Below are positions 1 through 36,553 of a DNA stretch of 36,553 bases, in pieces. The stretch lies in the NCBI GenBank assembly GCA_019116445.1, contig DXBP01000001.1:1-36553 (forward strand), read 5' to 3'. A model generated the notes under the pieces. It had not been told where the DNA came from, did not search any database, and worked only from the letters and a program-made list of their open reading frames with translations. Both the position numbers and the translations under genes were made by a program. Numbering within the stretch: position 1 is the stretch's first letter; each line of letters begins with the position of its first letter. This DNA is from Candidatus Gemmiger excrementigallinarum (GTDB lineage: Bacteria > Bacillota > Clostridia > Oscillospirales > Ruminococcaceae).

Positions 1-917
1 TAGGAGGCCGGGGCAGAGGGCTTGGCGGGCGTGGGCGGCTTGGGATGCCGGGCACGATGACGGCGGGCCAGCACCCGGATGACCAGGACCACAACCACTG
101 CCAGGATCAGCAGCGGCCACAGGTAGACCAGGGTCAGGACCAGGCCCTGCACAAAAGCCACAAAGCCGTTCCATCCGCCGCGGAAGGCATCCCCCAGACG
201 CTCCCCGAAGGTGGTGCCGGTGGGGGTCAGGGTGGCTACTTCCCGCAGATAGATGTCCACGGTGGAGTAGGTGATCTGCCCGCTCAGGGTGCGCATCTGC
301 TGGGTGTAGCTTTCCAGTTCGTACTGCACATCGGACAGACGGCTTTCGATCTCCAGCAAATCGGCGGTGGTTTCGGCTTCGGCAGCCAGTTCGTTCAGCC
401 GGTCCCGCTGGTTTTCCAGCGAATCGATCCGTGCTTGCAGGTCAATGTACTGGCTGGTGACATTTTCAGCGTTTTCTTCCAGGTTCAGTACGCTGCCGCT
501 TTCACCGGCCTGCTGGAGAAAGGCGCTGTAGTTGTCCACGGGGACCCGCACGGTGTAGTTGGCGTACCGGTCGTGGTCCTCGGCGCTGCCGCTCATCTGG
601 CTGTACTCCAGCCAGGCACCGTTGGCCTCCACAGCAGCCAGCAGGGTGTCCCGTGCGGTGTCAAAATCGGTGGACTCCATGCTCATGCTGGCGCGGTAGA
701 TGATCTTCTGGGCAGTTTCCGCGGTGGCACCGGTGCCTTCGGGCAGCAGGGCACTTCCGGTGCTGCCAGCGTTTTCCATGTCCATGGCCGCACCGGCTTC
801 GGCACTCATTTCGTAGCTGGCATCCATGCTTTGGCTGCTGCCGCCGCTGGCGCCGCAGCCTGCCAACAGGGCCGCGGCCAGCAGGGCGGCCGCCAGGCGG
901 GCAAAACGTCGTTTCAT
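1..917 (-). CDS. DUF4349-type membrane lipoprotein (3' end at window edge)
   Basis: Translating the minus strand from ATG 917 gives an exported lipoprotein. It has a basic start (MKRRFARLAAALLAAALLAG), a lipobox with Cys at about residue 21, and a Ser/Gly/Ala/Met-rich spacer. A β-rich domain typical of DUF4349 proteins follows (IIYRASMSMESTDFDTA, then VRVPVDNYSAFLQ), then a predicted coiled coil (SQYIDLQARIDSLENQRDRL) and one hydrophobic segment (LVYLWPLLILAVVVVLVIRV) before a basic Pro-rich tail. This layout matches the DUF4349 family, whose biochemical role is unknown. The start is fixed by an aaaaaaggagg site six bases upstream. The last two visible bases are 'ta', so the stop may lie exactly at the window edge. 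Longer plus-strand ORFs over the same bases are shadows. Confidence 0.85.
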   Translation of the reverse strand, partial: MKRRFARLAAALLAAALLAGCGASGGSSQSMDASYEMSAEAGAAMDMENAGSTGSALLPEGTGATAETAQKIIYRASMSMESTDFDTARDTLLAAVEANGAWLEYSQMSGSAEDHDRYANYTVRVPVDNYSAFLQQAGESGSVLNLEENAENVTSQYIDLQARIDSLENQRDRLNELAAEAETTADLLEIESRLSDVQYELESYTQQMRTLSGQITYSTVDIYLREVATLTPTGTTFGERLGDAFRGGWNGFVAFVQGLVLTLVYLWPLLILAVVVVLVIRVLARRHRARHPKPPTPAKPSAPAS

Positions 918-975
918 AAGGGGCCTCCTTTTTTGTCGGACGGGATGGTTCCGTAAAACCTGGTTTTGTGGTTTC

Positions 976-984
976 AGTATACCA
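976..984 (-). promoter_or_regulatory. Extended -10 promoter candidate for the DUF4349 gene
   Basis: On the minus strand TGG directly precedes TATACT, giving an extended -10 element about 60 bases upstream of the ATG. No good -35 hexamer is seen. Confidence 0.4.
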
Positions 985-1030
985 TAAAAGGGGCAGCTTG
1001 TGGATTACAGCTTGCCAACAAATCGGCAAC

Positions 1031-1080
1031 AAAAAAGGAACAGACCGAACATTTTTCGGCCTGTTCCACAAATTTTTTCT
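1031..1080. terminator. Bidirectional intrinsic terminator after hisS
   Basis: A stem pairs GGAACAG-CCGAA (from 1037) with TTCGG-CTGTTCC (to 1067). It is flanked by A6 on one side and T6 on the other, so it can act on both strands. It lies immediately 3' of hisS. Confidence 0.85.
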
Positions 1081-1083
1081 CGA

Positions 1084-2331
1084 TTATTCGGCTTTCTGCC
1101 CAAGCAGTTTGAGGTCATCGTTGTCGGCAAAGGCAACGGCGTTGTAACCGGCAGCTTCCAGCGTGCCGAACTGCTTGCCCAGTTTCTTGGCCTGGGGCAG
1201 CACGGTCACGTCGTAGTCGGCGCGCAGCGTCTGGGCCTTGCCCAGCACGGCGGCGAAGTCGGCGTTTTTGCAGTAGAGCAATGCCAGCCGCGGTTTGGCA
1301 CCGGGGATCTGATAGCCCTGCTCCAGCAGGATGCCGCAGACCCGCTCGAAACCGATGGAGAAGCCCACCGCCGGCACCTGCTGGCCGATGAACTTGCCCA
1401 CCATGTTGTCGTACCGGCCGCCGCCGGCCACTGCACCGCTGAACTGCGGGCAGGTGACCTCAAACACCATGCCGGTATAATAACCCTGGCCGCGCACCAG
1501 GCTGGGGGCGTAGGCGATGCCGTACCGCCCGGCGGCAATTTTCTCGCTGGTGGCAATGACGTAGCGCAGATCGGCGGTGAGAGCCTCGTCGTCCACCTTG
1601 GTGGCGACGGTGTCCAGGCTGAAATCCCCGGCGCGGAGGAATTCGTCCAGCGCTTCCACCGCTTCGGCGGCAAAGCCCTTCTCGGTCAGTTCGTTCTTCA
1701 CGCCGTCGGCACCGATCTTGTCCAGCTTGTCAAAGCTGATGCAGACGGAGTCCAGATCCTCGGCGGCAAAGCCCATCTTCTGCAGCATGGCGCGCAGGAT
1801 GCGGCGGTCATTGATGTTCACGGTGAACCCGGTGAAGCCGATGGCCAGCAAAGCGCGGGCGGTCACGTCGATGAGTTCCACCTCGGCGTTGGGGCTGGAA
1901 TCGCCCAGAATGTCGATGTCGCACTGGACGAACTCACGCAGGCGGCCTTTCTGGGGGCGCTCGGCGCGGTAGACGCGGTCGGTCTGGATGACCTTGAACG
2001 GCGTGGGCAGCTCGTTGCGGTTGGCAGCGTAGTAGCGGGAAAGGGGCAGCGTCAGGTCGTAACGCAGACCCATATCGGACAGCTGCTTTTCCTCCCCGGT
2101 GGCCAGCGCCTTTTCCAGCTTGTCGCCGCGCTTGAGCACCTTGAAAATCAGGTTGAGGTTGTCGCCGCCGTCGCTCTTGTCCAGGTTTTCCATGTCCTCC
2201 AGGATGGGGGTGGAAATGCGCTGGAATCCCGCGGCGCGGTAGGTGGCCAGAATCTGGCCCTGAATATAGTCACGCAGCGCCTGCTCGTGGGGCAGCAGGT
2301 CGCGCATACCTTTTAACGGCTGGGTTTTCAT
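1084..2331 (-). CDS. hisS: Histidyl-tRNA synthetase
   Basis: Class II aminoacyl-tRNA synthetase of about 415 residues that charges tRNA-His in the cytosol. Visible family motifs are the N-terminal PLKGMRDLLPHE, motif 2 around residues 110-140 (TDRVYRAERPQKGRLREFVQ), the histidine-specific RGQGYYTGMVFEV (the usual RG-x-YYTG block), and motif 3 near FSIGFERV. A C-terminal anticodon-binding domain follows. An upstream in-frame TTG (2337) exists, but AAGGAG sits nine bases before ATG 2331 and only three before the TTG, so ATG 2331 is preferred. The gene has its own promoter and terminator and appears monocistronic. Length is normal for a bacterial HisS. Confidence 0.97.
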   Translation of the reverse strand: MKTQPLKGMRDLLPHEQALRDYIQGQILATYRAAGFQRISTPILEDMENLDKSDGGDNLNLIFKVLKRGDKLEKALATGEEKQLSDMGLRYDLTLPLSRYYAANRNELPTPFKVIQTDRVYRAERPQKGRLREFVQCDIDILGDSSPNAEVELIDVTARALLAIGFTGFTVNINDRRILRAMLQKMGFAAEDLDSVCISFDKLDKIGADGVKNELTEKGFAAEAVEALDEFLRAGDFSLDTVATKVDDEALTADLRYVIATSEKIAAGRYGIAYAPSLVRGQGYYTGMVFEVTCPQFSGAVAGGGRYDNMVGKFIGQQVPAVGFSIGFERVCGILLEQGYQIPGAKPRLALLYCKNADFAAVLGKAQTLRADYDVTVLPQAKKLGKQFGTLEAAGYNAVAFADNDDLKLLGQKAE

Positions 2332-2358
2332 CGGCAATGGCTCCTTATTTCTATAATG

Positions 2359-2392
2359 TTATCATGATAAACTTCCCGCCGCATTTTGTCAA
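2359..2392 (-). promoter_or_regulatory. hisS promoter with overlapping palindrome
   Basis: On the minus strand a perfect TTGACA (2387-2392) lies 17 bases from TATCAT (2364-2369). The -10 hexamer is embedded in the perfect palindrome TTATCATGATAA (2359-2370), a possible operator. Confidence 0.7.
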
Positions 2393-2433
2393 TGCAAAGC
2401 GGGCATACTGAAAGAACAGGGGAGGGGTCATCC

Positions 2434-3588
2434 ATGGCAAAACAGAATCGCGGGCCGTACATTCTGGCGGCCGGGGCCGGCACCCAGCTGCTCACCGGCA
2501 TCCCGGCGGCCTGGGGCGCGTTCCAGCGCCCGGTCATGCAGGGGTACGGCCTTTCCCGGGGGCAGGCCATGCTGGCCTTTGCGTTGCTGGTGGCTTCCTA
2601 CGGCGCGGGCTGTGCCATAGGGGGGCTTCTGCAGGACCGCCGCGGTCCCCGCACTGCGGGGCTTTGGGGTACGGCGCTGCTGGCTGGGGGATTTCTGGCC
2701 GGGGCGCTGGTGCCGCCCGGCAACGCACCGCTGTTCTTGCTGGTCTACAGCCTGCCCGCGGGGGTGGGCAGCGCCTTTCTGGCTCCGGCGGTGCTGTCCT
2801 GCGCCCAGAAGTGGTACCAGAACAAAAAAGGCTGGGCCACCGGTGTGACCGGGGTGGCCATGGGGCTTTCGGGGGCGTTTTATACCTTGTTTGTCCGCCT
2901 GGTGGGCGGGCGGTGGGGCATCCGGGTCTGCTTCGCGGCGCTGGGGCTCCTTATGCTGGTGGTCTGCGGCAGCGGGGCGGCGCTGCTGCAGGACCCGCCA
3001 CGCTCCGGACGCGCGGCTCCGCTGCCCGGCATGAGTCATAAGCAGATGCTCCGCACGCCCCAGTACAAACTCTGTGTGGCGGCGGTGGCCCTCAGTGCGC
3101 CGCCGGTACTGCTGTTCAGCCCCGAAATTTATTCCATTGCCACCGAACGCGGCCTGCCGGAAAACTTGGCCCCCTTCAGCATCGTGCTGGGGTCGGCAGC
3201 CAGCGCGGCAGGGCGGCTGCTCTGCCCGGCGGGCAGCGACAAACTGGGCCGCAAACGGGTGCTGTACGGGGTGTATCTGGGGCTGGCGGCAGGGTCGATC
3301 TGGTTTGCCTTCGCCCGGGACTGGTGGGTGCTGGCATCCTATGCGCTGCTGACCTTTTTCTATTCTGGCGGCGCGGCGGTGCAGCCTGCCCTGAACACCG
3401 ACCTGTTCGGGCTGCGCCACGCCGGGGTCAACTACGGGTTCATCGCCCTGGGCATGAGCGGCGGCAGCCTGCTGAGCTATATCGGCAGCCAGGCCCTGCC
3501 GTTGACGGCCCGCCACTGGCTGGCAGGCGGCTGTGCTCTGGCCGGACTTTTTTGTGTGCGACTTGTAAAACCTGTGCGCGAATCTTGA
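2434..3588 (+). CDS. MFS transporter, oxalate/formate-antiporter-like (OFA) family
   Basis: An integral membrane protein of 384 residues with about 10-12 hydrophobic segments, as expected for a major facilitator. Features typical of the OFA branch are the N-terminal GPYILAAGAGTQLLTGIPAAW, the loop DRRGPRTAG between TM2 and TM3, and KWYQNKKGWATGVTGVAMGL in the central region. The substrate cannot be read from sequence; OFA members exchange small organic anions or are uncharacterised. ATG 2434 is chosen because the ggggagggg site precedes it by six bases; an upstream in-frame ATG (2386) lacks a comparable site. The gene is divergent from hisS and stands alone. Confidence 0.85.
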   Translation: MAKQNRGPYILAAGAGTQLLTGIPAAWGAFQRPVMQGYGLSRGQAMLAFALLVASYGAGCAIGGLLQDRRGPRTAGLWGTALLAGGFLAGALVPPGNAPLFLLVYSLPAGVGSAFLAPAVLSCAQKWYQNKKGWATGVTGVAMGLSGAFYTLFVRLVGGRWGIRVCFAALGLLMLVVCGSGAALLQDPPRSGRAAPLPGMSHKQMLRTPQYKLCVAAVALSAPPVLLFSPEIYSIATERGLPENLAPFSIVLGSAASAAGRLLCPAGSDKLGRKRVLYGVYLGLAAGSIWFAFARDWWVLASYALLTFFYSGGAAVQPALNTDLFGLRHAGVNYGFIALGMSGGSLLSYIGSQALPLTARHWLAGGCALAGLFCVRLVKPVRES

Positions 3589-3613
3589 AATAGTGCGGTG
3601 GAACGTGTACACT
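3585..3613 (+). promoter_or_regulatory. Candidate promoter for the O-antigen-ligase-like gene
   Basis: TTGAAA (3585-3590), a 17-base spacer and TACACT (3608-3613) lie about 45 bases before ATG 3657. The -35 overlaps the stop codon of the MFS gene. Confidence 0.5.
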
Positions 3614-3656
3614 ATATAGGTTATCCCTTTTTGCAACCGATTCCAAAGGAGGACCC

Positions 3657-5321
3657 ATGCAGCAGACAAACCAGCTGCGGCAGCTCGCAGCGCGCTCAGC
3701 CACCGCCTTTCTGTTGGCGGTGCTCTGCGTTTACCCTTTATATATTGATAAGTTTTCCAACCTCGGCGTTGTCAAATTCACCGGGGTGTGTACCCTGTCC
3801 TGGGCGTTCTGCCTCTGGCTCGGTGCCCTGGCCCTGGTAGGCGCCGCCCCGCGCCCCGGGCGTTTCTCCGCCAAGGACCCCACCCTCTGGGCACTGGGGG
3901 CGTTTGTGCTCACCGGCCTGATCTCCACGGCGGCATCCCTGTCGCCGGTGTCGTCCTTCTGGGGATTGGGGGGCTATTACGGCGGCTTCATGATGGTACT
4001 GTTCACGGCGGCCGGGTACCTGGCGGTGCGGGCGTTTGCGCCCCAGGGACTGCTTAACGGCCTGACCTTCTGTGTAGGCATCACCACGGCCATTGTCACG
4101 GTACTGTATGTGCTCAATATCTTTAACATTGACCTCATCGGCACCTATGCCGACACCGCTGTGGTGGAGCGCGCCCAGTTCTTCTCCACCCTGGGGCAGA
4201 AGAACTTCAACTCTGCCTTCATGGCGTTTGCCCTGCCCCTGGTGTTTTACGCTTTTCTGGTGGCCCGGGGCGTGCGCCATACGATTTTCTACGGTGTTCC
4301 GGCGTTCTTTGGCGCGCTGGCGCTGGCCGTGGTGGACGCCGAGGGTCTGGCCCTGGGCATCGGCGCGGCGGTGCTGGTGCTGATGTGCCAGAAGATGTTC
4401 ACCACCCGCACGCTGCGGCGCATCGCGGTCATCGGCGCATTCTTCTTTTTCCATGCCGGGTGGATGCAGTACATGCGCACCCATGTGTATACCCAGGGCG
4501 GCAAACCCATGCTGGCGGCGCTGGGGCATTTCGGGTTTGACGGCCTGCTGGTCTGTACGGTGCTGTGGGCGGTGCTGCGGTTCGGTCTGCGCGGGCGGGA
4601 AATTCCCCTCTGGCGCGCCGGACGGGTGGTGGCGGCAGTGGCGGTGACAGCCGCCGTGCTGCTGTACGCGCTGGCCAATTTCTGGCCGGGCTTCCCCAGC
4701 CTGGGGCGGCTGGACGATATCCTCATCATCAACGATGACTGGGGTACCTACCGCGGTACGGCCTGGCGCATTACCTGGAGCACCTGGCTGGACCAGCCCC
4801 TGTGGCGTAAGATCGTGGGTGTGGGCACCGGTATGATGCACACCGCCATGCTGGACTGGGCGGGCAGCGATGTCACCGACCGCATGAAAACCTTCTACGC
4901 AGCCCATAATGAATATCTGGAGCAGCTGCTCACCACCGGTTTGCTGGGACTGGCGGCCTGGGTGTGGTTCATTGTGGCGCATCTGCGCCGCGCCGTCAAA
5001 AACTGGCTGCGCCCCGGTGTGGCGCCGGTCACCCTGGCGCTGGTCAGCTACCTGGCCCACGCCGTGGTGTCCATCCGGGTGTCCATGATCTTCCCCGAGA
5101 TCATGCTGCTGTTCGGATTGCTGCAGGTGTTCTGCCTGCCGCCGGAAACGGAACCCCTCCCGGCGGAGAAGACCCGCCACGGCAAGGCGAAAAAGGTAAA
5201 GGCCGAACCTCCGGTCAAACCGGGGCTGGTGCGCACCTGGGCGCCGCCCGCAGCGGCAGCCATTGTGATGATGGCGGTGTGCGGGGCAGCCTCCCGGGTA
5301 CTCTTCGGATTCCTGTTTTGA
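3657..5321 (+). CDS. O-antigen ligase/polymerase family membrane protein (Wzy_C type)
   Basis: A 554-residue polytopic membrane protein with about 11-12 hydrophobic segments. The family signature AHNEYLEQLLTTGLLGLAAW lies at about residue 415; it is the conserved loop-plus-helix of Wzy_C / O-antigen-ligase-like proteins. Such enzymes polymerise lipid-linked repeat units or transfer them to an acceptor outside the cytoplasmic membrane. The long extracytoplasmic loop before this motif (residues about 340-415) is also usual. A basic Lys/Pro-rich segment and a final hydrophobic helix close the protein. The RBS aaaggagg precedes ATG 3657 by a few bases. It is unlinked to the main glycan operon, separated by the Fe-S operon and WYL gene, but is a plausible polymerase or ligase for its product. 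Confidence 0.82.
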   Translation: MQQTNQLRQLAARSATAFLLAVLCVYPLYIDKFSNLGVVKFTGVCTLSWAFCLWLGALALVGAAPRPGRFSAKDPTLWALGAFVLTGLISTAASLSPVSSFWGLGGYYGGFMMVLFTAAGYLAVRAFAPQGLLNGLTFCVGITTAIVTVLYVLNIFNIDLIGTYADTAVVERAQFFSTLGQKNFNSAFMAFALPLVFYAFLVARGVRHTIFYGVPAFFGALALAVVDAEGLALGIGAAVLVLMCQKMFTTRTLRRIAVIGAFFFFHAGWMQYMRTHVYTQGGKPMLAALGHFGFDGLLVCTVLWAVLRFGLRGREIPLWRAGRVVAAVAVTAAVLLYALANFWPGFPSLGRLDDILIINDDWGTYRGTAWRITWSTWLDQPLWRKIVGVGTGMMHTAMLDWAGSDVTDRMKTFYAAHNEYLEQLLTTGLLGLAAWVWFIVAHLRRAVKNWLRPGVAPVTLALVSYLAHAVVSIRVSMIFPEIMLLFGLLQVFCLPPETEPLPAEKTRHGKAKKVKAEPPVKPGLVRTWAPPAAAAIVMMAVCGAASRVLFGFLF

Positions 5322-5372
5322 GAAAAAGGGGAAAACGGGCAAAAAAACGGAGCGTTAGTGTATGCTAACATC

Positions 5373-5401
5373 TTGCAAAAAGTGCGCCGACCCTTTATAA
5401 T
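5373..5401 (+). promoter_or_regulatory. Strong sigma-A-type promoter of the Fe-S operon
   Basis: TTGCAA (5373-5378), exactly 17 bases, then a consensus TATAAT (5396-5401), about 45 bases before ATG 5448. Confidence 0.8.
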
Positions 5402-5447
5402 AAACTTAGCTGTGAAAAGCCTAACAATATGCAAAGGAGAGAAAATT

Positions 5448-6152
5448 ATGATCGAATACTCCGCACAGGTCAATAACATGTGCCCGATCACAAAAGGGCC
5501 CAAGCACGGTCCCGCGCCCATTCCCGAAGAGGGCGAATGGGTAAAGGCCTATAAAATTGAGGACATCAGCGGCTATACCCACGGTGTGGGCTGGTGCGCT
5601 CCTCAGCAGGGCACCTGCAAGCTCAGCCTGAACATCAAGAACGGCATCATCGAAGAAGCCCTGGTCGAAACCATCGGCTGCTCCGGCATGACCCATTCTG
5701 CTGCCATGGCTGGCGAGATCCTGCCGGGCAAGACCATCCTGGAAGCCCTGAACACCGACCTCGTCTGCGACGCCATCAACGTTGCTATGCGTGAGCTGTT
5801 CCTGCAGATCGTCTACGGCCGCAGCCAGACCGCTTTCTCTGAGAACGGCCTGCCCGTCGGTGCCGGCCTGGATGACCTGGGCAAGGGTCTGCGCAGCATG
5901 ACCGGTACCATTTTCTCCACCAAGGCCAAGGGCGTTCGTTACCTCGAACTGACCGAGGGCTATATCCTCAAGACCGCGCTGGACAAGGACAACCAGGTCA
6001 TCGGTTACCAGTTTGTCCGCCTGGGCAAGATGATGGAAGACATCCGCCACGGCAAGGACCCCAAGGAAGCCTACGAGAAGAACATCGGCACCTACGGCCG
6101 CTTCTCTGCTGAGCAGGGCGCTGTCAAGTACATCGACCCGCGTGAAGAATAA
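5448..6152 (+). CDS. NifU/IscU-like iron-sulfur cluster assembly scaffold protein
   Basis: A soluble protein of 234 residues. The central part resembles NifU_N/IscU scaffolds, with cysteines at about 50 and 57 (GWCAPQQGTC), 78 (ETIGCSGMTHSAAMAGEIL) and 107 (NTDLVCDAI); the IGCS and LVCDAI blocks are at scaffold-like spacing. Its N-terminal extension and long C-terminal part (about residues 120-234) make it larger than classical IscU (about 130 residues). A known arrangement in Clostridia places this protein directly before a GGGtGRT protein, as here (20-base gap). Codon use is strongly biased towards a small set, unlike the flanking genes, which suggests high expression. ATG 5448 follows AAAGGAGAG; in-frame upstream sequence to 5358 overlaps the promoter and is excluded. 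No sulfur donor (IscS/SufS) gene is nearby, so the client of the scaffold is unknown. Confidence 0.85.
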   Translation: MIEYSAQVNNMCPITKGPKHGPAPIPEEGEWVKAYKIEDISGYTHGVGWCAPQQGTCKLSLNIKNGIIEEALVETIGCSGMTHSAAMAGEILPGKTILEALNTDLVCDAINVAMRELFLQIVYGRSQTAFSENGLPVGAGLDDLGKGLRSMTGTIFSTKAKGVRYLELTEGYILKTALDKDNQVIGYQFVRLGKMMEDIRHGKDPKEAYEKNIGTYGRFSAEQGAVKYIDPREE

Positions 6153-6172
6153 GAGAGGGAGGAACACACACT

Positions 6173-7171
6173 ATGGCAACTTTTGAATCCCAGGAACGCC
6201 GTATGCCCAAGATCGAGGCCTGCCTGAAAGCCAATGGCCTGGAAAGCCTCGACGCCTGCAACGAAATGCTGCTGGCCAAGGGCATCGACTGTGATAAGAT
6301 CATCCGCGGCATTCAGCCCATCTGCTTCGACAACGCCGTCTGGGCTTACACCCTCGGCACCGCCATCGCCGTCAAGCGCGGCCTGAAGAGCGCCGCTGAG
6401 TGCGCTGCCGCCATCGGCGAAGGCCTGGAAGCCTTCACCGTGCCCGGCTCTGTTGCCGAGCAGCGCAAGGTTGGCCTGGGCCACGGCAATCTGGGCGCCA
6501 TGCTGCTGCATGAGGACACCCACTGCTTCGCCTTCCTGGCCGGCCACGAGTCCTTCGCTGCCGCTGAAGGCGCCATCGGCATTGCCCGTACCGCCAACAA
6601 GGTCCGCAAGGAGCCCCTGCGCGTTATCCTGAACGGCCTGGGCAAGGATGCTGCTATGATCATCAGCCGCATCAACGGCTTTACCTACGTCCAGACCGAG
6701 TATGACTTCAAGACCGGCGAGCTGAAGGTCGTCAACACCACCGCTTACTCCGATGGTGAGCGCGCTGCCGTCAAGTGCTACGGCGCCAACGACGTTCTGG
6801 AAGGCGTTGCCATCATGAAGGCTGAGGGCGTTGAAGTTTCCATCACCGGTAACTCCACCAACCCCACCCGCTTCCAGCACCTGGTTGCCGGCACCTACAA
6901 GAAGTGGGCCATCGAGAATGGCAAGAAGTACTTCTCCGTCGCTTCCGGCGGTGGCACGGGCCGTACCCTGCATCCCGACAACGTGGCTGCCGGTCCCGCC
7001 TCTTACGGCCTGACCGACTCCATGGGCCGTATGCACGGCGATGCCCAGTTCGCTGGTTCTTCCTCCGTGCCCGCTCACGTTGAGATGATGGGCCTGATCG
7101 GCGCCGGCAACAACCCGATGGTCGGTATGACTGTCGCCTGCGCGGTTGCTGCTTCTCAGGTCAACGCCTGA
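6173..7171 (+). CDS. GGGtGRT family protein of unknown function
   Basis: A protein of 332 residues named for the family motif, visible as GGGTGRTLHPDN at about residues 259-270. Other striking blocks are GLGHGNLGAMLLHEDTHCFA (101-120), FLAGHESFAAAEGAIGIART, NGLGKDAAMIISRINGF and a C-terminal NNPMVGMTVACAVAASQV. Several cysteines (about 17, 29, 40, 51, 77, 118, 202) and clustered His/Asp/Glu residues could bind metal, which is inference. No signal peptide or clear transmembrane segment is seen. It follows the NifU-like gene by 20 bases with a gggagg RBS and ends the operon before a strong terminator, so the two proteins are very likely made together. Codon bias suggests abundant protein. The biochemical function of the family is not established. 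Confidence 0.88.
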   Translation: MATFESQERRMPKIEACLKANGLESLDACNEMLLAKGIDCDKIIRGIQPICFDNAVWAYTLGTAIAVKRGLKSAAECAAAIGEGLEAFTVPGSVAEQRKVGLGHGNLGAMLLHEDTHCFAFLAGHESFAAAEGAIGIARTANKVRKEPLRVILNGLGKDAAMIISRINGFTYVQTEYDFKTGELKVVNTTAYSDGERAAVKCYGANDVLEGVAIMKAEGVEVSITGNSTNPTRFQHLVAGTYKKWAIENGKKYFSVASGGGTGRTLHPDNVAAGPASYGLTDSMGRMHGDAQFAGSSSVPAHVEMMGLIGAGNNPMVGMTVACAVAASQVNA

Positions 7172-7197
7172 TCTCCTTTGCAAACTGCATAATTTCT

Positions 7198-7232
7198 GCC
7201 GCCGTCCGGTGTTTGCCGGGCGGCGGCTTTTT
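7198..7232 (+). terminator. Intrinsic terminator of the Fe-S operon
   Basis: A GC-rich stem (GCCGCCGtCCGG with CCGGGCGGCGGC) is followed by a T5 run, 27 bases after the GGGtGRT stop codon. Confidence 0.85.
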
Positions 7233-7266
7233 GCGTTTGAAAGATTTGTAAACTCTGTGGCAATAC

Positions 7267-7295
7267 TTGCCCAACAGATTAGCAGGGTGTATAAT
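7267..7295 (+). promoter_or_regulatory. Promoter of the WYL regulator gene
   Basis: TTGCCC (7267-7272), 17 bases, TATAAT (7290-7295). The expected transcript start near 7302 rules out the upstream TTG start at 7267 and supports ATG 7333. Confidence 0.75.
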
Positions 7296-7332
7296 AGGAC
7301 TGTATATGGTAAAAATGGGGAGGGACTGCGCC

Positions 7333-8328
7333 ATGCCACGCAAAGAAGGTCAAAAACGCAAATTGCTGGTCCTTTTGGAAATCCTGATCCGGGAAACGGA
7401 TGAGAAGCATCCGCTGAGTGTGCCGCAGCTGGTGGAAAAACTGCAGGAACGGGGGATCGAGGCCGAGCGCAAGAGTGTCTACGGCGATCTGAACACGCTG
7501 AACAGCCTGCCGGGGGCTCCCTATGAGATCGTGCAGCTGCGGGGCCGCGGCGGCGGTTACTATATGACCGACGCTCTGTTCGAGCTGGCGGAACTCAAGC
7601 TGCTGGTGGATGCGGTGTATGCCAGCAAGTTCATCACGGCGCGCAAATCCAAGACCCTGATTGATAAGCTGGGGCAGTTCACCTCCCGTTACCGGCAGGC
7701 GGAACTGGACCGCAAGGTGCTGGTCAGCGGCCGCATCAAGAGTACCGACGAAAAGATCCTGTATACGGTGGATGCGCTGCATACCGCCATCACGGCGGGG
7801 GAACAGGTGCAGTTCAAATATTGCGACTGGACCCTGCAAAAAAAGATGCTGCCCCGCCATGAGGGCCAGCTGTACCGGGTCAGTCCCTGGGTGCTGGTAT
7901 GGGAGAACGGCAACTATTATCTCATCGCTTACACCGAAGGCCGGCTCAAACATTACCGGGTGGACAAGATGCAGAACGTGCATCAGATCCCGGGCAGCAA
8001 GCGGGAAGGCGCGGCGGAATATGCTGATTTCGACGTCAACACCTATATGCAGCAGATGTTCGGTATGTTCAACGGCCCTTTGAAAAAAGTGACGCTTCTG
8101 TGCGAAAACCGGTTTGCTGGTGCCATGATCGACCGCTTCGGCACGGGGCCCATCCTCAACCCCTGTGAGGATGGGGAACACTTTACCATGACGGCGGAGA
8201 TTCAGGTCAGCCCGCAGTTTTTCGGCTGGGTGGCCGGGTTCGGTCCGGGTGTGGCCGTGGCAGGCCCGCCGGAGGTCCGTGCCGAGATGAAAAAGACGCT
8301 GGATCGTCTGCAGGAACTCTACCGTTGA
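7333..8328 (+). CDS. WYL-domain transcriptional regulator
   Basis: A DNA-binding regulator of 331 residues. An N-terminal winged helix-turn-helix (about residues 5-65: KLLVLLEILIRETDEKHPLS...ERKSVYGDLNTLNSL) is followed by a WYL domain (about 135-215) containing VQFKYCDW, YRVSPWVLVWENGNYYLIAY and HYRVDKM. The WYL tripeptide itself reads YYL. A WCX-like C-terminal part completes the usual architecture. WYL domains sense ligands or nucleic acids, and such proteins often control neighbouring genes. The glycan operon begins immediately downstream, with a promoter overlapping the end of this gene, so it may regulate that operon; this is inference. The RBS ggggaggg precedes ATG 7333. Confidence 0.9.
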   Translation: MPRKEGQKRKLLVLLEILIRETDEKHPLSVPQLVEKLQERGIEAERKSVYGDLNTLNSLPGAPYEIVQLRGRGGGYYMTDALFELAELKLLVDAVYASKFITARKSKTLIDKLGQFTSRYRQAELDRKVLVSGRIKSTDEKILYTVDALHTAITAGEQVQFKYCDWTLQKKMLPRHEGQLYRVSPWVLVWENGNYYLIAYTEGRLKHYRVDKMQNVHQIPGSKREGAAEYADFDVNTYMQQMFGMFNGPLKKVTLLCENRFAGAMIDRFGTGPILNPCEDGEHFTMTAEIQVSPQFFGWVAGFGPGVAVAGPPEVRAEMKKTLDRLQELYR

Positions 8329-8357
8329 TTGCAAAGCCACGCAAAATGTGGTATGCT
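8329..8357 (+). promoter_or_regulatory. Candidate promoter of the glycan operon
   Basis: TTGCAA (8329-8334), 17 bases, TATGCT (8352-8357), beginning right after the WYL stop codon and about 80 bases before the operon's first start codon. Confidence 0.55.
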
Positions 8358-8440
8358 GATACGATACACTTTCCTTGCTTTGGCAGGGAAGGGGGCCGCT
8401 GCGGCGGCACAGAACCAATCTCGTAAGGAGGGCACCGCCG

Positions 8441-9853
8441 GTGCTGGAAAAAAACCAACGTTATAAAAGCATCCTCAGCGGGCTGCTGGATGTGGTGCTG
8501 TTGTTTGTCGGCTTTCTGCTGGCCAACTATGTGCGCTTCAATTACGTCCGCTTTTTTGAACCGGGCGGCGCAGGTCCGGCTTTGGACGTGGCACAGGACC
8601 CGCGCAATATCCTGGCCGGGGCGGCTACGTCGGTGCTGCTGGTGGTCGTCTATTGGATGGCGGGCATCTACAGCAATTCCCGGCTGCGCGGACTGTCGGT
8701 GCGCTGCACCCGTATTGCCGTCATCAACGGCGGCGGCATCCTGGGCTTCGTCTTTATCCTCTACCTGATGCACCTGGACGATTACTCCCGCGTGGTGCTG
8801 GCGCTGTTCTATTGCTTCTCCACCGCGCTGGTGGTCGCCAAGCGGATGATCCGCCGCTGGTACGACCGGGCCCGCCGCCGCAAAGGCCTGGGTCTGCGGC
8901 ACATCCTGCTGGTAGGCGGGGGCAAGTCGGCGGCGCTCTATCTGCGCGCGCTGGAGCATAACCCCTATTACGGCTTTGCTGTGGACGGCTACCTGGCGCC
9001 CATGGAGGAGCCGGGATTCGGGGTGCCCTATCTTGGCAGCTATGAAAAACTGGACGAATGCCTGGAAAATCCCGGCATCGACGAGGTGGTGGTGGCGCTG
9101 GAAGCCGATGAGATCCAGATGCTGCCCCGCACCTTTGCCGCCTGTGATAAACACGGTACCCGCATCACCATGGTGCCGTTTTACAGCGATTATCTGCCCG
9201 CCCGGCCCACCATCGACGTGCTGGACGAGTGCAAGCTCATCAATGTGCGCCAGACTCCCTTTGACAACATCCTCAATGCGGCGGTCAAACGTACACTGGA
9301 CATCGTGGGCAGCCTGATTTTGATTGTACTGACCAGTCCCATCATGCTGGTCACGGCCATTGGCGTCAAGCTGTCCAGCCCCGGTCCGGTCATCTTCCGG
9401 CAGGAGCGCATCGGCCTGAACAAAAAGCCCTTCATGATGTACAAGTTCCGGTCCATGCGGGTCAATGCCAAACAGCAGACCGGCTGGTCCACCGACTACG
9501 ACCCCCGCAAAACGCGGTTCGGCAGCCTGATCCGCAAGTTCAGCCTGGATGAACTGCCGCAGTTTTTCAACGTGCTCAAGGGGGATATGTCCCTGGTGGG
9601 CCCCCGGCCGGAGGTGCCTTTCCATGTGGAGCACTTCAAGGAAGAAATCCCGCGGTATCTTGTGCGCCAGCAGGTGCGCCCCGGCTGTACCGGCTGGGCA
9701 CAGATCCACGGCCTGCGCGGGGATACCGATATTGCCGAGCGCATCCGCTATGATATCTGGTACATCGAAAACTGGACCGTGGCACTGGATATCAAGATCA
9801 TTTTCCGCACGGTATTCGGCGGTAAGATGATCAACGACGAAAAATTACAGTGA
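8441..9853 (+). CDS. Polyprenyl-phosphate sugar-1-phosphate transferase (WcaJ/WbaP-like priming enzyme)
   Basis: A 470-residue membrane enzyme that starts lipid-linked glycan synthesis by moving a sugar-1-phosphate onto undecaprenyl phosphate at the inner membrane face. The N-terminal half has four to five hydrophobic segments and a CoA-binding-like nucleotide fold ([20 protein letters not shown]). The C-terminal bacterial sugar transferase domain starts near [15 protein letters not shown] and contains [45 protein letters not shown] and [12 protein letters not shown], which are the catalytic landmarks of the family. The GTG start at 8441 is chosen because AAGGAGG lies nine bases upstream; the longer reading from 8375 has no comparable site. 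It is first in a long operon of glycosyltransferases, fitting the priming role. The transferred sugar (hexose or galactose) cannot be decided. Confidence 0.92.
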
Positions 9854-9878
9854 GCCCACTGGAAACCGGGTGAGAGTT

Positions 9879-11033
9879 ATGAGCAAGACCGAACCGAAAG
9901 TTGCCATCGTACATGACTGGCTGGTTACCTACGCCGGCGCGGACCGTGTGGTGGATTGTATGCACCATGTGTTCCCCAACGCCGTGATTTATACGCTGGT
10001 CTATGATGAAAAAAAGATGCCCGCGTGGTTCAAGGACTACGATATCCGCACCACCTGGGTGCAGAAGATCCCCTTCGCCACCAGGATCTACAAAAATCTG
10101 CTGCCGCTGATGCCCGGCGCTTTTGAAGCGCTGGACCTGTCGGAGTATGACCTGGTGCTGTCCTCCTCGTCGTCCTGCTCCAAGGGCGTCATCACGCGGC
10201 CGGACGCCGTACATATCTGCTATTGCCATACGCCGATCCGGTATGTGTGGGACTTTTACTATACCTACCGGGATAACGCCAACTGGCTGGTGCGGGCCGT
10301 CATGCCCCATCAGATGCACAAAATGCGCATCTGGGATAAGTGCGCGGCGGACCGTGTGGATTATTTCATTGCCAATTCCCACTATATCGCCCAGCGCATC
10401 AAGAAATACTATCGCCGGGACAGCGATGTGATCTATCCCTGCTGCCATATCAACGAAGCACCCTTTGTCAAGAAGGAGGACTTCTATCTGGTGGTGGGCC
10501 GCCTGACCTGGTACAAGCGTATTGATCTGGCGGTGGCTGCCTGCACCAAACTGGGCAAGCGGCTGGTGGTCATCGGTGCCGGGGGCGAGGAGTCCAAGCT
10601 GAAAGCCATGGCCGGTCCCACCATTGAGTTCAGGGGCGGTGGCCTGAGCGATGAACAGGTGCGCGGGTATTATCTGCGGGCCAAGGCGTTCCTCTTCCCC
10701 GGGGAAGAGGACTTCGGCATCACGCCGGTGGAAGCGCAGTCCGCCGGTACGCCGGTGCTGGCCTATGGCCGCGGCGGCGCCTGCGAAACGGTGCTGCCCG
10801 GCAAGACCGGCTACTGGTTCCACGAGCAGACCGCCGACAGTCTGATGCGCTGCATCGAACTGTTTGAGCGGGACGGCGTGGCCTACAGTAAAGAAGAAAT
10901 CCGGGAACACAGCCGTTCTTTCAGTGAGGAGCGGTTTGAAAATGAGCTGCGGGAATACTGCGCCCGCCGCATGGCAGACTGGCAGCAGGAACTGCTGGAC
11001 TGCTCCCACTGGCAGAAGGAGGAACTGGATTGA
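9879..11033 (+). CDS. Glycosyltransferase family 4
   Basis: A cytosolic or membrane-associated GT-B enzyme of 384 residues. The N-terminal domain contains VAIVHDWLVTYAGADRVVD, typical of GT4 enzymes near mannosyltransferases. The C-terminal donor-binding domain shows VVGRLTWYKRIDLAVAA and the E-x7-E motif EDFGITPVEAQSAGTPVLAY. It probably adds a sugar to the lipid-linked precursor made by the preceding gene; donor and linkage are unknown. ATG 9879 was chosen over GTG 9870, which overlaps the possible RBS (gggtgag). It is separated from the priming enzyme by 25 bases and overlaps the next gene by four. Confidence 0.9.
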   Translation: MSKTEPKVAIVHDWLVTYAGADRVVDCMHHVFPNAVIYTLVYDEKKMPAWFKDYDIRTTWVQKIPFATRIYKNLLPLMPGAFEALDLSEYDLVLSSSSSCSKGVITRPDAVHICYCHTPIRYVWDFYYTYRDNANWLVRAVMPHQMHKMRIWDKCAADRVDYFIANSHYIAQRIKKYYRRDSDVIYPCCHINEAPFVKKEDFYLVVGRLTWYKRIDLAVAACTKLGKRLVVIGAGGEESKLKAMAGPTIEFRGGGLSDEQVRGYYLRAKAFLFPGEEDFGITPVEAQSAGTPVLAYGRGGACETVLPGKTGYWFHEQTADSLMRCIELFERDGVAYSKEEIREHSRSFSEERFENELREYCARRMADWQQELLDCSHWQKEELD

Positions 11034-12082
11034 ATCCCATCGTCATCAACGGCACTGTGCTGTGCGATAACATTACCGGAATTCCGCGCTACGTGTATGA
11101 AACGGTCACCCGGCTGGATGCCCTGCTGGAGGGCACCGGCCTGGATGTGCGCATCGCTTACCGCGATGACGGGCGTCCCATCCACCTGCCGGAACTGAAA
11201 AACATTCAGCTGGTGCCGCTGAAAGCCGTGAAGTATTTTTACAATATGGCGGTGCTGCCGTCCTATCTGCGGCGCAACCATGCGTTTTTTGTGGGTCTGG
11301 CCAGTGATATGCTCATGACCCGGCGCAGCGTGGTGGTGCTGCACGACATCCGGCCGTTGGTCATGGATACCGACCGGGGCTTCTTCCGCTTCAAGTTCTG
11401 GGTGCACTGCCTTTCCACCAAATGGTTTGCGCAGAAGGTCTATACCGTCAGCGAGGACCAGCGCCGGCTGATCAGCCAAAAGCTGGGCATTCCCATGGAC
11501 AAGATCGGCGTGACCTACAACGGCTGGGAGCACATGCGCAAGGTCGTGCCGGATGAGGGCATTTTTGATAAGCTGCCCGGTGTGACCAAAGGGGAATACT
11601 TCTACGCTCTGGGCAGCCTTGCCAAGCACAAGAACTTCAAGTGGATCCGGGAGGTCGCCCGCCGCAACCCCGACAAAACCTTTGTGGTGGCAGGCGGCAA
11701 GGACCTGCGGGCCTTTGGCGACGATGCCGAGGCGAAGGACACCGCCAACGTCTTTTATCCGGGCTATGTCAGCGACGAGGAAAACGCTGCGCTGATGAAG
11801 CACTGCAAACTCTTCCTGCACCCGGCGGTTTTTGAGGGATTCGGCATCCCGCCGCTGGAAGCATTGTCGCTGGGGGCACCCATTGCCCTGGCCCGGGCCA
11901 GCTGCCTGCCGGAACTGTACGGCGACACCGCGCGGTATTTTGACCCCAATGACTATGAGGTGGACCTGGATGCCCTGGCGGCCCAGCCGGTGGCTCCGCC
12001 CGACGAAGTGCTGGAAAAGTACAGTTGGGACAAGACCGCAGCGTTCTGGCTGGAACAGATCAAGAAATACGCAGAGGCATAA
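11030..12082 (+). CDS. Glycosyltransferase family 4
   Basis: A second GT-B fold glycosyltransferase, 350 residues. Landmarks are NITGIPRYVYETVTRL near the N-terminus, VLHDIRPLVMDTDRGFFRFK, TVSEDQRRLISQKLGIP, FYALGSLAKHKNFKWIREVA and the GT4 E-x7-E segment FEGFGIPPLEALSLGAPIAL. It uses a TTG start that shares four bases with the preceding stop codon; an aaggagg site lies seven bases before it, so the unusual codon is credible. It probably adds the next sugar of the repeat unit. Specificity is not visible from sequence. Confidence 0.88.
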   Translation: MNPIVINGTVLCDNITGIPRYVYETVTRLDALLEGTGLDVRIAYRDDGRPIHLPELKNIQLVPLKAVKYFYNMAVLPSYLRRNHAFFVGLASDMLMTRRSVVVLHDIRPLVMDTDRGFFRFKFWVHCLSTKWFAQKVYTVSEDQRRLISQKLGIPMDKIGVTYNGWEHMRKVVPDEGIFDKLPGVTKGEYFYALGSLAKHKNFKWIREVARRNPDKTFVVAGGKDLRAFGDDAEAKDTANVFYPGYVSDEENAALMKHCKLFLHPAVFEGFGIPPLEALSLGAPIALARASCLPELYGDTARYFDPNDYEVDLDALAAQPVAPPDEVLEKYSWDKTAAFWLEQIKKYAEA

Positions 12083-12137
12083 TTTTATAAAATAGTACGG
12101 ATTGTATTTAAAATTCCACCGGAGAGGACAGAAATCT

Positions 12138-14537
12138 ATGATCATTGTGGCATTGCTTTTGACGGCCGTTGTGGCATTGGTTTTTGGCCTGCTCCCCGGT
12201 GCAGTCACCCGGCGGTCCATGCAGGTGCGGGATCTGGTCTGGGGGGCAGGAATATGGCTGGCCGTCTGGCTGTTCAGCCTGTGTGCCTACCACAGGCCGG
12301 GCATTACCGTGGGATTTGATCTCTTCCGGCTGGCGGCCATTACGGCCATGACCGGATGGGCCGGGCTCTGCGCGGCGGGGCTGCGGATTTTCGGCCGGAA
12401 GGGTGCGCGGTATGTGCTGCCGATCCTGGTGGTTCTGGCGGCGGGGACTGAACTCTTCGTCTGCAACGTGACCTACTTCAACACCCACAGTTATCAGCCC
12501 TTCCAGCTTATGGACTACCTGGACTCCAACGTCAATGTGGGGCGTGGGGCAGGCACCTATACGCTGGATGAGGACCGTTCCTATCTGCGTTTTCTGGAGA
12601 TCGGGCAGCCGATCTACAATCTGCATATTGACAACATCACCAACGACGACACCGATCTTTTGCATGCCGACAGCACTTTTACCTTTGCTATCCAGGCAAC
12701 CGATGAAGCCAACGGTTCCTTGATCGACTTCGGCAGCTGGGAAGTTTCGCTGCAGGCAGACCGCACTCACACCATCAGTCTGGATCTGACCGGCAAGGTG
12801 GATACGCTTACGCTCAAGGCCAACGGGTACGGCAGTGCCCATGCGACGTATCCCATTGCTTTCACCATTACCGGCATCACGGCGAATACGCCGCGGCCAT
12901 TGCAATGGTCGATGCTGCGGTTTGTTGCCTTATGGCTGCTGTTTGGCGCGCTGTATCTGCTGCGGCCCGGCAGTGGATTGTGGCAGCGGCGCTGGCTGGC
13001 CGGCAACGTCTGTGACCGTGCAGCAGCTGCGGTACTGGGTGTGGTTCTGGCCGGATTCGTTGTGGTGGTGCCGTTCTGGCAGCCCGGCAACAGCGGTCTG
13101 GCTACCGCAACCTATAATACCGCCTACTGGGACGGGGAGAGCACCGTCAGCTTTGTTTATCAGCAGTACGGCGCCCTGGCCCACAGCCTGCTCAACGGGC
13201 GGCTGGACCTGGAGGCAGATCCTCCCGCGGAACTGGTCGCCATGGAAAACCCCTACGATGCCGCAGCACGGGACACGCTGAACATCCAGGGTGGGCTCTG
13301 GGACCATGCCTACTACAATGGCCGGTACTATGTCTACTTCGGCATTGTGCCGTGCCTGCTGTTCCAGCTGCCCTTTGAGGCGATCACCGGCATCCAGAAC
13401 CTGGCCTACGCACCCTGCATGGTGATTCTGGGGCTGGTTTTCCTGCTCAGTTGTTTTGGTATTCTGAGCCAGGTGGTGCGGCGCTGGTTCCCGCAGGCTT
13501 CCACAGCCGCCTATCTGCTGTGCGTATCGGCTCTGGTGCTGGGAAGTCAGCTGTATAATTTGCTGGAGCGTCCTTATATTTACGAATATGCCATTCTCTG
13601 CGGTGCGGCGCTGCTGATGCTGGGAATCTGGTTCTGGCTGGCTGCGGCCGCCACACCGGAACACCACGGCGGTGTACTGACGGTACGCCTGGCCCTGGGC
13701 AGCCTTTGTGTGGCGCTGGTGGCCGGATGCCGCCCCCAGATGGTGCTGTTTGCCTTGGTTGCGCTGCCCATTTTTTGGAATCGGTATATCACCCGCGGCC
13801 GTCTGCGCAGCCGCGCCGGTGTGCGGGATGCCGTGGCTTTCCTGCTGCCGGTGCTGGTGGTGGCAGCAGGGCTGATGTGGTACAACTATGCCCGGTTTGG
13901 CTCCCCGTTTGATTTTGGCGCCAATTACAACATCACCGGCAACGATATGACCAAACGCGGCTTCAACGTGGTGCGCATGGGCCCGGCGGTATTTACCAGC
14001 CTGCTGGATCTGCCGCGGCTGAAAAGCGTTTTCCCGTATCTGCAGGAGGTGGATGTAACCACCAATGCGGTTATCCGCACCATCAGCGAAAAATTCTGCG
14101 GCGGTATGCTGGCGGCCACGCCTTTTACCTGGGCGTTGCTGCTCCCGGCGCTGCCCCTGGCCCGGCGCAGCCTGCATCGCCGCCGTGCGGTGGCAGCCCT
14201 TGTGTACGGATCGGTGGCGGCCATGTTGCTGATCACGGTGGTGGACTGCCAGATGGCCGGTGTGCTGTACCGGTATCTGATGGATTACAGCCCGGTCCTT
14301 CTGCTGGGCGCCGCCCTTTGCTGGCTGCTGGCCGAGAGCGGTCTGGCCCGGCGGGCCGCTGGCGGGGAAGCCTTGGCGGTATCGCTGCTGCCTGTGCTGC
14401 GCATCGGCATGGCAGGGGCGCTGGCCTGGGCGGTATTTTACCGCTTCTGCACGCTGTTTGCGATGGAACCCTGGCTGCAGGGAATGAATCCGTCGCTGTA
14501 TTATACTGTAAACCGCCTGGTTCAGTTCTGGATGTAA
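12138..14537 (+). CDS. Large GT-C-like polytopic membrane protein with extracytoplasmic domain
   Basis: A protein of 799 residues with about 12-14 hydrophobic segments. After three or four N-terminal helices, a soluble stretch of about 140 residues (about 110-250) is rich in β-prone sequence (WEVSLQADRTHTISLDLTG, TLTLKANGYGSAHATYPIAF) and looks like a β-sandwich outside the membrane. The remaining helices include a second loop with AYWDGESTVSFVYQQYGALA. Size, topology and place in a glycosyltransferase operon suggest a GT-C glycosyltransferase that uses a lipid-linked sugar, but the catalytic Asp/Glu of that fold was not identified with confidence. ATG 12138 has ggagagg ten bases upstream; the longer reading from 12102 does not. 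No specific family name is claimed. Confidence 0.7.
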   Translation: MIIVALLLTAVVALVFGLLPGAVTRRSMQVRDLVWGAGIWLAVWLFSLCAYHRPGITVGFDLFRLAAITAMTGWAGLCAAGLRIFGRKGARYVLPILVVLAAGTELFVCNVTYFNTHSYQPFQLMDYLDSNVNVGRGAGTYTLDEDRSYLRFLEIGQPIYNLHIDNITNDDTDLLHADSTFTFAIQATDEANGSLIDFGSWEVSLQADRTHTISLDLTGKVDTLTLKANGYGSAHATYPIAFTITGITANTPRPLQWSMLRFVALWLLFGALYLLRPGSGLWQRRWLAGNVCDRAAAAVLGVVLAGFVVVVPFWQPGNSGLATATYNTAYWDGESTVSFVYQQYGALAHSLLNGRLDLEADPPAELVAMENPYDAAARDTLNIQGGLWDHAYYNGRYYVYFGIVPCLLFQLPFEAITGIQNLAYAPCMVILGLVFLLSCFGILSQVVRRWFPQASTAAYLLCVSALVLGSQLYNLLERPYIYEYAILCGAALLMLGIWFWLAAAATPEHHGGVLTVRLALGSLCVALVAGCRPQMVLFALVALPIFWNRYITRGRLRSRAGVRDAVAFLLPVLVVAAGLMWYNYARFGSPFDFGANYNITGNDMTKRGFNVVRMGPAVFTSLLDLPRLKSVFPYLQEVDVTTNAVIRTISEKFCGGMLAATPFTWALLLPALPLARRSLHRRRAVAALVYGSVAAMLLITVVDCQMAGVLYRYLMDYSPVLLLGAALCWLLAESGLARRAAGGEALAVSLLPVLRIGMAGALAWAVFYRFCTLFAMEPWLQGMNPSLYYTVNRLVQFWM

Positions 14538-14562
14538 AGGCAAGAAAGAGAGGTCCGCGTTT

Positions 14563-15501
14563 ATGGACAAAATAGCTGTTTTGATTCCCTGTTACAACGA
14601 GGCCAAAACGGTGGAAAAGGTCGTTACGGATTTCCGGCGCGTACTGCCCGAGGCAACGGTCTACGTTTACGATAACAACTCTACCGACGGCACAGCGGAA
14701 CTGGCCGCTGCTGCCGGCGCGGTGGTGCGGCATGAATACCAGCAGGGCAAAGGCAACGTGATGCGCCGGATGTTCCGGGAAATCGATGCCGAGGCCTATG
14801 TGCTGGTGGACGGGGATGATACCTACCCGGCGGAAGCTGCCCCCGAGATGGTGCGTGCCGTTACCGAGCGCCAGGCTGATATGGTGGTGGGGGACCGGCT
14901 TTCCAGCACCTACTATACGCAGAACAAGCGCCCGTTCCACAACTTCGGCAATGATCTGGTGCGCTTTTGCACCAACAATCTGTTCGGCGGTAAAATCAAG
15001 GATATTATGACGGGCTACCGCGCCTTCAGCTTCCAGTTCGTCAAGACTTATCCGGTGCTGTCCCGCGGGTTTGAAATCGAAACCGAAATGACCATTCACG
15101 CCCTGCAGCGTCACATGCAGGTGGATAACGTCATCATCGAATACCGCGACCGCCCCGAAGGCTCCGAGAGCAAACTCAACACCTACTCCGACGGATTCAA
15201 AGTGCTGGGCACGATTGTGCGGCTGTTCAAAAACTATCGCCCCTTTGCCTTTTTTGGCGTGCTGGCGGCGGTGCTGGCGGTGTTCGGTATCGGTTTTATG
15301 ATCCCGGTGGTCAATGAATATTTCCATACCGGGCTGGTGCCGCGCTTCCCGACGCTCATCGTCTGCTGCTTTGTACTGGTGGCGGCACTTCTGCTTTTTG
15401 TTTCGGGCGTGATCCTTTCCAGCCAGCTGGCAAAGGACGCCCGGGACTTTGAATTCCAGCTTCAAACCGTGCAGCATTGGCAGCGCACGGCACAGGAATG
15501 A
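14563..15501 (+). CDS. Glycosyltransferase family 2 (polyprenyl-phosphate glycosyltransferase-like)
   Basis: A 312-residue GT-A enzyme. The N-terminal catalytic domain shows IAVLIPCYNEAKTVEKVV, YDNNSTDGTAEL and the metal-binding VLVDGDDTYPAEA. The segment IKDIMTGYRAFSFQFVKTYP and the acceptor loop FEIETEMTIHALQ match the dolichyl-phosphate-mannose-synthase-like branch. Two C-terminal transmembrane helices (about 225-250 and 262-288) anchor it. Enzymes of this type load a sugar onto polyprenyl phosphate, which would feed a GT-C enzyme such as its membrane neighbours on each side. The stop codon overlaps the next start (ATGA), indicating translational coupling. Confidence 0.9.
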   Translation: MDKIAVLIPCYNEAKTVEKVVTDFRRVLPEATVYVYDNNSTDGTAELAAAAGAVVRHEYQQGKGNVMRRMFREIDAEAYVLVDGDDTYPAEAAPEMVRAVTERQADMVVGDRLSSTYYTQNKRPFHNFGNDLVRFCTNNLFGGKIKDIMTGYRAFSFQFVKTYPVLSRGFEIETEMTIHALQRHMQVDNVIIEYRDRPEGSESKLNTYSDGFKVLGTIVRLFKNYRPFAFFGVLAAVLAVFGIGFMIPVVNEYFHTGLVPRFPTLIVCCFVLVAALLLFVSGVILSSQLAKDARDFEFQLQTVQHWQRTAQE

Positions 15502-17825
15502 ACACCACGGCCCGCACCCGGGCTTTTTTGAAGATCCACCCGCTGTTCGGGGCGGTCTTTCTGGTGGAACTGTTGTTTGTGGCGGCACTGCTGGCGGGGT
15601 CTTTCCGCCCCCTGGCGGAAGTTTCCATCCCGCTGGAGAGCATGACCCAATCGGAGGACAGCACGTCGGTTTCCCAGCCGGTCACCCTGTCCTCCGGCGG
15701 GTACCGCATCACGGTGTGCTATCAGGCGGCGTTCCCTGAAGAGCCGGAACGCACGGATGGCACGGCGGTGGCGACGCTGGACTTTTCTTCCGCCGGCAAT
15801 CCCGCGGCGGTGCAAAGCGATGCCATCACCCTGACCGACACCTTTTCCACCGTTACCGCCCGCCTTTGGGTGAGTACGGCGTCCACGGTCAGTGACCTGA
15901 CGCTGCGAGTGACCGAAACGCTTGCCGAGGGACAGACCTTTGCGCTGCAAAGTGTTACCCTGACGGAGCAGCCTGTCTGGCGGGTGACCTCCCTGGTGGG
16001 ATGGCTGCTGCTGTTTGCGGTGGCGGATGCCTTGCTGTCACTGCTGCTCCTGGGGCGTACCCCCCGTGCGCCGCGCTGCGGCTGGGGTGTGGTATTGCTG
16101 CTGGCCGGGGGAATCGTGCTGGCCAGCCTGCCGTATTGCGCGGATTTCCTGTACACCGGGCATGATCTGCGCTTTCACTGTTACCGCATCTGGGCTGCGG
16201 CCCAGGCACTGGCGGACGGGCAGTTCCCGGTGCGTATGTTCACCGATGGTTTTCACGGCTACGGCGCCGCTACACCGCTGTATTACTGTGACCTGTTCTT
16301 GTACATTCCCGCGCTACTGTACAACGCATTTTTGCCGCTGCAAACCTGCTACCAGATTTACGTGCTGCTTGTCAACACGGCCACGATGCTGCTGGCCTAC
16401 TACAGTTTTGCGCGCATCGGGGAACATCGCCTGTACGGGGCGGTGGCGGCCTTCGCCTATACGCTGTGCGCCTACCGCCTGACCAACATGATGATCCGCG
16501 CCTCGGTGGGGGAATATACCGCCATGACCTTCCTGCCGCTGGTGGCGCTGGGGGCCTGGGCCATTGCCCGGCACAAGCGCCCGGCGGCGCGGGACTGGCT
16601 GCCCCTGGGATTGGGTATGGCCGGCATTGTGCAGAGTCATCTGCTTACCACGGAACTGGCGGCCATCTTTTTGGCACTGTTCTGGATTTGCAATTTGCAG
16701 GTCATGGTGCGCCCGCCCCGGCTGCTGGCAGCCCTGAAGGCGGTGCTGACGGCCGTGGGACTGACCGCCTGGTTCCTGCTGCCCTGTATGCAGACCCTGA
16801 ATGGCCAGAAAATCATGATCAGCGATGTGCACCCGGCACCGCTGCAATCCACCGGCACCTATCTGATCCAGCTGCTGGGATTTTTTGGCGTTTCCAGCGG
16901 CAGTTCCGGGGCCGGAACTGCCGGGGATATGCCCCTTACCCTGGGGCTGGCGGGATGCCTGGCCCTGGGCCTGGCTTTGTGGTGCTGTCTGCGGCGGGAC
17001 TGCTGGCAGAAAACACCGGATACGCAGCGGCGGTGGTTGGGGCTGCGCGGCAGTTTGGCGTTGTGCCTGCTGGCCATGTGGATGTCCACCACGTCCTTCC
17101 CGTGGGACTGGCTGGCCAACAAACTGCCGCAAAAAATCGTGGATATTCTGCTCAAACCCCAGTTCAGCTGGCGGTATCTGGCGGTTGCGGTGGTGCTGGC
17201 AGGGGTCATTTCCGTGCTGGCCCTTCGCCTGACGGAGGAACTGGCACCCCGCCTGGCCCGCGGAGTGGCGGTAGCGCTGGTGGCGGCGACGCTTTTGTAT
17301 GTGGGGACCTTTTACCGCGACTACGCTTACAGTAAGGATACCATCACACTGATCAGCACCGAAACCGTCACCGACTTCCCGTACGAAACCATGGGCTATG
17401 ATTACCTGCCGGCGGGGGCGGATCTTGCCACCTTTGATCGGGTGCAGGCAACCACCCGGGACGAGGATGTGACCGCCGTCTGGCTGGGGCAGGGGAACGT
17501 AGAGTGCCAAAACGATACGGATTCCACGGCGGAGGTGGAGCTTCCGCTGCTGGCTTACCAGCATTACACGGCCCGGGACGCCGCAACCGGCGAGCTTTTG
17601 CCGCTGACGGAAAACGAGCAGCATTGCCTGCGCGTTACACTGCCTGCGGGGTACCGCGGCACGGTACAGGTGCGTTATATGCCGCCCTTTGCCTGGCGTA
17701 TAGCGGAACTGGTTACGCTGGCGACGACGCTGGGCCTGGCCGGCTGGGCCGTGCAGGGGTACCGCTGCCGCAGACGGGAAAGAATACAAGAGGAAACCGT
17801 TCAGGAGGATTTTATTCATGTATGA
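15498..17825 (+). CDS. Large PTPS-related/YfhO-like membrane protein, probable GT-C enzyme
   Basis: A protein of 775 residues with about 12-14 hydrophobic segments. TM1 is followed by a β-rich outer domain (about 35-160; SSGGYRITVCYQAAF, TLDFSSAGNPAAVQSDAITL), then the transmembrane core. The motif YTGHDLRFHCYRIWAAAQAL with FHGYGAATPLYYCDLFLYIP corresponds to the conserved acidic/His loop of PTPS-related (PF10131) and YfhO-type proteins. A second soluble β domain lies near the C-terminus (about 615-730) before a last helix and charged tail. Related proteins modify cell-wall polymers with lipid-carried sugars. The start overlaps the GT2 stop by four bases, and the end overlaps glf by eight. 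The substrate is inferred only from context. Confidence 0.78.
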   Translation: MNTTARTRAFLKIHPLFGAVFLVELLFVAALLAGSFRPLAEVSIPLESMTQSEDSTSVSQPVTLSSGGYRITVCYQAAFPEEPERTDGTAVATLDFSSAGNPAAVQSDAITLTDTFSTVTARLWVSTASTVSDLTLRVTETLAEGQTFALQSVTLTEQPVWRVTSLVGWLLLFAVADALLSLLLLGRTPRAPRCGWGVVLLLAGGIVLASLPYCADFLYTGHDLRFHCYRIWAAAQALADGQFPVRMFTDGFHGYGAATPLYYCDLFLYIPALLYNAFLPLQTCYQIYVLLVNTATMLLAYYSFARIGEHRLYGAVAAFAYTLCAYRLTNMMIRASVGEYTAMTFLPLVALGAWAIARHKRPAARDWLPLGLGMAGIVQSHLLTTELAAIFLALFWICNLQVMVRPPRLLAALKAVLTAVGLTAWFLLPCMQTLNGQKIMISDVHPAPLQSTGTYLIQLLGFFGVSSGSSGAGTAGDMPLTLGLAGCLALGLALWCCLRRDCWQKTPDTQRRWLGLRGSLALCLLAMWMSTTSFPWDWLANKLPQKIVDILLKPQFSWRYLAVAVVLAGVISVLALRLTEELAPRLARGVAVALVAATLLYVGTFYRDYAYSKDTITLISTETVTDFPYETMGYDYLPAGADLATFDRVQATTRDEDVTAVWLGQGNVECQNDTDSTAEVELPLLAYQHYTARDAATGELLPLTENEQHCLRVTLPAGYRGTVQVRYMPPFAWRIAELVTLATTLGLAGWAVQGYRCRRRERIQEETVQEDFIHV

Positions 17826-18924
17826 TTATCTGATCGTCGGCGCCGGCCTGTTCGGCGCGGTATTTGCCCACGAGGCAACGGCAGCCGGCAAGCGCTGCCT
17901 GGTCATCGACAAGCGGGACCACATCGCCGGCAACATTTATACCGAGGACATCGAAGGCATCGCCGTGCACCGGTATGGTGCACACATCTTCCACACCAAC
18001 AACAAGGAAGTGTGGGACTATGTCAACCGTTTCGCGACCTTCAACCGGTATACCAACTCTCCGGTGGCCAACTATAAGGGCGAGCTGTACAATATGCCCT
18101 TCAACATGAACACCTTCAGCAAGATGTGGGGCGTCATCACCCCTGCGGAAGCCCAGGCCAAAATCGAGGAGCAGCGCGCCGCCCATTACACCGAGCATCC
18201 CCAAAACCTGGAAGAACAGGCCATCAATCTGGTGGGCCAGGATATTTACGAGAAGCTCATCAAGGGCTACACCGAAAAGCAGTGGGGACGTCCCTGCACG
18301 GCACTGCCGGCGTTCATCATCAAGCGCCTGCCGGTGCGTTTCACCTTTGACAACAACTATTTCAATGCGCTGTACCAGGGCATTCCCAACGAGGGGTATA
18401 CGGCGCTGGTGGCCAACCTGCTGGATGGCATCGAGGTGCGCCTGAACACCGACTACCTGGCTGACCGTGAGGCACTGGACACGCTGGCAAAGAAGGTCGT
18501 TTATACCGGCCCCATCGATGCTTACTTCGACTACAAGCTGGGGGCACTGCAGTATCGCAGCGTCCGATTTGAAACCGAAACGCTGGATATGCCCAACTAC
18601 CAGGGCAATGCGGTCATCAACTATACCGATGCCGAAACGCCCTACACCCGCATCATCGAGCACAAGCATTTTGTATTCGGCTCCACCGAGCCGGGCACCA
18701 AGACGGTCATCAGCCGGGAATATTCCGCCGAGTGGAAACCCGGCGACGAACCCTACTACCCGGTCAACGACGAGGAAAACGGCGCCCTGTATGCACGGTA
18801 TAAGGAGCTGGCGGACGCTCAGCCCAATGTGCTGTTCGGCGGCCGCCTGGGCGAATACAAATACTATGATATGGACCGCGTCATTGAGGTGGCGCTGGAC
18901 CGCGTGCGGGCTGAACTGGCCTGA
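17818..18924 (+). CDS. glf: UDP-galactopyranose mutase
   Basis: A flavoenzyme of 368 residues that converts UDP-galactopyranose to UDP-galactofuranose. The N-terminal dinucleotide-binding fold reads YDYLIVGAGLFGAVFAHEA. The signature YGAHIFHTNNKEVWDYVNRF follows, and later GYTEKQWGRPCTALPAFIIK and the conserved QYRSVRFETE and YTRIIEHKHF blocks are present. Length and order match bacterial Glf. ATG 17818 has aggagg nine bases upstream and overlaps the preceding gene. It is the last gene of the operon before a terminator. Its presence implies that the glycan made here contains galactofuranose; a dedicated galactofuranosyltransferase is not recognisable. Confidence 0.96.
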   Translation: MYDYLIVGAGLFGAVFAHEATAAGKRCLVIDKRDHIAGNIYTEDIEGIAVHRYGAHIFHTNNKEVWDYVNRFATFNRYTNSPVANYKGELYNMPFNMNTFSKMWGVITPAEAQAKIEEQRAAHYTEHPQNLEEQAINLVGQDIYEKLIKGYTEKQWGRPCTALPAFIIKRLPVRFTFDNNYFNALYQGIPNEGYTALVANLLDGIEVRLNTDYLADREALDTLAKKVVYTGPIDAYFDYKLGALQYRSVRFETETLDMPNYQGNAVINYTDAETPYTRIIEHKHFVFGSTEPGTKTVISREYSAEWKPGDEPYYPVNDEENGALYARYKELADAQPNVLFGGRLGEYKYYDMDRVIEVALDRVRAELA

Positions 18925-18927
18925 TGC

Positions 18928-18973
18928 AAAAAATACCGCAGAGCCGCTGCAGGGCGGACCTGCGGTATTTTTG
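18928..18973 (+). terminator. Terminator of the glycan operon
   Basis: AAAATACCGCAG pairs with CTGCGGTATTTTT across a GC-rich loop, directly after the glf stop codon. The A-tract and T-tract allow activity in both directions. Confidence 0.85.
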
Positions 18974-18997
18974 ATGGTTGGGGCCGGGGGTGCCGCC

Positions 18998-19026
18998 TTG
19001 CTTTTTGGGCGGTGATAAGCTATAAT
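18998..19026 (+). promoter_or_regulatory. Promoter of the rpe-rnf operon
   Basis: TTGCTT (18998-19003), 17 bases, TATAAT (19021-19026), about 70 bases upstream of rpe. Confidence 0.75.
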
Positions 19027-19098
19027 AATCTAATATATCGCTGTGCGGCGTGATCGCACAGGGGATTGTGGGAATGATAGATAGAGGGAGAACCGAAT

Positions 19099-19755
19099 AT
19101 GACCAAAATTGCCGCGTCGATCCTGTCGGCGGACTTTGCCAACCTGCAGCACGACTGTACCCGTCTGCTGCAGGAGGGGGTCGATCTTTTGCATTTTGAC
19201 GTAATGGATGGCCACTTTGTGCCCAATATCAGCTATGGCGCGCCGGTGCTGCAATGCCTGCATAAGGCGCTGCCCGACGCCTATTACGATGTACACCTGA
19301 TGATCAGCGACCCGGCCCGGTATGCGGCGGATTTCGCCAAAGCAGGCGCCGGTCTGATCACCTTCCATCTGGAAGCGGTGCCCGATACGGCAGAGGAAGT
19401 GATTGCCGCCATCCGGGCTACCGGCTGCCAGGTCGGCATCAGCATCCGCCCCGGCACCCCGGTGGAGGCCGTGTTCCCGTATCTGGGTGTGGTGGATCTG
19501 ATCCTCGTCATGAGCGTGGAACCCGGCTTTGGCGGGCAGAAGTTCCTGCCCGGCACCCCCGGACGTCTGGCCGCCCTGGATGCCGAGCGCAAACGCCGCG
19601 GCTGCACCACCTTGTTGGAGGTGGACGGCGGCATCAATGGGGAAACCGGCCCCCTGTGTGTACAGGCCGGTGCTGACTGGCTGGTGGCCGGCAGCTCGCT
19701 GTTCCATGCCGAGGACCCGGCTGCCATGGTACGCCTGCTCCACGGACAAGCCTGA
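19099..19755 (+). CDS. rpe: Ribulose-phosphate 3-epimerase
   Basis: A TIM-barrel enzyme of 218 residues that interconverts ribulose 5-phosphate and xylulose 5-phosphate in the pentose phosphate pathway. Family landmarks are IAASILSADFANL at the start, LHFDVMDGHFVPN with metal-binding His/Asp, YDVHLMISDPARY, LILVMSVEPGFGGQKFLP, and the phosphate-binding EVDGGIN and GADWLVAGSSLF. All expected catalytic residues appear present. A gaggga RBS precedes ATG 19099. It heads an operon whose next gene, 26 bases on, is RnfD-like. Confidence 0.96.
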   Translation: MTKIAASILSADFANLQHDCTRLLQEGVDLLHFDVMDGHFVPNISYGAPVLQCLHKALPDAYYDVHLMISDPARYAADFAKAGAGLITFHLEAVPDTAEEVIAAIRATGCQVGISIRPGTPVEAVFPYLGVVDLILVMSVEPGFGGQKFLPGTPGRLAALDAERKRRGCTTLLEVDGGINGETGPLCVQAGADWLVAGSSLFHAEDPAAMVRLLHGQA

Positions 19756-19781
19756 ACGAACCAAAGGAGACACCAAACCCC

Positions 19782-20801
19782 ATGCCCAATCGTATGAAAA
19801 TTGAACGCAGCGAAAATTACGACTATTATCGTGATCTGCTGTGGTGTTCCATTCCGCTGATCGGAATGTCCTGGTACTATTACGGACTGCGCCCGGTCCT
19901 GCTGCTGCTGACCGGACTGCTGGTGGCCTATCTGTGTGACTGCGCCCTGGCGCCGCTGCACGGTGCGGGGTATCATCCCCATGAACCTTCCAGCGAATGT
20001 TTTGCCGCCCTGATCGTGCTGATGATGCCGGCCACCGTGCCCTATGCGGTGGTGGTTGCGGCGGTGATCGCGGCGGTGCTGGTAAAAGAAGCCTTCGGCG
20101 GGGAAGGGCACTATCCCTTCCACCCGGCGGCGGTGGGCATGGCGGTGGCCGGTATTTCCTGGCCGGATTCCGTGTATCGTTACCCGGCACCGGGGAACTG
20201 GCTGCCGGTATTCGGTGCAAGCGACGGTGCCCTGGTAGAAGGCATGAATGCCACGCTGCGCAACGGCGGTCTGCCCAGTGACAGTACCATGAATCTGCTC
20301 ACCGGCAATGTGTCCGGCGGGTTGGGCATTACGGCGGCGCTGGTGGTAATGGCCTGCGGCCTGTTTTTGCTGGTCCGTGGCCATGTAAAACTGTCGGTGC
20401 TGGTGCCGTTTTTGCTCTTCTGCATCGGCTTGCCCTGGCTGCTGCCGCAGCTCAGCGAGCTGCCGATGTTCAGCTGGCCCTGGGAATTCGTGCGCCAGCG
20501 CATCTATCTGGAAAAATATGTCATTCTCTCGGGCACGGTGCTGTTCGGCGGCCTGTTCCTGATCTGTGAGCCTGTTACAATGCCCAACCGTACCAGCAGC
20601 CGCATTTTGTACGGCACGGCGCTGGGTATTGCGACCCATGCTTTCCGGGTATTCAGCCCTTACGAGAGCGCAGCCTGCTTTGCGCTGCTCATTGTGGGTG
20701 CCATTCCCGAATGGCTGGATCTGGTCAGCCACCGCACCGAACGCATCCGCTTTATGAGGAAGGAGGAACGGCGCCTTGCCCAATTCACAAAACCGGAATA
20801 A
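19782..20801 (+). CDS. RnfD/NqrB-like membrane protein with altered flavin-site context
   Basis: An integral membrane protein of 339 residues with about nine hydrophobic segments. The RnfD family is recognisable from GEGHYPFHPAAVGMA (usual GxNPFNPA-like block), LLTGNVSGGLGITAALVVMA (usual FLGNxGGSxGE block) and the C-terminal ICEPVTMPNRTSSRILYG. In RnfD/NqrB a threonine in an S/T-G-A-T-P-L context carries covalent FMN. Here the best-placed segment reads MNATLR (Thr about 158), so the threonine may be kept but its surroundings are changed. The gene overlaps the following RnfE-like gene by 26 bases. Without RnfB, RnfC and RnfG next to it, a normal Rnf role is uncertain. Confidence 0.8.
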   Translation: MPNRMKIERSENYDYYRDLLWCSIPLIGMSWYYYGLRPVLLLLTGLLVAYLCDCALAPLHGAGYHPHEPSSECFAALIVLMMPATVPYAVVVAAVIAAVLVKEAFGGEGHYPFHPAAVGMAVAGISWPDSVYRYPAPGNWLPVFGASDGALVEGMNATLRNGGLPSDSTMNLLTGNVSGGLGITAALVVMACGLFLLVRGHVKLSVLVPFLLFCIGLPWLLPQLSELPMFSWPWEFVRQRIYLEKYVILSGTVLFGGLFLICEPVTMPNRTSSRILYGTALGIATHAFRVFSPYESAACFALLIVGAIPEWLDLVSHRTERIRFMRKEERRLAQFTKPE

Positions 20802-22074
20802 CCGCCGTAAGCGGGAAGAACATTCCGAAACGCTGATCATTCCCCATATCACCAAAGAAATGCTGGAGAAAGCACGTGAGATGGCGGCGCAGGGCGCTTC
20901 CCGTGCCGAGATCGAACAGGCTATCGCCCAGATGCAGGGCACCGCGCTGCCGCATACCGAACCGGCTGCCCAGCCCAAACCCCAGGCGGAACCCGATGCC
21001 CACCGCATCATCCCCACCAGCCGCAAGCGCCTCACGGATGAAGAACGCAAAGCGATGCTGGAACAGATGCGTCAGGAACAGGAGCGCCGGGAAGCAGAAC
21101 GCCGGGAGGAGGCCACCCGCCGCACCACCCGTCCGGCCTGGCATTTCCCGGCAGCGAAACCCGCAGCCCCGGTGGAACCGCGCCCGGCTCCGAAACCGGA
21201 GAAAACGGCGGAACCCCGTGCCGATGCCACGATTCAGATGCCTGCCGCGCAGCCTGCCCGGCAGCCTGAACCCCAGGAAGAACCCACCCGCACCATGGAA
21301 CCGGTGCGCCCGGAGCCGGAAAAAGCGGCAGAGCCGGCGGCACAGCCGGTCAAACCGAAGGCGGCTCCCCAGGAACCCCAGCCGGCCCCCGCGCCCAAGC
21401 GCCACGCCGGTTTGCTGCGCAGCCGGGCCGAGGCGGAATCCGATCTGAATGAAAAGATCCGCAGCGATCATATCTGGCTTTCCAACCCCGTGATGGTGCG
21501 CGGGCTGGGCCTGGCCCCGGTGGTGGGCGCCGCCCTGGATGGCGAACGCGCCCTGATCCTCTGTGTGGCCAGCCTGCTGCTGATCACCTTCACCCGGGTG
21601 TTGGCGGTCGCGGTGTGCCATATCTCCAAAAACCGCTTCCGTCCCATCATTTACTGCTACGCCGCTGCGCTGCTGTATATCCCCGTGTACATTCTGCTCT
21701 ACGAACTGTTTGGCAACGACCTGACCATGCTGGGCATCTATCTGCCGATCCTCATTGTGGAACCGGCCATCGTCAAGCGGATGGAATTCACCGAACTGGA
21801 ACCCATTGGGGATGCCTGGCGGCACGGCTTCAACAACGGCCTGGGTATGTGCGTGGCACTGCTCATTGTGGGCTGCCTGCGTGAGTTCCTGGCCTCCGGT
21901 ACGGTGTTCGGCCACGTGGTGCTCCACGCCGCCCTGCTTCCGTTGGCAGCACAGCCTGCGGGTGGTTTTGTACTGGTAGGTATCATCGCCGCGGTCTGGT
22001 GTGCGGTGGTCAATGCCTACACCGAATATAAGCGGGAGGAGGTGCGTCGCCTGTATGCCGGCCGTAAACATTGA
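20776..22074 (+). CDS. RnfE-like membrane protein with long disordered N-terminal extension and no cluster cysteines
   Basis: A protein of 432 residues from a TTG start with aggagg upstream. Residues 1-230 are not part of RnfE: a helix-prone segment (MLEKAREMAAQGASRAEIEQ), a highly charged helix (about 85-115) and a Pro/Ala/Glu-rich linker. The C-terminal 200 residues are an RnfE/NqrD membrane domain with about six helices, aligning from SNPVMVRGLGLAPVVGA through IYLPILIVEPAIVKRMEF to NNGLGMCVALLIVGCLREF. In canonical RnfE the GLCP and TNC cysteines help hold an intramembrane [2Fe-2S] cluster; here these positions are Ala 247 and Ala 331. It overlaps both neighbours, so the three rnf-like genes are probably co-translated. 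Membership of the Rnf/Nqr family is clear; the function is not. Confidence 0.8.
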   Translation: MPNSQNRNNRRKREEHSETLIIPHITKEMLEKAREMAAQGASRAEIEQAIAQMQGTALPHTEPAAQPKPQAEPDAHRIIPTSRKRLTDEERKAMLEQMRQEQERREAERREEATRRTTRPAWHFPAAKPAAPVEPRPAPKPEKTAEPRADATIQMPAAQPARQPEPQEEPTRTMEPVRPEPEKAAEPAAQPVKPKAAPQEPQPAPAPKRHAGLLRSRAEAESDLNEKIRSDHIWLSNPVMVRGLGLAPVVGAALDGERALILCVASLLLITFTRVLAVAVCHISKNRFRPIIYCYAAALLYIPVYILLYELFGNDLTMLGIYLPILIVEPAIVKRMEFTELEPIGDAWRHGFNNGLGMCVALLIVGCLREFLASGTVFGHVVLHAALLPLAAQPAGGFVLVGIIAAVWCAVVNAYTEYKREEVRRLYAGRKH

Positions 22075-22708
22075 GTTTGTCCCCCTGATGCGCGGTGTGC
22101 TGGAATTTATCAGCTATATGGGCCTTGCCATCTTCGCGGAAAACGTCATCCTGGCCCGCGCCCTGGGCGTCACCCGCCTGCTGAAACTCGTTCCCGACCA
22201 CAAAGCCCAGGTCTGGGATTTCAGCATTCCGTTCCTTATGGTAATGGGCTTTTCCGCGCCGCTGGGATGGGCGGTGCACAATCTGTTTTTCCCCTGGCTG
22301 CGCGGCTATCTGCCCGAATGGCTGCCGGCATCGGCGCTGCGTCCGCTGGTGTATCTGACCTGCGGATCGGCAGCGATGATCATTACCTGGCTTCTGCTGT
22401 TCCTGCTGCCGCGGCGCCAGCGTCAGGCCTGCCAGGCACAGATCACCCTGGGCGGCTGCAGCACCGCAGTGCTGGGTACCCTGTTGATCTGCGCCAACCA
22501 GAACTATACCATGATGCAGAGCATTGCGTTCGGAATTGGCAGCGGACTGGGTTATGTGTTCATCATCTTTATTGTGCGGGAGGGCCGTCGCCGTCTGCGC
22601 AGTAAAGATGTGCCCGCCATCTTCCAGGGATTGCCCAGTTCTTTGATCTACATCGGCATCCTGTCCCTGGCAATTTACGGTCTGGTGGGCCATGCCGTTG
22701 TCTTGTAG
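22055..22708 (+). CDS. RnfA-like membrane protein lacking cluster cysteines
   Basis: A membrane protein of 217 residues with six hydrophobic segments. The RnfA/NqrE family is recognised by FAENVILARALGV (usual VNNxVLxxxLGLCP), CSTAVLGTLL (usual TTNCAVLG), QSIAFGIGSGLGYVF and the closing DVPAIFQGLPSSLIYIGILS. The two cysteine positions expected to bind half of the intramembrane [2Fe-2S] cluster read Thr 40 and Thr 137; one Cys (135) lies two residues away from the second. ATG 22055 sits 20 bases inside the RnfE-like gene, after a gggaggagg site. Hydrophobic topology is intact, so it looks like a maintained protein and not a decaying one. Confidence 0.8.
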   Translation: MPAVNIEFVPLMRGVLEFISYMGLAIFAENVILARALGVTRLLKLVPDHKAQVWDFSIPFLMVMGFSAPLGWAVHNLFFPWLRGYLPEWLPASALRPLVYLTCGSAAMIITWLLLFLLPRRQRQACQAQITLGGCSTAVLGTLLICANQNYTMMQSIAFGIGSGLGYVFIIFIVREGRRRLRSKDVPAIFQGLPSSLIYIGILSLAIYGLVGHAVVL

Positions 22709-22728
22709 TTTTGTAGGAGGCTTTTTGT

Positions 22729-24015
22729 ATGGCACTTCCATGCTTTGTGGCTGCGGATATTCTTCTTCCGTCTGCCGGTACGCCGCTGGACCCCTGGGCC
22801 TGCATTGCCGTTGATCAGTTCACTTCCCAACCGGAGTACTGGCAGCGCGCCGAGGAACTGGCCAAGGACCACCCCAGTACGCTGCACATCGTTTTGCCGG
22901 AAGCCTACCTGGGCACCCCCCAGGAGGAGCAGCGCCTGCAGGATATCCGGGATACGATGGAACGCTACCGCACCCAGGTGCTTACGCGCCAGGTGCACGG
23001 GTATGTTTATGTGGAGCGCACCCAGATGGACGGCAGCATCCGGCAGGGCCTGATCGGTGCCGTGGACCTGGAAGCCTACGATTACACACCCGGCAGCCAT
23101 ACCGCCATCCGCCCCAGCGAGAAAACCGTGGTGGAGCGGATTCCGCCGCGGCTGAAAGTCCGCCGCGGGGCGCTGTTGGAAACACCCCACGTGATGATGC
23201 TGGCCGATGACCCCGAAAAGACGCTGATCGAGCCGGTAGGGGACTGCAAGGCGGAACTGCCTCTTCTGTACGATGGGAACCTGATGCTGGGGGGCGGGCA
23301 TCTGCGCGGCTGGGCCGTGGAGGACCCGGCGCTGATCGCCCGGATCGATGGGGCGCTGGCTGCCCTGGCGGATCCCAAAGCCTTTGCCCGGCGCTGGCCG
23401 GCAGTGGCAGGGCAGACGCCCATGGTGCTGGCCGTGGGGGACGGCAACCACAGCCTGGCTACGGCCAAGGCCTACTGGGAGGAACTGAAACCCACCCTGA
23501 CCGATGAACAGAAGCAGAATCACCCGGCGCGCTGGTGCCTGGCAGAAGTCTGCAACGTCCATAGCCCGGCCATCGAGATCGAACCCATCCATCGGGTGGT
23601 ATTCGGTGTTACAGCCAAAGAATTGTATGAAGATCTGGACCGCTGGGACAAGGCACAGGGCTCTTGCACCACGCCGTCCGGCCAGCGTTTCCGCCTGGCG
23701 GACCGGCAGGGGGAAGTGGCCGTGGCACTGGAAAATCCCCCGGCCCCGCTGACGGTGGGCAGTATCGAGGCCTTCCTGGCTGAATGGCTGCCCCGGCACC
23801 CCCAGGCCAGTGTGGATTACATCCACGGTGCATCCACGGCAATGGCACTGGCAGCCCGTCCCGACCGCCCGGCAGCGGCCATTCTGCTGCCGGATTTCGA
23901 CAAAGCGGATCTCTTCCGCGGCGTAGTGCTGGGCGGTGTGCTGCCGCGCAAGACTTTCAGCATGGGTCATGCCGAGGAAAAACGTTATTACAATGAGTGC
24001 CGAGTGATCGGTTAA
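22729..24015 (+). CDS. DUF1015 family protein
   Basis: A soluble protein of 428 residues. Recognisable DUF1015 blocks are DPWACIAVDQFTSQPEYW near the start, RGALLETPHVMMLADDPE, the highly conserved MVLAVGDGNHSLATAKAYWE (about residue 235-255), CNVHSPAIEIEPIHRVVFG and the C-terminal KTFSMGHAEEKRYYNECR. The biochemical role of the family is not firmly established. The gene follows the RnfA-like gene by 20 bases with a taggagg RBS and is part of the same operon. Confidence 0.88.
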   Translation: MALPCFVAADILLPSAGTPLDPWACIAVDQFTSQPEYWQRAEELAKDHPSTLHIVLPEAYLGTPQEEQRLQDIRDTMERYRTQVLTRQVHGYVYVERTQMDGSIRQGLIGAVDLEAYDYTPGSHTAIRPSEKTVVERIPPRLKVRRGALLETPHVMMLADDPEKTLIEPVGDCKAELPLLYDGNLMLGGGHLRGWAVEDPALIARIDGALAALADPKAFARRWPAVAGQTPMVLAVGDGNHSLATAKAYWEELKPTLTDEQKQNHPARWCLAEVCNVHSPAIEIEPIHRVVFGVTAKELYEDLDRWDKAQGSCTTPSGQRFRLADRQGEVAVALENPPAPLTVGSIEAFLAEWLPRHPQASVDYIHGASTAMALAARPDRPAAAILLPDFDKADLFRGVVLGGVLPRKTFSMGHAEEKRYYNECRVIG

Positions 24016-24032
24016 AGAAAATCAGGTGAAGT

Positions 24033-24578
24033 ATGGAAAAGACTGCACAAAATCCGTCCGGCGCACCGCGCCGCCGTCGCCGCCGCCGCGGTTCCGGCAC
24101 AGGTGCTTCCCAGAACGCGCAGGCACAGGCTTCTGCTGCCCGTGAAGGCGGTAAGGCAGCCCAGCCCGCCGCCAAGGAGAAAGCACCCCGGCAGCAGCCG
24201 CCCCGCAAAGAAAACAAGGAAGCCGCCCCGGCTACCCCGGCGCCCCGCGGACGCCATCGGGGGGCACAGCAGGCGGAACCCGCGGCCCCGGCCCAGCCCT
24301 CCGGACGCCGCAGCCGTGGCAACAGCGGCAATAACAGCAGCCAGCAGGCACCGGCCCGGGAGCAGAACCATTCTCCGAAGTCCTCCACCCGGGCGGCCCG
24401 CGCCCAGCGCCGTGCTGCCGAGGAGGACCCGGGTCTGGAACTTATCACCCGCCGTCCGCCCAAACAGAAGTTTGCCAACTTTGAGGAATACCTGGCGGCC
24501 CACGGCGGCATGACGGTACCGCTGCCCGATGACGGCCCGGCAACAGCCGGGCAGGCAGCCGACGGAGCAGCCGAATGA
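24033..24578 (+). CDS. Arg/Ala/Pro/Gln-rich intrinsically disordered protein
   Basis: Not assigned to a known family. The 181-residue product begins MEKTAQNPSGAPRRRRRRRG, with seven arginines in a row, and continues as a very basic low-complexity chain rich in Ala, Pro, Gln and Lys/Arg. A short ordered-looking segment lies near the end (GLELITRRPPKQKFANFEEY, LAAHGG). Such composition suggests binding to nucleic acid or the ribosome; the operon partner is a 23S rRNA methyltransferase whose start codon overlaps this stop (ATGA). That link is inference. It has a weak RBS and lies 17 bases after DUF1015. Continuous frame and coupling on both sides argue that it is real. Confidence 0.72.
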   Translation: MEKTAQNPSGAPRRRRRRRGSGTGASQNAQAQASAAREGGKAAQPAAKEKAPRQQPPRKENKEAAPATPAPRGRHRGAQQAEPAAPAQPSGRRSRGNSGNNSSQQAPAREQNHSPKSSTRAARAQRRAAEEDPGLELITRRPPKQKFANFEEYLAAHGGMTVPLPDDGPATAGQAADGAAE

Positions 24579-25390
24579 CCCCCGCCCTGGCGGCGGCGTT
24601 GCGCTGCCCGGTCTGCGGAGGGCCGCTGTTGCTGGTAGGGCGCAGCCTGCGCTGCCCCAAAGCCCACAGCTTTGACCTGGCCAAGGAGGGCTATGCCAAC
24701 CTGCTGGCTATCCAGAAAAAGCACGCCGCCGACCCCGGCGACGGAAAGGAAATGGTCCGTGCCCGCCGCGCTTTTCTTTCGGCGGGGCATTACGACCCGC
24801 TGATGCAGGCGCTGGCGGAACTTTGTGCCGCGCTGCCTCATGGGCATATTGTGGATGCCGGCTGTGGGGAAGGCAGTTACGACCGCTGCCTGCAGGACCG
24901 GCTGACGGATGCACAGATCGTGGGATTCGACCTTTCCAAGGAAGCGGTCCGTCTGGCAGCCAAACGGGTGCCCGAAGGGGCGTTCTGCGTTGGGGGCAGC
25001 TTCAGCGCCCCGGTGCGGGATGGCTGGGCGGATCTGCTGCTGAATATCTTCTCTCCCTTTGCGGGGGTGGAGTTCCGGCGGATGCTGCGCCCGGGCGGCC
25101 ATTTGATCTATGCGGTGCCCACGGCCCGGCATCTCTATGGCCTCAAGGAAGTGCTCTACGCCACGCCCTATGAAAACGAGGTCAAAGAAACTACCTACGA
25201 AGGCTTTGCCTTTGTGGAGGAGCGGGAAGCCGCCGCTACCCTGACGCTGGCAGGGGAGAGTGTACAGCAGCTGTTTGCTATGACGCCCTATTACTGGAAC
25301 ACCCCCGCTGACGGTGCCGCGCGGCTGGCCCACTGCCAGAGCCTGACCACCGAGATCGGGTTCCGCTACCTGGTTTACCGCAAAATCTGA
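24575..25390 (+). CDS. rlmA: 23S rRNA (guanine-N1)-methyltransferase, RlmA-type
   Basis: A methyltransferase of 271 residues. The N-terminal zinc-binding module has the Cys/His pattern of RlmA (LRCPVCGGPLLL then LRCPKAHSFDLAKEGYANLL). The SAM-binding fold follows with motif I VDAGCGEGSYDRCL at about residue 92 and DLSKEAVRLAAKR after it. RlmA enzymes methylate a guanine in helix 35 of 23S rRNA (G745 or G748 type); which one applies here cannot be told. The gene overlaps the preceding stop by four bases and ends the operon before a strong terminator. Confidence 0.88.
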   Translation: MTPALAAALRCPVCGGPLLLVGRSLRCPKAHSFDLAKEGYANLLAIQKKHAADPGDGKEMVRARRAFLSAGHYDPLMQALAELCAALPHGHIVDAGCGEGSYDRCLQDRLTDAQIVGFDLSKEAVRLAAKRVPEGAFCVGGSFSAPVRDGWADLLLNIFSPFAGVEFRRMLRPGGHLIYAVPTARHLYGLKEVLYATPYENEVKETTYEGFAFVEEREAAATLTLAGESVQQLFAMTPYYWNTPADGAARLAHCQSLTTEIGFRYLVYRKI

Positions 25391-25398
25391 TATGAATC

Positions 25399-25435
25399 AA
25401 AAACCGCCCCCTGCCATGCGGCAGGGGGCGGTTTT
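25399..25435. terminator. Bidirectional terminator between rlmA and the 105-residue protein gene
   Basis: A perfect stem AAAACCGCCCCCTGCC / GGCAGGGGGCGGTTTT with a short loop lies between two convergent genes. Confidence 0.9.
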
Positions 25436-25449
25436 GCATCGACAGCAAG

Positions 25450-25767
25450 TTACAGATCGTCGGCATCCTGGGTGGGGATTTCGTACTCGTTGTCGCTGGG
25501 CACACCGGTCCAGCTGCCCAACGGGTCCTGAGGGCTGGCGGTGTCCTTCCCTGAGAGAGTTTCGGGCGCCAGCGGCATCACCTGCTGCACGGTGTCCGGC
25601 ACATAGTGGGAAGGATGCCGGGCAGAATTCGTACCCACCGTGCGCTTGGCGGCAGGGGCAGCATCGGGATCGTCCCGGTAGGCTGCGTCGGTCACTTCAC
25701 CCAGGTCAGTCCAAAAGGTATCGCGCTCATCCTCGGCGCCACGGGGGCCAAACGGTTCATGAAACAT
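25450..25767 (-). CDS. Small acidic protein of unknown function
   Basis: A protein of 105 residues, rich in Asp, Glu, Pro and Thr, with no signal peptide or membrane segment. Recognisable features are only the N-terminal MFHEPFGPRGAEDERDTFW and a tail DPLGSWTGVPSDNEYEIPTQ ending in DADDL. I believe similar tails occur in other Clostridia, but this is from memory and not checked. A very good RBS (aaaggagg, seven bases before the ATG) and placement against a shared terminator support it as a real gene. It is divergent from the LCP-like gene. Confidence 0.7.
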   Translation of the reverse strand: MFHEPFGPRGAEDERDTFWTDLGEVTDAAYRDDPDAAPAAKRTVGTNSARHPSHYVPDTVQQVMPLAPETLSGKDTASPQDPLGSWTGVPSDNEYEIPTQDADDL

Positions 25768-25846
25768 AAGTCAAACCTCCTTTGGTATACAGGCGGGCCG
25801 CTTGGCCCACACTATACCTAGATTCTGACACAAAGAGGTGTTGTTT

Positions 25847-26722
25847 ATGCGTTCGCGGGCCGGTGTTTTTTGGTACAGCCTGGGATTGACGCTGTTGGTA
25901 TTGCTGCCGCTCATCGGATTGACGGCTTTTCTTGTACACCAGCGCCAGACACAGAATGAGCTGCGGCAGGCAGCCGCAGAGCGGGGCGGCCTGCCCATTG
26001 AGCAGGGCGCCCAGGACAGCTGGCGTATGCTGCTGGTGGTGCAGCAGGAGGAACCGGCTTTTGTGCTGGCCCGGGTGGACGGCCCGGAGCAGACCGTCAC
26101 CCTTTGCGCGCTGCCGGGCGACCTGCAGGTCCAGGCCCCGGCCGGCACGACGACCCTTTCCGCCTGTGCGTTATCGGCGGGGGCGGGGCGGGCCGCGCAG
26201 TTGCTGAGCCAGACGGTGGCAACCGGCGAAACCGCCGTGCGGGAACTTTATTACCTGGCGGCAACCCCTGCCTGCTGGCAGGACTGTGTGGGGGCGGAGC
26301 GCACCGCCCGGCTGGATACAGCCGCTTTGCTCTCCAAGGCCCAGCGGGAAACAATCGGCCTGGCAGAGGATTCGGTGGTGGAACTGACGGCCGCCGAAGC
26401 GCCGGAACTGATTGGGCGGCTGCAAAGCTGCCTGGAACCCCCCGGCAAACAGGCAGATGCCCGTGCCGCTGTCTGGGAGGCGTTCCTGCGGCAAAACCCG
26501 GACCTGCTGACGGCGCTGCCCGATGCCTGGCGGACCTACAGTGCCCGTACCCTTACCGACCTGATGGCAACAGAACTGGGTGGACTGGAAGCAACGCTGG
26601 AATACCTGACCGCACAGCCGGGGCTGACGGTGCAGTACACCACCGCGGAAACACAAAAAGCAGGACCGGAAGTCATCCTGACCGACTCCGGAATGCAGAC
26701 GATGCAGGAACTGCTGGGATAA
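25847..26722 (+). CDS. Membrane-anchored, degenerate LCP (LytR-CpsA-Psr)-like protein
   Basis: A protein of 291 residues with one N-terminal transmembrane segment (VFWYSLGLTLLVLLPLIGLT) and an extracytoplasmic domain. The order LLVVQQ, then FVLARVDGPEQTVTLCALPG and DLQVQAP, resembles the core β-strands of LCP phosphotransferases (LLLG-DSR, then MVVSIDPKTKKVTLLSIPRD). The Arg/Asp residues that bind pyrophosphate and polyprenyl phosphate are missing (the RD after SIP reads GD, and there is no DSR). LCP enzymes attach glycopolymers to peptidoglycan; this one may be a non-catalytic relative. The assignment is tentative. ATG 25847 has aaagagg eight bases upstream. The gene stands alone between terminators. 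Confidence 0.55.
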   Translation: MRSRAGVFWYSLGLTLLVLLPLIGLTAFLVHQRQTQNELRQAAAERGGLPIEQGAQDSWRMLLVVQQEEPAFVLARVDGPEQTVTLCALPGDLQVQAPAGTTTLSACALSAGAGRAAQLLSQTVATGETAVRELYYLAATPACWQDCVGAERTARLDTAALLSKAQRETIGLAEDSVVELTAAEAPELIGRLQSCLEPPGKQADARAAVWEAFLRQNPDLLTALPDAWRTYSARTLTDLMATELGGLEATLEYLTAQPGLTVQYTTAETQKAGPEVILTDSGMQTMQELLG

Positions 26723-26724
26723 AG

Positions 26725-26758
26725 CAAAAGGCCGCCCGCAAGCCGGGCGGCCTTTTTG
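26725..26758. terminator. Bidirectional terminator between LCP-like gene and cstA
   Basis: GGCCGCCCG-caag-CCGGGCGGCC stem with an A4 tract before and T5 after, between convergent genes. Confidence 0.88.
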
Positions 26759-26779
26759 TTGTTATGGGGAAAACCGGGC

Positions 26780-28510
26780 TCAGGAATGGGCGGCGGCTTT
26801 CTCGCTGTTTTTCTCACTGGCGGCATACACGCGCAGCGAGTTGACCACGATGATCACACCCAGCGCGATGAGCAGGATCGCCAGGATCAGCTGCAGACCC
26901 TGCATCAGGAAGGTGGCGGTACCGGCGGCATAGGCCTGCACACAACCTACCAGAATCTGTACCAGGGCCGTGAAGGTCACGCAAAGCATGATGATGAGCG
27001 GCGGGAACAGCATCTTGTTGCTGCGGCCGGTCACCTTCAGGAAGACGCAGAGGGTTACCAGAACCAGGGCGCTGAGCAGCTGGTTGGCGGAACCAAACAG
27101 CGGCCAGATGTTGTTGTAACCGATCTTGGCCAGAACGAAGCCCAGCGCCAGGGTGATGATGGTGGAGAAATAGGTGTTGCAGAACAGCTTGCGCCAGCCC
27201 TCGGCGTGTTCCATATCGTCCACGCTGAACAGTTCCTGGAAGCTCATGCGGCCGATACGGGCCACAGCGTCCAGACTGGTAAGGGCCAAGGCGGAAACGC
27301 ACATGGTCATAAAGACGGTGGCGGCATACACGGGCACGCCGAACATCTCAAAGAATCCGGCCACGCCGTTGCTGAACACCTGGAACGGGGTGCCGGCGGC
27401 GGGGGTGCCGTCCGCAGCAGCGGAAGCGCCGGCCACGCAAAGGGCCAGCACGGCCAGCAGGCTTTCCAGCACCATGGCGCCGTAACCGACCTTGAGCATA
27501 TCCTTTTCATTCTCCACGGTCTTGGAGGAGGTGCCGGAAGAAACCAGGCTGTGGAAGCCGGACACTGCACCGCAGGCTACGGTGACGAAGAGGATGGGGA
27601 ACAGGCTGCCGCTGATGAGGCTGCCGTTTTCGCCCTTGACGACGTTCCAGGCGGTGAAGGCGTGCAGATTCATGGTGGGGTGAGCCACCAGCAGACCCAC
27701 GGCCGCACCGGCGATCATGAAGATGAACATGAAGGTGGTCATGTAGTCACGGGGCTGTTTGAGCAGCCACATGGGCAGCACCGCCGCGAAGAAGATGTAC
27801 ACGAAGGTGATGTAGATCCAGCCCTCTTTGGCCAGGATGATGGGGCAGTTGGAGCCGATGACGAAGGACAGCACGATAAAAACGATGCCCAGCACCGCTT
27901 CCTTCCAGCCGCTGAAGTTGTACTTTTTCTGGATCAGGCCAAACACCACGGCGAACACCATGAACATGATGGAAACCATGCCCGCGGCGCCGTTGGTGGT
28001 GGCGGCAGCGGACAGCGAGGTCACGCCGTCTACGGTGGTGTAGGCGTTGAAGGTGTCGGCCACCATGTCGGCAAAGGCAGCGATGACCAGCAGGGTGAAC
28101 AGCCAGCAGAACAGCAGGAACAGGCGGCGGCCCAGTTTGCCGATGTATTTTTCAATCAGCATACCCATGGATTTGCCGTCATTCTTCACGCTGGTATACA
28201 GCGCGCCGAAGTCGGTCACGGCGCCGAAGAAGATGCCGCCCAGCAGCACCCACAGCAGCACCGGCAGCCAGCCGAAAGCGGCGGCCTGGATGGCGCCGGT
28301 AACGGGGCCCGCACCCGCAATGGAGGAAAACTGGTGGCTGAACACAGTCCAGCCGTTGGTAGGTACGTAGTCTTTGCCATCTTCCAGCCGCACAGCAGGA
28401 GTTTTGGCATTGGGGTCAACGCCCCAGCTCTTGGCGATCCGGCGGCCATACCCGGCGTACGCACATACCAGGCAGACTGCTGCGATCAGGACGATCACAA
28501 GCGTATTCAT
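26780..28510 (-). CDS. cstA: CstA-family carbon starvation / pyruvate-peptide transporter
   Basis: A membrane protein of 576 residues with about 15 hydrophobic segments. The CstA signature is clear: NGWTVFSHQFSSIAGAGPVT followed by GAIQAAAFGWLPVLLWVLLG and VTDFGALYTSVKNDGKSMG. Later blocks SGFHSLVSSGTSSKTVENEK and ALTSLDAVARIGRMSFQEL are also family features. Known members in enterobacteria import pyruvate or peptides during starvation; the substrate here is unproved. It is shorter than the E. coli protein (about 700 residues), as is usual in Firmicutes. ATG 28510 is preferred because gagggag lies eight bases before it; the in-frame ATG at 28531 precedes that site. Confidence 0.92.
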   Translation of the reverse strand: MNTLVIVLIAAVCLVCAYAGYGRRIAKSWGVDPNAKTPAVRLEDGKDYVPTNGWTVFSHQFSSIAGAGPVTGAIQAAAFGWLPVLLWVLLGGIFFGAVTDFGALYTSVKNDGKSMGMLIEKYIGKLGRRLFLLFCWLFTLLVIAAFADMVADTFNAYTTVDGVTSLSAAATTNGAAGMVSIMFMVFAVVFGLIQKKYNFSGWKEAVLGIVFIVLSFVIGSNCPIILAKEGWIYITFVYIFFAAVLPMWLLKQPRDYMTTFMFIFMIAGAAVGLLVAHPTMNLHAFTAWNVVKGENGSLISGSLFPILFVTVACGAVSGFHSLVSSGTSSKTVENEKDMLKVGYGAMVLESLLAVLALCVAGASAAADGTPAAGTPFQVFSNGVAGFFEMFGVPVYAATVFMTMCVSALALTSLDAVARIGRMSFQELFSVDDMEHAEGWRKLFCNTYFSTIITLALGFVLAKIGYNNIWPLFGSANQLLSALVLVTLCVFLKVTGRSNKMLFPPLIIMLCVTFTALVQILVGCVQAYAAGTATFLMQGLQLILAILLIALGVIIVVNSLRVYAASEKNSEKAAAHS

Positions 28511-28560
28511 GATTTTGCTCCCTCTTTCCATATAATAGATTTACAATCGCTTGCTTCATT

Positions 28561-28589
28561 ACTTTAGCGCGCTGGTGTAGCTGTGTCAA
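28561..28589 (-). promoter_or_regulatory. cstA promoter
   Basis: On the minus strand a perfect TTGACA (28584-28589), 17 bases and TAAAGT (28561-28566), about 50 bases before the cstA start. Confidence 0.75.
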
Positions 28590-28832
28590 CAATTTATTAA
28601 TAATTTGGAATAATGACGAATATTTATGCAAAAAGTAGAAAATATGTGGGCTGTTTTGTTCGGATTGCATGATGGAGAGGGGCGTTTTGGGCGGCTGGTT
28701 CATCAGTAGCCGAAACGAACGAGGGAGGCCCGGCAACCGTACCCCATTGGCACAGCGGAAGTCCAGGGCGGCATCCCGGTGCCTTGAATCCGGGGCTTTG
28801 TCATCCGCAGCGGAGCCTGACGACATACAAAT
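28590..28832. other. Gene-free, possibly structured intergenic region
   Basis: About 240 bases between the cstA promoter and the hairpin after the nitroreductase gene. The left part is AT-rich; from about 28670 it becomes GC-rich with many short self-complementary pieces (GGCAC / GGTGCC around 28749-28784; GTCATCCGC with GCGGAGCCTGAC around 28800-28821). On the plus strand it ends at a terminator-like hairpin. No protein with an RBS is convincing. It may encode a small RNA or a leader, but no known family was recognised. Confidence 0.3.
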
Positions 28833-28863
28833 GCCCCCGGCCATACAGGCCGGGGGCACTTTT
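28833..28863. terminator. GC-rich hairpin after the nitroreductase gene
   Basis: A ten-base-pair stem GCCCCCGGCC / GGCCGGGGGC with a five-base loop. It is followed by acTTTT on the plus strand and by a weaker ATTTG on the minus strand. Confidence 0.65.
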
Positions 28864-28869
28864 GCGGGG

Positions 28870-29445
28870 TTACAGCGTTTTCAGCAACACTTCTTCCAGG
28901 GGGCGCTTGGGTACACAGTAGTCCCGGGCGTCGTCCAGGTAATATTTGGTATTGCCGTCGGTGGCGGCAACCAGGTGGCTTTTGTGGCTGGGATAACCCA
29001 GCGCCACCATATACCGCAGCGTCACACCTTCCGGCAGGCCCAGCAGTTCGGTCAGTGCCGGGCGGTCAATGGACCCCATCAGGCAGCTGCCCACCCCATG
29101 GGCCCAGGCGGCGGCCGTCAGGCTGCCCATGGCCAGCCCCGCGTCAGTGTCGCTGCAGCCGGGCAGACGTTCATCCTGCAATACGGCGATGAACGCCACC
29201 GGCTGCTCGCCCGGTTTGGGGCATCCCAATTCCGGCGGCAAACTGGCTGCCCAGTGTATCAGCGGCTGTACGGCGGCTACCACATCAGGACTCTGCACGA
29301 TCATATATTTCAGCGTCTGCCGGTTGTTGCCGCAGCTGGCGATGCGGGCGGCATCCACCGCTTCGGTCAGAATCTCCGGGGCTACCGGGCGCTGTTCAAA
29401 GCGGCGGTAGGTGCGGCGGGTGCGCAAAAATTCCATCATATCCAC
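28870..29445 (-). CDS. Nitroreductase family protein
   Basis: A flavin-dependent oxidoreductase-like protein of 191 residues. Family landmarks are MEFLRTRRTYRRFEQRPV (the usual R-R-S/T-x-R-x-F start that contacts FMN), ILTEAVDAARIASCGNNRQT, and the later DAGLAMGSLTAAAWAHGVGS with LPEGVTLRYMVALGYP. Substrates of such small nitroreductases are diverse and not predictable. The GTG start at 29445 is preferred because AAGGA lies eleven bases upstream; in-frame ATGs follow at 29439 and 29436. The gene has its own promoter and is monocistronic. Confidence 0.9.
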   Translation of the reverse strand: MDMMEFLRTRRTYRRFEQRPVAPEILTEAVDAARIASCGNNRQTLKYMIVQSPDVVAAVQPLIHWAASLPPELGCPKPGEQPVAFIAVLQDERLPGCSDTDAGLAMGSLTAAAWAHGVGSCLMGSIDRPALTELLGLPEGVTLRYMVALGYPSHKSHLVAATDGNTKYYLDDARDYCVPKRPLEEVLLKTL

Positions 29446-29475
29446 AGTCGGTCACGTCCTTTTGCATTTTTCTTC

Positions 29476-29504
29476 ATTATAACAGGCAAACACTCATTTA
29501 TCAA
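29476..29504 (-). promoter_or_regulatory. Nitroreductase gene promoter
   Basis: On the minus strand TTGATA (29499-29504), 17 bases, consensus TATAAT (29476-29481). The -35 lies inside the 3' end of the preceding peptidase gene. Confidence 0.75.
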
Positions 29505-30183
29505 CGACGGTGGAGGTGCGGCCAATGCCCAGCGCAGCCGAAGCAATCTTTTTCCAGCTGCTGCATCCGCAGATGCCGTCCGCCGTCAGGGAAAAGTCTT
29601 TCTGGATGGCTTTGAGGGCGCTTTCGGTGGCGGAACCGAAAATTCCGTCCAGCGAACCGCTGGGGTAGCCCAGGGTATTCAGTGCGTCCTGCAGGATCAG
29701 CACATAGGTGTTGCGGCTGCCCCGGCGTACCGTGGGGTACCCGGCGGTGGTATTGGGGCAGGCGGGCTTGCCGTAGCGGCGGTCAAAGTGTACCCAGGTG
29801 GGCGTCATGGAAAGCGGCTCCACATAGCCCCAGGCGCCGGTAGCCACGGCCGTGTTGTAAATTTTTTTGCGGTCGCTGCTGCTCAGGCTCTGCCCCACAT
29901 CAAAGGCGACACCCGCATAGTGCTGGCTGGTGGTGCCGTGGCCGCCTTCCCAGATGCGCTTGAAGGCGTACCCCACCGGAATGGCGCCGCCATAGTTGCG
30001 GCGGGTCAAGTTCCAGGCTTCCATCGCAGCCACGGTGGTCCACAGAACATTGGCGTTGCTGGAACCGCGGAACTCCCGTACCCGCAGCGTCGTGCCGGAA
30101 CTGTAGGGCATGGCGTCGTTTTCGCTCAGGTTGTAGGTGTAGAACTTGTTGGTGTAGGAATCGTAGACAAATACTTTCGCCAT
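29494..30183 (-). CDS. M15-like peptidase with C-terminal peptidoglycan-binding domain
   Basis: A protein of 229 residues. The centre carries the zinc-site pattern of D-Ala-D-Ala carboxypeptidase-like (M15) enzymes: TTSQHYAGVAFDVGQ (His and Asp ligands) and PTWVHFDRRYG (second His). The C-terminal part (about 165-215) is a PG_binding_1 repeat: RRGSRNTYVLILQDALNTLG, then LDGIFGSATESALKAIQKDF and LTADGICG. No signal peptide is present, as is usual for a group of such Firmicute proteins that may act in spores or at lysis. The start ATG 30183 has aaggaggggt upstream. It lies four bases after the peptidoglycan-binding gene and was probably its operon partner; insertion of the mobile element upstream has removed the native promoter. 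Confidence 0.82.
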   Translation of the reverse strand: MAKVFVYDSYTNKFYTYNLSENDAMPYSSGTTLRVREFRGSSNANVLWTTVAAMEAWNLTRRNYGGAIPVGYAFKRIWEGGHGTTSQHYAGVAFDVGQSLSSSDRKKIYNTAVATGAWGYVEPLSMTPTWVHFDRRYGKPACPNTTAGYPTVRRGSRNTYVLILQDALNTLGYPSGSLDGIFGSATESALKAIQKDFSLTADGICGCSSWKKIASAALGIGRTSTVVDK

Positions 30184-30187
30184 GGTA

Positions 30188-31642
30188 TTACCCCTCCTTA
30201 TTACTCTGACAGGTACTGCACAGGGCCTGGGCGGCGGTGCGCAGACTTTCCCAGGTGGCGGCATCCACCACGCCCAGGGTAGGCAGCCCGGCGGTCAGCT
30301 GGTAATTTTCCAGCGCGTCCTGGGTGGCGGCATCCAGCTCGCCGGTTTCCGGTACAAATAGATACCCCTGGTCCACCGAGGCGATCAGATTCAGCCAGCG
30401 CTGCACCTGCAGTACGGCCGGGCCGGAACTGCCCAGCGTCAGGGCCGAGGCCGGCCAGACGCCGTCCGGTTCAGGGGCAGCGGCTGCCGGGTTCACTTCA
30501 GCCAAAGCCTGTGCCGCTTTCAGAAAAGCGTTCCAGTCGGCAGTGGTGACTTCCCCGGTTTCTGGCAGACCGAAGTACCGCTGGGCACTGCGTACCGTGA
30601 GTTCCAGGTCTTGCGTGAAAACGCTGCTGGGGGTAGTGCTGCCCAGGAAGTTGATTTCCGGCAGCCATTGGCCCAGGAATAGCAACAGGCGGTCCAGCCG
30701 CAGAACAGCCGCCCCGGAGTCACCGACCTGCAGCGTGGAAGCAGGGGCCGGCAGTGAGGCAGTGCGCACCACAGGGCCGCTGGTGGCCAGATTTTGCACC
30801 GCTTCATACAGGCTGTTCCAGGTCTGGCGGCCCACCACGCCGTCCACCGTCAGTCCGGCCCGGCTCTGCCAGGCCTTCACGGATTTGGTGGTAGCTGCAC
30901 CGAAGATGCCGTCCACCGTCACCGAAGGAATATCGCTGTAATAGGCCGACAGCCGCCGCAGATAGTACTGCACCGCCCGTACGGCGGTGCCCCGGCTGCC
31001 TTCCCGCACCGTGGTGGTGAACTGACCAGGAGCTACATTGGCGTCCACAATCTCGTTGGCTACGGCCAGTGCCACTTCGTTGAGCTTGTTCCAGGTGGCG
31101 CGCCCCACAATCCCGTCGGCGGTCAACCCGAACAGGCTCTGGAAAGCGGTCACGGCTTTCTCGGTGGCGGCTCCGAAATTGCCGTCCACGCTGACGGCAG
31201 CCAGGGACGTGTAGTTGTCCGCCGCCAGACGCAGCCAGAACTGCACCAGCCGTACTTCCATGCCGGTATCGCCCCGCCGCAGCACAATGCCGGGCCAGGC
31301 AGTGCCGCCCAGATCACTCTGCATATCCAACCAGGCGGCATACAAGGCATCCCAGGTGGCCTGCCCCACGATGCCGTCGGCGGTCAGCCCCTGCTCCTGC
31401 TGGAAAGTTTTTACCGCCTTTTCGGTAGCCGCACCGAAGTGCCCGTCTACGGTAAGATCGGGCAGGGCACTGTTGAACTGGGCTAGTTCCGAAAGCCAGA
31501 ACTGTACCTGTTCCACTTCGCTGCCGGTGGAACCGCGTTTGAGCACCACGCCCGGCCAGGTGCCGGAACTTTCGGTGCCGGTGGCGGTCTCGCCCTCGCT
31601 GGTCAGTTCGGCCAGGTCCTTGACACTGACGTAGATGTAACT
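30188..31642 (-). pseudogene. Multi-repeat peptidoglycan-binding protein gene, 5' end removed by an insertion
   Basis: The open frame contains about five PG_binding_1-type repeats, each about 70 residues and spaced about 90. The first three are well kept (VDGHFGAATEKAVKTFQQEQ, VDGNFGAATEKAVTAFQSLF, VDGIFGAATTKSVKAWQSRA) with LTADGIVGxATW ends, and two later ones are more divergent. The frame stays open upstream of the GTG at 31549, through sequence encoding YIYVSVKDLAELTSEGE, up to about 31642, where it meets a stop in foreign DNA. There is no ATG/GTG/TTG with an RBS in that stretch. The N-terminal part is therefore missing, displaced by the mobile element. Whether the remainder is translated from GTG 31549 is doubtful. 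Confidence 0.75.
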
Positions 31643-33291
31643 TTATTGCAACAAATGCAAGAATCGGTTTTCTTTGTAGTATCGCGAAAAATGTGGAAGG
31701 TTTGGGTTACTGAAACAAACTTGAGTACAATATCGAGATGGATGTTCTTTTTGGTGCTATCACCGAGGACGATGATTTTATCAATCAGGCTGTCAATGGT
31801 TTCTTTGCTCGGTGTACTCTCTTCGGCCATACGGCTGATACTGTGCTTCAGTTCATCCAGTTGTACAAGCATCTGCTGGGATTTGGCGGACGATGCGTTC
31901 AGGGCCTCCCGTTCGGATTGAATGGCATCCAGCCGCGCCTTATGTTCCGCACCGCGAGCCAAATACTCCGCTTTCGTGATGCCATCTTCTTCGTACAGGT
32001 CCAGCAGTTTGCGGCGCTTTCGCTCGATGGCTTCCTGCTCTTTCTGTAAAGCCTTCAGGCGTGTTTCCACTTGCTGTCCTGCCGTCGCTGTCTGGTAGCG
32101 GTCCATCAGGTCGGCAATCATCTCGTCATAGCCGCCCAGCAGGTCGTGAAGCATCCCCTGTACAATGGCATCCAGTTCATCGCTGTACAGCGTCGGCCCC
32201 ACATTGCTGGAATGAGCAAAGTCCTTATGGTTTCGGCACTGCCAACCTTCCCGCTGGATTTCTTTGTACCGATACAGGAAGCGGGTATAGGAAACATTGG
32301 GAGCGTTATCAAATCCACTGATAATTTTTCCGCTGTAGCGGTAGATACCTTGATTACAAGGCATCGATACCTCTTCCTTGAATTTCGCTTTTCGCTCCAT
32401 GCGAATCTGTGCTGCTTCATCCCAGAGTTCTTCACTGACGATGGCGGGGATGGAAGGGTCTTTGTACATAACCCACTCTGATTCCGGCAGTTCCCGACGG
32501 ACATACCGCTCGCCCATATCCAGCTTTTCACTCTTGCCGCCACAGTAGTAACCCTTGTACTTGGGATTTTCCAGCACCGTTTTGATGGTGCGGGGAGGAA
32601 TTTGCGTGCCGTCCTTGCGTGTAATGCCGCGCTCGGCCAGTTCTTTGGCAATGCGCCGCAATCCCATGCGCTCGTGAACATAGAGGTCAAAAATCAGTCG
32701 CACCGTCTCGGCCTCTTGCTCATCCACCACCAGTGTGCAATGGTCTTTGGTATAGCCTAAAATCTTGGAATTTCCGTAAACCTTGCCTTTTCGGATGCCC
32801 TGCTCGAATACGATTTTGGTGCGGGTCCGGGCACTATTGGCTTCCATCTCCGCGCCCAGCGCCATGAATTTGAGCATCATCTCATCACTGGAAAGAAACG
32901 AGTTGATGTTTTCTTTTACGAACCAAATCATGACGCCGTAGCTTTTCAGTTGGTCTTTGTATACAAGACATTCTTTGATATTTCGGGCAAAGCGGGCCAC
33001 ATCCTTGACGAGAATCAAGTCAAACAGTCCCGCTTGTGCGTCCTGAATCATCTGCTGAAACCCGCCACGCAGATGTGCTTTTGTACCTGTCACTGCTTCA
33101 TCCGAATAGGTGCCTGCGTATGTCCAGTGTGAATTTTCTTCAATCATTTGGCGGTAAGTATCCAGCTGGTTTTCAAAACTCTTGCGTTGTTCGCGGCTGG
33201 CGGTGGAAACGCGGGCATAATCCACCACCCGCAAATCCATTTCCTGAATGTTGACGCCGTTGTTTACCGCTCGCAGTAAATCATATTTCAT
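31603..33291 (-). CDS. Serine recombinase (large resolvase/integrase family)
   Basis: A site-specific recombinase of 562 residues. The N-terminal resolvase domain has VVDYARVSTASREQRKSFEN (catalytic Ser in ARVST), the region TYSDEAVTGTKAHLRGGFQQ and LILVKDVARFARN. A Recombinase domain (about 165-270; RIAKELAERGITRKDGTQIP), a zinc-ribbon-like segment and a long coiled coil (about 390-470) follow, as in large serine recombinases of Firmicute mobile elements. ATG 33291 has aaagga six bases upstream. The last dozen or so codons read through the element border into the interrupted peptidoglycan-binding gene, where the stop lies. It overlaps the SHOCT-like gene by eleven bases. Confidence 0.92.
   Translation of the reverse strand: MKYDLLRAVNNGVNIQEMDLRVVDYARVSTASREQRKSFENQLDTYRQMIEENSHWTYAGTYSDEAVTGTKAHLRGGFQQMIQDAQAGLFDLILVKDVARFARNIKECLVYKDQLKSYGVMIWFVKENINSFLSSDEMMLKFMALGAEMEANSARTRTKIVFEQGIRKGKVYGNSKILGYTKDHCTLVVDEQEAETVRLIFDLYVHERMGLRRIAKELAERGITRKDGTQIPPRTIKTVLENPKYKGYYCGGKSEKLDMGERYVRRELPESEWVMYKDPSIPAIVSEELWDEAAQIRMERKAKFKEEVSMPCNQGIYRYSGKIISGFDNAPNVSYTRFLYRYKEIQREGWQCRNHKDFAHSSNVGPTLYSDELDAIVQGMLHDLLGGYDEMIADLMDRYQTATAGQQVETRLKALQKEQEAIERKRRKLLDLYEEDGITKAEYLARGAEHKARLDAIQSEREALNASSAKSQQMLVQLDELKHSISRMAEESTPSKETIDSLIDKIIVLGDSTKKNIHLDIVLKFVSVTQTFHIFRDTTKKTDSCICCNKVTSTSVSRTWPN
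31630..31645. other. Left junction of the mobile element (putative attachment site)
   Basis: The host reading frame of the peptidoglycan-binding gene stops being open at 31643-31645, and base composition changes here from GC-rich to more AT-rich. The exact crossover dinucleotide cannot be fixed without the other junction. Confidence 0.5.
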
Positions 33292-33460
33292 TTCTATTCC
33301 TTTCTGATTCGGAAGCGGCAAACGCAAGGCTCAGCTTGGCCGCTTCATACATTTCTTTGGTAATCGCGCCTTGCTGATACAGTTGTTCGTTAATCTGGCG
33401 TTCCATTGCCAAGGCGATTTTGTTCCGCAATTCGCGGCGAATGCTGTCGGGCTGAGACAT
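33281..33460 (-). CDS. Small SHOCT-like protein
   Basis: A 59-residue protein from ATG 33460 (gaggtg RBS six bases upstream): MSQPDSIRRELRNKIALAME, then a SHOCT-like helical tail QLYQQGAITKEMYEAAKLSL. SHOCT tails are short oligomerisation or binding modules. Its stop overlaps the recombinase start, so the two are translationally coupled, an arrangement I recall from other Clostridial recombinase loci. A longer in-frame start at 33529 (MKEYCINRNIGQGST...) is possible but has a weaker RBS. Confidence 0.6.
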   Translation of the reverse strand: MSQPDSIRRELRNKIALAMERQINEQLYQQGAITKEMYEAAKLSLAFAASESERNRNEI

Positions 33461-33543
33461 ATCGCTCACCTCATTACAGCTTATGGTCGAGCCTTGTCCA
33501 ATGTTCCTGTTAATGCAATACTCTTTCATAGGGATGTCAACCT

Positions 33544-34470
33544 TTACCACAAGTAATGGCTGACGACCACATCACAGCGGCTGTGTCCCAGATTGAGAGA
33601 TACGGCCTTCAAGATTCCTTTGTCATAGCACTGGCCTTTGCGGTCTGCCCGGCAATGGTACAGCTCCCCGGTGGCGGCTCCCTGTGCCGCATAATATCGG
33701 TACAGGTCTTGTGCATACTGGGCACGAAGATAATGGAGCGGCATATCCTTGGGCAGTGCCGTGCGAGAAAACAGACGTTGCTTGCCTCCGGTCGCGGCGG
33801 CTTTTGGATTTTCTGCATAGTCGGAGAAGATTTCCCGCACGTCGGCTTCGTATTCAGGCAGCACAATGGCTTCCCGTTCTTTTCCGCCCTTCTCGGTGAG
33901 ATGAACGTACAAGTGGCCGTTTCGTGAGAGTAAATCTTCTGCCGTCAGTCCCAGAATCCCGCCGCGACGTGCGCCGCAGGCGCGGGCAATGGTGCGAACG
34001 GCTTCCTGTTCCGGTGTATGGTGCCGACTGTCCGATGCACTGATTTGCCGCCCGCGCTTGATCGCAGCGCGGTGGCGTGCCGGCAAGTTCTCTACCCCAA
34101 AAAGTGTGGCATAGTCGGCACCGTACACAGAACAAAGCGCGTACACCCGTGTGCGTACCGTCCAGGCAGATAACCCCCGTGCCTGCATTTCCGCATAGTA
34201 GGCGGGCAGGTACGGTCGGCATTCTTCCAGACGTTTGCATCCATAGCGGTCGGCAATCCAACGCAGGGCCACCAAAGCCTGTTTGACATAGGTAGAATAT
34301 GAGGATGTGGCGTACAGCCCCGTGATTTGGGTGTAGCTGGTGTGTGTCCGCTGTGCCTCGGCCCGCGCTGCCTGCTTGGCAGTATGTTTGCTCTGGCCAC
34401 GCTTATCGTTTTGCGACAACGCCGTCTTGACCTCATGGGTAAGGCGCTTGCTGACACGGGAAGACACCAT
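33544..34470 (-). CDS. Tyrosine recombinase / site-specific integrase
   Basis: A protein of 308 residues. The N-terminal core-binding region (about 40-135; STYVKQALVALRWIADRYG) is followed by the catalytic domain. Expected catalytic residues can be seen: Arg in CGARRGGILGL, Lys in TEKGGKEREAIVL, H-x-x-R in MPLHYLRAQYAQDLY, His in LNLGHSRCDVVV and the nucleophile Tyr in SHYLW at the very C-terminus. It is thus apparently complete. ATG 34470 is chosen because agaggtg precedes it by six bases; GTG 34479 lies inside that site. It is in the same orientation as the serine recombinase, 83 bases upstream of the SHOCT-like gene. Confidence 0.85.
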   Translation of the reverse strand: MVSSRVSKRLTHEVKTALSQNDKRGQSKHTAKQAARAEAQRTHTSYTQITGLYATSSYSTYVKQALVALRWIADRYGCKRLEECRPYLPAYYAEMQARGLSAWTVRTRVYALCSVYGADYATLFGVENLPARHRAAIKRGRQISASDSRHHTPEQEAVRTIARACGARRGGILGLTAEDLLSRNGHLYVHLTEKGGKEREAIVLPEYEADVREIFSDYAENPKAAATGGKQRLFSRTALPKDMPLHYLRAQYAQDLYRYYAAQGAATGELYHCRADRKGQCYDKGILKAVSLNLGHSRCDVVVSHYLW

Positions 34471-34715
34471 TCTGTACACCTCTCTTCATGGGGCTCTAAG
34501 GCCGCCTCCATCTTGACCGATAACCCCCGGCACGGGCCTTCTCTGGTTAAGGACAAGCCGCAGCGATAGGCTCGCTGAGGAAAGCCGCCGCGCATCCGCG
34601 GCCATGATAGCCAGCGGCCTTAACGCTGGCTATGATTTGTGATGATGCGTTCGATTGGTTTTTAAAATGGAATGTTTGTCAACATTGATAAAAGGTTTGT
34701 GGTTCCGTCAGAGGT
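34471..34715 (-). other. Leader region of the tyrosine recombinase with inverted repeats
   Basis: No convincing gene. Two hairpins are visible: CAGCGA/TCGCTG (34561-34577) and ATAGCCAGCG/CGCTGGCTAT (34607-34633). They may form structure in the leader of the recombinase mRNA. Confidence 0.4.
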
Positions 34716-34835
34716 TTACCTACTGCGGAAGATTTGGGGTATTTGTGGGGGCATTGGGATACGTTGGGATGGCGGCATTGCGGCCATCGTTTTGGATGTG
34801 CTTTGAAGCGGATAATTTTTCAAAATACTTTTCAT
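34716..34835 (-). CDS. Possible 39-residue small protein or leader peptide
   Basis: Starting at ATG 34835 with an AAAGGAG site about 11 bases upstream, the frame reads MKSILKNYPLQSTSKTMAAM and ends in a Pro/Gln/Arg-rich tail. It resembles no protein I know. It lies directly after the hairpin at 34861-34910, which suggests a regulated leader. It could be spurious. Confidence 0.35.
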   Translation of the reverse strand: MKSILKNYPLQSTSKTMAAMPPSQRIPMPPQIPQIFRSR

Positions 34836-34860
34836 GATGATGGATGCTCCTTTCAAATTG

Positions 34861-34910
34861 AAAAACAAAAATGGCAGAGCGATGATTTACATGAATCATC
34901 GCTCTGCCAT
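34861..34910 (-). terminator. Perfect 17-bp hairpin with T-tract, terminator or attenuator
   Basis: ATGGCAGAGCGATGATT (34871-34887) pairs perfectly with 34894-34910 across a six-base loop. On the minus strand it is followed by TTTTTGTTTTTC. It sits between a promoter (35028-35055) and the small ORF, the layout of an attenuator. Confidence 0.75.
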
Positions 34911-35027
34911 AAAAACTATAAAGTTAGGCAGACTCCCACGAGGAAAGCCGATTTTGAACGGAAGAGTTTCTCACTCGCTTGCGGACAGCATAGTGCGCCC
35001 ACAAGATTCTATTTATCGTATGTCTTT

Positions 35028-35055
35028 ACAATACTTACAATGCAGCAATTGTCAA
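35028..35055 (-). promoter_or_regulatory. Promoter reading towards the small ORF and tyrosine recombinase
   Basis: On the minus strand a perfect TTGACA (35050-35055), 16 bases, TATTGT (35028-35033). The predicted transcript would have a leader of about 110 bases before the 17-bp hairpin. Confidence 0.65.
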
Positions 35056-35147
35056 TAGTGTTTTTTCGATTTTTTAATTTTTTCTATTCGTTCTCACGTG
35101 ATGGAAAATTGCAGCAGCGTTTCATTCCACCGGAAAAGGGCTTTCGA

Positions 35148-35205
35148 GAAAATAACAGGTTACCCCGTATTTTGGACTTCACCAAAATACGGAATAACCC
35201 GTTAT
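35148..35205 (-). terminator. Long hairpin after the XRE regulator gene
   Basis: The arms CCAAAATACGG / CCGTATTTTGG extend through TAACCCG / CAGGTTA with two small mismatches, loop acttca. On the minus strand ATTTTC follows. It lies 20 bases after the XRE stop codon. Confidence 0.65.
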
Positions 35206-35224
35206 ACTCCATCCTCAGCATTGG

Positions 35225-36286
35225 TTACTTCTGCGGGAATTTTTCTTTATATTCGGTAATCAGCGCTTGAAACTCGGAACTGGAATGCAAAAATTCATAT
35301 TCCTTGCCTGTTTCAAACTGACGCAATAACACCGTCATCAACTTTGCTTTGAAATCGTCGGCCAACGGTTTGTTGGGTAAATGCCGGAATATTGCAGGGG
35401 CCTTGAACGGTGTCTGGGCTGCCTCTAGCATATCCCGAATAAGTTCAATGCTTCGGGGAATATCTTTTTCCGAAACAGCCACTTGCAAAGGACATACATA
35501 ACGGTTATAGTCCCAAAGCCCCAAAACGGTTGCAATCTGTCGTGAAACATCTGCCACATCAGCGGCAGTGTCCATTTCATTTAAAAGCAGATTGATATCG
35601 ACCAACTTCATGAAGTAACTTTGCACGATTGCAATGTCACCATATATCTTACTTTCGGTCAATGCGGCAGCTTCTTGATATTTTTTCTGCGCCAACAAAA
35701 CATTTATTTTCAGTATCTGCTTATCCGTGGTCCTTTTGTCGGGGAGCAGGTCCACCAGCTCTTGCGCTTTTTCGGTGTTTCCGCAAGCAAGATACTTGTT
35801 TACCAAAATACTGACTGCGGCCTCCCGGATTTCTTCGTCTTGACTGTCGGCAACTTGCTCATACCAATCGAAAAGCTGGCGGTCGTATTTTTCTTGTTCT
35901 TGCGGTGTTGGATGGGCCATTTGCAAACGACCTTCCAGAAGCAGCGCCAAGGAAAATCTCAGCAAAGTGCAGTTGGGATATTCTTGCAGTTTTTGGATTG
36001 CTGCGGCGAAACCCGCCTGAAACCCGTTGGCAACAATTTCTTGTTCCACTTCGCCACAAAACCGGCCGATTTCCTCTTTGGATACATCCTGATGAAAGGT
36101 GAACAGGGTATTCAAATCAATCTTGAGCAAGCGGGCCAGTGGGGACAAAAGCGTAATATCGGGATAGGTCGCGCCACTTTCCCACTTATTGACTGCCGGG
36201 GTAGATACACCCAAATAATTCGCCACCTGCTCCTGTGTCAGGCCTACTTTCCTCCGATGTTCTCGGATTTGCTCATTCAATTTCAT
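35225..36286 (-). CDS. XRE-family regulator with TPR-like C-terminal domain
   Basis: A protein of 353 residues. The N-terminal helix-turn-helix (about 5-60) reads IREHRRKVGLTQEQVANYLG followed by VSTPAVNKWESGATYPDITL, a textbook HTH_3/XRE domain. The remaining 290 residues are α-helical with TPR-like repeats (LRFSLALLLEGRLQ, VSILVNKYLACGNTEKAQEL, INVLLAQKKYQEAAALTES). This layout is common in Firmicute regulators, some of which respond to peptides; no ligand can be inferred. ATG 36286 has taggaggg eight bases upstream. It is a plausible controller of the element, but its targets are unknown. Confidence 0.88.
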   Translation of the reverse strand: MKLNEQIREHRRKVGLTQEQVANYLGVSTPAVNKWESGATYPDITLLSPLARLLKIDLNTLFTFHQDVSKEEIGRFCGEVEQEIVANGFQAGFAAAIQKLQEYPNCTLLRFSLALLLEGRLQMAHPTPQEQEKYDRQLFDWYEQVADSQDEEIREAAVSILVNKYLACGNTEKAQELVDLLPDKRTTDKQILKINVLLAQKKYQEAAALTESKIYGDIAIVQSYFMKLVDINLLLNEMDTAADVADVSRQIATVLGLWDYNRYVCPLQVAVSEKDIPRSIELIRDMLEAAQTPFKAPAIFRHLPNKPLADDFKAKLMTVLLRQFETGKEYEFLHSSSEFQALITEYKEKFPQK

Positions 36287-36553
36287 GACTTATCCCTCCT
36301 ATTACAATAAATTTGGACAGGAAAGCCGGACAGCCAGTCCGGCTTTCTCTCCATCTCGCGCCTAAGCTACAATAAGGGGAGCAACTGGCTGACCAATCCC
36401 TCCTTGGGCTTTTATGTCCGTTCGAAAGACTGTCAGCCATCCTCTTGTTGCAGCGTTCGATTTGAGCAGGTTGAGCCACCGGATGCCGGAGAGTTCGTGT
36501 CACCCAATAGATTGAATCGGCAGCGAGAAAAGATGGATTTCCGGTTGCGGATT
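36287..36553 (-). other. Upstream region of the XRE gene with a hairpin
   Basis: A stem GAAAGCCGGA / TCCGGCTTTC (36321-36346) lies 35 bases before the XRE start; it may be a terminator of an upstream gene or a leader structure. Further right an open minus-strand frame (36273-36503, GTG start) has no RBS and is not called. No clear promoter is seen. Confidence 0.35.

Follow-up and report, generated by a model that had tools for sequence, protein, structure and literature searches.

An RnfD-, RnfE- and RnfA-like gene trio in Gemmiger without the canonical ligands of the Rnf redox cofactors

Background

What can the membrane core of an electron-driven pump be doing once the residues that hold its cofactors are gone? 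The question is raised by three consecutive genes of Candidatus Gemmiger excrementigallinarum, found in a window of 36,553 nucleotides that comprises one entire contig (C36) of a draft genome of 2.38 Mb, 83% complete. For the Rnf complex of C. tetanomorphum, the available text of PMC9588780 names RnfA Cys25 and Cys113 together with RnfE Cys26 and Cys109, and calls these cysteines invariant. The ion route across Rnf, by way of RnfD or of the RnfA-E pair, and its coupling to electrons are described as disputed in section 18 of PMC12174285.

Results

Three overlapping genes related to RnfD, RnfE and RnfA

The trio, here called D', E' and A', occupied positions 19782-22708 of the forward strand. 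D' (19782..20801, +; 339 aa) was a membrane protein of RnfD/NqrB type that matched Pfam PF03116 (NQR2_RnfD_RnfE, E = 1e-42); its profile matched the RnfD chains of PDB entries 8ahx, 7zc6 and 9eri, and it was 89% identical to its counterpart in Gemmiger formicilis An723. E' (20776..22074, +; 432 aa), of RnfE/NqrD type, overlapped D' by 26 bases and carried an N-terminal extension of about 215 aa, rich in Pro, Ala and Glu, while residues 230-404 matched PF02508 (Rnf-Nqr, E = 4e-25); it was also matched by RnfE of 7zc6 (E = 1e-11). A' (22055..22708, +), of RnfA/NqrE type and 217 aa long from its ATG, matched PF02508 (E = 4e-18) and RnfA of 9eri (E = 2e-9); its reading frame was open from a GTG at 22001, and the ATG at 22055 was immediately preceded by GGAGGAGG. 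Matches to the rnfD, rnfE and rnfA types of NCBIfam were obtained for the trio, every one far under the curated cut-offs. Together with Pfam, these matches bear out the sequence-only reading, which had recognised three overlapping genes for relatives of RnfD, RnfE and RnfA, and the trio is homologous to these membrane subunits.

Upstream lay rpe (ribulose-phosphate 3-epimerase; 19099..19755, +; Pfam E = 1e-63), a conserved 5' neighbour outside the complex, and downstream a gene for a DUF1015 protein (22729..24015, +; Pfam E = 1e-58). Genes for RnfB, RnfC and RnfG, said earlier not to be adjacent, were found neither beside the trio nor elsewhere in the window, and none for NqrA, NqrC or NqrF stood beside it.

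Loss of the cluster ligands and of the FMN motif

Ligand positions were fixed by aligning the trio with chains of known structure and with the canonical RnfA and RnfE of the same genome. The four cysteines of the intramembrane [2Fe-2S] cluster were all absent from the window trio. In E', the first RnfE position was taken by Ala247 (21514..21516, +; LGLA for LGxC) and the second by Pro330 (21763..21765, +; VEP for VNC); in A', the RnfA positions were taken by Thr40 (22172..22174, +; LGVT for LGIC) and Thr137 (22463..22465, +; CST for TNC), which become Thr58 and Thr155 if counted from GTG 22001. The sequence-only reading had correctly picked Ala247, Thr40 and Thr137, and was off by one at the remaining site, where it named Ala331. 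Comparable replacements recurred in 70 further D-E-A loci, and ligand loss is therefore more than chance. Of the 70 named relatives that have the complete trio, 0, 0 and 0 had cysteine at the two E positions and the first A position, and 16 had it at the second A position. The residues found were A62, T6 and V2 (first E position), P63, G4, Q2 and R1 (second), S58, T9 and D3 (first A position), and T28, S24, C16, V1 and N1 (second).

The threonine motif to which RnfD attaches FMN covalently was likewise missing from D'. Threonine was seen in the FMN-threonine column of 0/71 loci, and 1/71 D' segments matched the list of canonical motifs. Of the 65 sequences compatible with the pattern used (6 others were not), 43 had threonine two residues past this column, and the remainder had V, I, A or S. 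Judged from the alignments, and with misalignment allowed for, the FMN-site threonine is not fixed. By these sequence comparisons the trio is homologous to Rnf and lacks three of the defining features tested.

Selection, structural models and new cysteines

Relative to the near relative G220, dN/dS was 0.06 for D', 0.08 for the E' core and 0.08 for A', with 0.035 for rpe; the E' extension was looser (0.27). Purifying selection keeps all three trio proteins. D, E and A were complete in 70/71 named loci, the exception (L102) being cut by its contig end, and frameshifted relatives, which would have meant decay, were not seen. A decaying paralogue on its way to loss would agree with the stepwise disappearance of C, G, B and the cofactor sites described below, and with the faster-evolving E' extension; however, the dN/dS of the three cores and the intact relatives disfavour it, and we regard decay as very improbable. 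The earlier statement that the locus does not represent simple decay is upheld on the same evidence.

Broken E' copies were also considered, as stops occurred in 4/30 located E' matches (L018, L019, L021 and L028). These stops fell in matches that extended over the weakly conserved N-terminal portion, and the idea was rejected; the E' reading frames were open in the counterpart named records (L089, L087, L116 and L088).

Structural models were obtained for D' (36 sequences; pLDDT 87.7) and for the membrane domain of E' (35 sequences; pLDDT 88.8). RnfD was the best match of the former (TM 0.76 to 8ahx_D) and RnfE of the latter (TM 0.73-0.77), with about 19-25% identity to the Rnf chains. The D' model also gave a weak match to the urea transporter/AmtB fold (3me1 and 2ns1; E = 0.04-0.05, not significant), a likeness in structure; RnfD itself likewise matches this fold, according to the available text of PMC12174285. 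The gate residues of NqrB are given as F338 and F342 in section 18 of that source, and Phe255 and Phe259 of the window D' align with them. Across 71 relatives these columns contained F50/Y21 and F66/Y4/L1, each being aromatic in at least 70/71. In a wider set the first gate position of canonical D was often Leu, and the aromatic pair is therefore no fixed mark of Rnf.

D' had gained three cysteines in membrane helices (Cys52, Cys192 and Cys299), which were shared by 66, 65 and 69 of 71 relatives respectively, and which varied more in the wider set of loci than among the 71 named ones. No cysteine was seen at the cluster site that would rebuild it, so the prediction of a missing cluster stood on this point too; the new D' cysteines may provide another metal site.

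Canonical Rnf in the same and related genomes

The same genome contained a canonical-looking rnfCDGEAB operon on contig C14, the separate and complete operon for which a search had been suggested. It comprised two Rnf-Nqr matches, one RnfD match and one FMN_bind match, the last being the FMN_bind match of the window genome. Its A and E proteins retained all four cysteines and its D protein the SATPL motif; its RnfB and RnfC are presumptive, having been named by iron-sulfur motifs and by BLAST comparison with the other loci fetched. With the trio kept under purifying selection in a genome that also has this operon, the earlier view of a repurposed core without the normal electron path is sustained. 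Canonical-like RnfA was found in 243/297 family genomes (E below 1e-30, counted by hand) and in 36/41 genomes with fetched trio loci. In the other five (G052, G133, G170, G043 and G235; 66-94% complete) the only Rnf-Nqr matches were those of the trio itself, and FMN_bind had no match in the trio genomes G170 and G043.

Distribution and gene neighbourhood

A profile of 30 D' proteins located 71 loci in named genomes, the hosts including members of Gemmiger, Faecalibacterium (including F. prausnitzii ATCC 27768), Subdoligranulum, Ruthenibacterium, Fournierella, Pygmaiobacter and Anaerofilum. In a class-wide sample, 7/291 genomes (the window's included) reached E = 1e-70, a level that would miss weaker members, and all belonged to the window's order. 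Some D match was present in 358/394 genomes of an order-wide sample, canonical RnfD counted in. Families are given as codes (f1, f3 and so on), f1 being Ruminococcaceae and the order Oscillospirales as judged from named matches.

The gene rpe neighboured the trio in 40/41 loci; it was listed 5' of D' in 71/71 named loci and passed a strict distance test in 57/71, the remaining failures probably being due to far-upstream start choices. On the 3' side, where the window has DUF1015, DUF4015 came first in many relatives, and its start lay less than 500 bases from A' in 41 of the 71 named loci; no DUF4015 gene turned up in the genome of the window itself (83% complete). A function read from these neighbours was rejected, because rpe and DUF4015 also flank a full canonical operon (L169) and thus do not point to the task of the trio; DUF4015 was also found 3' of the canonical operons L212, L213, L217 and L218.

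A sensor-kinase gene stood upstream in 26/41 trio loci, and the one kinase tested against NCBIfam had WalK as its best match. This arrangement, together with the frequent presence of canonical-like RnfA in the same genomes, is in keeping with a scaffold or regulator that binds or tunes canonical Rnf, or another envelope system, and moves nothing itself. Yet the kinase was absent from all five loci of the window's genus (0/5), the five genomes mentioned above, at 66-94% completeness, showed the trio's own Rnf-Nqr matches and no others, and the keeping of gate aromatics would be needless in such a protein. A scaffold or regulator is consequently held to be unlikely.

Reduced operons in other families

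To the 28 loci fetched, 20 more were added; loci were picked by D' profile score and genus and not at random, and two further stretches of 100 bases were left out of the set. Loci of other families form a series from full canonical operons through C-D-E-A to D-E-A. The canonical end is represented by L169, situated between rpe and DUF4015 like the trio in many relatives. C-D-E-A without B or G was found in 13 fetched loci, with rpe 5' in 12 and DUF4015 3' in 8. In all of these (13/13) C' carried two CxxCxxCxxxC motifs, of the [4Fe-4S] kind, and in 13/13 its GxGGAGFP nucleotide loop was degenerate as judged by eye. Genus g163 of family f3 (L174, L209, L210 and L211) retained C, D, E, A and B, with G in 3/4, but no more than one of the four ligands. 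In genus g132 of family f7, stripped C-D-E-A formed the only Rnf-Nqr pair of G326 and G344 (95 and 97% complete); FMN_bind had no match in either genome, and the stripped complex therefore cannot borrow RnfG there. G360, also of genus g132, contained canonical Rnf. Five of six loci of f24 (L222, L223, L224, L226 and L227) retained the first E cysteine, and L226 retained two of the four ligands. Stripped loci were seen under seven family codes (f1, f3, f5, f7, f9, f15 and f24).

These loci bear on whether the complex might be a re-wired redox enzyme, in which electrons would come in through other ligands, a flavin bound non-covalently or the clusters of C', and go out by a different path. The C' motifs, the nearly invariant cysteines in the membrane helices of D' and the threonine close to the FMN site are what such an enzyme could show. 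However, D-E-A loci have no carrier protein, the nucleotide loop of C' is degenerate, the D' cysteines are not kept throughout the wider set, and trio genomes without an FMN_bind match exist (G170 and G043). Re-wiring is considered decidedly unlikely.

One loss or several

As Rnf and NQR have the canonical ligands in common, these were treated as the ancestral state. In a tree of C and D (37 rows, 739 columns) the stripped operons of f3 and f7 stood beside the canonical operons of their own families; well-supported branches forced three changes, and a single change sufficed in 0% of 200 bootstrap trees. A single clade of all stripped rows was rejected by these data (p-AU = 5e-7). The tree of D, E and A (69 rows) agreed, with support of 82 and 86 at the places of f3 and f7; in it, L169 was sister to the main clade (support 100). 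Trees of E and A disagreed, uniting all stripped pairs with support of 100, and the grouping persisted (99/99) under a mixture model with ligand columns removed.

The E and A result would follow from a single ancient loss in an E-A pair that then reached f3 and f7 by exchange. Against this, trees containing D place the stripped operons of f3 and f7 beside their canonical relatives (support 82 to 100), the single clade is rejected by the C and D data, and the E and A set has long branches and uneven composition; we consider one loss followed by exchange somewhat unlikely. A single origin of all stripped loci was set aside after more f3 and f7 loci were added, with the C+D and D+E+A trees against it and the E+A trees still for it. 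The preferred interpretation is that loss happened three times or more, and that the E+A trees were misled by convergence of these two proteins.

Discussion

Relation to known systems

The trio resembles the Rnf complex (RnfABCDGE, a ferredoxin:NAD+ oxidoreductase; PDB 7zc6, 9eri and 8ahx) in having homologues of D, E and A arranged in that order, with the same folds where modelled (D' and E'), but differs in having no RnfB, C or G in the locus, no cluster ligands and no FMN motif, at ~19-25% identity. It is likewise homologous to NqrB, NqrD and NqrE of Na+-NQR (PDB 7xk3 and 8a1t), with aromatic residues in D' at the NqrB gate positions, but lacks NqrA, C and F as well as the ligands; by sequence score D' and E' are farther from Na+-NQR than from Rnf, whereas A' scores alike with RnfA of 9eri and NqrE of 7xk3. 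As far as the available text of PMC8238504 describes them, NQR/RNF-like flavinylated systems also use a membrane domain homologous to NqrB/RnfD outside the classical complexes, but come with a flavinylated partner and with an NAD-binding domain, neither of which was seen in the trio locus. No earlier description of a cysteine-free or three-gene Rnf was found in the open-licence literature.

A proposed function

With the cluster ligands and the FMN motif missing, and RnfB, G and C not encoded in the locus, the trio should be unable to pass electrons along the known path; and since all three proteins are under selection, the core serves another purpose. In Rnf, the RnfA-E pair is an hourglass of half-helices. 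Sections 16 and 18 of PMC12174285 compare RnfA-E to symporters and RnfD to ammonium and urea transporters, so that a transporter driven by a gradient, or else a gated channel, is the most natural interpretation. We suggest that an Rnf-derived core without the known electron path has been retained for a different task, most likely the transport of ions or small solutes, a proposal that we think stands about an even chance of being right. D', E' and A' would assemble into one complex; the E'-A' pair would switch between inward- and outward-facing forms with no cluster present, and D', as a relative of the urea/ammonium transporter fold, would provide a gated path. The driving force would be a gradient of Na+ or H+, for which the cell's canonical Rnf might be the source, or alternatively the gradient of the solute itself. 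Transport is suggested because the ligands and the FMN motif are gone while selection persists and gene order, the folds of D' and E' and the aromatic gate residues have been preserved, and because stripped C-D-E-A is the sole Rnf-Nqr pair of G326 and G344.

Some observations run against transport. The [4Fe-4S] motifs of C' (13/13 C-D-E-A loci) fit a redox role in those loci. The three new cysteines of D' are nearly invariant, and some relatives keep one ligand, or two in the case of L226.

Combined with the trees, the transport proposal would mean that in one bacterial order Rnf has turned at least three times into an electron-free D-E-A transporter; in hosts with both complexes, the canonical one would make the ion gradient and the stripped one spend it. 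This wider scenario is put forward tentatively, and as more probably wrong than right.

Significance

Although the Rnf cysteines are called invariant in the available text of PMC9588780, a broad family of these membrane cores, present in gut bacteria that include Faecalibacterium prausnitzii, lacks them. Because the trio genes match Rnf families, metabolic reconstruction could count the trio as an energy-conserving Rnf, and annotation calls for caution. These results suggest that the membrane part of the pump can be of use in the absence of electrons, and a natural cluster-free core allows one to ask what D, E and A do without electron flow along the known route. If the wider scenario above is true, it would amount to a new type of transporter, and to a natural separation of the transport machinery of Rnf from its redox machinery.

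Genomic context of the trio

Genes for an MFS protein, a Wzy_C-type protein, a sugar transferase, glycosyltransferases and UDP-galactopyranose mutase were located between 2386 and 18924 of the window, which is likely to be a region for cell-surface polysaccharide. Elsewhere, CstA, a carbon-starvation protein, was encoded at 26780-28531 (-), and a serine recombinase lay close to the contig end (31603-33327, -). A very strong match to the uncharacterised GGGtGRT family (E 1e-185) was recorded at 6173-7171. Among 41 trio loci, the rpe gene and the trio were directly preceded by a sensor-kinase gene in 26 cases and by a response regulator gene in 25 (region upstream of rpe, L042-L077).

Variation in E' and the Rnf operons

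The RnfE-like protein, E', carried a Pro/Ala/Glu-rich N-terminal extension of ~215 aa (20776-21420, +), which was also present in Gemmiger relatives. This extension displayed faster evolution (dN/dS = 0.27). The E protein of family f7 that lacks the ligand cysteines (L168, 505 aa) had an N-terminal extension as well, unrelated in detail to that of E'.

Four loci of family f3, genus g163 (L174, L209, L210 and L211), contained almost full Rnf operons, with RnfB retained and RnfG present in most; at least three of the four cluster ligands were gone. These operons possibly represent an intermediate stage.
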